Made by a program: the position numbers and the translations under genes
Assembly: GCA_007751255.1 (NCBI GenBank)
Contig: CP036296.1
Coordinates: forward strand, 2,852,001-2,916,000
Length of the DNA stretch: 64,000 nucleotides
Direction: 5' to 3'
Origin: Engelhardtia mirabilis
Lineage (GTDB): Bacteria; Planctomycetota; UBA1135; GCA-002686595
Shown: one piece after another, positions 1-64,000 of the stretch
Numbering within the stretch: the stretch's first letter is position 1
How the letters are laid out: each line of letters starts with the position of its first letter
The notes under the pieces: model-generated
Seen by the model: the letters and a program-made list of their open reading frames with translations, nothing else
What the model was told of the DNA's origin: nothing
The model's database searches: none

Positions 1-1458
1 CGCGATCTTCTCCCATTCGCCGCGCGGAGGCAGGGCCATGGCGGCGGGGGTGAAGCCGCCGATCTCCACCGGTCCGAGATCAGGGTGTTCGAACGCGGTC
101 CAGTCGGCGAAGCGCCAGGCCTCGCCGGTGGCGTCGATCCAGGCCAGGCGACCGGCGTCGTCGCTGGGCTTGCCGGGGAGCTTGACCTCGTCCTCGGCCT
201 GGCTTTCCGTCGGTGCGTCTTCGGCGTTCGCCTCGACAACAGCGTCGGCTTCGATGCCCGCTTCGGATTCCGCGTCCACTGCGGCCGGGACCTCGACGGC
301 CGGGACTCCAGGGGCCGACCCGTTCGTCGATTCCTCGGCCGGCGCCGGTTCGCTGGCGCCGTCCTCCCTGGCGGCCTCCTCGGCCTTGGGTGCCTCGGTG
401 GGCATCGTCCACGGGCGGGCCGAGAGGGTCCACAGGCCGCGGTGGTCGTAGGCCCAGCGTTGGAAGGTCCCCGCGCCGTCCGCATTGTCGGCCTGCTTCA
501 CGCCGGTCGCCTCGCGGTAGCGCTCGCCCAGTTTGGTCAGGTACTCGAGGTCCTCCTCGGTGGGCCCGCTGGCCGGCACGCGTCCGCTGCCGCGACCGGC
601 GGCCTTGGGCGGGGAGACGAGCACGTCCTGGGCTCCCAGGGCGACGACGACGACGAGATCTTCGTGGGCGACGACGAAGTCGCACAGGGCGCGCACCGCC
701 GGGTCCTGGGTGGCCCAACCGCCGGCGCGCGGCTCGTGTTCGGGCCAGTCGGCGGGGAAGTTGGCCTCGAACAGTCGGTCGCCGGCCGGATCCTCCGCGA
801 TCTTGCCGTCACCGTCGGAGTCGCGGGCCTCGCGCTCGAGGCGGAAGCTGTGGGGCAGGTCGGCCAGGACGTCGGCCTCGACGTTGGCGCGCGGGTCGTG
901 GGGATCGGCGGTCCAGCCCCCGTCGGGGTCGGGCACACGCATCCACAGAATGCGGCCGTCGCCGTCCACGTCGGCCCAGGGGTCCTCGCCGCGCCGGCCG
1001 TCGCGGTCGTCGTCCACGTCCGGGCCGTCGCCCACGTGGCTGCCGAGGGGGCTGGCGGCGGCCCGCGCGAGGCCGTCGGGGTTCGGCGCCGGAAGCGAGT
1101 AGATCGTGTAGGCGTCGAGCAGGGCCAGCGCGCGTGCGTCACCCTTGGCGTGGGCGACGAGCAGGCGCTCGCTCAGCTCGAACACCAGGTTGGCCTCGAA
1201 GCTGCGCTCGTGCTCCAGCCCGCCGATCAAGAGCAGTGCCGGCTTGGACGGATCGAGGGGCGTGGGCGCGATCCGCAGGGCGTGGATCTCGCTCCCGGCG
1301 GCGGAGGTCCCGACCGGTACGCGCTGGGCCAGGCCGGGGTACTGACCCTCGAGCCGGACGAGGCCCTGGGCCAGGGCCTGGGGCTCGGCGAGCTCGAACG
1401 GAGGGCCCTGCACGGGAGCCGTGATGGGCGCCCAGAGACTGAGGGTCAGGAGCAGCAT
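1..1458 (-). CDS. Secreted M14 carboxypeptidase-like protein, probably inactive (partial, runs off the window edge)
   Basis: Read from an ATG at 1458; the frame stays open to base 1, giving about 486 residues without the C-terminus. The N-terminus is a short hydrophobic signal peptide (MLLLTLSLWAPITAPVQG). A peptidase M14 fold is suggested by IGGLEHERS (where family members carry the HxxE zinc pair), LPAPNPDG (the family NPDG turn) and a later VVVALGAQDVLVSPP strand. The HxxE pair reads HERS, the third zinc His position reads ALGAQ, and the usual Glu near the end of the domain is not visible, so the protein is probably not a working zinc peptidase. Two Asp-rich DxDGDG loops (residues about 145-170 and 215-225) look like calcium sites. 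An Ala/Glu-rich linker follows from about residue 365. It lies 114 bp downstream of the ppiC-like gene on the same strand. Family assignment is moderate; substrate unknown. Confidence 0.6.
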   Translation of the reverse strand, partial: MLLLTLSLWAPITAPVQGPPFELAEPQALAQGLVRLEGQYPGLAQRVPVGTSAAGSEIHALRIAPTPLDPSKPALLLIGGLEHERSFEANLVFELSERLLVAHAKGDARALALLDAYTIYSLPAPNPDGLARAAASPLGSHVGDGPDVDDDRDGRRGEDPWADVDGDGRILWMRVPDPDGGWTADPHDPRANVEADVLADLPHSFRLEREARDSDGDGKIAEDPAGDRLFEANFPADWPEHEPRAGGWATQDPAVRALCDFVVAHEDLVVVVALGAQDVLVSPPKAAGRGSGRVPASGPTEEDLEYLTKLGERYREATGVKQADNADGAGTFQRWAYDHRGLWTLSARPWTMPTEAPKAEEAAREDGASEPAPAEESTNGSAPGVPAVEVPAAVDAESEAGIEADAVVEANAEDAPTESQAEDEVKLPGKPSDDAGRLAWIDATGEAWRFADWTAFEHPDLGPVEIGGFTPAAMALPPRGEWEKIA

Positions 1459-1572
1459 GGGGGGATGGTTGGGGTTGGCTCCGTGCGCGCCAGGGGCGGC
1501 GCGCGGCGCGCGGGGGGATGCGGGCGTGATCGATGCGGCCCGCACGGGGGCGGAGGTCCGCCTCGGTCTCGA

Positions 1573-2655
1573 TCAGTAGGTGCGGATCACCGCTTCGCCG
1601 AACAGGCGTGCGCGCAGGTCGCCGCGCTCTTTCCAGGAGGCCGGCTCGTCGGCCAGGGTCGACCTCAGCTCTTCGCGCACGTCGTCCAGGGACGTCGCCG
1701 TGCGCTCGGTGACTTCGATCAGGTGCAGCCCGGCGGTCGTCGCCACGGGCCCGGTGGGCACGCCGACCTGCGCGGCGCGCACGGCCGCGGCCATGGGCTC
1801 GCCGTAGCGGCGGTAGTTGTAGCCGGGGATCATTCCGCCGTTCTGCTGCACGGACAGGTCGTGGCTGTTGGCACGCGCCAGGGCCTCGAAGTCGGCCCCC
1901 GAGCGCAGTTGCTCGAGCAGCGAGGCGGCCTTCGACGCGAGGGCCGCCTCGACCTGCGCGGTGCCCAGGCTCGCCGGGTCGGCGCCCGAGCGAATCATGT
2001 CGGCCTTCAGGCGCGCCCGGTTCAGGAAGATGTGCCGGACCTCGACGCGCACGCCGTCGACCCCGAAGTCGCGCTCGAAGCGCTCGCGGATCATGTCCTC
2101 GGTGACCTCCCGCAGGACCAGGGCCTCGCGCGTCTCGAGCAGCGTGATGTGCTCCTTGACGCGCAGGGAGCGCCGGTAGGACTCGCTGGTGTAGCCGGCC
2201 TCGCCCAGCTCCGCCTCCAGGGCCTCCAGTCGACCCTGGTGGCGCACGGCGAGCAGTTGGTCGTAGACCGCCTGGACCGCGGCGTCGACCTCGGCCTCGG
2301 TGACCTCGATCGAGAGGGCGGCGGCCTCGCGCTCGAGCAGGCGCAGGTAGACGAGCTCCTCGAGGGGGCGTCGGCCGTAGATCTCCAGCAGGTAGGTCTT
2401 GTACTCGTCGAGGGTGATCGCGATCTCGTCGTCGATCAGCGCCGCGATGCCGTCGGGGGCCGGGACGGCCTCCGGTCGGGTCGAGCCCAGGGCCTCGTCG
2501 GCCACGGGGCCGACCTGGACCGAGCCCTCGGACGGCGGGGCGGTGGACTCCTGGGCGCGGGCGGCGCCGGGTCCGGCCAAGTGGCAGCTCGAGAGTGCAG
2601 CGCCGACGGTGGCCAGGGAGGTGATCAGAAGGGAGCGGAAGATCGTGCGGCGCAT
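1573..2655 (-). CDS. Parvulin-type (PpiC/SurA-like) peptidyl-prolyl isomerase lipoprotein
   Basis: A 360-residue protein that begins with a signal peptide ending in a lipobox (ALSSC, Cys24), so it is probably anchored to a membrane and faces the periplasm. A helical SurA-N-like segment at about residues 65-185 (Glu/Ala-rich, with ALSIEVTEAEVDAAV) precedes a parvulin domain at about 200-320. That domain is recognisable by VRHIFL, the NGGMIPGYNYRRYGEP loop and TAGLHLIEVTER. Proteins of this build help secreted or outer-membrane proteins fold by isomerising X-Pro bonds. The ATG at 2655 precedes a good signal peptide. The next gene downstream, also secreted, is 114 bp away. Confidence 0.88.
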   Translation of the reverse strand: MRRTIFRSLLITSLATVGAALSSCHLAGPGAARAQESTAPPSEGSVQVGPVADEALGSTRPEAVPAPDGIAALIDDEIAITLDEYKTYLLEIYGRRPLEELVYLRLLEREAAALSIEVTEAEVDAAVQAVYDQLLAVRHQGRLEALEAELGEAGYTSESYRRSLRVKEHITLLETREALVLREVTEDMIRERFERDFGVDGVRVEVRHIFLNRARLKADMIRSGADPASLGTAQVEAALASKAASLLEQLRSGADFEALARANSHDLSVQQNGGMIPGYNYRRYGEPMAAAVRAAQVGVPTGPVATTAGLHLIEVTERTATSLDDVREELRSTLADEPASWKERGDLRARLFGEAVIRTY

Positions 2656-2892
2656 CGGTGTCGCGGTTGGCGGTCGGCTGGGTGGCGGGGCGCGTGGAGA
2701 ACGGTCGTGGGGGGGCCGGGGCGCCCCTCGGAGGCGCGGCCAGGCGCCCCGGCGGGCGGCCCATGGTAGGGCGAGAGGCGGACGGGCGTCCCCGCGGCCT
2801 TGCCCCCGCCAGGGCCCGTCCGGATACTCGTCGCCTCACTTCGCCGGGGGGCGCGCGCGTCCCTGGGCCGATTCGGGCATCCCCTGGCTCCC

Positions 2893-3711
2893 GTGGACTA
2901 TCCCCTCACCGCGATCATCTCCGACCTCCACAGCAATCTGCAGGCTTTGGAGACCGCGGTCGCCGACGCCCTCGGGCGCGGTGTCAGGCGGTTCGTTTGC
3001 CTGGGCGACATGATCGGCTACGGCGCCGATCCGGTGCCCTGCCTCGAGCGCGTGGTGGCCCTGACTTCCGGCGCGCCCGGGGCCGGTGGGGCGACCGAGC
3101 TGGTCCCCGGGCTGTGCTTGATGGGCAACCACGAGTACGCACTGATGAACTCCGCCGAGGACTTCAACCCGCGTGCCCGTGCCGCGATCGAGTGGACCCG
3201 TGCCGCGATCCGCGCCGGGCGCGACGGCGCCGGAGACGGTTCCGACTTCCTGTGGGACTTCCTCGGATCGCTCGAGCCCTCGGCCTGCGACGGTCCGGCC
3301 ATGTTCGCCCACGGATCCCCGCGCGATCCGGTGCGCGAGTACGTGATCCCCAGCGACGCGCGCAATCCGCAGAAGCTGGAGGCCATGTTCGAGGCCTGCC
3401 TGCGACCGGTGTGCTTCGTGGGCCACAGCCACGTACCGGCGGTCTACTACGAGGACCAGCGCTTCTATCGCCCGCGCGACACCGAGGGGCCCTACGACCT
3501 GACCGTCTCCGACTCGATGCGGGCGATCGTCAACGTGGGGTCCGTCGGTCAACCTCGCGACGGCGACTCTCGCCTCTCCTACGTGCTGTTCGACGGGACG
3601 CGCGTGACCTTCGTTCGGCTGGCCTACGACGTGGAGCGCGCGCAAGCGGCGATTCGCAACGTGGGTGAGCTACCGGACGACCTCGCCGACCGACTCGCCT
3701 TGGGGCGTTGA
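2893..3711 (+). CDS. Calcineurin-like metallophosphoesterase (YfcE/MJ0936 type)
   Basis: Cytoplasmic phosphoesterase of 272 residues. All metal-binding motifs of the calcineurin-like fold are present in order: SDLHSN near the start, GDMIGYG, GNHE, AHGSP and GHSHVP. The C-terminal NVGSVGQPRDGD is typical of the small diadenosine-tetraphosphatase or phosphodiesterase-like group. The GTG at 2893 is chosen because it sits just before the first beta strand (DYPLTAIISDLHSN). An in-frame TTG at 2800 would add 31 residues of non-conserved sequence. Two divalent metals are expected in the active site. Natural substrate not predictable. It lies 76 bp upstream of yidC in the same direction. Confidence 0.88.
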   Translation: MDYPLTAIISDLHSNLQALETAVADALGRGVRRFVCLGDMIGYGADPVPCLERVVALTSGAPGAGGATELVPGLCLMGNHEYALMNSAEDFNPRARAAIEWTRAAIRAGRDGAGDGSDFLWDFLGSLEPSACDGPAMFAHGSPRDPVREYVIPSDARNPQKLEAMFEACLRPVCFVGHSHVPAVYYEDQRFYRPRDTEGPYDLTVSDSMRAIVNVGSVGQPRDGDSRLSYVLFDGTRVTFVRLAYDVERAQAAIRNVGELPDDLADRLALGR

Positions 3712-3787
3712 GCGGCCCAGCGCCGCGACCCCACCTCGACCACCGCGCGCCCCGGGCGCCCGTCCCCTCCGACTCCCTCCAACTTTC

Positions 3788-5821
3788 GTGGAAAAGCGAC
3801 TCCCGCTCGCGATCATCCTCTCGCTGCTGGTTCTGGTCCTGTGGCAGGTGATCAATCCGCCTCCGGTGGACAACTCCGGCTCGCGCGACGTCCAGACGGC
3901 GGTCGGCGGTGCCGAGCGCCCCGATGAGAACGCGAACAGCGCGCCAGGACCCGACGCTCCCGCGCCAGCCCCGAGCATGGGGACGGCCGAGGTCGAGGAG
4001 CCGCTGATCGCGGACTCCAAGCCGCGCGACCTGACGATCGAATTCGGTCGTCGCGGCGAGGTCGGCCACTTCCGCGCGACCTTCGAGAACCGGGGCGCGC
4101 AGCTCATCGACCTGCGCACCGGAACCTTCTATCGGCGCGTGGGGCTGACCGAAGAGGAGCGCGCGCGGCCCGAGAACTGGCTGCGTCTGATCGAGCCCTT
4201 CGAAGCCCTGAAGCCCACGGCCGCGCGGGGCGCCTTCGCCCTCGACGGCTTCGTCTCCGGCGAAGACATCACGCCCCGGCGCCTGTCGGAAGTGCTGTGG
4301 GAGATGAGCGAGCTGAAGGACTCCGATGGGACCGTACGCGGGGTCGAGTTCCGCTACGCCGGCAGCAACGGGGTGCTGTTCACCAAGCGCGTGGAGGCCG
4401 TGCCGGGGACCTGGGACCTGGGCCTGAGTCTGTCGATCCAGAGCCCCGAGATCCTTCCGGAAGACATCGCGCCGGGTCCGCGCAGCTTCGCGATGGTCGC
4501 CTCGGGCACCATCGGCGTGGAGGTCGTCGACAGTTTCTACAAGCAGCCCAAGGCCATGGCCGTGGGCCCGGTCAGTGGTCGCGACTACAAGCTCGACAGC
4601 CAGATCGCCGAGCTGGACCCGCGCAAGTCCTCCGGGGTCCTGGACGCCATCGGCCCCCTGGCCCTGGTGGGCGGGCACAACAAGTACTTCGCCGTGCTGC
4701 TGCGGGGACTCGACGACCAGGGGAAGGGCTCGATCGGGACCGCGACCTGGCGCATCTTGGCCGGCTTCGGCCCCCTGGATCCCGACCACCTGGCGGGCAC
4801 CGACCCCAGCGCTTCCCTGGCGCCGCAGATCGAGCCCTACATCGTCGCCGAGGCACACCTGGATCTGGCCCTGCCCGAGCCTGGTCGGGTGGAGACCTGG
4901 AACTACCGGCTGTACGCGGGGCCGAAGGACCACAGCGGCTTCGTAGCGGCGTCGCCCGCGCACCGCGAGGTGCTCGACTCCGACCTGAACTGGTTCAGCG
5001 GCATCGGCAACTTCCTGATCGACGTGCTCGGTGTGCTGGAGCGCTTCACAGGCAACTGGGGGGTGGCGATCATCCTGTTGACCTTCTGTATCCGCCTGCT
5101 GCTGTTCCCGCTCAACCGGCGGTCACAGACGGCGATGGCGCGCTACCAGAAGAAGATGCAGCGCGTGCAGCCCAAGCTGACCGAGATCAAGGAGAAGTAC
5201 GCCGACGATCTCCAGAAGCAGCGCGAAGCCCAGGCGCGGATCATGCAGGAAGAGGGCGCCTTCCCGCCCCTCGGCGGTTGCTTGCCGATCTTCCTGCAGA
5301 TGCCGGTCTTCTTCGGACTGTTCGCGGCGTTGCGTACGAGCTTCGACCTGCGCCACGCGGGCTTCGCCGGTTGGATCCAGGACTTGTCACGCCCCGACCA
5401 GTTGCTCTATTTGGGCTGGAATGTGCCGTTCATCGACCTGGAGTACCTGAACCTCCTGCCCCCGTTGATGGTCGTGCTGTGGATTTGGCAGCAGCGCACC
5501 ATGCCCCAGCCCACTGACGAGCAGGCCAAGAAGATGCAGCGCATCATGCTGTTCATGCCGGTGGTGATGGGCGTGTTCCTCTACAACTACGCCGCCGGCC
5601 TGTCGCTCTACATGATGACCCAGTCCGGACTGGGTGTCTTCGAGCAGAAGGTGATCAAGAAGCTCTGGCCCGTCGACGACACGGAGCCGGAGAAGAAGAA
5701 GTCGGGCTGCGCGCCGATGGCGGCCATGATGGAGCGGGCTGCGGAGCAGCAACGGCTGCAGCAGAAGAAGCTCGAGCAGTCCAAGCGCCAGCAGTCCGGT
5801 TCCAAGAAGAAGAAGCGCTGA
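3788..5821 (+). CDS. yidC: Membrane protein insertase YidC
   Basis: Inner-membrane insertase of 677 residues that folds and inserts membrane proteins with or without SecYEG. It has the Gram-negative architecture: an N-terminal signal-anchor (EKRLPLAIILSLLVLVLWQ), a large periplasmic beta-domain (about residues 60-390), then the conserved five-helix 60KD_IMP core starting at NFLIDVLGVLERFTGNWG. Key landmarks are the groove Arg in FCIRLLLFPL, the cytoplasmic helical hairpin (KMQRVQPKLTEIKEKY), GGCLPIFLQMPVFFGLF and MPVVMGVFLYNYAAGLSLYM. A Lys-rich tail (KKKKR) suits ribosome contact. The GTG at 3788 matches the family N-terminus; an upstream in-frame GTG at 3665 would overlap the previous gene and add 41 Pro/Arg-rich residues. 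The stop overlaps the proposed start of mnmE. rnpA and yidD, its usual neighbours, lie far away at 58 kb. Confidence 0.96.
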   Translation: MEKRLPLAIILSLLVLVLWQVINPPPVDNSGSRDVQTAVGGAERPDENANSAPGPDAPAPAPSMGTAEVEEPLIADSKPRDLTIEFGRRGEVGHFRATFENRGAQLIDLRTGTFYRRVGLTEEERARPENWLRLIEPFEALKPTAARGAFALDGFVSGEDITPRRLSEVLWEMSELKDSDGTVRGVEFRYAGSNGVLFTKRVEAVPGTWDLGLSLSIQSPEILPEDIAPGPRSFAMVASGTIGVEVVDSFYKQPKAMAVGPVSGRDYKLDSQIAELDPRKSSGVLDAIGPLALVGGHNKYFAVLLRGLDDQGKGSIGTATWRILAGFGPLDPDHLAGTDPSASLAPQIEPYIVAEAHLDLALPEPGRVETWNYRLYAGPKDHSGFVAASPAHREVLDSDLNWFSGIGNFLIDVLGVLERFTGNWGVAIILLTFCIRLLLFPLNRRSQTAMARYQKKMQRVQPKLTEIKEKYADDLQKQREAQARIMQEEGAFPPLGGCLPIFLQMPVFFGLFAALRTSFDLRHAGFAGWIQDLSRPDQLLYLGWNVPFIDLEYLNLLPPLMVVLWIWQQRTMPQPTDEQAKKMQRIMLFMPVVMGVFLYNYAAGLSLYMMTQSGLGVFEQKVIKKLWPVDDTEPEKKKSGCAPMAAMMERAAEQQRLQQKKLEQSKRQQSGSKKKKR

Positions 5822-7206
5822 ACGCCGACACGATCGTCGCCATCGCCTCGCCGCCGGGCCGAGCCCTGCGCGGGATCCTGCGTGTCTCGGGGCCGCGCGC
5901 GCGGGCGCTCGTCGAGCCGCGTTGCGACCTCGAGGACGGTTGGCCGCAGGGCCGCGCCGCGCGCAGGGGGCGCTTCGACGACGGCGGTGGCAGCCAGCCG
6001 CTGCTGCTTCTGTGGATGCCCGGGCCGGCCAGCTACACCCGCGAGGACGTGTGCGAGCTGCACCTGCCGGGCAGTGTGCCGCTGCTCGAGCGGGCCCTCG
6101 ACGCACTCCTGCGCGCGGGGGCCCGGCGCGCGGAGCCGGGCGAGTTCACGCGCCGCGCCTTCCACTCCGGCCGCCTGGACCTGACCCGCGCCGAGGGCGT
6201 GCTCGAGTTGGTGCGCGCCCGCAGCGAGGACGAGCGGCGGGCGGCGACGGCCCTGCTCGGCGGCGGCTTGGGCGAGCGCGTGGCGAGCCTGCGCGACAAC
6301 CTCGACGGCCTGCGCGCCCTGTGCGAGGCCAGCCTGGACTTCGACGAGAGCGACACCGGCCACGTGGACGTCGAGGAGCTGCTGGCCGTCGGGGAGCGGG
6401 CGCGTGGCGCCCTGACCGAAGCCCTGGGCTGGGAGCAGGCACGCCCGCCGCGTGCCGGGCTGCCCCGAGTCGCCCTGGTGGGGGCGCCCAACGCCGGCAA
6501 GAGCTCCCTGTTCAACCGTCTCGGTCGCGGCGCCGCCGCCATCGTGAGCGACCTCGCGGGCACGACCCGCGACGCCCTGCAGGCCCGTTGGGGGCTGGAC
6601 CCCGACGGCGGGGGCGATGTGGAGCTCCTCGACCTGGCCGGCCTCGACCGCCGCGACGCCCGTGGCGAGGACCCCGTCCCGCGCGGGGCCCAGGACCTCG
6701 CGCGCCGGTTCGTGGCTTCGGCCGACCTCGTGCTGTGGGTCGTGGACGGCTCCCGGGCCGACGCCGGCGGCCTGGCCGCGGAGTCCGAGGACCTCCCGGT
6801 GGGGGCCGACGTGTTGGTGGTCTGGAACCAGATCGATCGGATCGACGGCGCGGCCGAGCCCGCTCCGGCCCTGGCCGCAGTCCTGGGCCCCCGGCCACGG
6901 GTGGCCGTCTCGGCTGCTACCGGGGTCGGGATCGAGGCGCTGCGCGAGGCGGCACGGCGGGCGGTCGCCTCGCGGCCCCCGGCGGGATCCCTGGCCCGCG
7001 AGTTGGCCGGGCGGCACCGGATCGCCCTGGAGCGGGGTCTGGAGGCTTTGGGAGATGCGTTGGCCCTGCTCGAGGCGGGCGGCGAACTCGACCTGGTGGC
7101 CGGCGAGATGCGTCGCGCGGTCGCTGCCCTGGACGAGATCAGCGGTCGCACGAGCCCCGAGGACCTGCTCGACCGGATCTTCGCCCGCTTCTGCATCGGC
7201 AAGTGA
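5818..7206 (+). CDS. mnmE: tRNA uridine-5-carboxymethylaminomethyl modification GTPase MnmE
   Basis: With MnmG, MnmE modifies U34 at C5 in certain tRNAs. The 462-residue reading has the N-terminal folate-binding domain (NADTIVAIASPPG, then SYTREDVCELHLPGS and RRAEPGEFTRRAF), a helical domain, and a G domain with P-loop GAPNAGKSSLFNRL, switch DLAGTTRD, G3 DLAG and G5 SAATGVG. It ends in the catalytic CIGK. G4 reads NQID instead of NKxD. The conserved N-terminus can only be reached by starting at CTG 5818, overlapping the yidC stop as CTGA; no ATG, GTG or TTG exists in frame before 6016, which would delete the conserved beginning. The purine-rich run AAGAAGAAGAAG just upstream may act in ribosome binding. 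Tight coupling to yidC is common in bacteria. Confidence 0.93.
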   Translation: MNADTIVAIASPPGRALRGILRVSGPRARALVEPRCDLEDGWPQGRAARRGRFDDGGGSQPLLLLWMPGPASYTREDVCELHLPGSVPLLERALDALLRAGARRAEPGEFTRRAFHSGRLDLTRAEGVLELVRARSEDERRAATALLGGGLGERVASLRDNLDGLRALCEASLDFDESDTGHVDVEELLAVGERARGALTEALGWEQARPPRAGLPRVALVGAPNAGKSSLFNRLGRGAAAIVSDLAGTTRDALQARWGLDPDGGGDVELLDLAGLDRRDARGEDPVPRGAQDLARRFVASADLVLWVVDGSRADAGGLAAESEDLPVGADVLVVWNQIDRIDGAAEPAPALAAVLGPRPRVAVSAATGVGIEALREAARRAVASRPPAGSLARELAGRHRIALERGLEALGDALALLEAGGELDLVAGEMRRAVAALDEISGRTSPEDLLDRIFARFCIGK

Positions 7207-7651
7207 CCGGGGCCTGGCGCGCCCTGGTGCCGCCGACCCGGGACACAACTGCATGTTGGGTTCCAAGGCGGGTCGGCCCGATTGACACACAATATCTGGA
7301 GTGGTCTCCTAACTCTCGACGGTGCCCTCGAGACCCCCCGCCCGCCGCGGGGGACGACCCCGAGCCCCCCGATCCCGACCCTCCCGCCGCGCGCGTCGCG
7401 GCGCCTTGGGTTGGGTGTCGCCGGGCCTGGGCCGCTGACCCAAGGAGCACCCTTCCACGTGGCCGACCCCCCGGCCCACCTGGCTCGACCCCTCCCCGGC
7501 GCCCGCGTGGCACCGGCGTCCGTGACCCCGCTGGGGTCGCCTCGGGCGGTCGATCGGGCGGGCGGGGCAAGCAGGTCCGCGTTGGGTGGGGAGCATTCGC
7601 GGTGCAGGCGGCGAACGGTCGTCCGAGGCGCGCAACCCGTCGCAGCCATCG
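7207..7651 (+). other. 445-bp intergenic region upstream of nrdR
   Basis: No convincing gene: the open frames here are proline/arginine-rich by-products of GC composition. The only AT-richer stretch, about 7243-7315, carries a TTGACA at 7282-7287 and a candidate NrdR operator, so it is the likely promoter of the nrdR operon. The rest, to 7640, is C-rich with no conserved element I recognise. Confidence 0.5.
7287..7302 (+). promoter_or_regulatory. Candidate NrdR box upstream of nrdR
   Basis: ACACAATATCTGGAGT matches the published NrdR-box pattern (acaCwAtATaTwGwgt) at 14 of 16 positions by eye. It overlaps the 3' end of a TTGACA (7282-7287), so a bound repressor would block RNA polymerase. 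A weaker half-match, ACACAACTGCATGTTG, lies at 7243-7258, 44 bp upstream; that is not the usual spacing of about 31 bp. If real, NrdR represses its own operon and the ATP-cone gene behind it. Confidence 0.5.
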
Positions 7652-8131
7652 ATGAAGTGCCCGCGCTGTGGAGCCAACAAGGACCGGGTGGTCGACTCGC
7701 GAGAGTCGGCCGAAGGAACGGTCATTCGTAGGCGCCGCGAATGCCTGAGCTGCTTCCTGCGCTTCACGACCTACGAGCGCATCGAGACCACGCCCCTGCG
7801 AGTGGTCAAGAAGAACGGCGAGCGCATGCGCTTCGACCGTGAGCGGATCCTGGCTGGGATGGTGCGGGCCTGCGAGAAGCTGAGCGTGCCGATCGAGGTG
7901 CTCGAGGAGGCCACCAGTCGGATCGAGGCCCACTGCCAGGAGGAGTACGACCGCGAGGTGCCCAGCGCGGTGATCGGCAACCTGGTGATGGACGAGCTCA
8001 AGCGCGTGGACCACGTGGCCTACGTGCGCTTCGCCAGCGTCTACCGCGAGTTCAAGGACGTGTCACAGTTCCTCGACGAGCTGCGCCCGATCCTCGACGT
8101 GCGGCGCGCGGCCGAGGAGGCCGGGGAGTGA
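7652..8131 (+). CDS. nrdR: Transcriptional repressor NrdR
   Basis: A 159-residue regulator of ribonucleotide reductase genes. It has an N-terminal zinc ribbon (CPRC at residues 3-6 and CLSC at 31-34, with RVVDSRESAEGTVIRRRREC between) followed by an ATP-cone that senses ATP/dATP (TPLRVVKKNGERMRFDRERI...YVRFASVYREFKDVSQF). The ATG at 7652 gives the canonical MKCPRCG start; an upstream frame extension is not conserved. Six bases separate it from the next gene, which itself carries ATP-cones. A candidate NrdR box at 7287-7302 suggests autoregulation. Confidence 0.97.
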   Translation: MKCPRCGANKDRVVDSRESAEGTVIRRRRECLSCFLRFTTYERIETTPLRVVKKNGERMRFDRERILAGMVRACEKLSVPIEVLEEATSRIEAHCQEEYDREVPSAVIGNLVMDELKRVDHVAYVRFASVYREFKDVSQFLDELRPILDVRRAAEEAGE

Positions 8132-8137
8132 GCCGCC

Positions 8138-10378
8138 ATGGTTGATCGACGTGACCAGGAACGGCCCGAGCCCCTGCGTTTCGTGCGCAAGCGCGATGGG
8201 CGTGTCGTGGGTTTCGACCGCGGCAAAATCTCGGACGCCGTCCGGCGCGCGACGAGCGCGGCGGGCGAGGAGGACGCGGCCTTCGCCGACGACGTGGCGG
8301 CCGTGGTCGAGATGGCCCTGGCGCGCGGCGCCGGCCGCCAGGCGAACGGCGACGAGCACCGCATGGGTTCGGACGGCCCCCCGGTTCCGGAGATCGAGGC
8401 GATCCAGGACTGCGTCGAGCGCGCCCTGATCGAACTCGGCCGCGCCGCTGTGGCCAAGGCCTACATCCTCTATCGCGACCGACGCGCCCGCGCCCGCGAG
8501 GCCCTACGGGTGCGGCCGCCGACGAATGCCGCCCACGATGTCGAGGTGCTCGAGGCCGACCGCACCGCGGCCTGGAGCAAGTCGCGCATCGCGGCCGCGC
8601 TTGTGACCGAAGCCGAGTTGCCCCGCGACGTGGCCGAGACCGTCGCTACGCGGGTGGAAGAACGCGTCTTCGCGGCGGGTCTGGAGTCCATCTCCACGAG
8701 CCTGATCCGCGCCCTGGTCGACAACGAGCTGGTCGACCTGGGCCTGACCGCGGCCCTCGAACGCCAGGAGCCGGTGTCCCTGCCGCGCCACGACCTGCGC
8801 CTGTTGTTCGGCGGCGAGGGCGAGCGGTGTTGGTCCCCCTGGCTCGACCTGCGCGAGCGCGGCGACACCGGCCCGCCCGAGGCCCTCGAGCGCTCCGACC
8901 TGGAGCGCGCCCTGGCTGGCGAGGCCCTGCGGCGCTTCGCCCTGCGCGACGTGCTCGACGCGCGCGGTCGCGAGTTGCACCTGGGCGGCGACATGCACGT
9001 GGAGGACCTGCGCTCGCCGCACCTCTACCTGACCCTCGGCATCCCGGCCGAACTGGCCGCGGCCGGCAGCGCGGGATCCGACGGTCCCTTCGGCCTGCTC
9101 GCGTCCCTGCCCTCGCTCCTGGCCAGCACCGCCCGCGGCATCGCCCTGGAGGACACCGGCGCCCTGCTCGGAGACCTGGCCCGCGCCACTCGGCCGCGCT
9201 CGCCCCTGGGTCTGGGCGGCTGGCTGCGGGCCGTCGCTGCGGTGGCCGAGGCCTCCGGTCGGCGCGTCGACGTGCACTCGCCCGGAACGCGCCACGCCGC
9301 CGCGCGCGCGCGGCTGCTCGAGGAGTGGGTCGAACTGGACCAGGCGCCCCTCTCGCCGCGACTCCTCCTGGACGAGTCCGAGGTCGCCGAGTTGGCCGCC
9401 TCGTCGTCGGGGGAGCGCGCGCGCCTGTTGCGCCTGCTCGAGTCCGGCCGCGCCGTGGCCACCTTCGGTCGCGAGGGCGAGCAGTTCGCGGCCCCCGGTT
9501 GCCGCCGCCAGGCGCGCGAGCGTGGGCTGGTGGCCTGTGGCGGCGCGGTGGCCATCAACTTGCCGCGCCTGGCCCGGGCCGCCGGCCCCTGGCGCGAGGA
9601 GCGCATGATGGAGGACCTCTTCGGCCTTCTGTCCTGCGCCGTCGAGACCTGCCGCGCCCTGCAACGCTTCCAGAATTCCGCCGCCTCCGCGCGACCCCTG
9701 ACCCTGCGTCCGCGCGTCGGCTACGCTCTGGTGCCGGTGGGCCTGCGCGAAGCACTGCGGGTGCTCGGCGACGGTCAGGTCGACGCCGAACAGGGCGCGC
9801 GCTTGCTCGGATTGATGGTCGAGGCCGCCAGTCGTTTCCCCGGACCCGGCGCGCCGGCGATGGTGGTCAGCCCCTTCTTCGGCGAGCGCGCGCGCCTGCG
9901 GTTGTTCGGCCTGGACGTGGAACGCAGCGGCGCGCCCGGCGTGCGCCAGGGCCTGCTGTTCGACGGCGCGGCCGACGTGCCCGGCGCAGACTGGGCCGAG
10001 GGTGCCGGACGGCGTCCCTACGGGCTGGGCTACGCCCTCGCGGTGCGCGGGCGACTGCGACCGGGCGAGGGTGAGGCGGAGCTGATGCGAACCCTGCCCA
10101 GTGGCGCGCTCTACCCCGCGCTCCCGGCGTCGGTCGACGAGCCCACGGCCCACGACCGCTTCCTGGCCGCTCGCGAGCGCCAGCGGGGCGTCGACCCGGG
10201 CGAGCTGTTGCCGCTGGAGGGCGAGCGTGCGCGGCTGCGGCTGCTCGGCGACGACGAACGCCTGGCCGAGGTGGTCGCCGCAGTGAGCGGAGCGCGTGAC
10301 AACGATGCGACCAAGGTCGCCCCGAGTAGCGTCGGGATCGAGCAGGCGAAGACAGAGGATCCCCGCGAAGACCGCTGA
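8138..10378 (+). CDS. Double ATP-cone protein resembling a degenerate anaerobic ribonucleotide reductase (NrdD-like)
   Basis: 746 residues. The first ATP-cone is at about 12-125 (LRFVRKRDGRVVGFDRGKI ... VAKAYILYRDRR) and a second, divergent one at about 128-215 (WSKSRIAAAL ... SISTSLIRALVDNELVDLGL). The remainder has faint NrdD features: LHLGGDMHVEDLRSPHLY recalls the GxIHIHDL segment and AVAINLPRLAR recalls the NLPR strand. However, there is no glycyl-radical loop (RVxGY) near the C-terminus and no terminal Cys4 zinc site, and the last 100 residues are unrelated. It is therefore unlikely to be a functional reductase. It may be an allosteric nucleotide sensor. Co-transcribed with nrdR (6-bp gap) and 23 bp before smc. 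The ATP-cones are secure; the NrdD relationship is tentative. Confidence 0.7.
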   Translation: MVDRRDQERPEPLRFVRKRDGRVVGFDRGKISDAVRRATSAAGEEDAAFADDVAAVVEMALARGAGRQANGDEHRMGSDGPPVPEIEAIQDCVERALIELGRAAVAKAYILYRDRRARAREALRVRPPTNAAHDVEVLEADRTAAWSKSRIAAALVTEAELPRDVAETVATRVEERVFAAGLESISTSLIRALVDNELVDLGLTAALERQEPVSLPRHDLRLLFGGEGERCWSPWLDLRERGDTGPPEALERSDLERALAGEALRRFALRDVLDARGRELHLGGDMHVEDLRSPHLYLTLGIPAELAAAGSAGSDGPFGLLASLPSLLASTARGIALEDTGALLGDLARATRPRSPLGLGGWLRAVAAVAEASGRRVDVHSPGTRHAAARARLLEEWVELDQAPLSPRLLLDESEVAELAASSSGERARLLRLLESGRAVATFGREGEQFAAPGCRRQARERGLVACGGAVAINLPRLARAAGPWREERMMEDLFGLLSCAVETCRALQRFQNSAASARPLTLRPRVGYALVPVGLREALRVLGDGQVDAEQGARLLGLMVEAASRFPGPGAPAMVVSPFFGERARLRLFGLDVERSGAPGVRQGLLFDGAADVPGADWAEGAGRRPYGLGYALAVRGRLRPGEGEAELMRTLPSGALYPALPASVDEPTAHDRFLAARERQRGVDPGELLPLEGERARLRLLGDDERLAEVVAAVSGARDNDATKVAPSSVGIEQAKTEDPREDR

Positions 10379-10401
10379 GGAGCGGCGGGAACACAAGGAA
10401 C

Positions 10402-13400
10402 ATGCGTCTCAAACGACTCGAACTGTTCGGCTTCAAGTCCTTCGCGGACCGCACCGTGCTCGATTTTCCCCATGCCTTCACGGGCATCGTGGGGCCCAAC
10501 GGCTGCGGTAAAAGCAACGTCGTGGACGCCGTGCGTTGGGTGTTGGGCGAGACGCGCCCGACGTCCATGCGCGGCGGCGAGATGACCGACGTGATCTTCA
10601 AGGGCTCGACCTCGCGCCCGGCGGTGTCGGTGGCAGAGGTCACGCTGGTCGTCGACAACACCTGCGGCACGATCCCGGCCCACGGGGCCGAGGTCGCCGT
10701 GACGCGGCGCGTGTTCCGCTCCGGCGAGGGCGAGTACGAGATCGACGGCAGCCGCGTGCGGCTCAAGGACGTGCGCGACCTCTTGTTCGACACGGGTCTG
10801 GGCAGTCGCGGCTACTCGGTGCTCGAGCAGGGCAAGATCGACGCGGTCCTGTCCGCCAACCCCCACGATCGCCGCGCGATCTTCGAGGAGGCGGCGGGCG
10901 TCAGCCGCTTCCGCCAGCGCCGCAAGGAGACCGAGAGTCGCCTCAAGCGCGTAGACCAGGACCTGGAGCGTCTGGACGACGTGGTCGGCGAGCTCGAGTC
11001 GCGGGTGCGCTCGCTCAAGGTCCAGGCCGGCCGCGCGCGGACTTGGGTCGAGGTGCGCGACGAGTGGCGCGAGCGCGGGGTCAAGTTGGCCCAGCACCAG
11101 CTCTTGACCCTCGACGGCGCCCTGTCGACCACGGACGAGGAGCTGCTCGAGGTCGACGCGGTGCTCGCGGGCCTGCGTGAGCAGCGCGAGAGCGCCGAGC
11201 ACGACCTGGCCGAGCGCGAGGCCGAGCAGGCGCAGCTCGCCGGGCGGGTGGACGAGGCGGGAGCAGCCCTGAGCGAGGTCTCGGGCGAGCTCCTGACCCT
11301 CGACGAGCGCTCGCGGCAGCTCTCCGCGCGGGTCGACGCCTGGCGCGCCACGGCCGAGGCCGAGGCCCGTCGGGTGGACGAGTTGGGTGAGCGACTGGGC
11401 CTGCGTGGGGCCGAGCTCGAGGCCGCCCGGGCCGAACGCGAGCAGGCGACCAGCGACGCCGAGCGGGCGGAGTCGGCCCTCGAGGAGCTCGGTGGAGCCT
11501 TCCGTGAGGCGGCCCGTCGCTACCGCGAGGCGCGTCACCAGAGCGAAGAACAGTCCAAGCGCGTCAACGGACTGATCCACGACAAGGCCTCGGCCTACAA
11601 CGCTGCGCGCCAGCTCGAGTCTTCCCTGGGTCCGCTCACCGAACGGGCCGAGCGCGCGGAAGTGCGCTTGACCGAGCTGCGCGAGCGGCTGGCGGCGGCG
11701 CGCCAGGAGTGGACCTCCGCCGAGGGCGCCCTGGCCGAGGCCGAGGGCGCGTGCACGGCGGCCCAGGAAGAGCACGCGGAGCTGACCGCCGGTCTGCAGC
11801 GCCTGCGCGAGACCGAATCGGGCTGCAAGGAGGAGCGCCGCCGGATCGAGGTCGAGCGCGCCGCCCTGCGCAGCCGCGTGGAGGCCCTGCTCGACTGGGA
11901 GCGCGAGCGCGAGAGTCTCGACGCGGGCGCGCGCAGCCTGCTCGAAGGCCAGGGGCCGATCGACGCAGACGTTCTCGGGGGCCTGTTGGCCGACCACGTA
12001 CACACGACACCCGAGTACGCCCGCGCCCTGGACGCGGCCCTGGGTCTGTCGGCCGAGGCGATCGTGTTGCAGGACGAGTCGGAGGCTGCCGCAATCGGCG
12101 CCTGGCTCAAGGAACGCGAGATCGGCCAGGCACGCCTGGTCGTGCCCGGTGGCCTGAACCGCGGCAATTGCGAGCCGGTCATCCCGGAGGTCTCGATCGA
12201 CCTGCGCGAGCACGTGCACGGGCTCTTGCTCGAGCACGTGCGCGTCTCGACCGAGCTGATCCCGGTGGCGCACCTGCTCCTGTGCGACTGCATCCTGGTC
12301 AGCGACCTCGAGTCCGCCCTGGCGTTGACCGAGGAGCTGCCCGGCTGGCGCTTGGTGACGCCCGAGGGCGATCTGGTCGACGCCACGGGAGTGCTCGCCG
12401 GCTACCGCGAGGTGCAGCAGGGCGCCGTGGGGCGCCGCGCCCAGGCGGCCGAGCTGGAGTCGGAGGCCGCGGCCTTGGACACCCGCCTGGACGAGCTGGC
12501 GGTTGAAGAGGAGCGTGCGCGCGCCGAGCGCGAGGCTCTGGAGGTTCGCCTGACCGCCGCCGCCGAGGCGGTCGAGCGCGCCCGCGCGGCCTACGCGTCG
12601 GCGACCAGCAGGCTGCGGACCGCCGAGGTTCGCACCGGGGACGCGGAGCGCGGTCTGGGTGACGCCGAGGCGGAGTCGGTGGGGCTGATCGACGAGCGCG
12701 CGCGCGCCGAGGAGCGGCTGGTCGAGCTGCGGCGCGAGCACGAGCACGCCGAGCGCGCCTTCGAGTTGGAGAACAGTCGACTCGAGGAGCTCGAGAAGAG
12801 TCGTCACGCGATCGAGGCCGAGCGTGACGAGACCGGCCGCGAGGAGCACCGCGCGCGGGTCGAGATGACCCGTGCCCGCGAGCAGGCCCAGGCCCTCGAA
12901 CGGCGCCTGTCCGACCTCGGGCGCGTGGTCGAAGAGCTGCAGCTCGAGATCGAGCGGGCCCGGCGCCTGGCGCGCGAGAACGAGAGCCAGGCCGAGGAGG
13001 GCGGCGAGGAGTCCCAGGCCATCGGCGCGCGGCGGGCGGAGCTCGAGATCGAGCGCAGCGCCGCGGCGGAGGAACTCGAGCGTCGCCGCAACGAGGAGCG
13101 CTCCGGTCGCGAGCGGATCGACACGCTGCGGCGCGGTGCCGACGTGGTCACGCGCGAGCTGGAGGGCCTGATGGCCCGGCGAGGCGAGCGGCAGCTCGAC
13201 CGCCAGCGGGCGGAGCTGTCGCGCGAGGAGCTGCTGCGGCGCTCCGAGGACGACTTCAAGTTGGACGCGGAGGCCCTGCGTGAGGACTTCGAGCCCAGCC
13301 CCGAGTTGCTCGAGGCGGAGCACCTCGAGGCCCTGGAGGTCGACGTGCTCGAGCTCAAGCGCAAGCTGGATCGACTCGGGCCGGTCAACCTCGAGGCGGT

Positions 13401-14148
13401 CGAAGAGCTCGAGGGCGTCGCCGAGCGACTGGAGTTCCTGACCACCCAGCGCTCCGACCTGATCGAGGCCAAGTCCGAGCTGGTCAGCACCCTCGAGACG
13501 ATCAACTCCGAGAGCGAGCGCCTGTTCCTCGAGGCCTTCGAGGAGATCCGCGGCCACTTCCGCACGATCTTCCGTCAGCTCTTCGGCGGCGGTAAGGCCG
13601 ACGTCGAGCTGGCCGAGGGCGAGCCGGTGCTGGAGGCGGGGATCGAGATCACCGCGCGTCCGCCCGGCCGCGAGACCCTGCCGATCGGCCTGCTCTCCGG
13701 TGGCCAGCGCACGATGACGGCCCTCGCACTGCTGTTTGCGGTGTTCAAGTCCCGCCCGAGCCCCTTCTGTGTGCTCGACGAGGTCGACGCCGCCCTCGAC
13801 GACGCCAACGTGGGCCGCTTCCTGTCGATGCTCGACGGCTTCGTGGCGGACACCCAGTTCATCGTGGTGACCCACAACAAGGGCACCATGGCCGCCAGCG
13901 ACATGCTCTACGGCGTGACCATGGAAACCAAGGGCGTCTCGCGCAACGTCTCCGTCGAGCTGTCCGACGTGGACAACTTCGTGCCCGAGGCCATCGGTGA
14001 TGCCCGCGCCGCGGCCCAGAGCCACGCGGACACCTCCGCCGCCGCAGCCCAGGTGGGGGACGAGGACGCGGACGACGAGCCGGTGGTGGAGCTCGCGCCG
14101 CACGAACCGACGAGGGTCGACGTGCCCGAGAAGGTCGAGTCCCGCTAG
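10402..14148 (+). CDS. smc: Chromosome segregation ATPase SMC
   Basis: A full-length 1248-residue SMC, which dimerises and, with ScpA/ScpB, compacts and segregates chromosomes. The N-terminal head has Walker A GPNGCGKS (31-38) after the classic KRLELFGFKSFADRT opening. Two long Glu/Arg/Ala-rich coiled coils flank a hinge at about 515-670 (LLADHVHTTPEYARALDAAL ... GWRLVTPEGDLVDATG). The C-terminal head holds the ABC signature LLSGGQRTMTALAL, Walker B PFCVLDEVDAALDD and the His switch FIVVTHNKGTM. A short acidic tail follows. The ATG at 10402 comes 23 bp after the ATP-cone gene. The large palindrome beginning near 14176 follows it and may end transcription. Confidence 0.97.
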   Translation: MRLKRLELFGFKSFADRTVLDFPHAFTGIVGPNGCGKSNVVDAVRWVLGETRPTSMRGGEMTDVIFKGSTSRPAVSVAEVTLVVDNTCGTIPAHGAEVAVTRRVFRSGEGEYEIDGSRVRLKDVRDLLFDTGLGSRGYSVLEQGKIDAVLSANPHDRRAIFEEAAGVSRFRQRRKETESRLKRVDQDLERLDDVVGELESRVRSLKVQAGRARTWVEVRDEWRERGVKLAQHQLLTLDGALSTTDEELLEVDAVLAGLREQRESAEHDLAEREAEQAQLAGRVDEAGAALSEVSGELLTLDERSRQLSARVDAWRATAEAEARRVDELGERLGLRGAELEAARAEREQATSDAERAESALEELGGAFREAARRYREARHQSEEQSKRVNGLIHDKASAYNAARQLESSLGPLTERAERAEVRLTELRERLAAARQEWTSAEGALAEAEGACTAAQEEHAELTAGLQRLRETESGCKEERRRIEVERAALRSRVEALLDWERERESLDAGARSLLEGQGPIDADVLGGLLADHVHTTPEYARALDAALGLSAEAIVLQDESEAAAIGAWLKEREIGQARLVVPGGLNRGNCEPVIPEVSIDLREHVHGLLLEHVRVSTELIPVAHLLLCDCILVSDLESALALTEELPGWRLVTPEGDLVDATGVLAGYREVQQGAVGRRAQAAELESEAAALDTRLDELAVEEERARAEREALEVRLTAAAEAVERARAAYASATSRLRTAEVRTGDAERGLGDAEAESVGLIDERARAEERLVELRREHEHAERAFELENSRLEELEKSRHAIEAERDETGREEHRARVEMTRAREQAQALERRLSDLGRVVEELQLEIERARRLARENESQAEEGGEESQAIGARRAELEIERSAAAEELERRRNEERSGRERIDTLRRGADVVTRELEGLMARRGERQLDRQRAELSREELLRRSEDDFKLDAEALREDFEPSPELLEAEHLEALEVDVLELKRKLDRLGPVNLEAVEELEGVAERLEFLTTQRSDLIEAKSELVSTLETINSESERLFLEAFEEIRGHFRTIFRQLFGGGKADVELAEGEPVLEAGIEITARPPGRETLPIGLLSGGQRTMTALALLFAVFKSRPSPFCVLDEVDAALDDANVGRFLSMLDGFVADTQFIVVTHNKGTMAASDMLYGVTMETKGVSRNVSVELSDVDNFVPEAIGDARAAAQSHADTSAAAAQVGDEDADDEPVVELAPHEPTRVDVPEKVESR

Positions 14149-14175
14149 GACTCGAATCGCGGGGTCCATCGGTCA

Positions 14176-14383
14176 GCGGGGCTTCTGGAGGGTCGTACGG
14201 TGCCGCGACCAATTGGCCCGTGCGGGTCGTACGGTGCCGCGACCAATTGGCCCGCGGGCGGCCGACATCCCTGCGATTCGCAGCGATGTCGGCCGCCCGC
14301 GGGCCAATTGGTCGCGGCACCGTACGACCCGCACGGGCCAATTGGTCGCGGCACCGTACGACCCGCGGCACCAGAAGCCCCGC
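14176..14383. repeat. Giant near-perfect palindrome A (intergenic stem-loop element)
   Basis: Inverted repeat centred on 14277. The 87-nt arms 14190-14276 and 14278-14364 pair completely except at 14270/14284. An outer 13-bp pair (14176-14188 with 14371-14383) extends it across a small offset. Each arm holds two copies of the 31-nt unit starting GGGTCGTACGGTGCCG (14190-14220 and 14224-14254), itself containing CCAATTGG. The apex is CTGCGATTCGCAG. Transcribed, it would form a very long hairpin between smc and prkA, both on the plus strand. The same apex and GTACGGTGCCG motif recur in the palindrome at 61502-61652, marking a dispersed family. Confidence 0.95.
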
Positions 14384-14685
14384 CGACGCTTGACCCCGCC
14401 GGCGTTCAGACCCCGTAACGCCCGTCACCTGCCGGTCATCCACCTGGGGACCTTCCGGCAGGGGCGAGTCGGAAAGGAGTTCGCACTTCGGGACGTTCCG
14501 GCTTCCCAACCGTGGAGCGGGTTTGCCTGTGCGAGTCCCGTCTCGAGCGCAGCAGCCCCACGCCACCTCAAGGCGCCGACGCGGTCATCCGAAACCGCAG
14601 AGGACGCCTTCAATACTCCCCGCGCGTGGGTGGACCTCCCCGACCCGTCGCGCGTGCAGCCGACGAGTCGGTGCTGCGACCTCTC
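14384..14685 (+). other. Leader region of the prkA operon
   Basis: About 300 bp between the palindrome and prkA. In-frame extension of prkA upstream (to 14512) is open but arginine/proline-rich and not expected in the family. No clear sigma70 or sigma54 promoter, riboswitch or RNA gene could be recognised, although the prkA promoter must be here if the palindrome terminates smc transcription. Confidence 0.35.
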
Positions 14686-16731
<2,046 letters not shown>

Positions 16732-16743
16732 CAGGAACTCCAC

Positions 16744-17859
16744 GTGTCGACACCGCTCTACCGCATCGACGCCGACCACTCACGGTTCCGCGACATCGTC
16801 CGGGGCCGGATTCGGCGCGACCTGCGGCGCTTCCTGGCCAGCGGCGAGCTGATCGGGCGCTGTGGCGAGAAGGCGGTGTCGATCCCCCTGCCGCAGATCG
16901 AGCTGCCGCGCTTCCGCTTCGGTGACAACGACGGCGGCGAGGGGCAGGGCTCGGGCGAGGGTGAGTCCCAGCCCGGCCAGCCCGCGGACGGCGAGGGCGG
17001 CGGCGGCCAGGCCGGGGACGGCGAGGGCCAGCACATCCTCGAGGTCGAGGTGGACCTGGACGACCTGGCGGAGATGCTGGGCGAGGAGCTCGAGCTGCCC
17101 AACATCCAGCCCCGCGGCCGGCGGGAGATCGAGGCCGACGGCGCGCGCTACACGGGCGTCCGGACAGCTGGGCCGGACTCCCTGCGCCACTTCCGCCGCA
17201 GCTACAAGCGCGCCCTCCTGCGCGAGGTGGCCAGCGGCACCTGGGACGCGGACCAACCGATCATCGTGCCGGTGCGCGAGGACTTCCGCTTCCGCGCCCG
17301 CAAGCTCTCCAAGCAGCCGGACTCCTCGGCCGTGGTCTTCCACATGATGGACGTCTCCGGCTCGATGGGGCGCGAGCAGAAGGAGATCGTCCGCATCCAG
17401 GCCTTCTGGATCGACGCCTGGCTGCGCAAGCAGTACCGCAACCTCGAGGTGGTCTACATCGTCCACGACGCCGCCGCGCGCCAGGTCGACCAGCACACCT
17501 TCTTCCACCTGCGCGAGTCGGGCGGCACCAAGATTTCCTCCGCCTACGACCTGTGCCTGAAGCAGATCCTCGACCGCTACCGGCCCGAGGACTGGAACAT
17601 CTACCCCTTCCACTACTCGGACGGCGACAACTGGTCGGCGCGCGACACCGACCTTTGCGTCTCCCTCTTGCGCGACGAGGTGCTGCCGCGCGCCAACCAG
17701 TTCTGCTACAGCCAGGTCAAGAGCGCCCACGGGTCCGGGCAGTTCAAGAAGGACCTGGACTCGCACTTCGAGGACGTGCCCGAGCTGGTCACGGTCAGCC
17801 TCGAGGACCGCAGCGGGATCCCCGAGAGCATCCGCGCCTTCCTCGGCGCCGGGAGGTGA
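16744..17859 (+). CDS. yeaH: YeaH/DUF444 family protein (von Willebrand A-like)
   Basis: 371 residues, starting at a GTG 12 bp after prkA. Family hallmarks: an N-terminal HSRFRDIVRGRIRRDLRRF, a Gly/Glu/Gln-rich low-complexity linker (about 65-105), PIIVPVREDFRFRARK, and a vWA-like metal-site core VVFHMMDVSGSMGREQKEI. GGTKISSAYDLCLKQI and YPFHYSDGDNWSARD follow. DUF444 proteins are encoded with PrkA and SpoVR in many bacteria; the biochemical role is unsettled, but the DxSGS motif suggests Mg-dependent protein binding, possibly as an adaptor or substrate of the kinase. Confidence 0.94.
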   Translation: MSTPLYRIDADHSRFRDIVRGRIRRDLRRFLASGELIGRCGEKAVSIPLPQIELPRFRFGDNDGGEGQGSGEGESQPGQPADGEGGGGQAGDGEGQHILEVEVDLDDLAEMLGEELELPNIQPRGRREIEADGARYTGVRTAGPDSLRHFRRSYKRALLREVASGTWDADQPIIVPVREDFRFRARKLSKQPDSSAVVFHMMDVSGSMGREQKEIVRIQAFWIDAWLRKQYRNLEVVYIVHDAAARQVDQHTFFHLRESGGTKISSAYDLCLKQILDRYRPEDWNIYPFHYSDGDNWSARDTDLCVSLLRDEVLPRANQFCYSQVKSAHGSGQFKKDLDSHFEDVPELVTVSLEDRSGIPESIRAFLGAGR

Positions 17860-17863
17860 TCCC

Positions 17864-19279
17864 ATGCGCCTGCGACACGACCTGCCGACCGCCCTCAAGT
17901 ACCACGCCCTGGTGATCGAGAAGGCCGCCGCCGAGAGCGGGCTGGATCACTTCGACGTGTGCTTCGAGCTGCTCGACGCCCGCGACGTGAACGGCGTGGC
18001 GGCCTACGGCGGCTTCCCGGTGCGCTATCCCTCCTGGCGCTTCGGCATGGACTTCGAGCGCCTGCAGAAGGGCTACGACTGGGGCCTGTCGAAGATCTAC
18101 GAGCTGGTCATCAACAACGACCCGACCATCGCCTACCTGGTGCGCTCCAACTCGCTGCTCGAGCAGAAGCTGGTGATGGCCCACGTCTTCGGCCACGCGG
18201 ACTTCTTCAAGCACAACGCCTGCTTCGCGGGCACCGACCGGCACATGCTCGACACGATGGGGCGGCACTCGACCCAGGTGCGGCGCATCATCGACTCGGT
18301 CGGGCTCGAGAAGGTCGAGCGCAGCCTCGATCGCCTGCTCTCCCTGGACGGCCTGATCGACCCCTACCTGCACCGCCACACCCAGGCCGCGCGGCCCAAG
18401 CCGCGTCCAGCCATGTCGGAGCGCTCGTTCCAACTGCTCGAGCAGATGAGCGAGCCCCTGACCCGCGACAAGCCGGTGGCGGAGCTCTTGCCGGTGCCCG
18501 ACGCGGACCTGCCGACCCTCGACATCCTGGGCTACCTCGAGAAGCACGCGCCCCTCTCGCAGTGGGAGCGCGAGCTCTTGCGGATCGTGCGCGCCGAGGC
18601 CTACTACTTCGCGCCGCAGCGCCTGACCAAGATCGCCAACGAGGGCTGGGCCTGCTACTGGCACAGCAAGATCCTCACGGGCGGCATCCTCGAGCCGTCG
18701 GAGGTGATCGACTTCGCCGACGTGCACTCCGGGGCGACGTCCGCGGCGCCCGGGCAGCTCAATCCCTACCGCCTCGGCCTGCGGCTGATGCGCTACGCCG
18801 AGTCGAAGGGGCACGACCTGTTCCTGCTGCGCAGCGTCCACAGCGACGTGAGCCTGATCGACGAGCTGGTCGACGAGCAGTTCGTGCTCGAGTACCTCGG
18901 GATCCGCAGGCGCGACCTGCAGGCGGCGCGCCAGGCCGGCCTCGACTGGGTCAAGTGGAAGGAGAAGCTGCTCGGCGACCTCGCCTGGGGCGGGCTGCCC
19001 AAGATCGAGTTGATCGCGCGCGACGCCCACACCGGCTGCTTGCGCCTGCGGCACCACCACGACGGCCGCGACCTGCAATTGGCCCAGGCCGGCGAGACGA
19101 TCAAGAACCTCGCGGCGGTGTGGGGCGGTCCGGTCGAGATCGAGACCCTGGTCGAGTCCTCGCCGCGGATCCTGCGCGCCGCCGACGGACAGTTCGAGCT
19201 GGTCGATCTGGACGAGCCCCCCTGCGACACGCAGACCCCGCCCGCGGGCCCCGACCTGCCCGCCGCCCGCGCGAGCTGA
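17864..19279 (+). CDS. spoVR: SpoVR family protein (YcgB-like)
   Basis: 471 residues, 4 bp after yeaH. SpoVR landmarks include FDVCFELLDARDVNGVAAYGGFPVRYPSWRFGMDFERLQKGY, with a long chain of family-typical positions, then YELVINNDPTIAYLVRSNSLLEQKLVMAHVFGHADFFK. EGWACYWHSKI and NPYRLGLRLMRYAESKG follow later. The His/Glu-rich blocks (AHVFGHADFFKHN, ACYWHSK) resemble metal ligands, though no enzymatic activity is established for the family. It is the third member of the prkA-yeaH-spoVR module, linked to sporulation in Bacillus and to stress or stationary phase elsewhere. Confidence 0.95.
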   Translation: MRLRHDLPTALKYHALVIEKAAAESGLDHFDVCFELLDARDVNGVAAYGGFPVRYPSWRFGMDFERLQKGYDWGLSKIYELVINNDPTIAYLVRSNSLLEQKLVMAHVFGHADFFKHNACFAGTDRHMLDTMGRHSTQVRRIIDSVGLEKVERSLDRLLSLDGLIDPYLHRHTQAARPKPRPAMSERSFQLLEQMSEPLTRDKPVAELLPVPDADLPTLDILGYLEKHAPLSQWERELLRIVRAEAYYFAPQRLTKIANEGWACYWHSKILTGGILEPSEVIDFADVHSGATSAAPGQLNPYRLGLRLMRYAESKGHDLFLLRSVHSDVSLIDELVDEQFVLEYLGIRRRDLQAARQAGLDWVKWKEKLLGDLAWGGLPKIELIARDAHTGCLRLRHHHDGRDLQLAQAGETIKNLAAVWGGPVEIETLVESSPRILRAADGQFELVDLDEPPCDTQTPPAGPDLPAARAS

Positions 19280-19324
19280 GCGCGCGCTTGCGACGGCCGC
19301 CGTCGCAACCGAGACTCGTGCGCG

Positions 19325-20266
19325 ATGGCATTCGCACACGAGCTCTCATGGTCCGTCTCCCGCAGCGGCACCTTCGCCACCTGCCGGCGCTCCTACTACC
19401 ACAACTACTACCTGTCCTGGCTGGGCTGGTCGTGGGACGCGCCGCCCCAGCGCAAGCTGGCCTACAAGCTCAAGAAGCTCACGCGCCTGCCCATGTGGGC
19501 CGGGGACTGCCTGCACGAGGCCCTGGCGGCCTGGTTCGAGGAGAAGGCCGGCGGTCGCGAGCGCGACGCCGCCTGGGTCGAGGCCCACGCCCTCAAGGCC
19601 CTGCGCGACGGCTACAAGCAGTCGCGCGACGAGGCCGCCGCCTGGGAGAAGCGCCCGGCGAAGAACATCCGCCTGGCCGAGCACTACTACGGCGAGCCCA
19701 GCGTCGACGAGTCCAACGACAACGCCAAGGAGTACGGCACCCGCTACGTCGAGCGCATCCGCGAGGGCACCCGCGCCTTCTTCGAGGCCCCCGAGCTCGA
19801 GCGCGTGCGCGCCGCCTCGCCCGAGGACTACCTGGCCTGCGAGGAGCTCGGCACCATCGAGCTGAACGGGACCAAGGTCTTCGCCATCCCCGACTTCGCC
19901 TTCCGCGAGGGCGACGACGTCTGGATCTACGACTGGAAGACGGGTTCGCCGCGCGAGCAGGACCTGTTCCAGCTCGCCATGTACTGCCTCTACGCCGAGC
20001 AGAAGTGGGGCGTGGATCCCTCGGCGGTGCGCTGCGTCGACGCCTACCTACCCAGCGGCCAGTACGTGGAGAAGACCTTCACGATCGCCGACCTCGACGC
20101 GACCCTCGCCCGCGCCACCGAGTCCATGGCCGCCATGCGCGCCGTCCACTTCGACGCCGACGCCGGCATGGGCGACCCCGCCGACTTCCCCCAGATCCCG
20201 GCGGACTCTCCCGAGGCCCGCGAATGCCGCACCTGCCACTTCCGGGAGTTGTGCGACCGGGTGTGA
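19325..20266 (+). CDS. RecB/Cas4-like PD-(D/E)XK nuclease with probable 4Fe-4S cluster
   Basis: 313 residues, 45 bp after spoVR and likely in the same operon. Nuclease motifs: GDCLHEALAAWF (the helix with His typical of RecB-type nucleases), motif II FAIPDFAF (Asp), motif III WIYDWKTG (DxK) and the following QLAMYCLYA helix. Cys20 (TCRRSYY) plus Cys301, Cys304 and Cys310 (CRTCHFRELC, C-x2-C-x5-C) reproduce the arrangement that holds an iron-sulfur cluster in AddB and Cas4. DNA end-processing or exonuclease activity is expected. No cas genes are nearby. Its position behind a PrkA-YeaH-SpoVR module is unusual. Confidence 0.85.
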   Translation: MAFAHELSWSVSRSGTFATCRRSYYHNYYLSWLGWSWDAPPQRKLAYKLKKLTRLPMWAGDCLHEALAAWFEEKAGGRERDAAWVEAHALKALRDGYKQSRDEAAAWEKRPAKNIRLAEHYYGEPSVDESNDNAKEYGTRYVERIREGTRAFFEAPELERVRAASPEDYLACEELGTIELNGTKVFAIPDFAFREGDDVWIYDWKTGSPREQDLFQLAMYCLYAEQKWGVDPSAVRCVDAYLPSGQYVEKTFTIADLDATLARATESMAAMRAVHFDADAGMGDPADFPQIPADSPEARECRTCHFRELCDRV

Positions 20267-20274
20267 GCGAGGCC

Positions 20275-21114
20275 ATGGCTGCGACGCCCGCCGCTCCTTG
20301 CCTCAACTGCGGTCAGTCCCTGCACGGCGTGTTCTGCAGCCAGTGCGGCTAGGCGGCCTCCGTGGGTCGTCCGTCCCTGGCCTCCTGGCTGTGGGAGGTC
20401 CTTTGCGCGGTCTTCTCCCTGGAGTCGCGACTGCCCCGGACCGTCGTGGGTCTGACCCTCGATCCCGGCGGCTTCGCCCGGGCCCATGCGGCCGGCCGTC
20501 GGGTGGTCTCGGTCGCACCCCTGCACTACGCCTTGGCCACGAGTGGCCTGTGGTTTCTGGCGATCGCCTTCGTTCACCCCGGCGGCACAGATTCACTCGA
20601 CGCCGACCAGGGTGAGCTGGTCGAGTTCATCGTCAGCCATGGTCAAGCGCTGAACCTCGTGCTCTTGCCGGTGATCGCCGGCGCCTTCCAGCTCTGCTTC
20701 CTGGGCACGCGCACCCGCTACGTCGAGCACCTGTGGCTGACCCTGTACTTCGCCGGCCACATCTTCCTCTGGCGCGCGCTGCTCGTCTTGGCTGCCGGCC
20801 TCGCCGGCGGTCCGGAAGAGCTCTTCGTCCTCGCCGACCAGATCGTGTTCCTGGTCTACCTTTGTTGGGCCCTGTGGGGCTTCCACTCGGGCACGTCAGG
20901 TCGGGTCAGCCGCGCGATCCGCATCGTCGCGAGCATCCTCTGCGTGTCGGTCGTCTCGGGGCTCGCGACGGCCCTCGTGCTGGGCTTGATGGGCATCGAC
21001 CCGCTTGACCTCGGCGCCGATTCCGGCGCGCCGGCGCTCGGAGGAGCCGCCAACTCCACGCCAGCGCCGACCGCCGCCGGTCCGATCAACTCGGGCGCGA
21101 CCGGCGCGCGTTGA
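20275..21114 (+). pseudogene. DUF3667-type membrane protein interrupted by an in-frame TAG
   Basis: From ATG 20275 the frame reads MAATPAAPCLNCGQSLHGVF, then CSQCG, then TAG at 20350-20352. It then continues open in the same frame to 21114 (WLWEVLCAVFSLESRLPRTV ... GRRVVSVAPLHYALATSGLW, then several membrane helices). DUF3667 proteins start with a CxxCG...CxxCGQ zinc ribbon and continue into exactly this kind of Tl-x-L-x-dPG...GrR region. The TAG stands where the conserved Gln (CAG) of CGQ is expected, so a single C-to-T change explains it. A restart at GTG 20362 would give a 250-residue protein without the ribbon. Options are a recent pseudogene, a ribbon-less protein, amber read-through or a sequencing error. 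Its last 29 bp overlap the convergent OPT gene. Confidence 0.65.
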
Positions 21115-23023
21115 ACCAGATCAGGCCGCCGATCAGCGCGATGCCGAGCGCGGCGAGGCACTGACCGACGATCTCAGCCGCGCTCGCAACACGTGTCGCA
21201 ATCAACTCGGGCGCCATGTCCGGCGACACGCTGCTGATGAGCGCTCCGACGGTCGCGCCCAGGCCGTGCTCGGTCCACGCGGCCGGGTCCAATCCGGGTG
21301 CGGCGAGCAGGACGATGCCGAGCAGCAGCTCGAACGCGGCGGCGCCGGTGATCAGGCCCGCGGCGGTCAGGATCGCTCGGCCCTGGGGGGCGCCCGACTC
21401 GCTCGTTCCGCCGCCGCTGCCGAGCAGGCGGAAGATGGCTCCGATCAGGATGCCGACGCCGAGGACCGCGGGCAGGTAGATGCCCACGGCCAGGGCCATG
21501 GCCGGCAACTGCAGGCCGCGGCGGGCGCCGAGGATCTCGCCCAGCACCGCGACGAGCCCGAGCCCGATGCCGATCGCGATCGGGTACCAGGGCAGGTCGC
21601 GCTCCAGCAGCAGACCGTCGACCAGGGTCGCGAACATGGCGCCCTGGGGGGCGGGCAGGTCGGCGCTCCCGAGTTGGTAGGCCTCGTGGGCGACGTAGAT
21701 GGCGAAGGGCACGGCGAGGGCTCCGGCCAAGAGGCCGAGGCCCTGGGCGAGCAGGCCGTCCTTCACCGGCAGGCCGCAGAGCTGCAGGGTCTTGTAGTCC
21801 TGGCTCGAGTCGTTGGCGGTAGCGACCGCCACGCACGCTGCGACGAGCAGGGGCGTGATCAACGTCACGTCGACCAGCGACCGGCGCCCGACGAACAACG
21901 CCGTCGCGCACAGCACGAGCGTCGTGACGAAGACCGTCCCCGAGACCGGCGAGGCGGAGCTGCCGATCTGCAGCGAGAGCAGCGCGCCGAGGGTCACCAT
22001 CACCGCCGCGCAGGCGAGGACGGCCGCGCCCATGCTCAAGCTGAAGGGCGTCGGGCCGTCCACGGCGAAGAGCCAGCCCACGACCATCGTCACGCCCAGG
22101 GCGGTGCAGGCGCCCAGGGCCACGCGCCAGTTGCGGGGCAGGTCGATCGAGCCTTCGCCCGGCGCGGGGTCGTACTTGGGCCGCTTGTCCCGCCCGACCT
22201 CCGCGAAGCGCGCCAGGGACCACAGCACGGCCACGGTCATCGCCCCGCCGCCGACCCAGCGCATGGTGTTGGCGGGGAACTGCGCCGCCCAGGCCGAGTC
22301 CGCCTCGATTGCACCCAAGGCCGCGTTGCCGAGCAGGTTCACGAAGCTGCCGCCGAAGACCAACAGGGCCACCGACGCACTGAGCAGCGCGCCGATGCCC
22401 AGGTAGATCGGGTTGAAGGGCAGGTCCAGGTTCACCGGCCCCGGGTCCTCCGCGTCGCGGGGGGGCCAGATCCGCAGGCTCTCGCGGGCCAGGTCGAGGC
22501 GCACCAGGAAGGGCGCGATGAAGCCGAACAGGGCCGAGAGGCCCAGGGACGCGGCCAGGGGCGGGCGCTCGGACTTGGCCGAGGCCGCCGCCGTGATCAG
22601 GGTCGTGCAGGCGTGGGCCTCGGGCGCCGGCAGGCTCGGGTCGCCGAGGAACTTGCGCGTGCCCAGGCCCACGAAGCCGAAGCCGATCAGGGCTCCGGCC
22701 AGGTTCATCCAGATCAGCGTCGGGATGTCGATCGGCGGGGCCTCGAGGCCGCGCTGCTCGAACAGGATCGGCACCAGGGGCACGGTGAAGCAGGCGCCCA
22801 CGGCGACCGCCATGCCGGCCGAGCCGGCCACCTGGGCGATGTTCAGGAAGCGCCGCCCGCCGCCCTGGCCCACGCGCCGGGCGAACAGGCCCCAGGCGAA
22901 GAGCACCACCAGGGGGCTGACGCCGGGAAAGATGCCCGCCTTGAGGCCGGCGATGGTCAGGGTGCCGGAGAGCACCAGGGCGATCAGGAGCCCGAGGGCC
23001 AGGGGCAGGCGGTCGGCGGCCAT
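21086..23023 (-). CDS. OPT-family oligopeptide/metal-chelate transporter
   Basis: A 645-residue polytopic inner-membrane protein with about 14-16 hydrophobic segments. Its opening segment LPLALGLLIALVLSGTLTIAGLKAGIFPGVSPLV and the AQVAGSAGMAVAVGACFTVP block fit the OPT superfamily. Loops such as NDSSQDYKTLQLCGLPVKDG and APQGAMFATLVDGLLL (with VGALIS near the end) are characteristic of the prokaryotic OPT branch. OPT proteins import small peptides or peptide-like metal chelates with protons; the substrate cannot be read from sequence. ATG at 23023. Its 3' end overlaps the convergent DUF3667 gene by 29 bp. Confidence 0.88.
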   Translation of the reverse strand: MAADRLPLALGLLIALVLSGTLTIAGLKAGIFPGVSPLVVLFAWGLFARRVGQGGGRRFLNIAQVAGSAGMAVAVGACFTVPLVPILFEQRGLEAPPIDIPTLIWMNLAGALIGFGFVGLGTRKFLGDPSLPAPEAHACTTLITAAASAKSERPPLAASLGLSALFGFIAPFLVRLDLARESLRIWPPRDAEDPGPVNLDLPFNPIYLGIGALLSASVALLVFGGSFVNLLGNAALGAIEADSAWAAQFPANTMRWVGGGAMTVAVLWSLARFAEVGRDKRPKYDPAPGEGSIDLPRNWRVALGACTALGVTMVVGWLFAVDGPTPFSLSMGAAVLACAAVMVTLGALLSLQIGSSASPVSGTVFVTTLVLCATALFVGRRSLVDVTLITPLLVAACVAVATANDSSQDYKTLQLCGLPVKDGLLAQGLGLLAGALAVPFAIYVAHEAYQLGSADLPAPQGAMFATLVDGLLLERDLPWYPIAIGIGLGLVAVLGEILGARRGLQLPAMALAVGIYLPAVLGVGILIGAIFRLLGSGGGTSESGAPQGRAILTAAGLITGAAAFELLLGIVLLAAPGLDPAAWTEHGLGATVGALISSVSPDMAPELIATRVASAAEIVGQCLAALGIALIGGLIWFNARRSRPS

Positions 23024-23336
23024 GGGGGGGAGATTAGCCGGCAGCGGTCGTCGGGATCCACGGCCAGTGCGCCGGACCGGCGGTCACCCATCGCTCGCGA
23101 GCGGCGGCGCGCGGACCGAGAGGTCCTCGGTGGGGCGCTCCTCGCTGCGCGGCCAACGGACCAGGCCGCCGCGATACCGCGGATCCCGTGACGCGCGGCC
23201 CGGGGCCGCCGATCGAGTGGGGGACCGTATCCGGACCCCGGCGGCGGTCGGCCGCGAAGGCAATCGACCCCCCTCGGTCGAAAAGACTGGGCCGCGCCCG
23301 CGTAGAAAGTCGCAAGCTGCACCCGCCCCCCCGCCC
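23024..23336. other. Divergent intergenic region (OPT / glycosyltransferase cluster)
   Basis: 313 bp between divergently transcribed genes; it must hold both promoters. Open frames through it are Arg/Pro-rich and look like composition artefacts. No operator, hairpin or RNA gene stands out. Confidence 0.35.
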
Positions 23337-24311
23337 ATGCCCGCCCCCCTCGTCTCCATCGTCCTGCCGACCCTCAATGGTCGCGCGGACCTCGAACGCC
23401 TGCTGCCGCGCCTGGCGGAGCAGGAGCTGGAGGGCGGCTTCGAGCTCCTGGCAGTGGACTCGTCGTCCAGCGACGGCAGCGTCGAGCTGCTCGAGCAGGC
23501 CGGCGCCGACGTGCGCCGCATCCGCCGCGAGGACTTCTCCCACGGCGGCACCCGCACCGAGCGCGCCGCCGACGCCAAGGGCGAGTTCCTGGTCTTCCTG
23601 AGCCAGGACGCCCTGCCCTCGGACTCCCACTTCCTCGCGCGGCTGATCGAGCCCTTCGCCGATCCGCGGGTGGCCGGGGCCTACGCCCGCGTGCTACCAA
23701 ACCCCGGCGACGACCTGCTCACCGCGCGCACGGTGTTGGACCTGCCCGAGGCCTCGCCCGAGCCCGGCGTGCGCGATCTCGACCAGGTCGCGGGCCTGTG
23801 GGAGCTGCCGCCGATCCAGCGCGTGGCCCACATCCGCTTCAACAACGTGGCGAGCGCGATCCGTCGCTCGGCCTTCGCAGAGATCCCGTTCCCCACGATC
23901 GACTTCGGCGAGGACGTGGCCTGGGCCGCCCGCGCCCTGACCAGCGGCTGGCGCCTGGCCTACGCGCCGGCGGCGGTGGCCTACCACGCCCACCGCTACT
24001 CCGCCCGCAAGGCCTTCGCGCGCTACCGCCAGGACGCGCGCTTCCACCGCGCCGCCCACGACTGGGCCATGCGCCCGACCCTGGGCTCGGCGGCGCGGGG
24101 CTGGTGCTTCGAGCTGGCCTCGGACCTGCGCGAGGTGCGGCGCGCCGGGGTCCTGCGGCACCTGGGCGACCTCCTGCGCGCGCCGGTCCTGCGCGGCGCC
24201 CAGATCCTCGGTCAGTACGTCGGCAGTCGCGGAACAGGTGGACGGCTGCGGCCGCCGATGCCGATAACGATCCCGCCCGGTCCGACCGCGGCCGAGGATC
24301 TGCGCGCCTGA
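23337..24311 (+). CDS. Glycosyltransferase family 2 (rhamnosyltransferase-like)
   Basis: 324 residues. The GT-A core begins at once: PLVSIVLPTLNGRADLERLL, then LLAVDSSSSDGSVELLEQAG (nucleotide-sugar DxS), FSHGGTRTERAADAKGEFLVFLSQDALP (a DxD-like position in SQDA) and IPFPTIDFGEDVAWAARAL (ED acceptor-site motif). RFNNVASAIRRSAF is shared with the first domain of the next gene, so the two are paralogues. Cytoplasmic, probably building an extracellular polysaccharide or O-antigen. ATG at 23337 selected because the domain starts there; a much longer upstream open frame is a composition artefact. First of four transferase genes in line. Confidence 0.9.
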   Translation: MPAPLVSIVLPTLNGRADLERLLPRLAEQELEGGFELLAVDSSSSDGSVELLEQAGADVRRIRREDFSHGGTRTERAADAKGEFLVFLSQDALPSDSHFLARLIEPFADPRVAGAYARVLPNPGDDLLTARTVLDLPEASPEPGVRDLDQVAGLWELPPIQRVAHIRFNNVASAIRRSAFAEIPFPTIDFGEDVAWAARALTSGWRLAYAPAAVAYHAHRYSARKAFARYRQDARFHRAAHDWAMRPTLGSAARGWCFELASDLREVRRAGVLRHLGDLLRAPVLRGAQILGQYVGSRGTGGRLRPPMPITIPPGPTAAEDLRA

Positions 24312-24404
24312 GTCGGCGGGTCTTCGCACGCCCAGGGCCGCCCGGGGCCGCGACATCGGCCCGCGGGCCCCGTATCCTGGCCCCCCCGAGGACCCCCCCG
24401 ACCC

Positions 24405-27194
24405 TTGACGTCCCAACCCCGAAGCGGCGGCGAAGTGCTGCCGGCGGCCACCAGGCCCCTGCGCTCCGTGTCCGTCCTGATGCCCACCTGGCAGGGGGCG
24501 GAGTTCCTGGAGCGGGTGCTGGGCGTCCTGGCGCGGCAGGATCTGGAGCTGGACTGGGACTTCCTGGCCATCGATTCGGGCTCCTCCGACGGCACGCTCG
24601 AGATCCTCCAGCGCGCGCGGGCCCGCTTCCCGGTGCCGCTCGAGGTCGAGCGCATCCACCAGGAGGAGTTCGACCACGGCGACACGCGGAACCTCTTGGC
24701 GGCGCGCTCGCGGGGCGACCTCTTGGTCTACCTGACCCAGGACGCGATCCCGGTGGGGGACGACTGGCTGACCCGCGTGGTGGCCAATTTCGCCGACCCC
24801 CAGGTGGCCGCGGTCACCTGCCGCAACGTGCCGCGGCCCGACTGCGACGACGTCACGCGGGTGGTCAGCGCCACCGACCCGGGCTATTCCGACCAGCGCC
24901 GCGAGACGCGCCTGCCGCCCTGGGAGGAGTACCTGGCCATGACGCCGGAGGCGCGGCGGCAGCTGTGCCTGTTCAACGACGTGGCCTCGGCCATTCGCCG
25001 CGAGCTGTGGGAGCTGCACCCCTTCCCGCGCACCAGCTTCGGCGAGGACATGCTGATGGCGCGGGCCCTGCTCGAGGCCGGCTACACGGTGGTCTACGAC
25101 GCCGACGCCGTGGTGGAGCACAGCCACGACTACACCCCGGCGGAGTCGAGGTCGCGGGCTGTGATCGACGGGCGCTTCAACGTCGAGTGGCTCGACCGCC
25201 TCTGCATCCCGACGGTGCAGCTCGGTCGCGCGGTGGCCAAGCGCGCTGCGGCAGCCGACGCGGAGACGATCCGCGAGCTGGGCTTCGAGGGCACTCGCGC
25301 GCGCGAGCTGCAGCGCGAGGCCGCGGCCCTGCGCGATGCGACCTTCGACGGACTCTACGAGGGCGGTCAGAAGTCGCGCGGCCGGCGCGAGAAGTCGCGG
25401 CTCTTGAAGAGCGCGCACTTGAACGTGCTGCTCGTGGTGCACGGCTTCCCGCCCGACACCTGGGCCGGCACCGAGATCTACACCCTGACCCTGGCCAAGG
25501 CCCTGGTCGAGCGCGGGCATCGCGTCACCGTGCTCGCGCGGGTGCCGGACGGGCGCAGCGAGGCGCAGGGCGGCGCGCCCGAGTTCTCCGTGGTCGAGCG
25601 CGAGTTCGAGGGCCTGCGCGTGCTGGCCCTGACCCACCGCTTGCAGCACCGCAACCTGGCCGACAGCTACTCGCGCGAGCAGATAGAGTCGGCCTTCCGC
25701 AAGGTGCTGATCGACGAGCAGCCGGACCTGGTGCACTTCCAGCACCTGATCCACCTCTCGGCCAAACTCGTCGGCATCGCCAAGGAGCTCGGCTTCCCGA
25801 CCATCGTCCACTGCCACGACTACTGGGCCGTGTGCGCACGGGTGCAGTTGATCCGGCCCGACGGCGAGCGCTGCGAAGAGAACATGGGCGCCGGCTGCCT
25901 GCTCTGCGTCAAGGAGCGGCACCTGGACCAGATTCCGCGCATGAAGCGCCTGGGGCGCGTCTTCGGCGGGGCCCTGGACGCCTTCGCGGAGCGCGCCACC
26001 CGCGGCAAGCTGGGGGACCGCTCCCTGCGCCGTTGGGAGGGCTACCAGGACCTGCGTCGGCGGCCCGAGGTGGTGCTCGGCGCCTACGCCTGTGCGGACC
26101 TGTTGGTCTCGCCGAGTCGGTTCCTGCGCGCCAAGCTGCTCGAGACCGGCGCCTTCGACAAGGATCGCTTCGTCTACAGCGACAACGGCCTACGCACGGA
26201 CCACGTCGAGGCCCTGAAGAAGCAGCCCGATCCCCAGGGGCGCGTGCGCTTCGGCTTCGTCGGGACGCTGGTCTGGTACAAGGGCGGCGAGACGCTGGTG
26301 CGGGCCATGTCGCACCTCTCTGGCGCGGCCGCGACCCTCAACGTCTACGGCGGCTTCGACCCCGAGCACGACGAGCACCACGCCCAGCTCCAGGCCCTGG
26401 CCGGCGACAACGTCCACTTCCACGGGCGCTTCGACAACTCGAAGTTGAGCGAGGTCTACGCCGAGATCGACGTGCTGATCGTGCCCTCGGTGTGGTTCGA
26501 GAACTCGCCGATCACGATCCACGAGGCCTTCCTGACCAAGACGCCGGTGATCGCCAGCGACATCGGCGGAATGGCCGAGTACGTGCGCGACGGGGTCGAC
26601 GGGCTGCACTTCAAGACCGGCGACGACGTGGACCTGGCGCGCATCATGCGGCGCTTCGTCGACGAGCCCGGCCTGGCCGGCCAGCTCTCGGGCGACTGGA
26701 TGCGGATCAAGACCATCGCCGAGAACGCAGCTGAGACCGAGTTCCGTTACCGGGCCCTGGTGGCCGGGCGGGATCGCTCCAAGGCGGCGGTGGTGGCCGA
26801 GTACGTGGGCATCGAAGCGGCCAAGCGCATCGGGCCCGTGGACCAGCAGGGCACCGACATGCTGCTGCTCCGTCCCGGCGGCGCGGCGGTGCTCTTCGAC
26901 CTACCCGTGCGTCGCCCGGGGCGACACGAGGTGACGGTGCAGATCTACGCCCTGGCGGCGGAGAAGGACACGCAGCTCGGTGGACGCCTGCTGGCCGGCG
27001 AGCGGCAGTTCGGCGACATCGAGCCCTTCGTGGCCGAGGGCGACACGGACTTCCTGCGCAGCTTCAGCTTCGAGGTCGAGCTCGAGGGGCCGCAGACCCT
27101 GCGGATCGATGGAGCACGGGGCCACGGGGTGCCGGACTGCTTCCTGCGGCTCGCGACCGTGACCGTGCGGGAGCTCGATGGAGAGCGCGTCTGA
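24405..27194 (+). CDS. Fused GT2-GT4 bifunctional glycosyltransferase with C-terminal beta domain
   Basis: 929 residues with three parts. Residues about 20-290 are a GT2 domain (VSVLMPTWQGAEFLERVL, IDSGSSDGTLEIL, FDHGDTRNLLAARSRGDLLV, TQDAIP, FGEDMLMARAL). Residues about 345-780 are a GT4/GT-B domain (LNVLLVVHGFPPDTWAGTEIYT, HFQHLIHLSAK, HDYWAVC, GFVGTLVWYKGGETLVRAM and the donor loop ENSPITIHEAFLTKTPVIAS). A beta-rich tail at about 815-925 (GGAAVLFDLPVRRPGRHEVT) resembles a carbohydrate-binding or jelly-roll module. The GT4 part has a Cys cluster (CEENMGAGCLLC) of the type seen in related transferases. TTG start at 24405; a later start cannot be excluded. Overlaps the next gene by TGATG. Confidence 0.9.
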   Translation: MTSQPRSGGEVLPAATRPLRSVSVLMPTWQGAEFLERVLGVLARQDLELDWDFLAIDSGSSDGTLEILQRARARFPVPLEVERIHQEEFDHGDTRNLLAARSRGDLLVYLTQDAIPVGDDWLTRVVANFADPQVAAVTCRNVPRPDCDDVTRVVSATDPGYSDQRRETRLPPWEEYLAMTPEARRQLCLFNDVASAIRRELWELHPFPRTSFGEDMLMARALLEAGYTVVYDADAVVEHSHDYTPAESRSRAVIDGRFNVEWLDRLCIPTVQLGRAVAKRAAAADAETIRELGFEGTRARELQREAAALRDATFDGLYEGGQKSRGRREKSRLLKSAHLNVLLVVHGFPPDTWAGTEIYTLTLAKALVERGHRVTVLARVPDGRSEAQGGAPEFSVVEREFEGLRVLALTHRLQHRNLADSYSREQIESAFRKVLIDEQPDLVHFQHLIHLSAKLVGIAKELGFPTIVHCHDYWAVCARVQLIRPDGERCEENMGAGCLLCVKERHLDQIPRMKRLGRVFGGALDAFAERATRGKLGDRSLRRWEGYQDLRRRPEVVLGAYACADLLVSPSRFLRAKLLETGAFDKDRFVYSDNGLRTDHVEALKKQPDPQGRVRFGFVGTLVWYKGGETLVRAMSHLSGAAATLNVYGGFDPEHDEHHAQLQALAGDNVHFHGRFDNSKLSEVYAEIDVLIVPSVWFENSPITIHEAFLTKTPVIASDIGGMAEYVRDGVDGLHFKTGDDVDLARIMRRFVDEPGLAGQLSGDWMRIKTIAENAAETEFRYRALVAGRDRSKAAVVAEYVGIEAAKRIGPVDQQGTDMLLLRPGGAAVLFDLPVRRPGRHEVTVQIYALAAEKDTQLGGRLLAGERQFGDIEPFVAEGDTDFLRSFSFEVELEGPQTLRIDGARGHGVPDCFLRLATVTVRELDGERV

Positions 27195-28600
27195 TGGGTA
27201 AGGGACGCGGAAAGCACGGGGCCGGAAAGCGCGGCGGGAACAAGGCCGGCGCGGACAAGAGCCGTGCCGACAAGGACGGCACGAGCGAGGCCCGGGCTGT
27301 GAAGCGCGGTTCACAGACGGGCGATTCAGGCAAGGTGAAGGGCGGCGCCGCTTCGAAGGCTTCCTTCCCGGCCAAGTCCTTGACCACGGTCCTCGACCCC
27401 GGTCCGCCCCTCTCCGACGGCGACCTGCCCAAGGTCGCCATTGTGATCCTCAACTACAACGGCCTGCACCACCTCGAAGGCTGCTTCGAGAGCCTGCGCG
27501 CCATGGACTACCCGCGCGAGCTGGTCGAGGTCGTGCTGGTGGACAACGGCTCGTCCGACGACAGCGTCGAGACCGTGCGCCGACGCTGGCCCTGGGTCAA
27601 CCTCGTGGCCAACCCGCGCAACGTGGGCTTCTCAGCCGGTTGCAACCAGGGCGCCCAGGCGGCCGACGACCCGGCGCTGTACGTCTTCCTGAACAACGAC
27701 ATGCGCGTGGAGCCGACCTGGTTGCGCGAGCTGGTCGGTCCGGTGGTGCGCGGCGAGTGCGTGGCGGCCACGGCCAAGATGCTGTCCTGGGACGGCAAGT
27801 TGATGAACTCCGCCGGCGGGGGCATGAACTTCCACGGCATCGGCATCCAGAAGGGCTACTTGGTCAAGCCCGGGCCGGAGCACGACGTGCCCACGCGGAC
27901 CCTCTTCGCCTGCGGGGGAGCCATGGCCGTGGATGCCGACGTCTTTCGCGAAGTGGGCGGCTTCGACGAGGAATTCTTCGCCTACTACGAGGACGTCGAC
28001 CTGGGCTGGCGCATGTGGGTCCAGGGGCACGAGGTGCACTACGCGCCGCGCGCCGTGTGCTACCACCACCACTCGAGCACCTCGCGCACCTTCCCGATCG
28101 AGACCGTGCGCCTGTTGCAGACGCGCAACCCGGTCCTGGCCTGCTTCAAGAACTACGACGACGACCACCTGCGCCAGGTCATGCCGGCCATGTTCGGTCT
28201 GTTCCTGCGACGCATGCTGGTGGTGGCCGGGATCGAGGACTCCGGGCCCTACCGCATCGAGCGGGCCGAGCCGCGCTCCCACGGGGTGGTCGGCCGGTTG
28301 TTCGACCGCGCCCGCCACGCAGTCCAGGACACCCAGGGCGTGCGGCGGGTCTGCGCGGCGGACCTGATCGGCATCAACGACTTCCTGGGCAACTGGGACC
28401 ACTGGATGGCCCGGCGTACCGAGGTCCAGGCCAAGCGCCGCCGGCCGGACGCCGAGATCTTCACTCTGTTCCACAAGCCGGGCTGGTGTATCGAGGACGA
28501 GCCGGGCTACCGCCAGCTCCACGAGGGGCTGGCGCAGTTCATGGGCCTCGACCGCCTGTTCGACGGCCTCGAGGCCGAAGGTGCCGAGCCGCACCGCTGA
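27194..28600 (+). CDS. Glycosyltransferase family 2 (WbbL-like) with basic N-terminal extension
   Basis: 468 residues. The first ~75 are Lys/Arg/Gly-rich and look disordered (GKGRGKHGAGKRGGNKAG...). The GT2 domain starts at KVAIVILNYNGLHHLEGCFE and includes VVLVDNGSSDDSVETV, NPRNVGFSAGCNQGAQ, YVFLNNDMRVEPTWL (DxD-like NND), ACGGAMAVDADVFREVGGFD and FFAYYEDVDLGWRMW (ED..W), the WbbL/rhamnosyltransferase signature. A long C-terminal helical region follows. The ATG at 27194 overlaps the stop of the preceding gene, indicating translational coupling. Confidence 0.9.
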   Translation: MGKGRGKHGAGKRGGNKAGADKSRADKDGTSEARAVKRGSQTGDSGKVKGGAASKASFPAKSLTTVLDPGPPLSDGDLPKVAIVILNYNGLHHLEGCFESLRAMDYPRELVEVVLVDNGSSDDSVETVRRRWPWVNLVANPRNVGFSAGCNQGAQAADDPALYVFLNNDMRVEPTWLRELVGPVVRGECVAATAKMLSWDGKLMNSAGGGMNFHGIGIQKGYLVKPGPEHDVPTRTLFACGGAMAVDADVFREVGGFDEEFFAYYEDVDLGWRMWVQGHEVHYAPRAVCYHHHSSTSRTFPIETVRLLQTRNPVLACFKNYDDDHLRQVMPAMFGLFLRRMLVVAGIEDSGPYRIERAEPRSHGVVGRLFDRARHAVQDTQGVRRVCAADLIGINDFLGNWDHWMARRTEVQAKRRRPDAEIFTLFHKPGWCIEDEPGYRQLHEGLAQFMGLDRLFDGLEAEGAEPHR

Positions 28601-28704
28601 TTCAGCTGTCCGTCACCGCCGAAATCGAATCCAGGATCGATCCGCGCCGGCCGGAACACCGATACTGCCCGCCCCCCGAAGGCCCCGCTGCCCCCGCCCA
28701 AGAC

Positions 28705-29403
28705 ATGAAGCTCTCCATCGTCATCCCGGTCTACAACGAGGAAACGACCCTCGAGGAGATCGTGGAGCGCGTCCAGCAGGCGCCCTACGAGAAGGAACTG
28801 ATCCTCGTCGACGACTGCTCGAAGGACTCGACGCCCGAGATCATGGCGAAGCTCGAGCAGCAGTACGACAACGTGCGCTGCTTCCGGCACGAGGTCAACA
28901 AGGGCAAGGGCGGCGCCCTGGCCACGGGCTTCAGCAAGGTCTCGGGCGACGTGGTCCTGATCCAGGACGCGGACCTCGAGTACGACCCGGCCGACTACCC
29001 CGTGCTCTTGCGCCCGATCGAGGAGGCCGGCGCCGACGTTGTCTACGGCAGCCGCTTCCTGGGTGGCCCCTACGTGCGCGTGCACCTGTTCTACCACTAC
29101 CTCGGGAACCGCTTCCTGACGTTGATGTCGAACTGCTTCACCAACCTCAACCTGACCGACATGGAGACCTGCTACAAGGTCTTCCGGCGCGAGGTGGCGG
29201 ACAAGATCGACATCCAGTCGAGCACCTTCGCGGTGGAGCCCGAGATCACCGCCAAGGTCGCGCGCCTGCGCTGCCGGATCTACGAGGTCCCGATCAGCTA
29301 CGCCGGCCGCGACTACTCCGAGGGCAAGAAGATCGGGCCCAAGGACGCGGTCATCGCCCTGTGGGCCATCGTGCGCTGGAGCCCGCTGTTCTTCAGGGGC
29401 TGA
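28705..29403 (+). CDS. Glycosyltransferase family 2 (DPM1/polyprenyl-phosphate type)
   Basis: A compact 232-residue GT2: KLSIVIPVYNEETTLEEIVE, LILVDDCSKDSTPEIM, NKGKGGALATGFSKVSGDVVLIQDADLEYDP (DxD), VVYGSRFLGG and DMETCYKVFRREV, then EVPISYAGRDYSEGKKIG. This set is typical of soluble enzymes transferring a hexose to dolichyl- or undecaprenyl-phosphate. No C-terminal membrane helices. ATG at 28705. Last gene of the transferase cluster, followed by a strong hairpin at 29468-29505. Lipid-linked sugars made here could feed the ArnT-like enzyme at 48.6 kb, but that link is inference. Confidence 0.92.
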   Translation: MKLSIVIPVYNEETTLEEIVERVQQAPYEKELILVDDCSKDSTPEIMAKLEQQYDNVRCFRHEVNKGKGGALATGFSKVSGDVVLIQDADLEYDPADYPVLLRPIEEAGADVVYGSRFLGGPYVRVHLFYHYLGNRFLTLMSNCFTNLNLTDMETCYKVFRREVADKIDIQSSTFAVEPEITAKVARLRCRIYEVPISYAGRDYSEGKKIGPKDAVIALWAIVRWSPLFFRG

Positions 29404-29467
29404 GCTCCCGAAGGGGTGATGCCGAGCGCGACCGAGTCCCGGTGGACTCGGTCCGGCCGCCGCGATC

Positions 29468-29505
29468 CCCGGCCCCGCCGATGCCTGCGCATCGGCGGGG
29501 CCGGG
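29468..29505. terminator. Strong bidirectional hairpin terminator
   Basis: A perfect 17-bp stem (CCCGGCCCCGCCGATGC paired with its complement) closed by a CTGC tetraloop. It lies between the last glycosyltransferase gene (plus, ends 29403) and the FG-GAP gene (minus, ends 29533). No T-run follows, as is common in very GC-rich genomes. The convergent location supports termination of both transcripts. Confidence 0.75.
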
Positions 29506-29532
29506 CGTCGATCGCCGCGCGCCCCGAGGTCC

Positions 29533-30765
29533 TCAGGACTCGCTCGGCGGGAGCTGGCGCAGGAACCAGACGAAGCCGGTGCCGTCCTCGTGGAGGATCT
29601 CTCCGCGGGCGTCCCAGAGGGCTTGGTAGTCGGCCGTGAGCTCGTCGGTCCACTCGGACCCGGCCGCCTGGAAGCGCTCCATGAACTCTGCCTCGCGCAG
29701 GTCCCAGGCGTCGAGCCGCTCGCGGGCGGCGGCCTCGTCGAGGCCCTCGCCCGGCGTGGTGACCTGCGCGCAGTCGCCGACGAGCAGGTCGAAGCGGCCG
29801 TCGCCGTCGACGTCGTCGACCCACACCCGCAGGGAGCCCTGGGGACCGTCGATGTGCCCCTCGCCGAAGACGATCTGGCCGGACATGACCGCGCGGCTCA
29901 CCGGGACGTCGAACAGCTCGACGGGCTCGGCGAAGTCCGCCGGCCCCGCGCCGGTGTGCTCGAAGAGGTCGATGCCGCGCACCGATCCGCTGACCAGGTC
30001 CAAGTCGCCGTCCCCGTCCCAGTCGAAGAAGACCGGGTCGCTGTGGTGCTCCACGACCAAGGGCTCGCCCCCGCGGGTCAGTTGTACCGAGTCCGGGGCG
30101 AAGGCTCCGTTCCCCGCGCCGCGGAACAGGTGGAAGGTGCCCTCGAAGTTGCCGGAGACGATGTCCAGGTGCCCGTCGCCGTCGAAGTCGACCGCGGTGG
30201 GGCGGGTGCAGATCTTGCCGATGGACTCGTCCACGCCGCTGATGATGAGCGGCTCGCCGTCGGTCCCGAGCAGGGTCTCGGGCTCACCGAAGCCGCCGCC
30301 CTCGAGCCCGGGCAGGACCCAGAAGAGGCCGGCCATGTCCTCCTCCATCCGAGAGTAGGAGCCCGAGAGCAGGTCGATGCGTCCGTCGCCGTTGACATCC
30401 ACGAACTGTGGAGTCGAGGAAGTGCATCACCAGACGCCGGGCACCTCGACCACGTCGCCCGCCGCGCGCAGCCAATCGCCGGCGCCGAACCGCCCCTGGC
30501 CGAGGCCCGGATAGACCATCATCTTCCCGCCCTTGAACTGCCCGACGACCAGGTCTGCGTGGCCGTCGCCGTCCAGGTCGTGGAGGGCCGGCGCGGCGTA
30601 GCCGGGCGCCTCGGTGCGGATCACCGCCCCGGCGGCCTGCAGGCGCACCGGCGGGGCGAACTGGACGGACTTCGCCGATCGGTTCGGCTGGGCGGCTCGA
30701 ATCGGGGCGACCCCGGCCGCGTCGGGCCCTTGGGCCAGGGCGGCGGCCAACATCACGATCAACAT
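29533..30765 (-). CDS. Candidate selenoprotein: secreted FG-GAP/VCBS-repeat protein with in-frame UGA (copy 2)
   Basis: Read as one 410-residue protein in which codon 113 is TGA (30427-30429), decoded as selenocysteine. Upstream: short signal peptide MLIVMLAAALAQG and a first repeat with DLDGDGHADLVVGQF. Downstream in the same frame: VDVNGDGRIDLLSGSYS, VDFDGDGHLDIVSGNF, DWDGDGDLDLVSGS and VDDVDGDGRFDLLVGD, the calcium-binding loops of a beta-propeller. The UGA sits in PGVW-U-CTSSTPQF. The neighbouring paralogue has UGA at the identical position with the same flanks, and a conserved hairpin follows. FG-GAP homologues in planctomycetes, as I recall them, have Cys-Cys here. The ATG at 30765 has GAGG upstream. 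A C-terminal helical stretch ends with FVWFLRQLPPSES. The alternative is two adjacent ORFs split by a nonsense codon. Confidence 0.75.
30394..30415 (-). promoter_or_regulatory. Candidate bacterial SECIS hairpin (copy 2)
   Basis: On the minus strand, GACUCCAC-AGUUC-GUGGAUGUC forms an 8-bp stem with one bulged U and a 5-nt loop. The loop begins 20 nt after the UGA (30427-30429), the same distance as the SelB-binding loop in E. coli fdhF. The loop holds GU, and the bulged U recalls the critical unpaired U of bacterial SECIS elements, though here it is on the 3' side. The codons ACT and CCA used here are unusual for this genome. Confidence 0.6.
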
Positions 30766-30825
30766 GCTTGCCTCACTTCGGAATCAGAGGGTCGAGGGTC
30801 GTTCCGGGCCAGTCGGCGCCGGTGG

Positions 30826-32100
30826 TCAGTGGGGTCCGCCCGCGTCGGGGCCCGGGGACGCGGGGGCTCGGCGAGTGGGCTGCGCGGGGCGCTGCAGGTA
30901 CATCCAGACGAACCCGGCGCCGCTTCCTTCCACGATCTCCGCGCGCTCCGCCCACAGGGCGTCCCAGGCCGCCTGGAATGCCTCCTGGGTCAGCTCCGGC
31001 GTCACGGTGCGCCGCTGGAGCGCCTGGCTGCGGGCGTTCCATTGGGCGAGCCGGGTCGCGGCCGTGGCCTCGTCCAGGCCTTCGGCCGGGTAGGTCACCG
31101 TCGCCTTGTCGCCGACCAGGAGGTCCACCAGGCCGTCCCCGTCGAGGTCGCCCGCCCACACGCGCAGGTTCTGCTCGGGGGCGCGGAGGTGGGCGTCGCC
31201 GAAGCGCGGTGGGTCGGGGGAGTGCTCGGGCAGGACCCCCTCGACCAGGGTGCGGGGCTGGCCGAAGACCGGAGCGTGGACGTCGCCCTCGTTCAGGAAC
31301 AGGTAGACGCCCCGCGAGGAGCCGCTGACCAGGTCCTGGTCGCCGTCGCCGTCCCAATCGATGAAGAACGGGTCGCTCTTGGACGAGACCGCCACGCGGG
31401 ATCCACCAGTCCGGCGCAGCTCGTGGCTGCGCGGCGAGAAGCGGCCAGGACCCTCGCCGGCGAAGACGTGGAACGTCCCGGCGGAGTTGCCGCTGACAAT
31501 GTCCGGCCAGCCGTCGCCGTTCAGGTCGACGGCGGTGGGCCGGGTGCAGCTTCGCTCCGAGCTGGTGGCGTCGGGGGAGCCGATCACGAGCGGCTGGCCG
31601 TCGGACCCCTCGAGCACCTCGGGGGCGCGGAAGCCGCCACCCTCGACCCCGGCCATGACCCAGAACAGGCCGAAGCGGTGGTCGCCCTCGCGCTGTCGGA
31701 AGGAGCCCGAGAGCAGGTCGACCAGCCCGTCACCGTTGACGTCCACGAACTGTGGAGTCGCGCTGGTGCATCACCAGACCCCGGGCACCTGGGCGATCTC
31801 CCCGCCGGCCATGAGCCACTCACCCTCGGCGAAGCGGCCCTCGGCCAGGGCCGGGTAGACCTTGATCCGTCCATCCTTGAAATGTCCGACCACCAGGTCG
31901 CGCAGACCGTCGCCGGTCAGATCGAAGAGGGTCGGCGTGGCGTAGCCGGGCGGGGGAGTGCGTACCGGCTGGCCCGCGGCGACGAGGCGACGGGGAGCGC
32001 TGAAGTTGATCCGCTCGAGCGGTGGACGCTCGGCCTGGGCCGGCGCGCGCGGCGACTCGACCAGTTGGCCCGTGGCAACCGACAGCAACAGGGTCAGCAT
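30826..32100 (-). CDS. Candidate selenoprotein: secreted FG-GAP/VCBS-repeat protein with in-frame UGA (copy 1)
   Basis: 424 residues when TGA codon 110 (31771-31773) is read as selenocysteine. Signal peptide MLTLLLSVATGQLVESPRA; GAGGAG lies 7 nt before the ATG. The first repeat, DLTGDGLRDLVVGHFKDGRI, leads to PGVW-U-CTSATPQF. The frame then continues through VDVNGDGLVDLLSGSF, VDLNGDGWPDIVSGNSAG, DWDGDGDQDLVSGSSRG and DLDGDGLVDLLVGD. The two tandem copies are clearly paralogous along their full length but have diverged considerably, yet both keep the UGA and the next Cys. A broken gene would not be expected to preserve the same stop and an intact frame behind it. Extracytoplasmic, with calcium loops and a vicinal Sec-Cys pair; redox or metal-binding role unknown. 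60 bp upstream of copy 2, probably one transcript. Confidence 0.75.
31738..31759 (-). promoter_or_regulatory. Candidate bacterial SECIS hairpin (copy 1)
   Basis: The same element as in copy 2: GACUCCAC-AGUUC-GUGGACGUC, beginning 12 nt after the UGA, with its loop at +20 to +24. Only one of 22 bases differs from copy 2 (the bulged U is C), even at synonymous positions, although the flanking codons differ. This conservation is stronger than the protein requires. Confidence 0.6.
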
Positions 32101-32249
32101 GGGAGGCTCCTCGGCTCGACGTTCGAAGGGGCGCCGGGCGAGTCGCCGGCGGTCGGGCGATCCTACCAGCGGCCCCGGCCGGACTCGGTATCGGCCCGGT
32201 CACGGGAGTGGCGCTTCCGCGCAGGTGTCCTGGGCTCGCTCGGCGTTCC

Positions 32250-32510
32250 GATCGAGCGGTGCCGGCCGGCGCGTCGGATCCGCCGCCAGCCGACTGGAAA
32301 ATCCTCTGACCAAGCGTGAACCGGCCGGGGTGAACTCCGTTCCCGGGCCCCACGCAGCGACTCCGTTGGGAACGACGGGACCGTGGCGGCTTCGGGCTGA
32401 TCGGCTACCTCGACCGGACCATCGTTCGGGGTTGGTCGACCTCGGCACCTCCCCCCGTACCGGCGCTCAAGCGCCCTCCCCAAGCGCCGGCGCGCGGGCC
32501 AGGCCCGCGT
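32250..32510 (+). promoter_or_regulatory. Candidate divergent cobalamin-type riboswitch and expression platform
   Basis: The 434-bp leader between 32100 and 32535 has no gene. At about 32318-32363 it reads AACCGGCC, GGGGTGAACTCC, then GGGCCCC and CGCAGCGACT. This order resembles the GGUGnnAAnuCC...CCCGCAnC core of B12 riboswitches; the GCAGCG form occurs in E. coli btuB. A GGTGCC lies upstream at 32259-32264 and a weak B12-box-like GGCTACCTC at 32403-32411. Two hairpins follow: GGCGCT-CA-AGCGCC (32462-32475) and CGCGGGCC-A-GGCCCGCG (32493-32509), the second ending 25 bp before the receptor start, suitable as a terminator or sequestering stem. The pattern match is by eye only. Confidence 0.5.
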
Positions 32511-32534
32511 CGAGCCGTCCATCGAGGAACACCA

Positions 32535-34814
32535 TTGCGCGGTCTGACTTCGCCCCTTCGTGTCTGCATCCTCACCGGCTCGCTCTTGGTTGGGTGCGAG
32601 GCCCTGGCCTTCGCGTCGCACCAAGTGTCCGGCTCGGCCGACCCCGGAGCCGACCCGGGAGTGGTCGCTCGCCCGGCCACCGATTCGGCCGAAGTAGCAG
32701 GCGCAGGGGTCGTTGGCCGCGATGGGCGGCAGGCAGCCACTCCCGGAACCGACGCCTCCGAAACCGTGGTCACCGCCACGCGGCACCCCGAGCGGCCGTT
32801 CGACATTCCGCTCGCGGTGACCGTCGTCCCGCGCGAGGAGTTGCGCGAGCAGAGCGCGCGCACCGCCGCCGAGGCCCTGCGGCGCAAGCCGGGGATCTGG
32901 GTCCAGAAGACCGGCCACCTGGGTGGCGCACCGATCCTGCGCGGATTCATGGGAAACCGTGTCACCTACCTCTTCGACGGCATCCGGCGCAACACGGCCG
33001 GGCTCTTCGCGGGTCCCAACTCGTACCTGCAGAACATCGACGCCCTCGATATCGATCGGATCGAGGTCGTGCGCGGCCCGGGTTCGGTGCTCTACGGCTC
33101 CGACGCCATCGGCGGGGTGATCAACGTGATCAGCAACGAGGTTCCCCGCTTCGCACCCGAGCCGAGCCTCGGCGGCAACCTCTACACCCGCTACGGGAGC
33201 GCCGACCAGGAGTGGTCGAGCCGGGTCGAGAGCTACTACTCGGACGGCGACGTCTTCGCGCACATCGGCGGCACCTCCCGCGAGATCGGTGACGTCGAGG
33301 GCGGACAGGGCGTCGGGGTCCAATCCCCGAGTGGCTGGCGCGAGCGCGACCTGGACGCACAACTCGACCTGCGTATCGACGCCAAGTCGTCGGTCGAGCT
33401 GTTCCTGCAGTCCTTCTCGCGGCCCAGGGGTTATCGCTATGACCGCCCGAACTGGGTCCAGTCGAACGACCGGGACCTGTACGGCGCGCGCTACCGGGCC
33501 GAGGATCTGGGCGGCTTCGTGAGCGAGCTGGAGGTGACCGGCTACTTCCACGACCAGGAGGACTTCATCGACGAGAAGTTCTTCGACTCCGACTCCGACG
33601 AGGAGACCCTCGGTTTCGAGGTTCAGGCCACGTCCTACGTCGGCAGCGACGTGCGCCTGATCTACGGGCTGCACGTCCATCGGGATCAGATCGAGAAGAG
33701 CAACCCCCAGGCGGGCACCGTCGATCCGGACGTCGAGTGGATCAACCCCGCCGCCTACGTCCTGTCCGAGTGGCAGGCGACCGAGCGCCTGCGCCTCGAC
33801 CTGGGTCTGCGTTGGGACAGCTTCACCCTCGACTCCAGCGCGCCCCAGTTGGGGCAGCTCGATCCGGTGCTGCAGACCGCCATCGGCAACGGGGCCCTGT
33901 CCCTGAACGACCTGGAGCTGAACGAGAGCGACCAGGCCGTCACCGGCGGGTTTGGCGCCGTCTATGCGCTGACCGATCACACCAACCTGGTGGCCCACGT
34001 GGGGCGCGCTTTCCGCGCCCCCAACAAGAACGACCTGCTCAGCTTCGGGCAGTTCACCTTCGGCTTCAACGTGCCGGCCACGAACCTCGAGCCGGAGTCG
34101 AGCTGGACCTACGAGCTGGGCGTGCGTACCGAGGACGAGGATTACTCGGCGGCTGCGACGGGCTTCTACACGGAAGTCGACAACGCGATCGTGTCGGCCC
34201 CGGGCACCTTCGACGGCTCGACCTTCGTCGACGTGGACGGCAGCGGCTTCGAGGATCCCGGCGAGGCCGTCTACGTCAAGGGCAACTCCGACGGCACCGT
34301 GCGTGCGACTGGTGTTGAAGTCGAGGCCCGGCGCTGGTTGCCGCGGGACTGGAGTCGGGCGGTGGTCGACGAGGGCGAGTTCTCCTGCTATGGCAACTTC
34401 GCCTGGATCTACGGCGAGGACTCGGGCAGCGGCGAGCCCCTGGATCGGGCCTATCCGGCCAACGGACTGGTCGGCCTGCGCCTGGACGAGACGCGCGAGG
34501 CGAGCGAGAGCCGCTGGTGGCTGGAAGCGGAGCTCTGGCTGGTGCGGAAGTTCGACCGCATCCCCAGCAACCGCAAGACCAGCGATCCGGCCTTCTTCGT
34601 CGATCCCCAGGACCCCTCGTCGGGGCTGATCGGCGGCGACGGTTCCCTGCCCGGCTTCGGGGTGGTCAACCTGCGCGGCGGACGGCGACTCGGCAAGCAC
34701 TCGACCCTTTACGTCGGCGTGGAGAACGTCGGCGACAAGGCCTATCGAGTGAAGGACTCGCGCATCGACGCCCCGGGCATCAACTTCGTCCTCGGCATCA
34801 GCGCGAGCTTCTGA
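32535..34814 (+). CDS. TonB-dependent outer-membrane receptor (corrinoid- or heme-type)
   Basis: 759 residues. An N-terminal signal and a long Ala/Asp-rich spacer (about 25-75) precede the TonB box region ETVVTATRHPE. The plug domain has PLAVTVVPREEL, AAEALRRKPGIWVQ, APILRGFMGNRVTYLFDGIR and RIEVVRGPGSVLYGSDAIGG. The rest is a 22-strand-type barrel ending in the aromatic C-terminus FVLGISASF. The TTG start at 32535 has GAGGA at proper spacing. It opens an operon with a periplasmic CobN-like chelatase and its own ExbB/DUF2149/TonB energiser, so a tetrapyrrole substrate is likely. The leader carries a candidate cobalamin-type riboswitch, favouring corrinoids; the operon shape resembles Bacteroidota hmu heme loci. 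Confidence 0.92.
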   Translation: MRGLTSPLRVCILTGSLLVGCEALAFASHQVSGSADPGADPGVVARPATDSAEVAGAGVVGRDGRQAATPGTDASETVVTATRHPERPFDIPLAVTVVPREELREQSARTAAEALRRKPGIWVQKTGHLGGAPILRGFMGNRVTYLFDGIRRNTAGLFAGPNSYLQNIDALDIDRIEVVRGPGSVLYGSDAIGGVINVISNEVPRFAPEPSLGGNLYTRYGSADQEWSSRVESYYSDGDVFAHIGGTSREIGDVEGGQGVGVQSPSGWRERDLDAQLDLRIDAKSSVELFLQSFSRPRGYRYDRPNWVQSNDRDLYGARYRAEDLGGFVSELEVTGYFHDQEDFIDEKFFDSDSDEETLGFEVQATSYVGSDVRLIYGLHVHRDQIEKSNPQAGTVDPDVEWINPAAYVLSEWQATERLRLDLGLRWDSFTLDSSAPQLGQLDPVLQTAIGNGALSLNDLELNESDQAVTGGFGAVYALTDHTNLVAHVGRAFRAPNKNDLLSFGQFTFGFNVPATNLEPESSWTYELGVRTEDEDYSAAATGFYTEVDNAIVSAPGTFDGSTFVDVDGSGFEDPGEAVYVKGNSDGTVRATGVEVEARRWLPRDWSRAVVDEGEFSCYGNFAWIYGEDSGSGEPLDRAYPANGLVGLRLDETREASESRWWLEAELWLVRKFDRIPSNRKTSDPAFFVDPQDPSSGLIGGDGSLPGFGVVNLRGGRRLGKHSTLYVGVENVGDKAYRVKDSRIDAPGINFVLGISASF

Positions 34815-34819
34815 GCGGT

Positions 34820-37800
34820 ATGCAGACCGTCGGAGGGATGGACTCGGGCATGGGCGGAGATCCTAAGGTTCGGGGCGAGTGCAGTGAGGCGGTGCGGCGG
34901 CGTCCGCCGCGGTACGGGCGGAGCTTCGTGGGACTTCTGGTCGCACTACTCGTGCTCGCGGGGGCGCCGCTCACCACTCGAGCTCAACAGGAGGGCCCGT
35001 CATCCGCCGCGGCGCCCATCGGCGACCTGCCCCGGCTCGGCTTGCTCGGACTGCACGGCGGGGCGATCGAGCCGATCGTCGCCGGGGCGCGGGGTCTGGG
35101 AGCCGAGGCGGTGGGCCTCGACGAGGACTTCCACTCGAGCGAGGCGCCGGATTGGTCCGATCTGGACGCCGTTCTGATTCAGCATCTGCGCGCCGAGGAC
35201 GCCGTGCAATGCGCAGGCGCCATCCGCCGCGCCCGCGCCGCGAACCCCGACCTGGTGGTTCTCGCCATCAGTGGCGGCCTCGACAACGTACTGCCGGAGC
35301 TGACCGCGGACGGAACCGTGGTCACCGATCCGCGGGTAACCGCCCTGTACCGCGCGTCCGGTCCGGAGAATCTGCGCCGACTGATCCTGTACGTCTTGGT
35401 GGCCCACCTCGGCCAGGCCGGGGAGGTCCTGCCGCCCAGGACCGAGAGCGGAGCGACTCTGTTCCACCCGGAGGTCGACGAGGGCTTCGCCGGCGTGGCC
35501 GCCTACCTCGACTGGGCCTCTGAGCGCACGCCCGGCGCCGCCGACGCCCCCCGCGCGGCGATCGCCGTGCACCACATCCACCGCCTGATCCAACAGCCGC
35601 GGGTGGTGGCCGCCCTGGTCGATGCACTCGAGACGCGCGGCATGACGGCCCTGGTGATCGAGGACGGTCAGCCGGCCTACCGGGAGCAGATGCTGGAGTT
35701 CGCCCCCGACGTGGTGCTCCACATCTGCCACAGCCTGGCGGAACCGAGCCTGCGCTCCGAGCTCGGTGTGCCGCACCTGCACTCGATCTTCTTCCGCCTG
35801 CAGTCGATCGAGGAATGGAAGTCCAGCGACGAGGGGCTCGACGCCAGCACGGTCGCCTTCCAGATGACCTCCCAGGAGGTCTTGGGCGCTATCGAGCCCC
35901 AGGTCGGGGCGGGCACCCTGCGCGGGCGCAACAGTCCGGAGGACCTGACGCCTATCCCCGATCGGATCGACCACCTGGCCGACAGGGCCGTCGCCTGGGC
36001 GCACCTCGGTCGCAGCCCCAACGCGGACAAGCACGTCGCGATCGTCTACTACAACCGCGAGCTGGGGAAGGCCGACCTGATGCGCGGCAGCGCGACGGGC
36101 ATGTTCCTGAACGCGCCGCGCAGCTTGATGGCCGTTCTGCGACGCATGCAGGCGGAGGGCTACGCCACCGGACCGCTCCCGACCGACGAGGACGACCTGC
36201 TGGAGCGCATGGTCGACCACGGCCAGCAGATCGGCGCCTGGGCTCCGGACGAACTCGACCGCCTGGCGCGCAGCGGCCAGGCCGTGTTGATCCCGGCCGA
36301 GACCTATCGGGCCTGGTTCGAGGAGCGGGTGCCGCTGCACCGTCGCCGCGAGCTGATCGAGAAGTGGGGGGCGCCGCCGGGCCGCATCCAGGTCTGGAAG
36401 AACGACGAGGGCGCGGAGTTCATGGTCCTGCCGCGGGTCGAGCTGGGCCCGGGCGTGACCCTGCTGCCCCAGCCCCTGCGCGGCGAGGCCCACGATCCGT
36501 CCCTGGCCCACGATCGGCTGGTGCCGCCCTCGCACAACTACTTGGCGACCTACTTCTGGTTGCAGCAGGAGTACGGCGCCGACGCCCTGGTGCATTTCGG
36601 CACCCACGGCACGGAGTTCCTGCTCCCGGGCAAGTCGAACGGCCCCGCGGAGGACGACTGGACCGACCTGATCCTCGGCCGCGTGCCGAACATCAACCTG
36701 TGGGTGGTCAACAACCTGGGTGAGTCGACCCCGGCGCGCCGCCGCGCCTACGCGGTGCTGGTGGACCACATGGTGCCGCCCAGCGTGTCCGCGGGGATTG
36801 CGGACGAGCTGCTCTCCCTGCACGACGACATCGAGAAGTGGATGGCGCTCGAGCCGGGCGCGCTGCGCGAGGAGTTCCGCGCGACGATCACCGAACGCGC
36901 GCTGGCCGAACGCTTGGACCGCGACCTGGAGTTGGCGCAGGACGACGCGGGCCTTCTGACCGTGGATGCCATCGCCGCGGTCTCCGACTACCTGCACGAG
37001 GTGCAGAACGAGACCACGCCGATCAGCCTGCACACCCTGGGCGAGCCGCCCGCGCAGGAGGTGCTGGTGCCCTACCTGGTCACCTGCCTCGGCTCGCGCT
37101 TCCTCGACGACCTGGCACAGGCCATCGGCGTGCCGGCCCGCGGCGGCGCCACGGCGGGGGACTGGGACCAGCTCCAGCGCGGGCGCGCCGAGCGCCTGCT
37201 CGAGTTGCACCTGATGCGCGGCCTCGACGGCGAGTCCGCTCTGCACGCCATCGGAGGCGAGGCCGCCGCTGTCCGCTTGACCGAGGGCGTGCGCAAGGGC
37301 CTCGAGCTGGCGGTGCGCCTGGCCGCGGGCCTGGCAGGAGCCGGCTCGGAGATCGACGGTCTGATGACCGCCCTGTCCGGCGGCTTCGTCGAGCCCGGGC
37401 CCGGCAACAGCCCCGACCGCAACCCGGGCGTGCTTCCGACCGGGCGCAACATGTACCTGCTCAACCCCGAGGAGATCCCCAGCCGTCCCTCGTGGGAGTT
37501 GGCTTGCGCGCTGATCGACCAATTCCTTGTGGCGCAGCTCGAGGACCAGGGCCACTACCCCGCCAAGGTCGGCTTCACCCTGAACTCCTTCGCGAGCTTC
37601 CAGGACTACGGGGTGATGGAGGCGCAGATCCTGTACCTGCTCGGGGTGCGGCCGGTGTGGGACTCCCGCAACCTGGTCAACAGCCTGGAGCTGATCCCGA
37701 GCGAGGAGCTGGGCCGCCCGCGCATCGACGTGTTCATCTCTGCGCTCAGCTACTACCGCGACTTCCTGCCCAGTCGCATGCACCTGCTGGACGAGGCGGT

Positions 37801-39058
37801 GCGCCTCGTCGCGGCCCTCGACGAACCGCAGAACCGCGTCTTCGAGAACACCGCGCGCACACGCGACGAGCTGCGCGGCCTCGGGATGGCTCCTGAGCGT
37901 GCGGACGTACTCTCCCGCGCGCGCCTGTTCGGCTACCCGCCGGGCCAGATGGGCAGCGCCGGCTACTACTACCTGGTCGAGCGCTCGGGTGAGTGGGACT
38001 CGGAGCAGGAGCTGATGGAGACCTACCTCTCCCACGTGCGCCACGTCTACACCGAGGGCGCCTGGGGCGAGCACGCGCCCGAGGCCTTCGAGCGCCAGAT
38101 CCAGGGCACCGAAGCGATCCTGCGCAGTTGGTCGGACCGCACCCGCAGCCCCCTGTCGAACAAGTACGACTGGTACCAGGGCGGCAGCCTCTCGCGGGCG
38201 GTGAAGTACCTGACCGGGCGCGAGCCGCTGTTCCTTCTGACGGACGTCCGCGATCCCGACCGCGCGCAGATCGTCGATGCGCAAGAGGCCCTGCGGCGCG
38301 ACTACCGCGTGCGGCTGTTCAACCGCAAGTGGATCGAGGGGATGATGGCCGAGGGCCACGCCGGTGGCGACCAGATCGCCGTGCACGTGTCGAACACCCT
38401 GGGCTGGGCGATCATGCGCGAGTCGGCGGTGGACGCCGCGACTTGGGAGCAGATCGTGGAGACCTATGTCGACGATCGCCTGGACCTGGGCCTTGGCGAG
38501 TGGTTCGAAGAGGAGAGTCCCTACGCCTACCAGGAGCTGCTCGAGGTCACTCTCGAGGCGATCCGCAAGGGCTACTGGGACGCGAGTCCGGCGTTGCGCG
38601 CGAAGTTGGCTGGCGAGTACGTGGACTCCTTGGCGCGACACGGCGAGGGCGGCGGCTTGCGCGGCGGAGGCAACGTGGCCTTGGCCGAGTTCCGGGCTTC
38701 GGTTCTCGGGCAGGTGCCAGGCGCAGTCGATGCGGGTGTGCTGGTGCAGATCGCAGGCACGGCCGATGCCGTCGCGAATGCAGCGCAGGCGCTCCAGGCC
38801 GCGTCGGCGCAGCTGGTGCCGGCGCGGGTGGCGGCCTCATCCGAAACCCGACCGAGCGAGGGCGCGAGCGCGCCCCCCGATGACTCTCCGCGAAGCCCGT
38901 CCGCTTCCGGCTCGACCGAGGTCCGCGGTCGGGTGCTGGAGCCGATTGCGTCCGGCGAAGCCCCGCCCGCCGATCGCACGGTCTGGATCCTCGCCGGCGC
39001 CGTGGCCCTGCTCCTTTGCGGCGGCTGGGTCGCGGGTCGAGGGGCGGCGCGCGTCTGA
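34820..39058 (+). CDS. Membrane-anchored periplasmic CobN/HmuS-like chelatase or dechelatase
   Basis: 1412 residues, the size of CobN/BchH large subunits. The N-terminus carries a hydrophobic signal segment (SFVGLLVALLVLAGAPL) and the C-terminus one membrane helix (WILAGAVALLLCGGWVAG), so the catalytic body is predicted to be in the periplasm, unlike cytoplasmic CobN. Family blocks: HICHSLAEPSL, LVPPSHNYLATYFWLQ, VHFGTHGTEFLLPGKS, the strongly conserved CobN/BchH metal-site region, NPEEIPSRPSWELA, GFTLNSFASFQDYG, and SNKYDWYQGGSLS near the end. Such proteins insert or remove a metal ion from a tetrapyrrole; HmuS in Bacteroidota is a heme-locus example. ATG at 34820, 5 bp after the receptor gene; other in-frame ATGs at 34838 and 34850 are possible. 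Confidence 0.88.
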   Translation: MQTVGGMDSGMGGDPKVRGECSEAVRRRPPRYGRSFVGLLVALLVLAGAPLTTRAQQEGPSSAAAPIGDLPRLGLLGLHGGAIEPIVAGARGLGAEAVGLDEDFHSSEAPDWSDLDAVLIQHLRAEDAVQCAGAIRRARAANPDLVVLAISGGLDNVLPELTADGTVVTDPRVTALYRASGPENLRRLILYVLVAHLGQAGEVLPPRTESGATLFHPEVDEGFAGVAAYLDWASERTPGAADAPRAAIAVHHIHRLIQQPRVVAALVDALETRGMTALVIEDGQPAYREQMLEFAPDVVLHICHSLAEPSLRSELGVPHLHSIFFRLQSIEEWKSSDEGLDASTVAFQMTSQEVLGAIEPQVGAGTLRGRNSPEDLTPIPDRIDHLADRAVAWAHLGRSPNADKHVAIVYYNRELGKADLMRGSATGMFLNAPRSLMAVLRRMQAEGYATGPLPTDEDDLLERMVDHGQQIGAWAPDELDRLARSGQAVLIPAETYRAWFEERVPLHRRRELIEKWGAPPGRIQVWKNDEGAEFMVLPRVELGPGVTLLPQPLRGEAHDPSLAHDRLVPPSHNYLATYFWLQQEYGADALVHFGTHGTEFLLPGKSNGPAEDDWTDLILGRVPNINLWVVNNLGESTPARRRAYAVLVDHMVPPSVSAGIADELLSLHDDIEKWMALEPGALREEFRATITERALAERLDRDLELAQDDAGLLTVDAIAAVSDYLHEVQNETTPISLHTLGEPPAQEVLVPYLVTCLGSRFLDDLAQAIGVPARGGATAGDWDQLQRGRAERLLELHLMRGLDGESALHAIGGEAAAVRLTEGVRKGLELAVRLAAGLAGAGSEIDGLMTALSGGFVEPGPGNSPDRNPGVLPTGRNMYLLNPEEIPSRPSWELACALIDQFLVAQLEDQGHYPAKVGFTLNSFASFQDYGVMEAQILYLLGVRPVWDSRNLVNSLELIPSEELGRPRIDVFISALSYYRDFLPSRMHLLDEAVRLVAALDEPQNRVFENTARTRDELRGLGMAPERADVLSRARLFGYPPGQMGSAGYYYLVERSGEWDSEQELMETYLSHVRHVYTEGAWGEHAPEAFERQIQGTEAILRSWSDRTRSPLSNKYDWYQGGSLSRAVKYLTGREPLFLLTDVRDPDRAQIVDAQEALRRDYRVRLFNRKWIEGMMAEGHAGGDQIAVHVSNTLGWAIMRESAVDAATWEQIVETYVDDRLDLGLGEWFEEESPYAYQELLEVTLEAIRKGYWDASPALRAKLAGEYVDSLARHGEGGGLRGGGNVALAEFRASVLGQVPGAVDAGVLVQIAGTADAVANAAQALQAASAQLVPARVAASSETRPSEGASAPPDDSPRSPSASGSTEVRGRVLEPIASGEAPPADRTVWILAGAVALLLCGGWVAGRGAARV

Positions 39059-39074
39059 TCGCACCCGAATCGCC

Positions 39075-39653
39075 ATGGAGCAGCTCACCGAGATCCTGTT
39101 CGTCGTGTCCACGGGCCTCTTGGTGCCCGTGGTCGTCGTCTTGCTGTTGCTGGCCGCGTCGTCGGTCTTCGCCCTGGGCGGCTTTGGTCGCGAGGCCTTC
39201 GAACGCCGGCACGTCGCGAGCCCGGGCGAGTTGTCGGAGGCGATCGCCAGTGGCCGACCCCTGGCCGGAGAGGCCCGGGAGCCGGTGGCGCTGTTCGTGC
39301 GCCGGGCGCGCCAGCTCGGCGTGGCTCCGCCTTCGCTCGAGCCGCTGCTCGACGAGATGGAGATCGACCTGGCAGCACGCCTCTCGAGCCTGTCCCTGCG
39401 CGCGCGGCTGGGTCCGATGCTGGGCCTGATGGGAACCCTGATCCCCCTCGGGCCGGCCCTGCTGGGACTCGGCGACGGCCGCGTGGAGGAACTGGCCGCC
39501 GGCCTCGTGGTCGCCTTCAGCACCACGGTCGTCGGGCTGCTGGTGGGGGTGCTGTGCGCCTGCATGCTGCACGCGCGCCGGCACTGGTACGCGCGCGACC
39601 TCCACTCGATCGAGCAGGTCTGCCTGGCTCTCGACGCCCGAGGCCAAGCGTGA
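39075..39653 (+). CDS. MotA/TolQ/ExbB-family proton channel protein
   Basis: 192 residues, with three membrane segments: FVVSTGLLVPVVVVLLLLAASSVFAL, then after a cytoplasmic loop ARLGPMLGLMGTLIPLGPALLGL and LAAGLVVAFSTTVVGLLVGVLCACML. The GPMLGLMGTLIPLGPAL and AFSTTVVGLLVG blocks are the conserved ExbB/TolQ pore helices. It should form the proton channel that energises TonB and hence the receptor of this operon. No conventional ExbD is encoded; the following DUF2149 protein has the matching topology. GTG start of the next gene overlaps its TGA stop. Confidence 0.92.
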   Translation: MEQLTEILFVVSTGLLVPVVVVLLLLAASSVFALGGFGREAFERRHVASPGELSEAIASGRPLAGEAREPVALFVRRARQLGVAPPSLEPLLDEMEIDLAARLSSLSLRARLGPMLGLMGTLIPLGPALLGLGDGRVEELAAGLVVAFSTTVVGLLVGVLCACMLHARRHWYARDLHSIEQVCLALDARGQA

Positions 39654-40006
39654 GGGAACCTACGAATCGCCGTCGCCGCCGCCGCGGTCACCGCCGGCTG
39701 CTCGACCTACCCGACGAGGATCCCCTGGCGGGCATGGCCAACCTCTTCGACGCGGGGCTCGTGTTCGCGGTGGGGATCCTGGTGGCGTTCGCCCTGCGCC
39801 TGGTCCAGGGCGAGTTGGCGGACGCCAAGGACCGGACCCAGGCCGAGCAGAGCGCGGCCCTGGAGCAACTCCTGCGCGAGGGGCTCGAGCTCGACCGCTT
39901 CCGCGAGGGCGACCGCACCGTCGGCGGCGAGGGGCAGCGTATGGGCACCGCCTACCGTCTCTCCAGCGGAGAAGTGGTCTACGTGCCCGATGGGGAACAG
40001 CCCTGA
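39650..40006 (+). CDS. DUF2149 family protein, likely ExbD-like partner
   Basis: 118 residues. After an Arg-rich start (NRRRRRRGHRRLLD) comes the DUF2149 signature DEDPLAGMANLFDAGLVFAVGILVAFALRL, one membrane helix, followed by a small periplasmic-type domain. DUF2149 genes accompany cobN/hmuS and MotA/TolQ/ExbB genes in Bacteroidota and archaea. The Asp in the helix (NLFD) is where a proton-conducting Asp lies in ExbD, suggesting an analogous role; this is inference. GTG at 39650 overlaps the stop of the exbB-like gene, and its own stop overlaps the tonB start (TGATG). Confidence 0.85.
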   Translation: MREPTNRRRRRRGHRRLLDLPDEDPLAGMANLFDAGLVFAVGILVAFALRLVQGELADAKDRTQAEQSAALEQLLREGLELDRFREGDRTVGGEGQRMGTAYRLSSGEVVYVPDGEQP

Positions 40007-40722
40007 TGTCCGATCGGCGAGCGCTGCTGCAGTCCCATCCCCTGGCAACCTCCGCAGTGGTGCACCTTGGGGTTCTGGCGGCTCTGGCCTGGGCCACGGC
40101 CAGGTCTGAAATTCGCTCGGTCCCACTTGAAGTCGGCTTCGAGCCGGCGCCGTGGTTCGTGGAGCCCGAGTCGAGCTTTCCAGACCCGGAGCCTGCTCCG
40201 GTCGTGCGGGACGAACCCGTGACCCGGACGCCGCGACTGCTCGAGGACGAGACGATCACCATCGAGCCCCTGCCGCCGCCGCCCCGCGCGCGGTCGATCC
40301 TCCCCGGCGGTCTGCCCGACGTGCGCGTGATGAACCGTGACTACACGAGGGAGCTGGCCCAGACGTCGCCCGAGGAACCGGCGCCCGACCCTTGGGCCGA
40401 TCCGCCCCTCGAGCCCGCGCTGCCGGTCCCGCCGGTGGCGGTCGAGAGTGATCGTGGACCGGAACTGCTCGAGGGTGCACCTCCGGCCTACCCTCGCTCC
40501 GCCGTCCGTCGTGGCCAGGAGGGCACCGTCGTGTGCCTGTTCACCGTGGACTGCAAGGGCCGAGTGCAAGCGGTGACCGTGCGCGAGTCGAGCGGCCATC
40601 GACTGCTCGACGAGGCCGCTTGCGAGGCCATTTTGACCTGGCGCTTCAGCCCCGCGATCGTGGACGGCGTCGCGGCCTCCGACCAGGTCCTGCACCGCAT
40701 CACCTTCGAGCTGGATGGCTGA
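40006..40722 (+). CDS. TonB-family energy transducer
   Basis: 238 residues: cytoplasmic start, one N-terminal membrane helix (AVVHLGVLAALAWATA), a Pro/Glu-rich periplasm-spanning linker (about 45-150) and a C-terminal TonB domain (about 158-238). The domain shows AYPRSAVRRGQEGTVVCLFT, GRVQAVTVRESSGHRLLDEA and WRFSPAIVDG. It should couple the ExbB/DUF2149 motor to the TonB box of the receptor at 32.5 kb. Last gene of the five-gene operon, followed by a hairpin at 40824-40852. Confidence 0.92.
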   Translation: MSDRRALLQSHPLATSAVVHLGVLAALAWATARSEIRSVPLEVGFEPAPWFVEPESSFPDPEPAPVVRDEPVTRTPRLLEDETITIEPLPPPPRARSILPGGLPDVRVMNRDYTRELAQTSPEEPAPDPWADPPLEPALPVPPVAVESDRGPELLEGAPPAYPRSAVRRGQEGTVVCLFTVDCKGRVQAVTVRESSGHRLLDEAACEAILTWRFSPAIVDGVAASDQVLHRITFELDG

Positions 40723-40823
40723 ACGCGCGCGCCCGCGCCCGACGCCAGTCGTCGATGTTCGTTGCGCTGCAAGGCACAGGCGCGATGTCTCGACGAACGC
40801 GTGGACCTGACGCAAGCAAGATT

Positions 40824-40852
40824 GGGCGCGGAACGGAACCCGTCCCGCGCCC
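40824..40852. terminator. Bidirectional hairpin terminator
   Basis: GGGCGCGG pairs with CCGCGCCC, extended after one A/C mismatch by ACGG/CCGT around an AAC loop, giving about 12 bp of stem. It is located between the convergent tonB (ends 40722) and carbonic anhydrase (ends 40898) genes. No U-tract. Confidence 0.6.
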
Positions 40853-40897
40853 GAGCTGGATCTGATGGGCCCGAGGGCAACCTCGTGCCCGGCGGCT

Positions 40898-41620
40898 CTA
40901 CTGCTCGAGCCAGTCGACCCGGCCGGAGCCGAGGTCGTAGACGCCGCCCACGATGGCCACGTCGCCGCTGGCGACCAACCCGGCGATCACGTCGCTGCGC
41001 TCCAGGATGTCGGCCATGGTCTGCGCCACGTTGGCCTCGACCGCCGCCGCGATCAGGGCCGGGTTCTTGGAGGATTGGTCACCCGAGGTACGTCCGCGGG
41101 CAGCGGCCAAGGCCGGATCGAGGTTGTCGAGCATCGCGGTCAGGTTGCCGAGCTCGACTCCATCGGCGGCGCCCTTGATCGCGCCGCAGGAGCTGTGGCC
41201 CAAAATTACGATCAGAGGCGTCCCGGCTGCTGCCGTGGCGAACTCGAGGCTGCCGAGCATGTCGACGTTCTCGAAGTTACCGGCGATGCGGCCGACGAAG
41301 ATGTCGCCGATGCCCTGGTCGAAAATGACCTCCGGGGGCACGCGGGAGTCGAGGCAGCTCAGCACCACCGCTTTGGGGTACTGACCTTCGGCCGTGGTGT
41401 CGGCCTGGGAGAGGTAGTCGCGGGGGGTGAGGTGGCCGGCCATGAAGCGCGCGTTGCCGGCTTTCAGGTCGGCGAGGGCGTCCATCGGCGCCATGCGGGC
41501 TTGCACTTCCGAGGTCATCACCGCGGACGACAGTTCGCCCTCGTGGTGGTGCGGAGCAGTGCAGGCAACCAGGGGGGCGAGGGAAACGGACACGACGGCG
41601 GCGAGTCGCCAGTTCATCAT
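40898..41620 (-). CDS. Beta-class carbonic anhydrase lipoprotein
   Basis: 240 residues. The N-terminus is a lipoprotein signal (SLAPLVACTAP, Cys20), so the enzyme is probably exported and anchored. The beta-CA zinc set is intact: Cys89, Asp91 (SCLDSR, the Asp-Arg dyad) and His142/Cys145 (LGHSSCGAIKGA). GNARFMAG and GIGDIFVGRIAGN also match the family. It interconverts CO2 and bicarbonate, here probably in the periplasm. A tandem ATG (41617/41620) marks the start; an open extension upstream to 41866 is not protein-like. Convergent with tonB. The 286 bp upstream contain small hairpins (GTTGCC-TC-GGCAAC near 41808) of unknown meaning. Confidence 0.93.
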   Translation of the reverse strand: MMNWRLAAVVSVSLAPLVACTAPHHHEGELSSAVMTSEVQARMAPMDALADLKAGNARFMAGHLTPRDYLSQADTTAEGQYPKAVVLSCLDSRVPPEVIFDQGIGDIFVGRIAGNFENVDMLGSLEFATAAAGTPLIVILGHSSCGAIKGAADGVELGNLTAMLDNLDPALAAARGRTSGDQSSKNPALIAAAVEANVAQTMADILERSDVIAGLVASGDVAIVGGVYDLGSGRVDWLEQ

Positions 41621-41906
41621 CTCAGAGAGGGCAGGGCCTGCCGCGCTGGTTCGCACCAGCGTGCGGCTCGGACCGGTCTGGGGTTGGAGGGGTCGCCAGC
41701 CCGTGCTGGCGTGGTGATTCATGGGATCGAGATCCTGGCGATTCCAGACGAATCCGGCGGATCGGTGGTGCGAAGCCCGGCTCCTGTTTCGGCCCTCCGG
41801 CCGGGTTGCCTCGGCAACAGCGAAGGGCTCCTCGAGCGCCAAGAGCGAGCAGGTTGCCGCACGCATCGGACCGGGCGCGGTCGGTGCAAGTGGCTCCTGC
41901 GCGGGA

Positions 41907-42446
41907 CTATTCGCGGCGGCGATCGCGCCAGTCTTCCACGGTCAGCGCATGGCGCACATGGTCGCGCCAACGCCCGCCAATCTTGAGGTAGCGCGGGGAG
42001 TAGCCCTCGCGGCGGAACCCGGCTCGCTCGACCAGGGCCAGTGAACGCGCGTTCTCCGGTTGGACGTTGGCCTCGACCCGGTGTAGACGCAACTCACCGA
42101 ACACCTCGCGCAGCATCAACTCCAGGCCCTCGCCCATCAAGCCGCGCCCCTGGTGCGGCTCGAACGCGTAGCAACCCATGTAGGCGCTCTTGAAGTTGCC
42201 CTGGAAGACCTGGCTGAGGTTGTAGACGCCGACGGGCGCGTGGGTCTCGCGGTCGACCACCAGGCGCCCTTCGAAGTCGTCGTCGCCGCAGCGCCGCAGC
42301 CAGCCGCGGAAGCCCTCGTTGTCGGCGGGCGGGTGGGTCCACGGTCGGTGGAGCTTGCGACTGCGCTTCACCGCGGCGAGGAAGTCAGCCTCGTCTGCTC
42401 CAAGGGGCTGGCGCAGGAAGACGCGCGGAGCGGGCTTGGGGCTCAT
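41907..42446 (-). CDS. GNAT acetyltransferase, RimJ-like
   Basis: 179 residues. Typical RimJ/RimL-type N-acetyltransferase: RVFLRQPLGADEADFLAAVKRSR, PVGVYNLSQVFQGNFKSAYMGCYA, the acetyl-CoA loop HQGRGLMGEGLELMLREVF, and LHRVEANVQPENARSLALVERAGF with REGYSPRYLKIGGRWRDHV. It probably acetylates the N-terminus of a ribosomal or other protein. The ATG at 42446 overlaps the stop of the upstream nitroreductase gene by 4 bp (ATGA), so they are translationally coupled. Confidence 0.92.
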   Translation of the reverse strand: MSPKPAPRVFLRQPLGADEADFLAAVKRSRKLHRPWTHPPADNEGFRGWLRRCGDDDFEGRLVVDRETHAPVGVYNLSQVFQGNFKSAYMGCYAFEPHQGRGLMGEGLELMLREVFGELRLHRVEANVQPENARSLALVERAGFRREGYSPRYLKIGGRWRDHVRHALTVEDWRDRRRE

Positions 42447-43174
42447 TCCAGGTTCGCTCCCTGACCCGTGTAGGTTGCGTTCAAGTGCTCGCGGATGCGT
42501 TTGCTGAAGCGCCGCCAGATCGCGCCCGACCAGTTGTGCCCGGGCTTGCCGCGCTCGGTGTAGTAGGCGGCCATGCGCTCGTCGTACTCGTCGGTGGCGG
42601 CGAGCACCTGGTCGTCTGTCGGGTAGCGATCCTCGTGCATGACTGCGTCCACCGACAGGCGCGGCTTGAGAGTGGGATCCTGGGCCGGCACGCCCACGCA
42701 CAGACCGTAGAGGGGGTAGACGCCCTCTGGGACCTCGAGCAGATCCACAACCTCGGGCAGTCGATTGCGCAGCCCTCCGATGTAGCAGATGCCGTAGCCC
42801 TGGGATTCGAAGGCCAGCACCAGGTTCTGGGCGAAGAGGCTCGCGTCGATGGTGGTGAGCAGGAAGGTCTCGAGGTTGGCCGCGTGGTCGACGCCTTCGC
42901 GACGCGCCAACAGTCGGTGGCGCCGATCGTCGCCGCAGACCACGAAGAAGGCCCCGCAGTCGCGCACGTAGGCCTGGCCGCCGGTCAGCTCCACCAGCCG
43001 CTCGCGGTTCCCCTGCGCCCGGATCCGCAGCAGCGAGTAGCCCTGTATGTTGCTCGAGGACGCCGCCATCTGCGCCGCCGCCACCGCGGCCCGCACGTCA
43101 CCGTCCGGCAACTCGCCCGGCTCGAAGGCGCGGATCGAGCGGTGACCGCCCATCAACTCGAGGGTGGGGTTCAT
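42443..43174 (-). CDS. NADPH-dependent FMN nitroreductase (NfsA-like)
   Basis: 243 residues. NfsA/FRP-type flavoprotein: HRSIRAFEPGELPDGDV (FMN phosphate contacts), AAQMAASSSNIQGYSLLRI (the SSNxQ flavin motif), a dimer-interface helix TIDASLFAQNLVLAFESQGYGICYIGGLRN, and VYPLYGLCVGVPAQDPTLKPRL. It reduces nitro compounds, quinones or flavins by two-electron transfer. Starts at ATG 43174 and is coupled to the acetyltransferase gene downstream. Confidence 0.92.
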   Translation of the reverse strand: MNPTLELMGGHRSIRAFEPGELPDGDVRAAVAAAQMAASSSNIQGYSLLRIRAQGNRERLVELTGGQAYVRDCGAFFVVCGDDRRHRLLARREGVDHAANLETFLLTTIDASLFAQNLVLAFESQGYGICYIGGLRNRLPEVVDLLEVPEGVYPLYGLCVGVPAQDPTLKPRLSVDAVMHEDRYPTDDQVLAATDEYDERMAAYYTERGKPGHNWSGAIWRRFSKRIREHLNATYTGQGANLE

Positions 43175-43413
43175 GGTCGGGATGATAGGGGCTCGTGGAG
43201 CCCGAAGTGAACTCGCAGCGGCGGTGGAGGACAGAGGGGAGGTTCACTGGACCGGCCGCTGGCAGCCCCGGTCGCCGCGCGCCGCAATCGCGAGCCCGGC
43301 CGAGCGGTCTCGTCGAGTCGTGACGACCGCGTCGTCGCCCCCCGGACACCCCGTCGTCCGGTCGAACGAGGCATCGACACCGGGCGCGCCTGCCCGTACA
43401 CCTCGCTACAGCC

Positions 43414-45216
43414 ATGGACAGCCAAGACCAACCGGCCTCGCCCCCGCGTGTGCGTCGTCGGGCGTGGGGGACGGCGCTCGCAGCGGTGCTCGCAGCGGCC
43501 CTCGCGATCCTCGCCTGGTGCGTGGCGACGAGGAATGCGGGCTCCCTGGGCGGAGGCGACCTGTCGGTCATCGATCGGCACAGCCTCGAGCAACACAACC
43601 GTGCGGACCCGGCCCTCGTCATGCCCGCCTCGACCGAGCTGCCCCGGCGCGCGCTCGGCGGCTCGGACCCTCTCGCATCCGGCCGGACCGATGACAGCAA
43701 CCCCGTGGTGATCGAGATCCACGCCCTCTCCGGGGCGGGCGTCCGGGTCAATGCCGAGGTCGAGGTCATCGATTCGAGCGGGCGCGCGCTGGTCGGGCAG
43801 ACCCTCGTCGACCGCGCGCTGCGAGTGTCGCTCGATTCGTTGACGCTTCCCGCCGCCATCCGCGCCAAGGGCGAGGGGCAGCCTGTGACTCTGGGGCAGT
43901 TCGACCTCACTGTCGAATCGTTGTTCGCGGTGGTCGAGGTCGTGCTCTCCGAATCCGGCAGGATCGAGGGCGTGTTGGTGGATGAATCGGGCCTTCCCGT
44001 CACCGGTGGAGGAACGGTCGTCGCCGTGGCGGCCGGGCAGCTTGCGGCGCAGGTGTGCGATGCCATCCTCACGGGGACACCCGCGGGTCCCGGTGAATGG
44101 GCGGCGGCGACCGTCGATCCGGACGGCACGTTCGCCGTCGATGGACTCTGGTCCGGAACGGACTACCGCCTCCACGCGGCTGGCCCGGGGCGGGCATCGT
44201 CAGCGTTGGGGGGGGGGCAACGGGTGGCAGCGGGAACGACCGGTGTGCGCGTGGCCTGCTTGCCCGTCTACGGTTGCCTGCTGCGGCTGGTGGGCGATGG
44301 AGCCGCAGAGACTCTCGAGGAGCTGCGCCAACGGGGTCGGAGTGGGCTGGACCTGCACGGCCTGCCGGCGCTTAGCAGTTCCTTGCCGATTCGGGCCCAT
44401 CCGGCCGTGGCGGCGACGATCCTCGGGCGGCAGATCCATGCCCTCGAGCCGGGCCCGGAGATCGCCCTGCTTCGGACGATGCCCGCGGAGGCCGAAGGCC
44501 TGGACGGCACGCTCTCGTTGGAGTTCCCGTGGATGTCCGGCTCGGGCCCGGCTCCAATCCGCATCCCGCGGCTGAGGGGTGAAGGCTTGCCACTCGTCGA
44601 GGTCGAAGCGCAGGTCGTGGGCGCGGACCACCGCGGCTCGATTCGGTTCGAGGCGATGCTTGGCCCGGGCTTGAAGCGGCTGGACGAATCGACCGTGGTT
44701 GCGTGGTTGATCCTGGCGCGTCCAGGCGTGACGTCGAGCTTCGAGCTGACGATCGGGGATCTGCTCGGTGGCGGCCGCATCGACCTGCTCGCCAGCGGCG
44801 TCTTCGAGTGGCGGCTCGAGGCCGCGGGTGGGGGGCGGCTGCTCCCGGACGACGGGCGAGCCTTCGGCTTGGTGGACGTCGAGGGCGATTCGGCGACGTT
44901 ATTGTTCGACCTGCGCGGGTTCGGCAGCGCCGTGCTCACGGTGTTCGACGAGGAGGGCCGGCTGTTCGTGGGTGGTCTGACGGCGCGGCTGCGCGAGCTG
45001 ACGTGGAGGGCACCGTTTCCCGGAGGAACGCAGCTGCGCTCCTTCACGGACGTCGCCGACCAGTCTTGGTCGCATCCCCCCTTCGTCGTGCCGTTCGTGA
45101 GCCCCGGTGAGAGGTTCGTCGCGGTGGACGCCGACATGGCCGGCCTGCGGTTGGGGCAGACGAGCCGGGCGGCTGAATTCCGCGCAGGTGAGCTGACCCG
45201 AGTCACGATTCGCTGA
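43414..45216 (+). CDS. Single-pass membrane protein with beta-sandwich (carboxypeptidase-regulatory-like) repeats
   Basis: 600 residues; specific function not recognised. Cytoplasmic Arg-rich start, then one membrane helix (WGTALAAVLAAALAILAWCV), so the bulk is extracytoplasmic. GRIEGVLVDESGLPVTGGGTVVAV resembles the carboxypeptidase-regulatory/CNA-B type beta-sandwich found in many planctomycete surface proteins; similar but weaker strands recur to the C-terminus (GSAVLTVFDEEGRLFVGGL). A poly-G run in the middle (44210-44217) would be prone to slippage. ATG at 43414. No operon partner: it is divergent from the nitroreductase and convergent with the MBL gene. Confidence 0.7.
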   Translation: MDSQDQPASPPRVRRRAWGTALAAVLAAALAILAWCVATRNAGSLGGGDLSVIDRHSLEQHNRADPALVMPASTELPRRALGGSDPLASGRTDDSNPVVIEIHALSGAGVRVNAEVEVIDSSGRALVGQTLVDRALRVSLDSLTLPAAIRAKGEGQPVTLGQFDLTVESLFAVVEVVLSESGRIEGVLVDESGLPVTGGGTVVAVAAGQLAAQVCDAILTGTPAGPGEWAAATVDPDGTFAVDGLWSGTDYRLHAAGPGRASSALGGGQRVAAGTTGVRVACLPVYGCLLRLVGDGAAETLEELRQRGRSGLDLHGLPALSSSLPIRAHPAVAATILGRQIHALEPGPEIALLRTMPAEAEGLDGTLSLEFPWMSGSGPAPIRIPRLRGEGLPLVEVEAQVVGADHRGSIRFEAMLGPGLKRLDESTVVAWLILARPGVTSSFELTIGDLLGGGRIDLLASGVFEWRLEAAGGGRLLPDDGRAFGLVDVEGDSATLLFDLRGFGSAVLTVFDEEGRLFVGGLTARLRELTWRAPFPGGTQLRSFTDVADQSWSHPPFVVPFVSPGERFVAVDADMAGLRLGQTSRAAEFRAGELTRVTIR

Positions 45217-45223
45217 GCGCACC

Positions 45224-45236
45224 GGGCCCTCGGCCC
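45224..45236. terminator. Weak hairpin between convergent genes
   Basis: GGGCC-CTC-GGCCC, a 5-bp stem in the 36-bp gap between the single-pass protein gene and the convergent MBL gene. Too short to be certain. Confidence 0.3.
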
Positions 45237-45252
45237 TCGACGAACCGCTGCC

Positions 45253-46038
45253 TCAGACCTCGAGCTCGGGTCCGACCTCGTGTTGTGGCGCGACGAGCAC
45301 CTCGACGTCGGCGCGACCGATGCGGGCCAGGCAAGCGTGTGCCGCGGCCAAGGCGAGTTCCGGCGTGTTGTTGGTCTCGGAGAGGTGCGCGAGTACGAGG
45401 GTGTGCAGCTCCGGCCCAGCCATCCATTCGAGCATCTGGGCACCCTGGGCGTTGGAGAGGTGTCCGTGGTCGCCGGCCACGCGCCGCTTGAGGGGCGGGG
45501 GGTAGGGACCTTGGGCCAACATCTCGTCGTCGTGGTTGAACTCGAGCACCAGCACGTGGGAGCCCAGCAGGGTCTCCGCCACGCGCTTCTCCGGTCGCCC
45601 CATGTCGGTCAGGATCACCGCCTGACGCCCATCGGCGCGGATCCGCATGGCGAAGGTCGGGTGGGCGTCGTGGGGCAGGATCTGGGCCGTGAGCTCCATA
45701 CGCCCGCGGCCGTCGTCCTCGCCGAGTTTCACGGGCACGCCGCCGCCGAGGGTGCGGACGAGCTTGGCGCGGCGGATCGACGAGTTGTGCTGGATCGCCT
45801 CGGAGCAGTGCAGGAAGGCGTGGTAGCGCTTGGAGAGCAGGCCCGCCGAGCGCGCGTGGTCCAGGTGCCCGTGGGTGACCGCGATGTGGTCGAGGCCGCG
45901 CGCCGGAACGCCCGCCGTGGCGAGGCGCCGCTCCATCTCGGTTCCCGTCAAGCCGGCGTCCACGAGCATGCGGAGTTCGTCAGCCCGGATCAGGGTCGAG
46001 TTGCCCTTGCTACCGCTGGAGAGGACGCGAAGTCGCAT
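45253..46038 (-). CDS. MBL-fold metallohydrolase, YycJ/WalJ-like
   Basis: 261 residues. Metallo-beta-lactamase fold: MRLRVLSSGSKGNSTLIRA (the GSxGN opening of the YycJ group), LLVDAG-like MLVDAGLTG, zinc motif VTHGHLDHARSAG, DAHPTFAMRI, ILTDMGR and a final HLSETNNTPELAL (conserved HLS-x-NN). YycJ-type enzymes are linked to DNA repair or cell-wall regulation in Firmicutes; other members act on nucleic acids or phosphodiesters. Its ATG overlaps by 29 bp the 3' end of the upstream YfhO-like gene, so the two are co-transcribed. Confidence 0.9.
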   Translation of the reverse strand: MRLRVLSSGSKGNSTLIRADELRMLVDAGLTGTEMERRLATAGVPARGLDHIAVTHGHLDHARSAGLLSKRYHAFLHCSEAIQHNSSIRRAKLVRTLGGGVPVKLGEDDGRGRMELTAQILPHDAHPTFAMRIRADGRQAVILTDMGRPEKRVAETLLGSHVLVLEFNHDDEMLAQGPYPPPLKRRVAGDHGHLSNAQGAQMLEWMAGPELHTLVLAHLSETNNTPELALAAAHACLARIGRADVEVLVAPQHEVGPELEV

Positions 46039-48421
46039 GGTTCAGGGCCAATACTCGCTCGACGGTGGACCAGGCCACCAGCAGCAAGAACGCGAGCGCC
46101 GCCGCGGCCAGGGCTCGGCGCCAGTAGGGAGGGGTGTAGGTGAAGCCGAGGGGACCCGGGTCGCTCCACTCGTGCAGTTTCACGAGCCCGCTGGGATCGG
46201 CGCCCGGACCGCCGATAGTTCGTGGCCAACCGTCGGACCAGCGGGAGGAGCGGCGCGTGCCGTTGGTGTGGACGATGGATGCGATCGCGAAGTACGCGAC
46301 CTTGGCGACCCTCCAGGTCCCGTCGCGACGCTCGACCTCGATCGCCTGATAGGGCGCCGCGAGCTCGTCACCGCCGTCAACCGCCCAAGCGTCCGGCGCA
46401 GCGCCCAGGCGGCGATGGACCGCAAAGCCCTCGAGCCAGTAGCTCAGCTCGAGCCGTGGGTGTTCGATCGGCTCACGGGCGAGGATGCAGGTGATCCGCG
46501 CGGCGTCGAGGCGCTCGTGGTCGACAAGGTCCAGGCTCGGCAAGCGGCCGACGCCCGAGCGCACACGGGTCGCCGGATCCACCCCCGCGAAGAAGTCCAC
46601 CGCGCCCTTGGGCGTGAAGGCCACGTAGGCCGAGGCGTCGCGGCCGCCGTAGAGCGCCACCATGTTGGGGCGCGCCAGGTCGACCACGTCCTCGAGCCCG
46701 GATGGCGAGGGGTCGTAGCGCAGCACGCGCCCGTCCCCGGCGGCGTCGAGCACGGCGCCCATGGCCTCGCTCTCGGGCACCAGTGGAACCCCGCCCAGGT
46801 CGCGGCGTTGCACGTGGGGCGACGACACCGTCACCGCTTCGAACAGCAGCACCAGGCCCGCGGCGGCGAGGAGCGGGCCGTGGCTCCGCCGCCGTCCGGC
46901 GATCACCGACGAACCCGCGAGCAGCAGGGCCGCCAGGCCCGTGACAACGAAGCCGGTCGACAGGCGCTCAGCCGTCGCCGCGGACTCGAGCGGCGGCAGG
47001 ACCTGGCGCACCTCTTCGAGGGGCGTTCCGTGGGCCGCGGACCAGCGTTGCTCTTGGGCCTGGATCAGGGCGTCGCCGTTCATGAAGGCCGCGCCGAGGG
47101 CCAGGGCTCCGACGCCCACGAGGCCGAGGGCGCTCGACGCGCGCCGACCCGCGGAGCTACGCAGGCCGTCCACTCCGACAGCCGCGAGCCAGGCCCAGCC
47201 GATCCAGGCCACCGCCATGGCCCGCGTGGGCGCGCCGCCGCCGAGGCCGGGGATCCGGTACAGCAGCTCGAAGCCCGGCCAAGCCTGGGCCCAGCCAAAA
47301 GCGAGCAGGACCAGCGCCGCCGGAGCGATGGCGCGACGACCGCCGCAGACCACACCGGCGAGGGCTAGCAGCACCGTGACCACACCGGCGAAGGGGTCCC
47401 ACTCGAGTGGCACCGAGGTCTGGGCCCGCTCCCATTCGTCGTTGTCGCTGAGCCACCAGGCGGCGACCGGACCGAAGGGCGGCGCCAGCTCGGTCGGCTT
47501 GCCGAACAGCTGCGGAACGACGAGGCCGAGGCTCGTGGCCGGTGGGGCGGCCTCGGCCGCGATCGCCTCGGCGTCCTTGACCGTGCGGTAGCTGTCCGCA
47601 CTCGCGGCCGCGCTAGGCACGAGTTGAGGCAGGGCCAGGGCCAGGCCAAGGGCACAGGCTCCGGCGAACCCGGCCCAGGCGCGGGCTGAACGCAGCCGCA
47701 CGATGGCAGCCAAGCCCGTGGCCGCGAGCACGAAGGCCGCGATCGGCGGGAAGCCGGCCAGGAAGGAGCAGGCGATGAACCCGGCCAGCAGCGGCCCGCT
47801 GGGGGCTCTGCGCGCGCGCAGGCCCTCGACGGCCCACAGACACCAGGGCAGCCACAAGGCCGCGTCGACCTTCATCCCATAGTGCAGGTTGGCGACGCCC
47901 CAGCCCGTCGTCTGCAATGCGATGGCTCCCACCGCGCAGGCCGCCTCGCTGGTGCCGAGCCGGGCGAGCAGGGCCCACAGCCCCGCACCGGCCAAGAGCA
48001 GCGAGAGGATCGCGAGCGGACCCGCCGCGCGGTCCGGGGGGGCGATCAGCGCCAGGAGGTTGGGCGGATAGAAGGGCCCGTGGATCGCGTTGCCGAGAAG
48101 GGGCAGGCCCAGGGACTGGTCGTCGTCCCACAAGAGGCTGCGCCCGGCGAACACCCGCTCGCGGAACTCGAGTTGGTCGTAGAGCACCGGGAAGATCCGG
48201 TCGCCAGTCCAGTAGTTCAGGCCCACCCGAGCGCGCGCGGCGGCCTCGGGATACTCCAGCGAGAGGGGCGGGTAGACCACCGGCGCCTGGGGCAGGAAAC
48301 GGTAGCCCGGCAGGAGCGAGGGCCCGATCAGGAGCAGCGGTGCGACCAGGAGCAGGGCCAGCCGCAGACCTGTGGGCAGCCGTCGCTGCTCGGGGTCGGG
48401 GGCCGCAGCGTGGTCGCTCAT
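46010..48421 (-). CDS. Polytopic membrane protein, YfhO-like (GT-C-type)
   Basis: 803 residues. Ten or more hydrophobic helices in the first 530 residues, beginning LRLALLLVAPLLLIGPSLLPGY, then a large soluble C-terminal domain and a last helix near residue 780 (AAAALAFLLLVAWSTV). An extracytoplasmic loop with WDDDQSLGLPLLGNAIHGPFYPPNLLAL matches the YfhO family, in which acidic loops act in sugar transfer from polyprenyl-phosphate donors. Probable role: decorating a cell-envelope polymer or lipid. ATG at 48421 chosen over 48475 (which lies in the palindrome arm). Transcribed away from the ArnT-like gene. Confidence 0.75.
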   Translation of the reverse strand: MSDHAAAPDPEQRRLPTGLRLALLLVAPLLLIGPSLLPGYRFLPQAPVVYPPLSLEYPEAAARARVGLNYWTGDRIFPVLYDQLEFRERVFAGRSLLWDDDQSLGLPLLGNAIHGPFYPPNLLALIAPPDRAAGPLAILSLLLAGAGLWALLARLGTSEAACAVGAIALQTTGWGVANLHYGMKVDAALWLPWCLWAVEGLRARRAPSGPLLAGFIACSFLAGFPPIAAFVLAATGLAAIVRLRSARAWAGFAGACALGLALALPQLVPSAAASADSYRTVKDAEAIAAEAAPPATSLGLVVPQLFGKPTELAPPFGPVAAWWLSDNDEWERAQTSVPLEWDPFAGVVTVLLALAGVVCGGRRAIAPAALVLLAFGWAQAWPGFELLYRIPGLGGGAPTRAMAVAWIGWAWLAAVGVDGLRSSAGRRASSALGLVGVGALALGAAFMNGDALIQAQEQRWSAAHGTPLEEVRQVLPPLESAATAERLSTGFVVTGLAALLLAGSSVIAGRRRSHGPLLAAAGLVLLFEAVTVSSPHVQRRDLGGVPLVPESEAMGAVLDAAGDGRVLRYDPSPSGLEDVVDLARPNMVALYGGRDASAYVAFTPKGAVDFFAGVDPATRVRSGVGRLPSLDLVDHERLDAARITCILAREPIEHPRLELSYWLEGFAVHRRLGAAPDAWAVDGGDELAAPYQAIEVERRDGTWRVAKVAYFAIASIVHTNGTRRSSRWSDGWPRTIGGPGADPSGLVKLHEWSDPGPLGFTYTPPYWRRALAAAALAFLLLVAWSTVERVLALNHATSRPLQR

Positions 48422-48440
48422 GGACGGGCATCCTAGTGCA

Positions 48441-48579
48441 CCGCGGGGTAGGCGGACGTCAGGTGCCAGGCACAAAACCGCCGCCTACGGCCGCGTGGTG
48501 CGGCCGCCGAAGGCGGGCGCACAACGCGGCCGTAGGCGGCGGTTTTGTGCCTGGCACCTGACGTCCGCCTACCCCGCGG
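48441..48579. repeat. Near-perfect palindrome B in a divergent promoter region
   Basis: A 139-bp inverted repeat centred on 48510. The arms pair from 48441/48579 inward, with mismatches at 48497/48523, 48503/48517 and 48509/48511. They contain AGGTGCCAGGCACAAAA, a core resembling the GTGCCxGGCAC motifs of many dispersed bacterial REP-like elements, and CCGCCGCCTACGGCCGCG. It fills the space between two divergent envelope genes, so it cannot be their shared terminator. Its architecture matches palindromes A and C but the sequence is a different subtype. Confidence 0.93.
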
Positions 48580-48597
48580 GCACGCTACCCTTCCCCC

Positions 48598-50208
48598 GTG
48601 AGTGCCTTGTCACCCGACGGCGGGTCCCTCCCCGCGCCCCGTGCCAAACGGGCCCTGCTGCTGATCCTGCTGCTCGGTCTGGCAATCCGTCTGGTCGGCT
48701 TCACCGATCCATGGAGCGGGCGCGCCGACGACTTCCACAGCCACTTCGGCGCCTTCGCCACCGGCGGGCCGGCCACCAACTTCGCCGAACACGGCTTGGC
48801 CGAGTCGCTCGGCATGCCCTACGACTGGCGCCTGGCCCTCGAGGACGGGACCTACATCCACGGCTGGTACTCGCACCACCCGGCCCTCTACATGTGGCTG
48901 TCGGGAGCCTCGGTCGCGGTCTTCGGCCTCGAGCCCTGGGCCCTGCGACTACCCGCCCTGCTGTTGAGCCTGTTCTCGATCCTCGCCGTCGAGCGCCTGG
49001 CGAGCTTCGTGTGGGGGCGGCGGATCGGAGTGCTCGCCGCCCTGTTCATGGCCGTGCTGCCGTACTCGGTGCGCCACGGGATGCAGGTCTGGACCGAGCC
49101 GGCCATCGCGGGCACGACCTGCCTGCTGGTGCGGGACTACCTGGCCTGGCTGCGCGACGGGCGCTTGCGTCACCTGGTCACGGGTGCGGGCTGGCTCGCG
49201 GCCGGCGGCCTGCTCGACTGGCCGGCGCACTTCATCCTGCCCGCCATCGGCTTGCACGCGCTCGTGGTCTGCGTACGCGACGGCGGCTGGCCGCGCCTGC
49301 GCCAGACGCTGATCCTGCCGGTGGCCTCCCTGGCCACGATCGGCCTGCACGCGGCGCACATGCACTTCGCCGTGGGCGCCGAGGGCAGCGCGGCCGACCG
49401 CGGCCACACCCTGTCCGGCGTGATGGGGCTGCCCGAGGGCATGGAGCTCTCGGTCTTCGTCATGCGTCAGCTCGGCAACGTGCTGCGCTACTGCGGCGGG
49501 CCCGCGACGGCGCTCCTGGCGGCGGCCGCCCTGTGGCAGTCGGTGCTCGCCCTGCGCGGGCGTTTCGACCGCGAGGACTGGATGCTGCCGGCACTGGCCC
49601 TGCCGGGCGTGATGTACGTGGCCTTGTTCCCCGGCCGCAGCCACAACCATGACTTCTTCCTGGTCGTGTCCCTGGGCTACATCGCGATCTCGCTCGCCCT
49701 GGCCTGGACCGGCGTCGAGCGCCTCGCGGCGCGCGCCCTGGGACGCTCGGCCCAGACGGTGACGTCGATCCTGCTGGTCATGCTCGGCAGTTGGTGCCTG
49801 TGGCTCGACACGGTGGAATGGTTCCGACACCGCTCGCCGCAGATGGCGGAGCTGGTCGAAGAACCGTGGCTCGCCGAATGGATCGACGACCCGGACGCCG
49901 TGATCCTGACCCACATGGGCCGCGGCATGGCCCTGCCCTTCTACAGCCGCGCCCAGGTGGTCCACAGCGTCGACCGCGCGGCGCGCCTGCGCTACCTGTG
50001 CGACACGGTGCTGCCGGAGCTGAAGACGGGCACGCGGGTGGCGATGTTGGTGGACCTGACCTGGGCCCCGGCCTTGGCGGATTGGCCGCAGATCGAGCAG
50101 GAGCTGCGCGGGCGCGGCGAGTTGCGCCTGTTCGAGACCGAGTACGGGCCCTTCGCCCTGGTGGATCTGTCAGCCGCAGTCCCCGACTCGTCGCCGACCG
50201 ATCACTAG
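48598..50208 (+). CDS. ArnT/PMT-like GT-C glycosyltransferase (family 39 type)
   Basis: 536 residues. A polytopic membrane protein starting with ALLLILLLGLAIRLVGFTDPW. The first extracytoplasmic loop carries the acidic pair (RADDFHSHF) expected of the DD/DE catalytic motif, and WYSHHPALYMWLSGASVAVFGLEPWALRLPALL matches the GT39 HpPL..y...a....G...w..RlpsaL block. It probably transfers a sugar from a polyprenyl-phosphate carrier to a lipid, protein or polymer outside the membrane. The GTG start at 48598 lies 18 bp after palindrome B. Convergent with the BNR gene, 19 bp apart. Confidence 0.85.
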   Translation: MSALSPDGGSLPAPRAKRALLLILLLGLAIRLVGFTDPWSGRADDFHSHFGAFATGGPATNFAEHGLAESLGMPYDWRLALEDGTYIHGWYSHHPALYMWLSGASVAVFGLEPWALRLPALLLSLFSILAVERLASFVWGRRIGVLAALFMAVLPYSVRHGMQVWTEPAIAGTTCLLVRDYLAWLRDGRLRHLVTGAGWLAAGGLLDWPAHFILPAIGLHALVVCVRDGGWPRLRQTLILPVASLATIGLHAAHMHFAVGAEGSAADRGHTLSGVMGLPEGMELSVFVMRQLGNVLRYCGGPATALLAAAALWQSVLALRGRFDREDWMLPALALPGVMYVALFPGRSHNHDFFLVVSLGYIAISLALAWTGVERLAARALGRSAQTVTSILLVMLGSWCLWLDTVEWFRHRSPQMAELVEEPWLAEWIDDPDAVILTHMGRGMALPFYSRAQVVHSVDRAARLRYLCDTVLPELKTGTRVAMLVDLTWAPALADWPQIEQELRGRGELRLFETEYGPFALVDLSAAVPDSSPTDH

Positions 50209-50227
50209 CCCATGCGCCGCGCGCGGC

Positions 50228-52924
50228 TCAGAAGCACAGGGTCCCGCTCAAGCCGTTGCTGAGGTGCACCTCGCCCGGCTGGGGTCCGATGACCACGGCC
50301 TGTAGGAAGAACGTCGCTCCAACCAGGCCCGTGTCGTTCGGCACCTGCACGCTGACGGCGCCGGTTCCGGCCAGGGTGTTGAAGTAGAGCGGCGTCACGC
50401 CGCCCGGATCGATCAACACCGTGCCACCGAACAGGGGCACGGCCGCCGACGCCGTTGCCAGGCCGAGGATGCCCAGGGTGAAGGGCGGCGCGCCGGCGAC
50501 GGAGAAGACGTGGGTCTGGCCGATGGCCGTCGTGCTGGCGGAGTCGAGGACGAGGTCGTTCACCCCGCCCAGGCCGACGCCGAAGGCCACGTAGTTGCAC
50601 GGCGGTTCGATCTCGTAATCCCAGATCCCGCGCCCGTAGGTGCCAAAGCGCATGGTCTGACCGTCGGGCAGGGCTTCGACACTCCAGTAGGGCACGGCCG
50701 GCGCGGTGCCGCCCGAGATGTCGTACCAAGCTCCGCCCGGGTCGCGCCGGAAGACCTCCATCTCGGTGCCGGCGAAGACCGTTCCCGACCCGTCGGGGGC
50801 TTCGCCGAGGCAGTAGACCAGCGTGCTCGGCAGGCCCGTGGACCAGGCCTGCCACGACAGGCCGCCGTCGGTGGTGCGCCACACGCCAGGGCCCGAGTAG
50901 CCGCTGCCGCCGACCCAGGCCGTGTCCACGTCGGTCGACGAGGCCAGGATCGCGGTGCCGTAGAAGTACTGGGGTCCTGGCCCGCTCCCGCTGCCCTGGG
51001 CCCAGGTGACACCGCGGTCGTTCGAGGCCCAGAAGCGCCCCTTGTTGGTCACCGCGAAGGCGCGGTCGCCGTCCACGGGCGAGAAGGCCAGGCCCGTCAG
51101 GTACTCGCCCGAGGAGAGGGCGAAGTTCTGGTTCGAGTACTGGCTCGCTGTCCAGTCGTTGGTTCCGGGGACGCGCGTGTAGTGCCACAGGTGCGTCGCG
51201 CAGAGGAAGAAGTAGTCCTTGCGCAGGGGATCGGCCGTCAAGGACGGCATCCACGAGTAGGCCTCACCCGCGGGGAAGTCCTCGGTGTACAGGCTCGGGT
51301 TGTCCTCGCCGCGGCTGATCAACACGAAGCCGGGATAGACCGTGAACACGAAGTCGTGGGTGCCGTCGCCGGACACCGCGTGTCCGTAGTCACCGCTGAT
51401 CGACTGGTCGAAGGCGAGCAGCTCGGTCCCCGCCGCCGGGGGTGCGTCGGCGCGCTGCCAGCCCTGGTCCTGGCTCCCGGCGACCACGTGGTCCGGGTTG
51501 GCCGCGCTGGTGAGCGTCGTGTAGTACTGGCTGATCCCGAGGCCGTCGAGGGACAGGTTGGCCACCGTCGACAGGCCGTCGGTGGAGCGGAACAGGCCAC
51601 CGTCGGTGCACACGTACCAGACCTCGCCGCCCGCGCCGTCGGGCCACACGTCCATGCCCGGCAGGTCCGCGTGCAGCTTGCCGGCGGGGTTGCCGTAGTA
51701 CTCGCCCCAGCCGTTCACGACCTTGAACGACGCGCCGCCGTTGGTCGTGCGGTGGCACTCCACACCGCCCCAGGCGAAGAGGTCGGCGTCCACGATCGAG
51801 GCGTTCAGCGTGCCCCAGTAGTCCGACAGGGTCTGGATCGCGGTCCAGCTCTGGCCGGCGTCGTCGGAGCGCCGCAGCAGCTCGCCCGACCCGGTGTGTT
51901 GCACCGCCCACAGGCGCGGCGCGCCGGCCTCGGATCCGACCAGCTCGGCCTGGCCGCTGCCGACGCTGGGTAGGGTCCCGCGCAGGCTCCAGCTGTCGCC
52001 CTGGTCGGCGCTGACGAAGCACTGGTTGCCGTCCACCAGGTACAGGAGGTCCGCGGGCACCTGTCGCGAGGTCCACAGGTCTCCGGCGTAGCTGCCGAGG
52101 TCGCGGACCTTGGTGAAGCTCTGCCCGCTGTCGGTGGAGCGGTAGACCGCCCAGCCTACGCCGCCGGAGCCGGACTTGCGCCCGACCACGAAGACCGCGG
52201 GAGCCGGCCCCGCGCCGCGGATCACGCGCCGGATCCCGGAGCTCTGGGGAATGCCGGTGGGTTCGAACCAGGTCGCGCCGTCGTCGAGGGACAGGTGGAT
52301 CGAACCGCCGTCCGTGGCGCGCAGCACCGCCGGCGCTGCGCCGCCCGCCGGGTGGGGCAGCACCGCCAGCCAGTGGGCGCCTCCGTAGAGGTCGTCGCCG
52401 ATCGGCTCCCAGCCGGTGCCGTCCAGGGTGCCGTGCCAGAGCCCACCCTTGGCCGAGCCGACGTAGAGGGCCTGGCCGTCGGGGGAGTGGGCCGCCACGT
52501 GGACCCGGCCGGCCTGGTTGCGGCTGCCGCGCTCGGTCCAGGGCGGCGCGGCGGCGGCCATGGTCACCAGCTGGTTGCCGCGTTGGCGCAGCCGGTCGCC
52601 GTTGCGTCGCTCGAGCTCGTTCCAGTCGACGCCCGGTCCGGCCCAGTGGCGCTCTCGGATCCAGGCCTTGCGGAGCGAGCTCTGACGACCCTCGGCCCGA
52701 TCGTCGAGCCAGTTCTCCGTCGGCATCGGCAGTGGCGGCGCAATCGAGGAGCTGGGCTCGGCGTCGGCCCGCTGCTCGCTGGTGACGGCCCCCGAGGCGT
52801 CGACGCCCGCCGCCGGGGCGCTCGGCGCAGGTGCCGCCGCGGGGGACGCGGCGCAGGCCAGGACCAGAAGCGGACAGAGGATCGACGCCGCCGCGACGGC
52901 GAACGAGCGGGGAGAACGCTGCAT
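50228..52924 (-). CDS. BNR/sortilin-type beta-propeller lipoprotein with planctomycete C-terminal domain
   Basis: 898 residues. Lipoprotein signal (LCPLLVLACAAS), then an Ala/Pro linker. Repeated BNR/Asp-box units follow, as found in sialidase- and Vps10-like propellers: SLDDGATWFEP, STDSGQSFTKV, SADQGDSWSLR, SDDAGQSWTAI, TTNGGASFKV, SNDRGVTWAQG and TTDGGLSWQAW. No sialidase FRIP motif or catalytic triad was seen, so it may be a binding scaffold. The last ~115 residues (GVGLGGVNDLVLDSAS ... HLSNGLSGTLCF) are a beta domain with a terminal Cys that I associate with exported planctomycete proteins. ATG at 52924. Confidence 0.85.
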   Translation of the reverse strand: MQRSPRSFAVAAASILCPLLVLACAASPAAAPAPSAPAAGVDASGAVTSEQRADAEPSSSIAPPLPMPTENWLDDRAEGRQSSLRKAWIRERHWAGPGVDWNELERRNGDRLRQRGNQLVTMAAAAPPWTERGSRNQAGRVHVAAHSPDGQALYVGSAKGGLWHGTLDGTGWEPIGDDLYGGAHWLAVLPHPAGGAAPAVLRATDGGSIHLSLDDGATWFEPTGIPQSSGIRRVIRGAGPAPAVFVVGRKSGSGGVGWAVYRSTDSGQSFTKVRDLGSYAGDLWTSRQVPADLLYLVDGNQCFVSADQGDSWSLRGTLPSVGSGQAELVGSEAGAPRLWAVQHTGSGELLRRSDDAGQSWTAIQTLSDYWGTLNASIVDADLFAWGGVECHRTTNGGASFKVVNGWGEYYGNPAGKLHADLPGMDVWPDGAGGEVWYVCTDGGLFRSTDGLSTVANLSLDGLGISQYYTTLTSAANPDHVVAGSQDQGWQRADAPPAAGTELLAFDQSISGDYGHAVSGDGTHDFVFTVYPGFVLISRGEDNPSLYTEDFPAGEAYSWMPSLTADPLRKDYFFLCATHLWHYTRVPGTNDWTASQYSNQNFALSSGEYLTGLAFSPVDGDRAFAVTNKGRFWASNDRGVTWAQGSGSGPGPQYFYGTAILASSTDVDTAWVGGSGYSGPGVWRTTDGGLSWQAWSTGLPSTLVYCLGEAPDGSGTVFAGTEMEVFRRDPGGAWYDISGGTAPAVPYWSVEALPDGQTMRFGTYGRGIWDYEIEPPCNYVAFGVGLGGVNDLVLDSASTTAIGQTHVFSVAGAPPFTLGILGLATASAAVPLFGGTVLIDPGGVTPLYFNTLAGTGAVSVQVPNDTGLVGATFFLQAVVIGPQPGEVHLSNGLSGTLCF

Positions 52925-52967
52925 CGACCGAGGATAGAGCCTGGACTCGCGCAGCGGTGTGATCCGC

Positions 52968-55517
<2,550 letters not shown>

Positions 55518-55522
55518 CGGAG

Positions 55523-55930
55523 TCAGCCGACCTTCTTGAACTGCAACACGACACAACCGTCCACCATCCGCGGCTCACCCGGCTCGAAGCGGCCTTGGGG
55601 GAGTTGGATCAGGCGTTCGAACAGGCCGTAGGGAATCTCGAGCCGGTGTACCGAAGCGCGGCGGAAGGCCTTGGGCAGGGCGCGTTGGCCGGAGACCTGC
55701 ACCACGCCGTCGGTGACGCTGATCTGAACCGTCTCGAGGGGTACGCCGGGCAGGGCCACCAGGATCCACAACTCGGTCGCCGTCTCGAAGATGTCGACCG
55801 GCGGCTCCCAACTGGCGCGTTTGCCGCCGGGGGGGGCGATGTGGAAGAAGTTCCGCTGAAGGCGATCGGCGCGGTCGACCATCGACCGTGCGCGCTCCCA
55901 CATCCAGCTCTCGGGGTCCTTGGGTGCCAT
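55523..55930 (-). CDS. Small heat-shock protein (Hsp20/alpha-crystallin)
   Basis: 135 residues, immediately before lon. Alpha-crystallin domain: WEPPVDIFETATELWILVALPGVP, VQISVTDGVVQVSGQR, FRRASVHRLEIPYGLFERLIQLPQ and the final strand MVDGCVVLQFKKVG; no C-terminal IxI extension. It holds unfolded proteins for later refolding or degradation by Lon. ATG at 55930 preferred; a TTG at 55981 would overlap the LOG gene. Confidence 0.9.
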   Translation of the reverse strand: MAPKDPESWMWERARSMVDRADRLQRNFFHIAPPGGKRASWEPPVDIFETATELWILVALPGVPLETVQISVTDGVVQVSGQRALPKAFRRASVHRLEIPYGLFERLIQLPQGRFEPGEPRMVDGCVVLQFKKVG

Positions 55931-55977
55931 GGAATTGCGGCGGGCGGGCACGAGCCTGGGACGTGAGTGGCGTCGGA

Positions 55978-56802
55978 TCAAGTCCTGCCGTCCGTCGGTG
56001 TCGAGGCCAGGTCCTCGTCGGGCCGAGCCTCCGACTCGTCTGTGTGGGGGTAGGGGCGCGTCTCGCCCAGCACGCGAGCCGGACGGGGGCGGGGCGCCCG
56101 CTCGGCCGGTGCGATGCCCCGGATGTGGTCCAGGGCCTGGCCGACGTCGTCGGTGAACAGGAACAGGTTCGGATCCGAGGGCGAGATCGTGCCCTCCTCG
56201 ACCATCCGCCCGCGCACGAACGCGACCGCCTCGGCCCAGTAGTCGGTGCCCATCAGCACGATCGGGAAGTTCGGAACCTTGCCGGTCTGCACCAGGGTCG
56301 CGGTCTCGAACAGCTCGTCGAGGGTGCCGAACCCACCGGGCAGGATCGCGAAGGCCAGGGAGTACTTGACCAACATCACCTTGCGCACGAAGAAGTGGTC
56401 GAACTCGACCATGCGGTCCAGGTAGGGATTCGCCGTCTGCTCGTGGGGCAGGGTGATGTTGCAGCCCAGGCTCAGACCGCCGCGCTCGTGGGCGCCGCGA
56501 TTGGCGGCCTCCATGATCCCTGGACCACCCCCGGTCATGGTTCCGTAGCCGGCGTCGGCGAGGGCCCCGCCAAGCTCCCGCGCCAGGGCGTACCAGCGAT
56601 GGTCCGGTCCGAAGCGTGCCGAGCCGAAGACCGTGACGCAGGGGCCGGCGAAGGCCAGGGCGCGGAAGCCTCGGATGAACTCGCCGAAGATGCCCGCGGC
56701 CCAGCGCAGGTCCTCGAGTCGCCGCTGGGGGCCGGCGAGGAAGCGGCGCGTGTCACGGTGTCGCTTCGACGAACCGCGACCGGCTTGGCTCGGCTTGGTC
56801 AA
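55978..56802 (-). CDS. LOG family protein (TIGR00730, nucleoside-5'-monophosphate phosphoribohydrolase-like)
   Basis: 274 residues. Contains FAGPCVTVFGSARFG, YGTMTGGGPGIMEAANRGA and LPGGFGTLDELFETATLVQ, the PGGxGTxxE signature of LOG enzymes that release free base from a nucleoside monophosphate (cytokinin type in plants; nucleotide salvage or degradation in bacteria). A Pro/Arg-rich tail of ~40 residues follows the domain. Start is TTG at 56802; no other start codon is available before the conserved region. Confidence 0.9.
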   Translation of the reverse strand: MTKPSQAGRGSSKRHRDTRRFLAGPQRRLEDLRWAAGIFGEFIRGFRALAFAGPCVTVFGSARFGPDHRWYALARELGGALADAGYGTMTGGGPGIMEAANRGAHERGGLSLGCNITLPHEQTANPYLDRMVEFDHFFVRKVMLVKYSLAFAILPGGFGTLDELFETATLVQTGKVPNFPIVLMGTDYWAEAVAFVRGRMVEEGTISPSDPNLFLFTDDVGQALDHIRGIAPAERAPRPRPARVLGETRPYPHTDESEARPDEDLASTPTDGRT

Positions 56803-56811
56803 ACGCCGACC

Positions 56812-57981
56812 TCAGTCCTTCCACTGGGCGATGAAGACGTTGGTCTCGCCCGGTAGGGTTCCGCCGCGGTTGGAGGAGAAGGCCAGCCAGCGACCGTCGG
56901 GACTGAAGATCGGGAAGGAATCGAACCCGTCGTAGGTCGTCACCCGACGCGCCTCGCCGCCGCTGGCGGGGATCGAGAACAGGTCGAAGTTGCGCGAGCG
57001 CCCTTCCACGTGGTGGTTGCTGGAGAAGATCACCCGCGAGTCGTCGGGATAGTAGAAGGGCGCCCAGTTGGCGCGGCCCAGGTCGGTCAACTGGCGCCGG
57101 TTCGAGCCGTCGGCGTCGCAGACCATGAGCTCCATGTCGCTGGGGCGGACCAGATCCATCTCCATCAGCTGCGCGAACTCGGCCTGCTCCGCCTCGCGGT
57201 TCTCGGCCGAGAACTTGGTGCTGCGGAAGATCAGCTTGGTGCCGTCGTGGCTGAAGAAGGCTCCGCCGTCGTAGCCGGGCGAATCGGTGATCTGGACCAC
57301 GTCCGTGCCATCGAGGGCGCAGGTGTAGAGCTCCGGGTCACCGGTCCGCGTGGAGGTGAACACGATGCGGTCGCCCAGGGGGGACACCGTCGCCTCGGCG
57401 TCGTAGCCGGGGCCGCCGATCAAGAGGCTCGTGACCCCCGTCTCGAGGTTCGTGGTGTAGATGTCGTGCTCGGGGTAGACCTGCCAGACGTACCCGAGGC
57501 TGCGGTCCGGCGGGGGCGGGCAGGTCTCGTGGGCGGCGCCGGTGGAGGCGTAGATCACCTCGCGGCCCGAGGGCATGAAGTAGGCGCAGGTGGTCACGCC
57601 GCGTCCGTCGGAGACCTGCCGCAGGGCGCCGGTGCCGGGGTCGGTGGCGTAGATGCGGTCGCACTCGATGCCGGCGACCAGGTTGCGTCGCTGCAGGGAG
57701 AGGCGGCTGCCGTCGAAGCTCCAGTAGGCCTCGGCGTTCTCACCGCTGGCGGTCAGCATCCAGAGGTGGGCGAAGTTGCCCTCGTCGCCTTCGATCAAGT
57801 GATCGGAGAGCACCGCCCCGGGGATCGGCGGGGAGAGGACCGGGATCGACTGCGTCTCGTCCACAGCCGACACGTTCGTCGAAGTAGCAGCCTCCTCTTG
57901 GCCAAGGGAGTTCGTGAGGGCGAACAGGGGCGCGACGGCGGCGAGGGCGAAGCTGCCCTTGATGATGGGAGTGGAGATCAC
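56812..57981 (-). CDS. Secreted TolB-like PD40 beta-propeller protein
   Basis: 389 residues. Signal peptide after the GTG start ([26 protein letters not shown]). PD40/WD40-like blades follow: [79 protein letters not shown] and [20 protein letters not shown], typical of TolB-like periplasmic propellers. The first blade carries several Cys. No catalytic domain. The GTG at 57981 overlaps the yidD stop by 4 bp, so it is coupled to rnpA-yidD. Confidence 0.9.
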
Positions 57982-58364
57982 GGGATCGAGCTGTCGTGGG
58001 TAGGGGCGGATTCGCGGCTCTCTTCGGCCATGGACGCGCGGGGTTCCATGCGCGCGGTGAACCAGGAGGTCACAAGGCGCGCTGTCGCAGGGGTCCTGCG
58101 GTCGAAGGGGCTGTTCGGGACGGGGTCGAGGCCGGGGTCGCTGAAAGGATGGCAGCGCAGCACTCGGCGGATTCCGAGCCAAGTCCCGCGCAGGACCCCG
58201 TGCAGCTCGATCGCCTCGCGGGCGTAGCCGCTGCAGGTGGGGCGGAAGCGACAGGTGGCCGGGGTGTACGGCGACACGAGGCGCGCGTAGGCGCGGATCG
58301 GCAGGACCGCCAGCCAGCGGGCTGCGCGGGCGAGGGCGGGGGGACGCAGGGCCTGCGTGGTCAC
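57978..58364 (-). CDS. yidD: Membrane protein insertion efficiency factor YidD
   Basis: 128 residues. The YidD core is unmistakable: [52 protein letters not shown], with the conserved Cys residues, followed by the usual GLDPVP. A ~45-residue C-terminal extension is not conserved. It is a small membrane-associated amphipathic protein assisting YidC. GTG start at 58364 overlaps the rnpA stop by 4 bp (GTGA). Confidence 0.94.
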
Positions 58365-58822
58365 GACGAGCGGCCTCCGCGCCGGCGGCGGCGCTTGGCC
58401 AGGGCCTCGTGGCTGAGCTGCACGAGCTCGGCGCGCAGGTCGTCCAGGCCGGGACGAATCGCTGGATGGGATCCGATCACGATCACGTCGACGCCGGCGG
58501 GCAGGTCACGGTAGCTCAGGCGGAAGGCCTCACGGACCAGGCGCCGCACCCGGTTGCGCGGCACGGCCCGGCGGAACACGCGCTTGCCGATCGAGAGGCC
58601 CAGGCGGGTGCAGCCCAGGTCGTTGGGAGCCACGGCCAGGGTCACCCACTGCCCGCGCGCGCGGCCGCCGCGACGGTAGACGCGCTCGAACTCCCGCTGG
58701 AGCCGCAGTCGCATCCAGCCCTCGAAGCGCTCGCCGCGCTGCTGGGGCGTCGGAGCGGGGGCCTCGGCGTCGCCGGCGGGGGCTTCGGGGTCGTCGGATG
58801 ACACGAGCACGGCGACTAGCAT
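58361..58822 (-). CDS. rnpA: Ribonuclease P protein component
   Basis: 153 residues, longer than the usual ~120 because of an acidic/Pro-rich N-terminal extension (about 1-35). The RNase P protein fold shows [48 protein letters not shown] (the RNR RNA-binding motif) and [10 protein letters not shown]. It binds the catalytic RNA to mature tRNA 5' ends. rpmH, almost always just upstream, is missing; the next gene upstream is divergent. ATG at 58822. Confidence 0.93.
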
Positions 58823-58909
58823 GCCCCCTGGCCACCCCGCGGCCAACCGGCGCCAGGTTCGAGTTGAGGCCGGCGCGCTCGGTCCTGGGCCGGGGCGGCG
58901 CCGGTCGCC

Positions 58910-59887
58910 ATGATGTGCGCCGTGCGAGGACATCTGATCGGGGGCGAAGAGCGGCCGGGGGCCGGCAGCGGTGCAGTCGAGGCCGGCGGCTCGTCCTGGT
59001 CGCGGGCCAACTCGATCGACCTCGAGCGGGCCCTGGGCGAGCTGTCCCCCGTCGAGCCCGACTCGGCTCTGCGCAGCTTGGCGTTGGCCGGGGATTGTCT
59101 GGCGGAGTCGGCGGGCGAGTGGCTGGGCCTGCGCCTGGGCTTGAGCGCCGGCGAGGGGGTGGTGCTGGCCGCGGAGGCGGCGGCCCAACGCTCGCCTGTC
59201 CCGCTGTCTGACGGGGAGGCCGGTCGAGGGCCCCGAGTGTTGCGCGCGGGCTGGCGCGGCCTCCTGGGCGACCTGGCGGCCGCCCTGGGCGAGGCCTTCG
59301 CCGCCGGACGCCCGGCCTTGATCCTGGCCGATCCCCTGCTGCCCGAGTTGGCGCACAGCTTCGGCGAAGTGCTCCTGGAATGCGGGCTACCGGCGCACGC
59401 CGTGGCCGTGCTGCACGCTTGCGGGGACGACCTCGACGCGCCCTTGGAGGCAGTCGGACTTGAACCGCGTCCGATCGTCGCCCTGCGCGGGGGCGTGTTG
59501 CGGGTGGGGCCCGAGGACGATCCCGAGGCAGCCGCCAGCCACGCGATCCAGGCCGCCTTCAGCCGTGTACCCAGCCTCGTGGGACAGCGCGGCTTCGGGC
59601 CGCGTCTGGTGAGCTGCGAACCGCGACTGCTCTCGGTCTTCACCGAGAGCCTGCTCCTGGAACTCGAGGAACTAGGTCGCGCCACACGCTTGGCCGCCAT
59701 CGAGCCGCGGAGCAAGCGCGCCCTGGAGCGCGCGGTCGAGCGCGCCCTCGACATCGGGGCGACGCCGATCTGGGGCTGCGAAGGCACCTTCGGACCCTGC
59801 GTGATGACCAACCTGGAGCCCGGTACCCTGCCGCCAGCCCCGGGACTGCCCCTGTTGCTGCTCTCGCGCTCGTGTCCCGACGAGTGA
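58910..59887 (+). CDS. Aldehyde dehydrogenase-like protein lacking the catalytic cysteine
   Basis: 325 residues, against about 480 for active ALDH. The opening HLIGGEERPGAGSG resembles the ALDH N-terminus. LVGQRGFGPRLV aligns with the active-site segment GQrCta.rRl, where the nucleophilic Cys reads Gly (RGF); EGTFGPCVM resembles the later EvFGP motif. The NAD-binding Rossmann half appears shortened. It is probably a non-catalytic ALDH relative. It lies directly upstream of lysine 6-transaminase, whose aldehyde product is normally oxidised by an ALDH. Family assignment rests on short motifs. Confidence 0.55.
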   Translation: MMCAVRGHLIGGEERPGAGSGAVEAGGSSWSRANSIDLERALGELSPVEPDSALRSLALAGDCLAESAGEWLGLRLGLSAGEGVVLAAEAAAQRSPVPLSDGEAGRGPRVLRAGWRGLLGDLAAALGEAFAAGRPALILADPLLPELAHSFGEVLLECGLPAHAVAVLHACGDDLDAPLEAVGLEPRPIVALRGGVLRVGPEDDPEAAASHAIQAAFSRVPSLVGQRGFGPRLVSCEPRLLSVFTESLLLELEELGRATRLAAIEPRSKRALERAVERALDIGATPIWGCEGTFGPCVMTNLEPGTLPPAPGLPLLLLSRSCPDE

Positions 59888-60149
59888 AGGCCGCGTGACG
59901 GCGGGGGCGGGACGGGGGGAGCGGGGTCGGAACGGCGCGGCCCAGGGGCTAGTATCTGGTCTCCGAGCCTGCCCCAGTGCCCCGGGGCCGGCTCCAGGGG
60001 CTCCAGGCCCCACCCGGGGACCCTGCTGGCGCGTCGCGCGACGGCGGTCTCCTCGATGGGTTCGCAGGCGGGCGGAATCCACGGGCGCTCGACGCCTCGA
60101 CCAGCCCGCGCGCACCCGTCCGAGGGCGCATTTCTCCCAGGAGACCACG

Positions 60150-61481
60150 ATGATCCGACCGACCGACGTCCACGAGCACCTCGCTCGCCACCAGTTGGCC
60201 GACGGCTTCCCCATGGTCCTCGACCTCGAGAAGTCCCACGGCGTTTGGCTGCGAGACTCCGTGTCCGGGAACGAGTACCTCGACTGCTTCACCAGCTTCG
60301 CCTCGTGGCCCTTGGGCTACCGGCACCCCGGTCTCGACGACCGGGCCTTCCGCGACGAGCTGCTCGAAGCGGCGCTCAACAAGCCGGCCAACTCCGACCT
60401 CTACACGACGTCGATGGCCGAATTCGTCGACGCCTTCGCCTCGCGCGTGACGCCCGCTTCGCACCCGCATCACTTCTGGATCTCCGGTGGAGGTCTGGCG
60501 GTCGAGAACGCGATGAAGACGGCCTTCGACTGGAAGGCGCGCAAGCTCGGCCGAACCAAGATGACCGACTCGGTTCAGGACCTGGTCATCCTGCACTTCC
60601 GCCAGGCCTTCCACGGGCGCACCGGCTACACCATGAGCGTCACCAACACGCTGCCGGACAAGGTGGGGTTGTTCCCGAAGTTCGACTGGCCGCGGGTCCA
60701 TAACCCCGCGATGGTGGTCGACAACCAAGGCAAGATCGTCAACGACATCGAGGCCGAGGAGGCGCGGGCCTGCGCCGAGATCGAGGCGGCGTTCGCCCAG
60801 TCGGGCCAACACGTCGCGGCGATCCTGATCGAGCCGATCCAGGGCGAGGGCGGCGACAACTACTTCCGACCCGAGTTCCTGCGCAAGCTGCGGGCCTACG
60901 CCGACGAGCGCGAGGCCCTGTTGATCTTCGACGAGGTCCAGACGGGCTTCTTCGGTACCGGTAGCCCCTGGTGCTGGCAGATCTACGGCGTCGAGCCCGA
61001 CGTCGTGGCCTTCGGCAAGAAGACCCAGGTCTGCGGGATCTACGCCAACCGACGCGTCGACGAAGTCGAGGACAACGTCTTCCACCGCTCCAGCCGCATC
61101 AACTCGACCTGGGGCGGCAACCTGGTCGACATGGTGCGCTGCCGGCGCTTCATCGAGATCATCGAAGCCGACGGTCTGGGTGAGAACACCGCCGCGCGGG
61201 GCTGCCAGGTGGTGGGTGGGCTGCGCGCGGTGGCAGCCGAGACCGGTGCGTTCAGCAACGTGCGCGGGATGGGCTCGTGGGTGGCCTTCACATTCGAGGA
61301 CGGACCGACGCGGAGTCAGTTCCTGGCGCGCCTGCGCGACGAGGTCAAGATGTTGGCCCTGCCGTCGGGCACGAGCTCGGTGCGTCTGCGGATGCCGTTG
61401 ATCCTCAGCGAGAGCGAAGGTGACGAGGTCATCGGGCGGATCCGCGCGACGGCGGAGAAGGGCGCGAAGGCGCCGGCCTAG
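60150..61481 (+). CDS. lat: L-lysine 6-transaminase
   Basis: 443 residues. A class-III PLP aminotransferase of the lysine epsilon-aminotransferase type: YLDCFTSFASWPLGYRHPGL, ISGGGLAVENAMKTAFDWKA, LHFRQAFHGRTGYTMSVTNT, AILIEPIQGEGGDNYFRPEF, LLIFDEVQTGFFGTGSPWCWQ and the PLP lysine in VVAFGKKTQVCGIYA. It moves the epsilon-amino group of lysine to 2-oxoglutarate, giving aminoadipate semialdehyde/piperideine-6-carboxylate (lysine catabolism, or osmolyte/antibiotic precursors elsewhere). The ATG at 60150 has AGGAG 8 nt upstream; the longer open frame from 59895 is not protein-like. The 262 bp before it hold no gene. Confidence 0.94.
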   Translation: MIRPTDVHEHLARHQLADGFPMVLDLEKSHGVWLRDSVSGNEYLDCFTSFASWPLGYRHPGLDDRAFRDELLEAALNKPANSDLYTTSMAEFVDAFASRVTPASHPHHFWISGGGLAVENAMKTAFDWKARKLGRTKMTDSVQDLVILHFRQAFHGRTGYTMSVTNTLPDKVGLFPKFDWPRVHNPAMVVDNQGKIVNDIEAEEARACAEIEAAFAQSGQHVAAILIEPIQGEGGDNYFRPEFLRKLRAYADEREALLIFDEVQTGFFGTGSPWCWQIYGVEPDVVAFGKKTQVCGIYANRRVDEVEDNVFHRSSRINSTWGGNLVDMVRCRRFIEIIEADGLGENTAARGCQVVGGLRAVAAETGAFSNVRGMGSWVAFTFEDGPTRSQFLARLRDEVKMLALPSGTSSVRLRMPLILSESEGDEVIGRIRATAEKGAKAPA

Positions 61482-61501
61482 TCACCCCCCCCCGTAGGCG
61501 C

Positions 61502-61652
61502 TCGTGCGGGACGTACGGTGCCGTGGACGTACGGTGCCGGGATCATTTGTCCCAACGGCCGCCGTCCGCGCTGCGATTCGCAGCGCGGACGGCGGCCGTT
61601 GGGACAAATGATCCCGGCACCGTACGTCCACGGCACCGTACGTCCCGCACGA
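61502..61652. repeat. Perfect palindrome C (intergenic stem-loop element)
   Basis: A 151-bp inverted repeat with 75-bp arms and no mismatch except the central base 61577. The apex CTGCGATTCGCAG is identical to that of palindrome A, 47 kb away. Each arm has the GGACGTACGGTGCCG unit twice; the remaining arm (GATCATTTGTCCCAACGGCC...) is unrelated to palindrome A. It lies exactly between the convergent lat and rlmN genes and could terminate both. Confidence 0.96.
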
Positions 61653-61657
61653 CCTGC

Positions 61658-62752
61658 TCAGCCGGGCAGGTGCTCCTGGCGCAGTTGGCCGCAGGCCGCG
61701 TCGGCCTCGAGCCCGCGCGACCAGCGCACCGTCGCCACCAGGCCGCGCTCTTCGAGGTCGGCCCGGAAGGCGTCAACCGTGGCGCCTGACGGCCGGCGCC
61801 AGCGGTCACCGGGCACCGGGTTGTACGGAATCAGGTTCACGGTCGCGCGGCGACCGGAGAGGCGCTCGGCCAGGTGTGCGGCGTGGTCCGGGGTGTCGGT
61901 CTCTTCGCCCAGCAGAACGTACTCGTAGGTCACCTCGCGCCCCGTGGCCCGGAACCACTCGTCACCCGCCTCGAGGACCTCCTCGATCGGCACGCCCGCC
62001 ATCAGCGGGACCAGCTCGTCCCGTTGGTCGTCGTAGGGCGTGTGCAGCGAGATGGCCAGTTGGAAGCGGGGACGCTCCTGGGCCAGGCTGCGGACGCGGT
62101 CGGGGAAGCCGACCGTCGAGACGGTCAACTTGCGTGCGCCGATGCCCATCTCGTCGTGGACCACGCCGAGGGCGAAGCGCACGGCGGACAGGTTGAGCAG
62201 CGGCTCGCCGATCCCCATCACCACCGAGCGGGACAGGGGGCCGGTCTGGGCGCCGCGCACGTACTGCTCGAGGATCTCGTGCCCCTCGAGGTTGCGCTCC
62301 AGGCCCCACTTGCCGGAGGCGCAGAAGGGACAGCGGACCGGGCAACCCACCTGGGTCGACACGCACAGGGTCGCACCGCGCCCCGAGCGGAGCGACGGGA
62401 TGTAGACCGTCTCGACGCTGCCGCTGATCCCGCGGCGCGGGGTCAACCTCGTCAGGAGCTTGATCGCGCCGTCGCGGGCGGTGTGTCGGTCGGCCTCGGT
62501 CCCGGTGAGGATCGGCAGGTCAGCGGCCAGGGACTCGCGCAGGCGGGCCGAGAGGTCGGTCATCGCGCCGTAGTCCACGAGGCCGCGTTCGAAGACGTGC
62601 TTGCGGATCGAGCGCGCGTGGAACGCTCGACCGCCGCGGGCGACCACTTCGGCCTCGGTCTGTTGCGGCGTCAGGGCCAGCAGGCTCGTCGGAGCCTGGT
62701 CCCGTTCCTCGCCCTGGGGCGGGTCCACTGAATCGAGCTCGGTGTCGTCCAC
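61658..62752 (-). CDS. rlmN: Dual-specificity RNA methyltransferase RlmN
   Basis: 364 residues. A radical-SAM enzyme that methylates C2 of A2503 in 23S rRNA and A37 in tRNAs. Motifs: TLCVSTQVGC, cluster CPVRCPFC (CxxxCxxC), VVMGIGEPLLN, TVSTVGFPDRVRSLA and the C-terminal EADAACGQLRQ containing the methyl-carrying Cys. GRAFHARSIRKHVFERGLVDY is the N-terminal RNA-binding region. GTG start at 62752, 14 bp after the DHH gene. The stop lies 6 bp from palindrome C. Confidence 0.95.
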   Translation of the reverse strand: MDDTELDSVDPPQGEERDQAPTSLLALTPQQTEAEVVARGGRAFHARSIRKHVFERGLVDYGAMTDLSARLRESLAADLPILTGTEADRHTARDGAIKLLTRLTPRRGISGSVETVYIPSLRSGRGATLCVSTQVGCPVRCPFCASGKWGLERNLEGHEILEQYVRGAQTGPLSRSVVMGIGEPLLNLSAVRFALGVVHDEMGIGARKLTVSTVGFPDRVRSLAQERPRFQLAISLHTPYDDQRDELVPLMAGVPIEEVLEAGDEWFRATGREVTYEYVLLGEETDTPDHAAHLAERLSGRRATVNLIPYNPVPGDRWRRPSGATVDAFRADLEERGLVATVRWSRGLEADAACGQLRQEHLPG

Positions 62753-62766
62753 GTCGGCCTCGCGGC

Positions 62767-63723
62767 TCAGGCCTGGGCCAGGCGCTCTCGCAGGGCCTTG
62801 GCGATCTCGTGGGACGCGTTGATCGCCGCTTCCAGGCTGGGCGGGTTGGCTCCGCCTACCGCCTTGTGACCACCGCCGCCAAAGGCCTCCATCAGCTCGC
62901 CCACGTGCAGCGGGTGCTCGGGCTTGTTCCAGGGATTCTCTCCGGCGGAGACGTGGAACCCGGCGCGGGTGGGGATGACCCCCACGCAGTAGTGCACTTC
63001 CGGGTAGTGGTAGAAGGGAGCGAAGCGCTCGCGGCGGATCTTGTTGCTGGAGGCGTCGTACAAGAGCACGTCGTTCTCCACCGAGTGCACGGTGGGGACG
63101 AACTGGCGCAGGGCCTTGTCGCGATTGCGCGCTGCGCGCTCGTAGGCCCGCTCGACGTCGGGCCGCGCCGCGATCTCCGCCAGGCTCTGCGTTCGCATCG
63201 CCTGGGCCAGGGTGTCGGTCCAGTTGGGCTCCGGCGGGACCGAGAGCGAACGCATGATCCGCAGGGCCGGATCCTCGCCGAACAGGGCCTGGTCGACGCT
63301 CTCGAAAAGTGCGGCGTCGATGATGTCCGACCAGCGCGCCATCTCCTGGAAGCGCGCGTTGGCGACGTAGCCCCAGTGCTCGGCCGCGTGTCGCAGGATC
63401 AGGGGCGGGCAGGAGGGCGAACTCTCGTCCCAGGCCCAGCGGTCGCTGGGCTCGTAGGCCGCGCGCAGCTCGGGGGTCAGGAACGTGGTCGGGTGGTGGT
63501 CGAACCAGTATTCCGCCCGCGGGTGGAAGTGGAAATCGACCACGGCGAAGCGCAGTCCCTCGGCGAAGGAACTCCAGTTGGTGCGCTGGTCGTAGTTGAC
63601 GCTGCTGAGCCGGATGTCCTGCTCGCCGCGCACTTTCTCGAGAACCCGGGCCAGGACGGCCCCGGAGACCATGCCGTCGAAGTCTCGGTGGTACCGGATC
63701 CAGAGGGGTTGCTGCTCAGTCAT
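62767..63723 (-). CDS. DHH/DHHA1 family phosphoesterase
   Basis: 318 residues. DHH-type phosphoesterase: IRYHRDFDGMVSGAVLARVL (first Asp pair), VVDFHFHP, FDHHPTTFL (DHH motif) and a C-terminal DHHA1 loop FGGGGHKAVGGANPP. Family members hydrolyse nanoRNA, pAp, cyclic dinucleotides or polyphosphate; this one cannot be placed more precisely. Contains an unusual Trp-rich middle. ATG at 63723. The 185 bp upstream to 63908 show no gene. Confidence 0.9.
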   Translation of the reverse strand: MTEQQPLWIRYHRDFDGMVSGAVLARVLEKVRGEQDIRLSSVNYDQRTNWSSFAEGLRFAVVDFHFHPRAEYWFDHHPTTFLTPELRAAYEPSDRWAWDESSPSCPPLILRHAAEHWGYVANARFQEMARWSDIIDAALFESVDQALFGEDPALRIMRSLSVPPEPNWTDTLAQAMRTQSLAEIAARPDVERAYERAARNRDKALRQFVPTVHSVENDVLLYDASSNKIRRERFAPFYHYPEVHYCVGVIPTRAGFHVSAGENPWNKPEHPLHVGELMEAFGGGGHKAVGGANPPSLEAAINASHEIAKALRERLAQA

Positions 63724-63908
63724 AGTCGCCGCCCTCCCGGACGGGCCGAGACCATAGCACCTTGGCGATGGGGGAGCACCGCCCGCTTCGAGCGCCGGCC
63801 GTGGAACGTGCGCCACCGCGGAGTGGGTCGCGCGCCTCTTGCGCGAGTGGGCGCGCCCGCCTTGCTGACGACGGGCGCTCGACCCGCCCTCTCTGCCGGC
63901 TGGTCCCG

Positions 63909-64000
63909 TCAGGCGCTCTCGCGCTCGACGTCGCCGTCCTGGTCTTCGCCCTCGGAGTCTTCGTCATCGCCGTCGGCGTCCCGAATCACGACCCCGTCCT
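63909..64000 (-). CDS. Acidic C-terminus of a gene continuing past the window (partial)
   Basis: A minus-strand open frame ends at TGA 63909-63911 and remains open to the window edge, giving about 30 residues: DGVVIRDADGDDEDSEGEDQ followed by DGDVERESA. The strongly acidic composition is typical of disordered protein tails. Too short to identify. Confidence 0.4.
   Translation of the reverse strand, partial: DGVVIRDADGDDEDSEGEDQDGDVERESA

Follow-up and report, generated by a model that had tools for sequence, protein, structure and literature searches.

An apparently uncatalogued family of FG-GAP propeller proteins with a putative Sec-Cys pair, found mainly in planctomycetes

Do two neighbouring genes, each divided by an in-frame TGA, represent interrupted frames, or do they encode proteins in which this UGA specifies selenocysteine (Sec)? 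The question is raised by the window analysed here, i.e., the whole stretch of 64,000 nucleotides from Engelhardtia mirabilis (CP036296.1, positions 2,852,001 to 2,916,000). On its minus strand the ORF list contains the halves of a gene A, 30427..30765 (112 aa, ending at the TGA) and 29533..30402, and those of a gene B, 31771..32100 (109 aa) and 30826..31746. A preliminary description, made from the letters alone, had reported two pairs of same-frame ORFs separated only by a TGA at a shared motif, with frames remaining intact for about 300 codons beyond it. The ORF list and the read-through translations agree exactly with this account, and the open frame past the internal UGA extends for 297 codons in gene A and 314 codons in gene B. 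The features, in window coordinates, are as follows.

29533..30765, minus strand: gene A, very probably an FG-GAP propeller selenoprotein, 410 aa with the UGA read through, from Pfam matches and a predicted structure
30427..30429, minus strand: putative Sec-UGA codon of gene A, residue 113, in the motif common to 104/111 homologues
30424-30426, minus strand: codon of the conserved Cys 114 of gene A, directly 3' of the Sec-UGA
30398..30412, minus strand: bSECIS-like hairpin of gene A, UCCAC-AGUUC-GUGGA, 15-29 nt past the UGA, with a UGA-to-loop distance of 19 nt
29533-29535, minus strand: terminal stop of gene A, an ordinary UGA, from the read-through translation
30826..32100, minus strand: gene B, tandem paralogue of gene A, 424 aa with the UGA read through
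31771..31773, minus strand: putative Sec-UGA codon of gene B, residue 110, in the motif common to 104/111 homologues
31768-31770, minus strand: codon of the conserved Cys 111 of gene B, directly 3' of the Sec-UGA
31742..31756, minus strand: bSECIS-like hairpin of gene B, UCCAC-AGUUC-GUGGA
30826-30828, minus strand: terminal stop of gene B, an ordinary UGA, from the read-through translation

In-frame translation around the internal UGA gives PGVWUCTSSTPQFVDVNGDG in gene A and PGVWUCTSATPQFVDVNGDG in gene B, and pairwise alignment places the overall identity of the two proteins at 54%. Both match the FG-GAP_3 and FG-GAP models above the Pfam cut-offs; in NCBIfam (E <= 0.1) the pair matches a single model, with a score below the cut-off of that model.

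Conservation of the UGA column

A search with gene A at E <= 1e-15 recovered 111 matches in 87 of 392 Planctomycetota genomes. Inspected singly, 104 of these carry one UGA at the aligned motif and the remaining 7 have Cys-Cys at that place; Cys follows the UGA in 103 of the 104, the exception being L118 with Arg. The shared TGA had initially been taken to be conserved as opposed to a fresh mutation, with homologues expected to show Cys at its column, and both expectations are borne out by these counts. A profile of 49 sequences (E <= 1e-60) extends the family to at least 125 matches in at least 97 of the 392 genomes, counts that are lower bounds because a maximum of four candidates was scored per genome. 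Exactly one internal TGA is present in 118 of the 125 and none in 7, and a UGA-bearing member occurs in 90 of the 97 member-holding genomes. Hence, the tandem pair, originally put forward as a candidate family, does belong to a family, the extent of which goes beyond the first estimate.

The conservation of the UGA is far above chance. In an alignment of 183 UGA members, a single column holds the UGA in every row and is directly followed by Cys in 182, in line with the vicinal Sec-Cys pair proposed from the two window genes. The only near-invariant redox residues in this alignment are the U and the adjoining C, the remaining invariant columns being mainly those of the DxDxDG loops. The ten other FG-GAP matches of the host genome have no internal stop, and no Sec-Cys-type pair is seen among them in the profile alignment.

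Past the UGA, dN is lower than dS in all nine pairs with usable dS (ten were tried, one being saturated), with dN/dS between about 0.08 and 0.48, and 0.73 for the window pair (dN 0.42, dS 0.58), which amounts to weak purifying selection. As conservation and purifying selection extend to the downstream frame, translation is unlikely to yield the short upstream ORF product alone, an outcome that the preliminary description had listed among those refuting a selenoprotein.

Hairpin, selenocysteine machinery and decoding of the UGA

In the 96 distinct sequences derived from the 104 members, a hairpin lies 15-29 nt past the UGA, with a stem that is mostly UCCRC/GYGGA, a loop of the form AGUUN or AGGUN in 90 of the 96, and a UGA-to-loop distance of 19-20 nt. 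The published bSECIS model, as given in PMC13188914, places the loop 16-37 nt from the UGA and a G among its first two positions. These distance and loop-G terms are satisfied by 176 of 181 distinct member sequences as against 127 of 333 control windows taken from those genes; because so many control windows also fit, agreement with the model is by itself a weak discriminator. In the seven Cys homologues, the number of hairpin pairs formed, out of 5, is 4, 3, 2, 3, 3, 2 and 2.

A sharper signal comes from the pair formed by columns 18 and 26, which among the 96 distinct sequences is A-T in 67, G-C in 21, G-T in 4, C-T in 3, G-A in 1 and A-C in none, the pair being broken in 4 of the 96 hairpins. 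Column 18 is the third base of a codon that is mostly Pro, and column 26 the second base of a Val/Ala codon. A FastTree tree of 183 rows, built with the hairpin stretch left out, yields 12 independent pairs with different bases at column 26; column 18 co-changes in about 10 of them, is unchanged in 2 and is opposed in none (p 0.002). Conversely, of 14 independent pairs differing at column 18, 10 co-change, 4 are unchanged and none is opposed. The A-C mismatch is absent from all 179 scored rows, although it is permitted by the pattern with which some of them were retrieved. This covariation, which selection at the protein level alone does not explain, is strong evidence for the hairpin.

The specificity of the arrangement was gauged with a DNA pattern combining the UGA and the hairpin, TGATGYN(11)YCCRCAGKTNGYGGAY. 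It has two matches in the entire host genome, both of which are the window genes, and at least 118 matching stretches in genome_contigs (GTDB genomes). Among the matches listed, 118 of 118 encode the propeller motif in frame, and a profile built solely from the 104 other members recovers every one of them at E <= 1e-10; 31 of the 118 duplicate members of the 104. Fewer than 150 codons follow the UGA in ten of the listed stretches, nine of which end with the stored stretch and one of which (L166) stops inside it. By record title, the matches listed belong to Planctomycetota, Verrucomicrobiota, Armatimonadota, Bacteroidota, WOR-3 (Caldifarciminota) and Lentisphaerota, an assignment as fallible as the titles of metagenome bins, e.g., the Bacillota-titled L219. 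In a set of 288 Verrucomicrobiota genomes, including a Lentisphaerae bin, a protein search at E <= 1e-40 matched 7, of which 3 have the UGA; three of the four UGA-less matches are devoid of the pair and one has Gly-Cys at those columns. Two of the three UGA members were also among those found by the DNA pattern. Carriage of the family by phages was rejected as the pattern has no match in viral_contigs.

The preliminary description had suggested a check of the host for selA, selB, selC and selD, and tRNA-Sec, selA, selB and selD are all present in its genome (6.9 Mb on two contigs). The tRNA-Sec scores 70 bits with a cut-off of 47, and the profile matches to selB, selA and selD score 313, 461 and 318 bits, each above its own cut-off; among 14 control genomes, those above the cut-off number 5 for tRNA-Sec, 2 for selB, 1 for selA and 2 for selD. 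The selD match starts about 0.1 kb past the selA match and has one UGA of its own, in CAGUAAK, with a hairpin again 3' of it and a predicted loop of GGUCU. Judged from these sequence features, the selD UGA is an example of such decoding inside the host genome.

The co-occurrence of the family with Sec biosynthesis was gauged through selA. With selA scored at E <= 1e-40 and member genomes taken from the gene A search (E <= 1e-15), selA is present in 77 of 80 genomes with a UGA member, in 1 of 7 Cys-only genomes (six of them from one genus) and in 168 of 305 genomes memberless at this threshold, figures that are not corrected for kinship. The UGA-bearing genomes without a selA match (G173, G212 and G332) have a completeness of 77-82%, and the exceptional Cys-only genome with selA is G188. 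Additionally, tRNA-Sec lies above the cut-off in 8 of 8 genomes reached from UGA-hairpin loci, titled Akkermansiaceae, Armatimonadetes, Bacteroidales, WOR-3, Lentisphaerae, Poly30, Fimbriimonadaceae and unclassified bacterium.

The conjunction of the UGA, a SECIS-type hairpin at fixed spacing, the Sec machinery and the conserved frame points to Sec insertion by the established bacterial mechanism, and we regard such insertion at the internal UGA as nearly certain. Two other accounts of the UGA bear consideration. It could terminate translation, with the downstream part either made by reinitiation, from the ATG of UGAUG or from an in-frame GTG eight codons on, or persisting as a pseudogene. UGAUG does look like a coupled stop-start and the downstream ORFs begin with the GTG candidate at that place; however, the ATG is, by eye, out of frame with the conserved protein, and the middle base of the GTG is C in 33 of 179 rows, giving an Ala codon that is no start. 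In each of these 33 rows column 18 is G, so that pairing in the hairpin is retained. As the seven Cys-Cys homologues have an uninterrupted frame and the downstream part is conserved in more than 100 genes, termination at the UGA is highly improbable. That UGA is reassigned (e.g., to Trp) or read through unspecifically is hardly credible, since, despite the open frame past it, UGA is the terminal stop of both genes, the host's other FG-GAP matches do without an internal stop, the aligned residue is Cys in seven stop-free homologues, and the hairpin and the selA co-occurrence indicate Sec. Pseudogene formation, stop and restart, and code reassignment were rejected for the reasons given. With Sec insertion as the preferred reading, both window genes are very likely members of one large selenoprotein family.

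Fold, possible role and known relatives

The AlphaFold2 model of gene A has a mean pLDDT of 90.8 and a pTM of 0.88, and the nearest solved folds include PVL-type lectins, TcdB-type propellers, CRTAC1, ITFG2 and integrins, with TM-scores of about 0.3-0.4. In a Pfam scan of 49 members (E <= 0.001), FG-GAP_3 is found in all 49 and FG-GAP in 48. The product is thus predicted to be an FG-GAP beta-propeller with calcium-type DxDxDG loops, in which the Sec-Cys pair would stand just before the second loop.

Domain fusions bear on the possible function. Nine long members were picked on account of their additional length, and six of them match DsbD_N above the Pfam cut-off; two of these six also contain PG_binding_1, and one DsbD_N-fused member runs on into an AhpC-TSA domain that carries a UGA itself, in TPGUT. 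A model of the DsbD_N-type C-terminus, built from seven such C-termini, finds the domain fused in frame, with no intervening stop, in just 11 distinct genes of those examined, the seven included. The fusion state has changed at least five times on the tree, and the fusion is absent from the window pair and from most of the members examined. Six of the seven Cys homologues, which come from a single genus, have a DsbD_N-like ORF containing a CxxxxC motif directly downstream on the same strand; adjoining the seventh (L055/L284), a DsbD_N-like domain was not found. The DsbD_N segments, together with the PG_binding_1 and T9SS/FlgD_ig segments that domain scans detect in some members, suggest that the proteins are exported. 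The N-termini of the window proteins appear hydrophobic by eye.

Gene neighbourhoods are more diffuse. Among 677 ORFs around 61 loci (the window and 60 others), called with a crude ORF caller, there is no family-wide neighbour. A conserved operon was likewise discarded, the widest neighbour cluster being present in 12 of the 61 loci only, five of which share further neighbours; the representative of this cluster resembles an ABC ATPase by eye. As the caller missed the TonB receptor in the window, a real partner could have been lost.

Because DsbD_N is fused or adjoining, once together with AhpC-TSA, and the Sec-Cys pair is near-invariant, an extracytoplasmic redox centre may be envisaged, and we lean somewhat towards a redox role. 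Under such a scheme, the propeller protein, once SelB with Sec-tRNA has inserted selenocysteine at the internal UGA, would be exported out of the cytoplasm. There, the Sec-Cys pair could alternate between selenol/thiol and selenenylsulfide; the DsbD N-terminal-domain partner, fused or next door in several lineages, would reduce it, and the pair would act on an oxidised substrate, e.g., a peroxide or an oxidised protein thiol. A broader picture, which we advance tentatively and with more doubt than confidence, is that of a widespread extracytoplasmic selenoenzyme of non-thioredoxin fold, in which a calcium-loop Sec-Cys propeller might pass electrons from a DsbD-N-type partner to peroxides or a peroxiredoxin across about six phyla, a system hidden because gene callers truncate at the UGA.

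Two alternatives accept a selenoprotein and dispute the catalysis. The pair could be a ligand for a soft metal, metalloid, organometal or metal tetrapyrrole. Ligands are predicted for about 20% of selenoprotein families, about 70% of them metals or metal-derived, and the table of the same source lists CU-motif metal-binding and mercury-related families (PMC13188914). The window genes also adjoin, divergently, a TonB receptor and a CobN-type chelatase; however, the CobN ORF has no relative near family genes at the 60 other loci, and the recurrent association is with DsbD_N, plus a peroxiredoxin once, such that metal binding is the less likely role, albeit one to be taken seriously. Alternatively, the Sec-Cys pair could form a selenenylsulfide with a solely structural task, giving the propeller a shape suited to the binding of ligands or surfaces. 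Vicinal disulfides play a structural, binding-shaping role in some proteins, and the nearest solved relatives (lectins, CRTAC1, integrins) are mostly binding proteins. Against this, Cys-only versions occur, and it would be unusual for a protein to retain Sec, which is costly, in order to form a structural bond; this proposal is rather improbable.

If the redox reading is followed, DsbD_N represents a testable partner for the Sec-Cys propeller, and the complete named genomes of Pla163 (CP036290, apparently with four UGA members in the 49-sequence profile search) and Poly30 (CP036434), which we take to be cultured strains, offer targets for work on the family. The family may give many planctomycetes a further reason to retain the Sec trait, and each of its genes is prone to annotation as a pair of broken ORFs.

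Regarding novelty, none of the 119 prokaryotic selenoprotein families or subfamilies in Table 1 of the May 2026 catalogue is an FG-GAP, VCBS or propeller entry, and a plain UC motif is absent from the whole table (PMC13188914). Forty-nine members match 17 NCBIfam families (June 2026) at E <= 0.01, and none of these families bears a selenoprotein name. By title or listing, the searches of open-licence PMC papers yielded no FG-GAP/VCBS selenoprotein. Within that scope, the initial suggestion of an undescribed class has held against both the catalogue and NCBIfam. The propeller family is apparently an uncatalogued selenoprotein family, probably exported and mainly found in planctomycetes; it would add a whole family to the prokaryotic selenoproteins, with a fold and a Sec-Cys arrangement missing from the table of the May 2026 catalogue.

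The catalogued selenoproteins, as described in PMC13188914, share with the propeller family an in-frame UGA, the bSECIS model, the existence of both Cys and UGA homologues and the Sec machinery; they differ in that most of those characterised have a thioredoxin-like fold. The DsbD N-terminal domain (PF11412) and AhpC-TSA, which are fused to or lie beside the propeller in several lineages, are likewise unlike it in fold, and a CxxxxC motif is visible by eye in those DsbD_N-type copies viewed to their end. Fungal PVL-type lectins, CRTAC1, integrin alpha propellers and ITFG2 are among the closest solved structures by both sequence profile and fold, albeit with the low TM-scores given above. Finally, the repeats of the FG-GAP and FG-GAP_3 proteins (PF01839, PF13517) are common to the Sec-Cys propeller family, which is set apart from the ten other FG-GAP matches of its host by the Sec-Cys pair that precedes its second DxDxDG loop.

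A propeller-DsbD_N-peroxiredoxin fusion

One family member, recovered twice (as L235 and L104), combines in a single open frame the Sec-Cys propeller, a DsbD N-terminal domain (DsbD_N) and an AhpC-TSA peroxiredoxin domain, the last of which contains a second UGA, in TPGUT. Its product is hence, judging from the sequence, a candidate polypeptide with two selenocysteines.

L235:2598-4986, (-): fused gene, the same gene as L104

selD and selA

The selD match of Engelhardtia mirabilis, which selA directly precedes, has an in-frame UGA within CAGUAAK, and on this account its SelD is predicted to be the selenocysteine form. In G326, another planctomycete genome, the selA match is interrupted by stops, reflecting either sequencing error or a broken gene; a UGA-bearing family member is still present there despite this.

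Own genome C1:2448168-2449100 (= L322:1501-2433): selD match
G326:C70:13854-15215: selA match, one TGA and one TAA inside

Neighbors, viral matches and family variation

Divergent to gene B lie two genes that possibly constitute an uptake pair for a metal-tetrapyrrole.

Window 32535-39058, (+): TonB-dependent receptor, then CobN/magnesium-chelatase-like protein

When shortened by one base, the DNA pattern for UGA plus a bSECIS-like hairpin matched two viral contigs (L140:9527-9558 and L141:6617-6648), probably by chance.

Arginine (UGA CGC) replaces the cysteine after UGA in L118 alone (1 of 104 UGA-bearing members). The profile search recovered at least four UGA-bearing members on contig C1 of the complete genome G383, two of them close together, like the window pair.

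C1:3126473-3127636: UGA member
C1:3130854-3131975: UGA member
C1:1993186-1994445: UGA member
C1:398188-399459: UGA member
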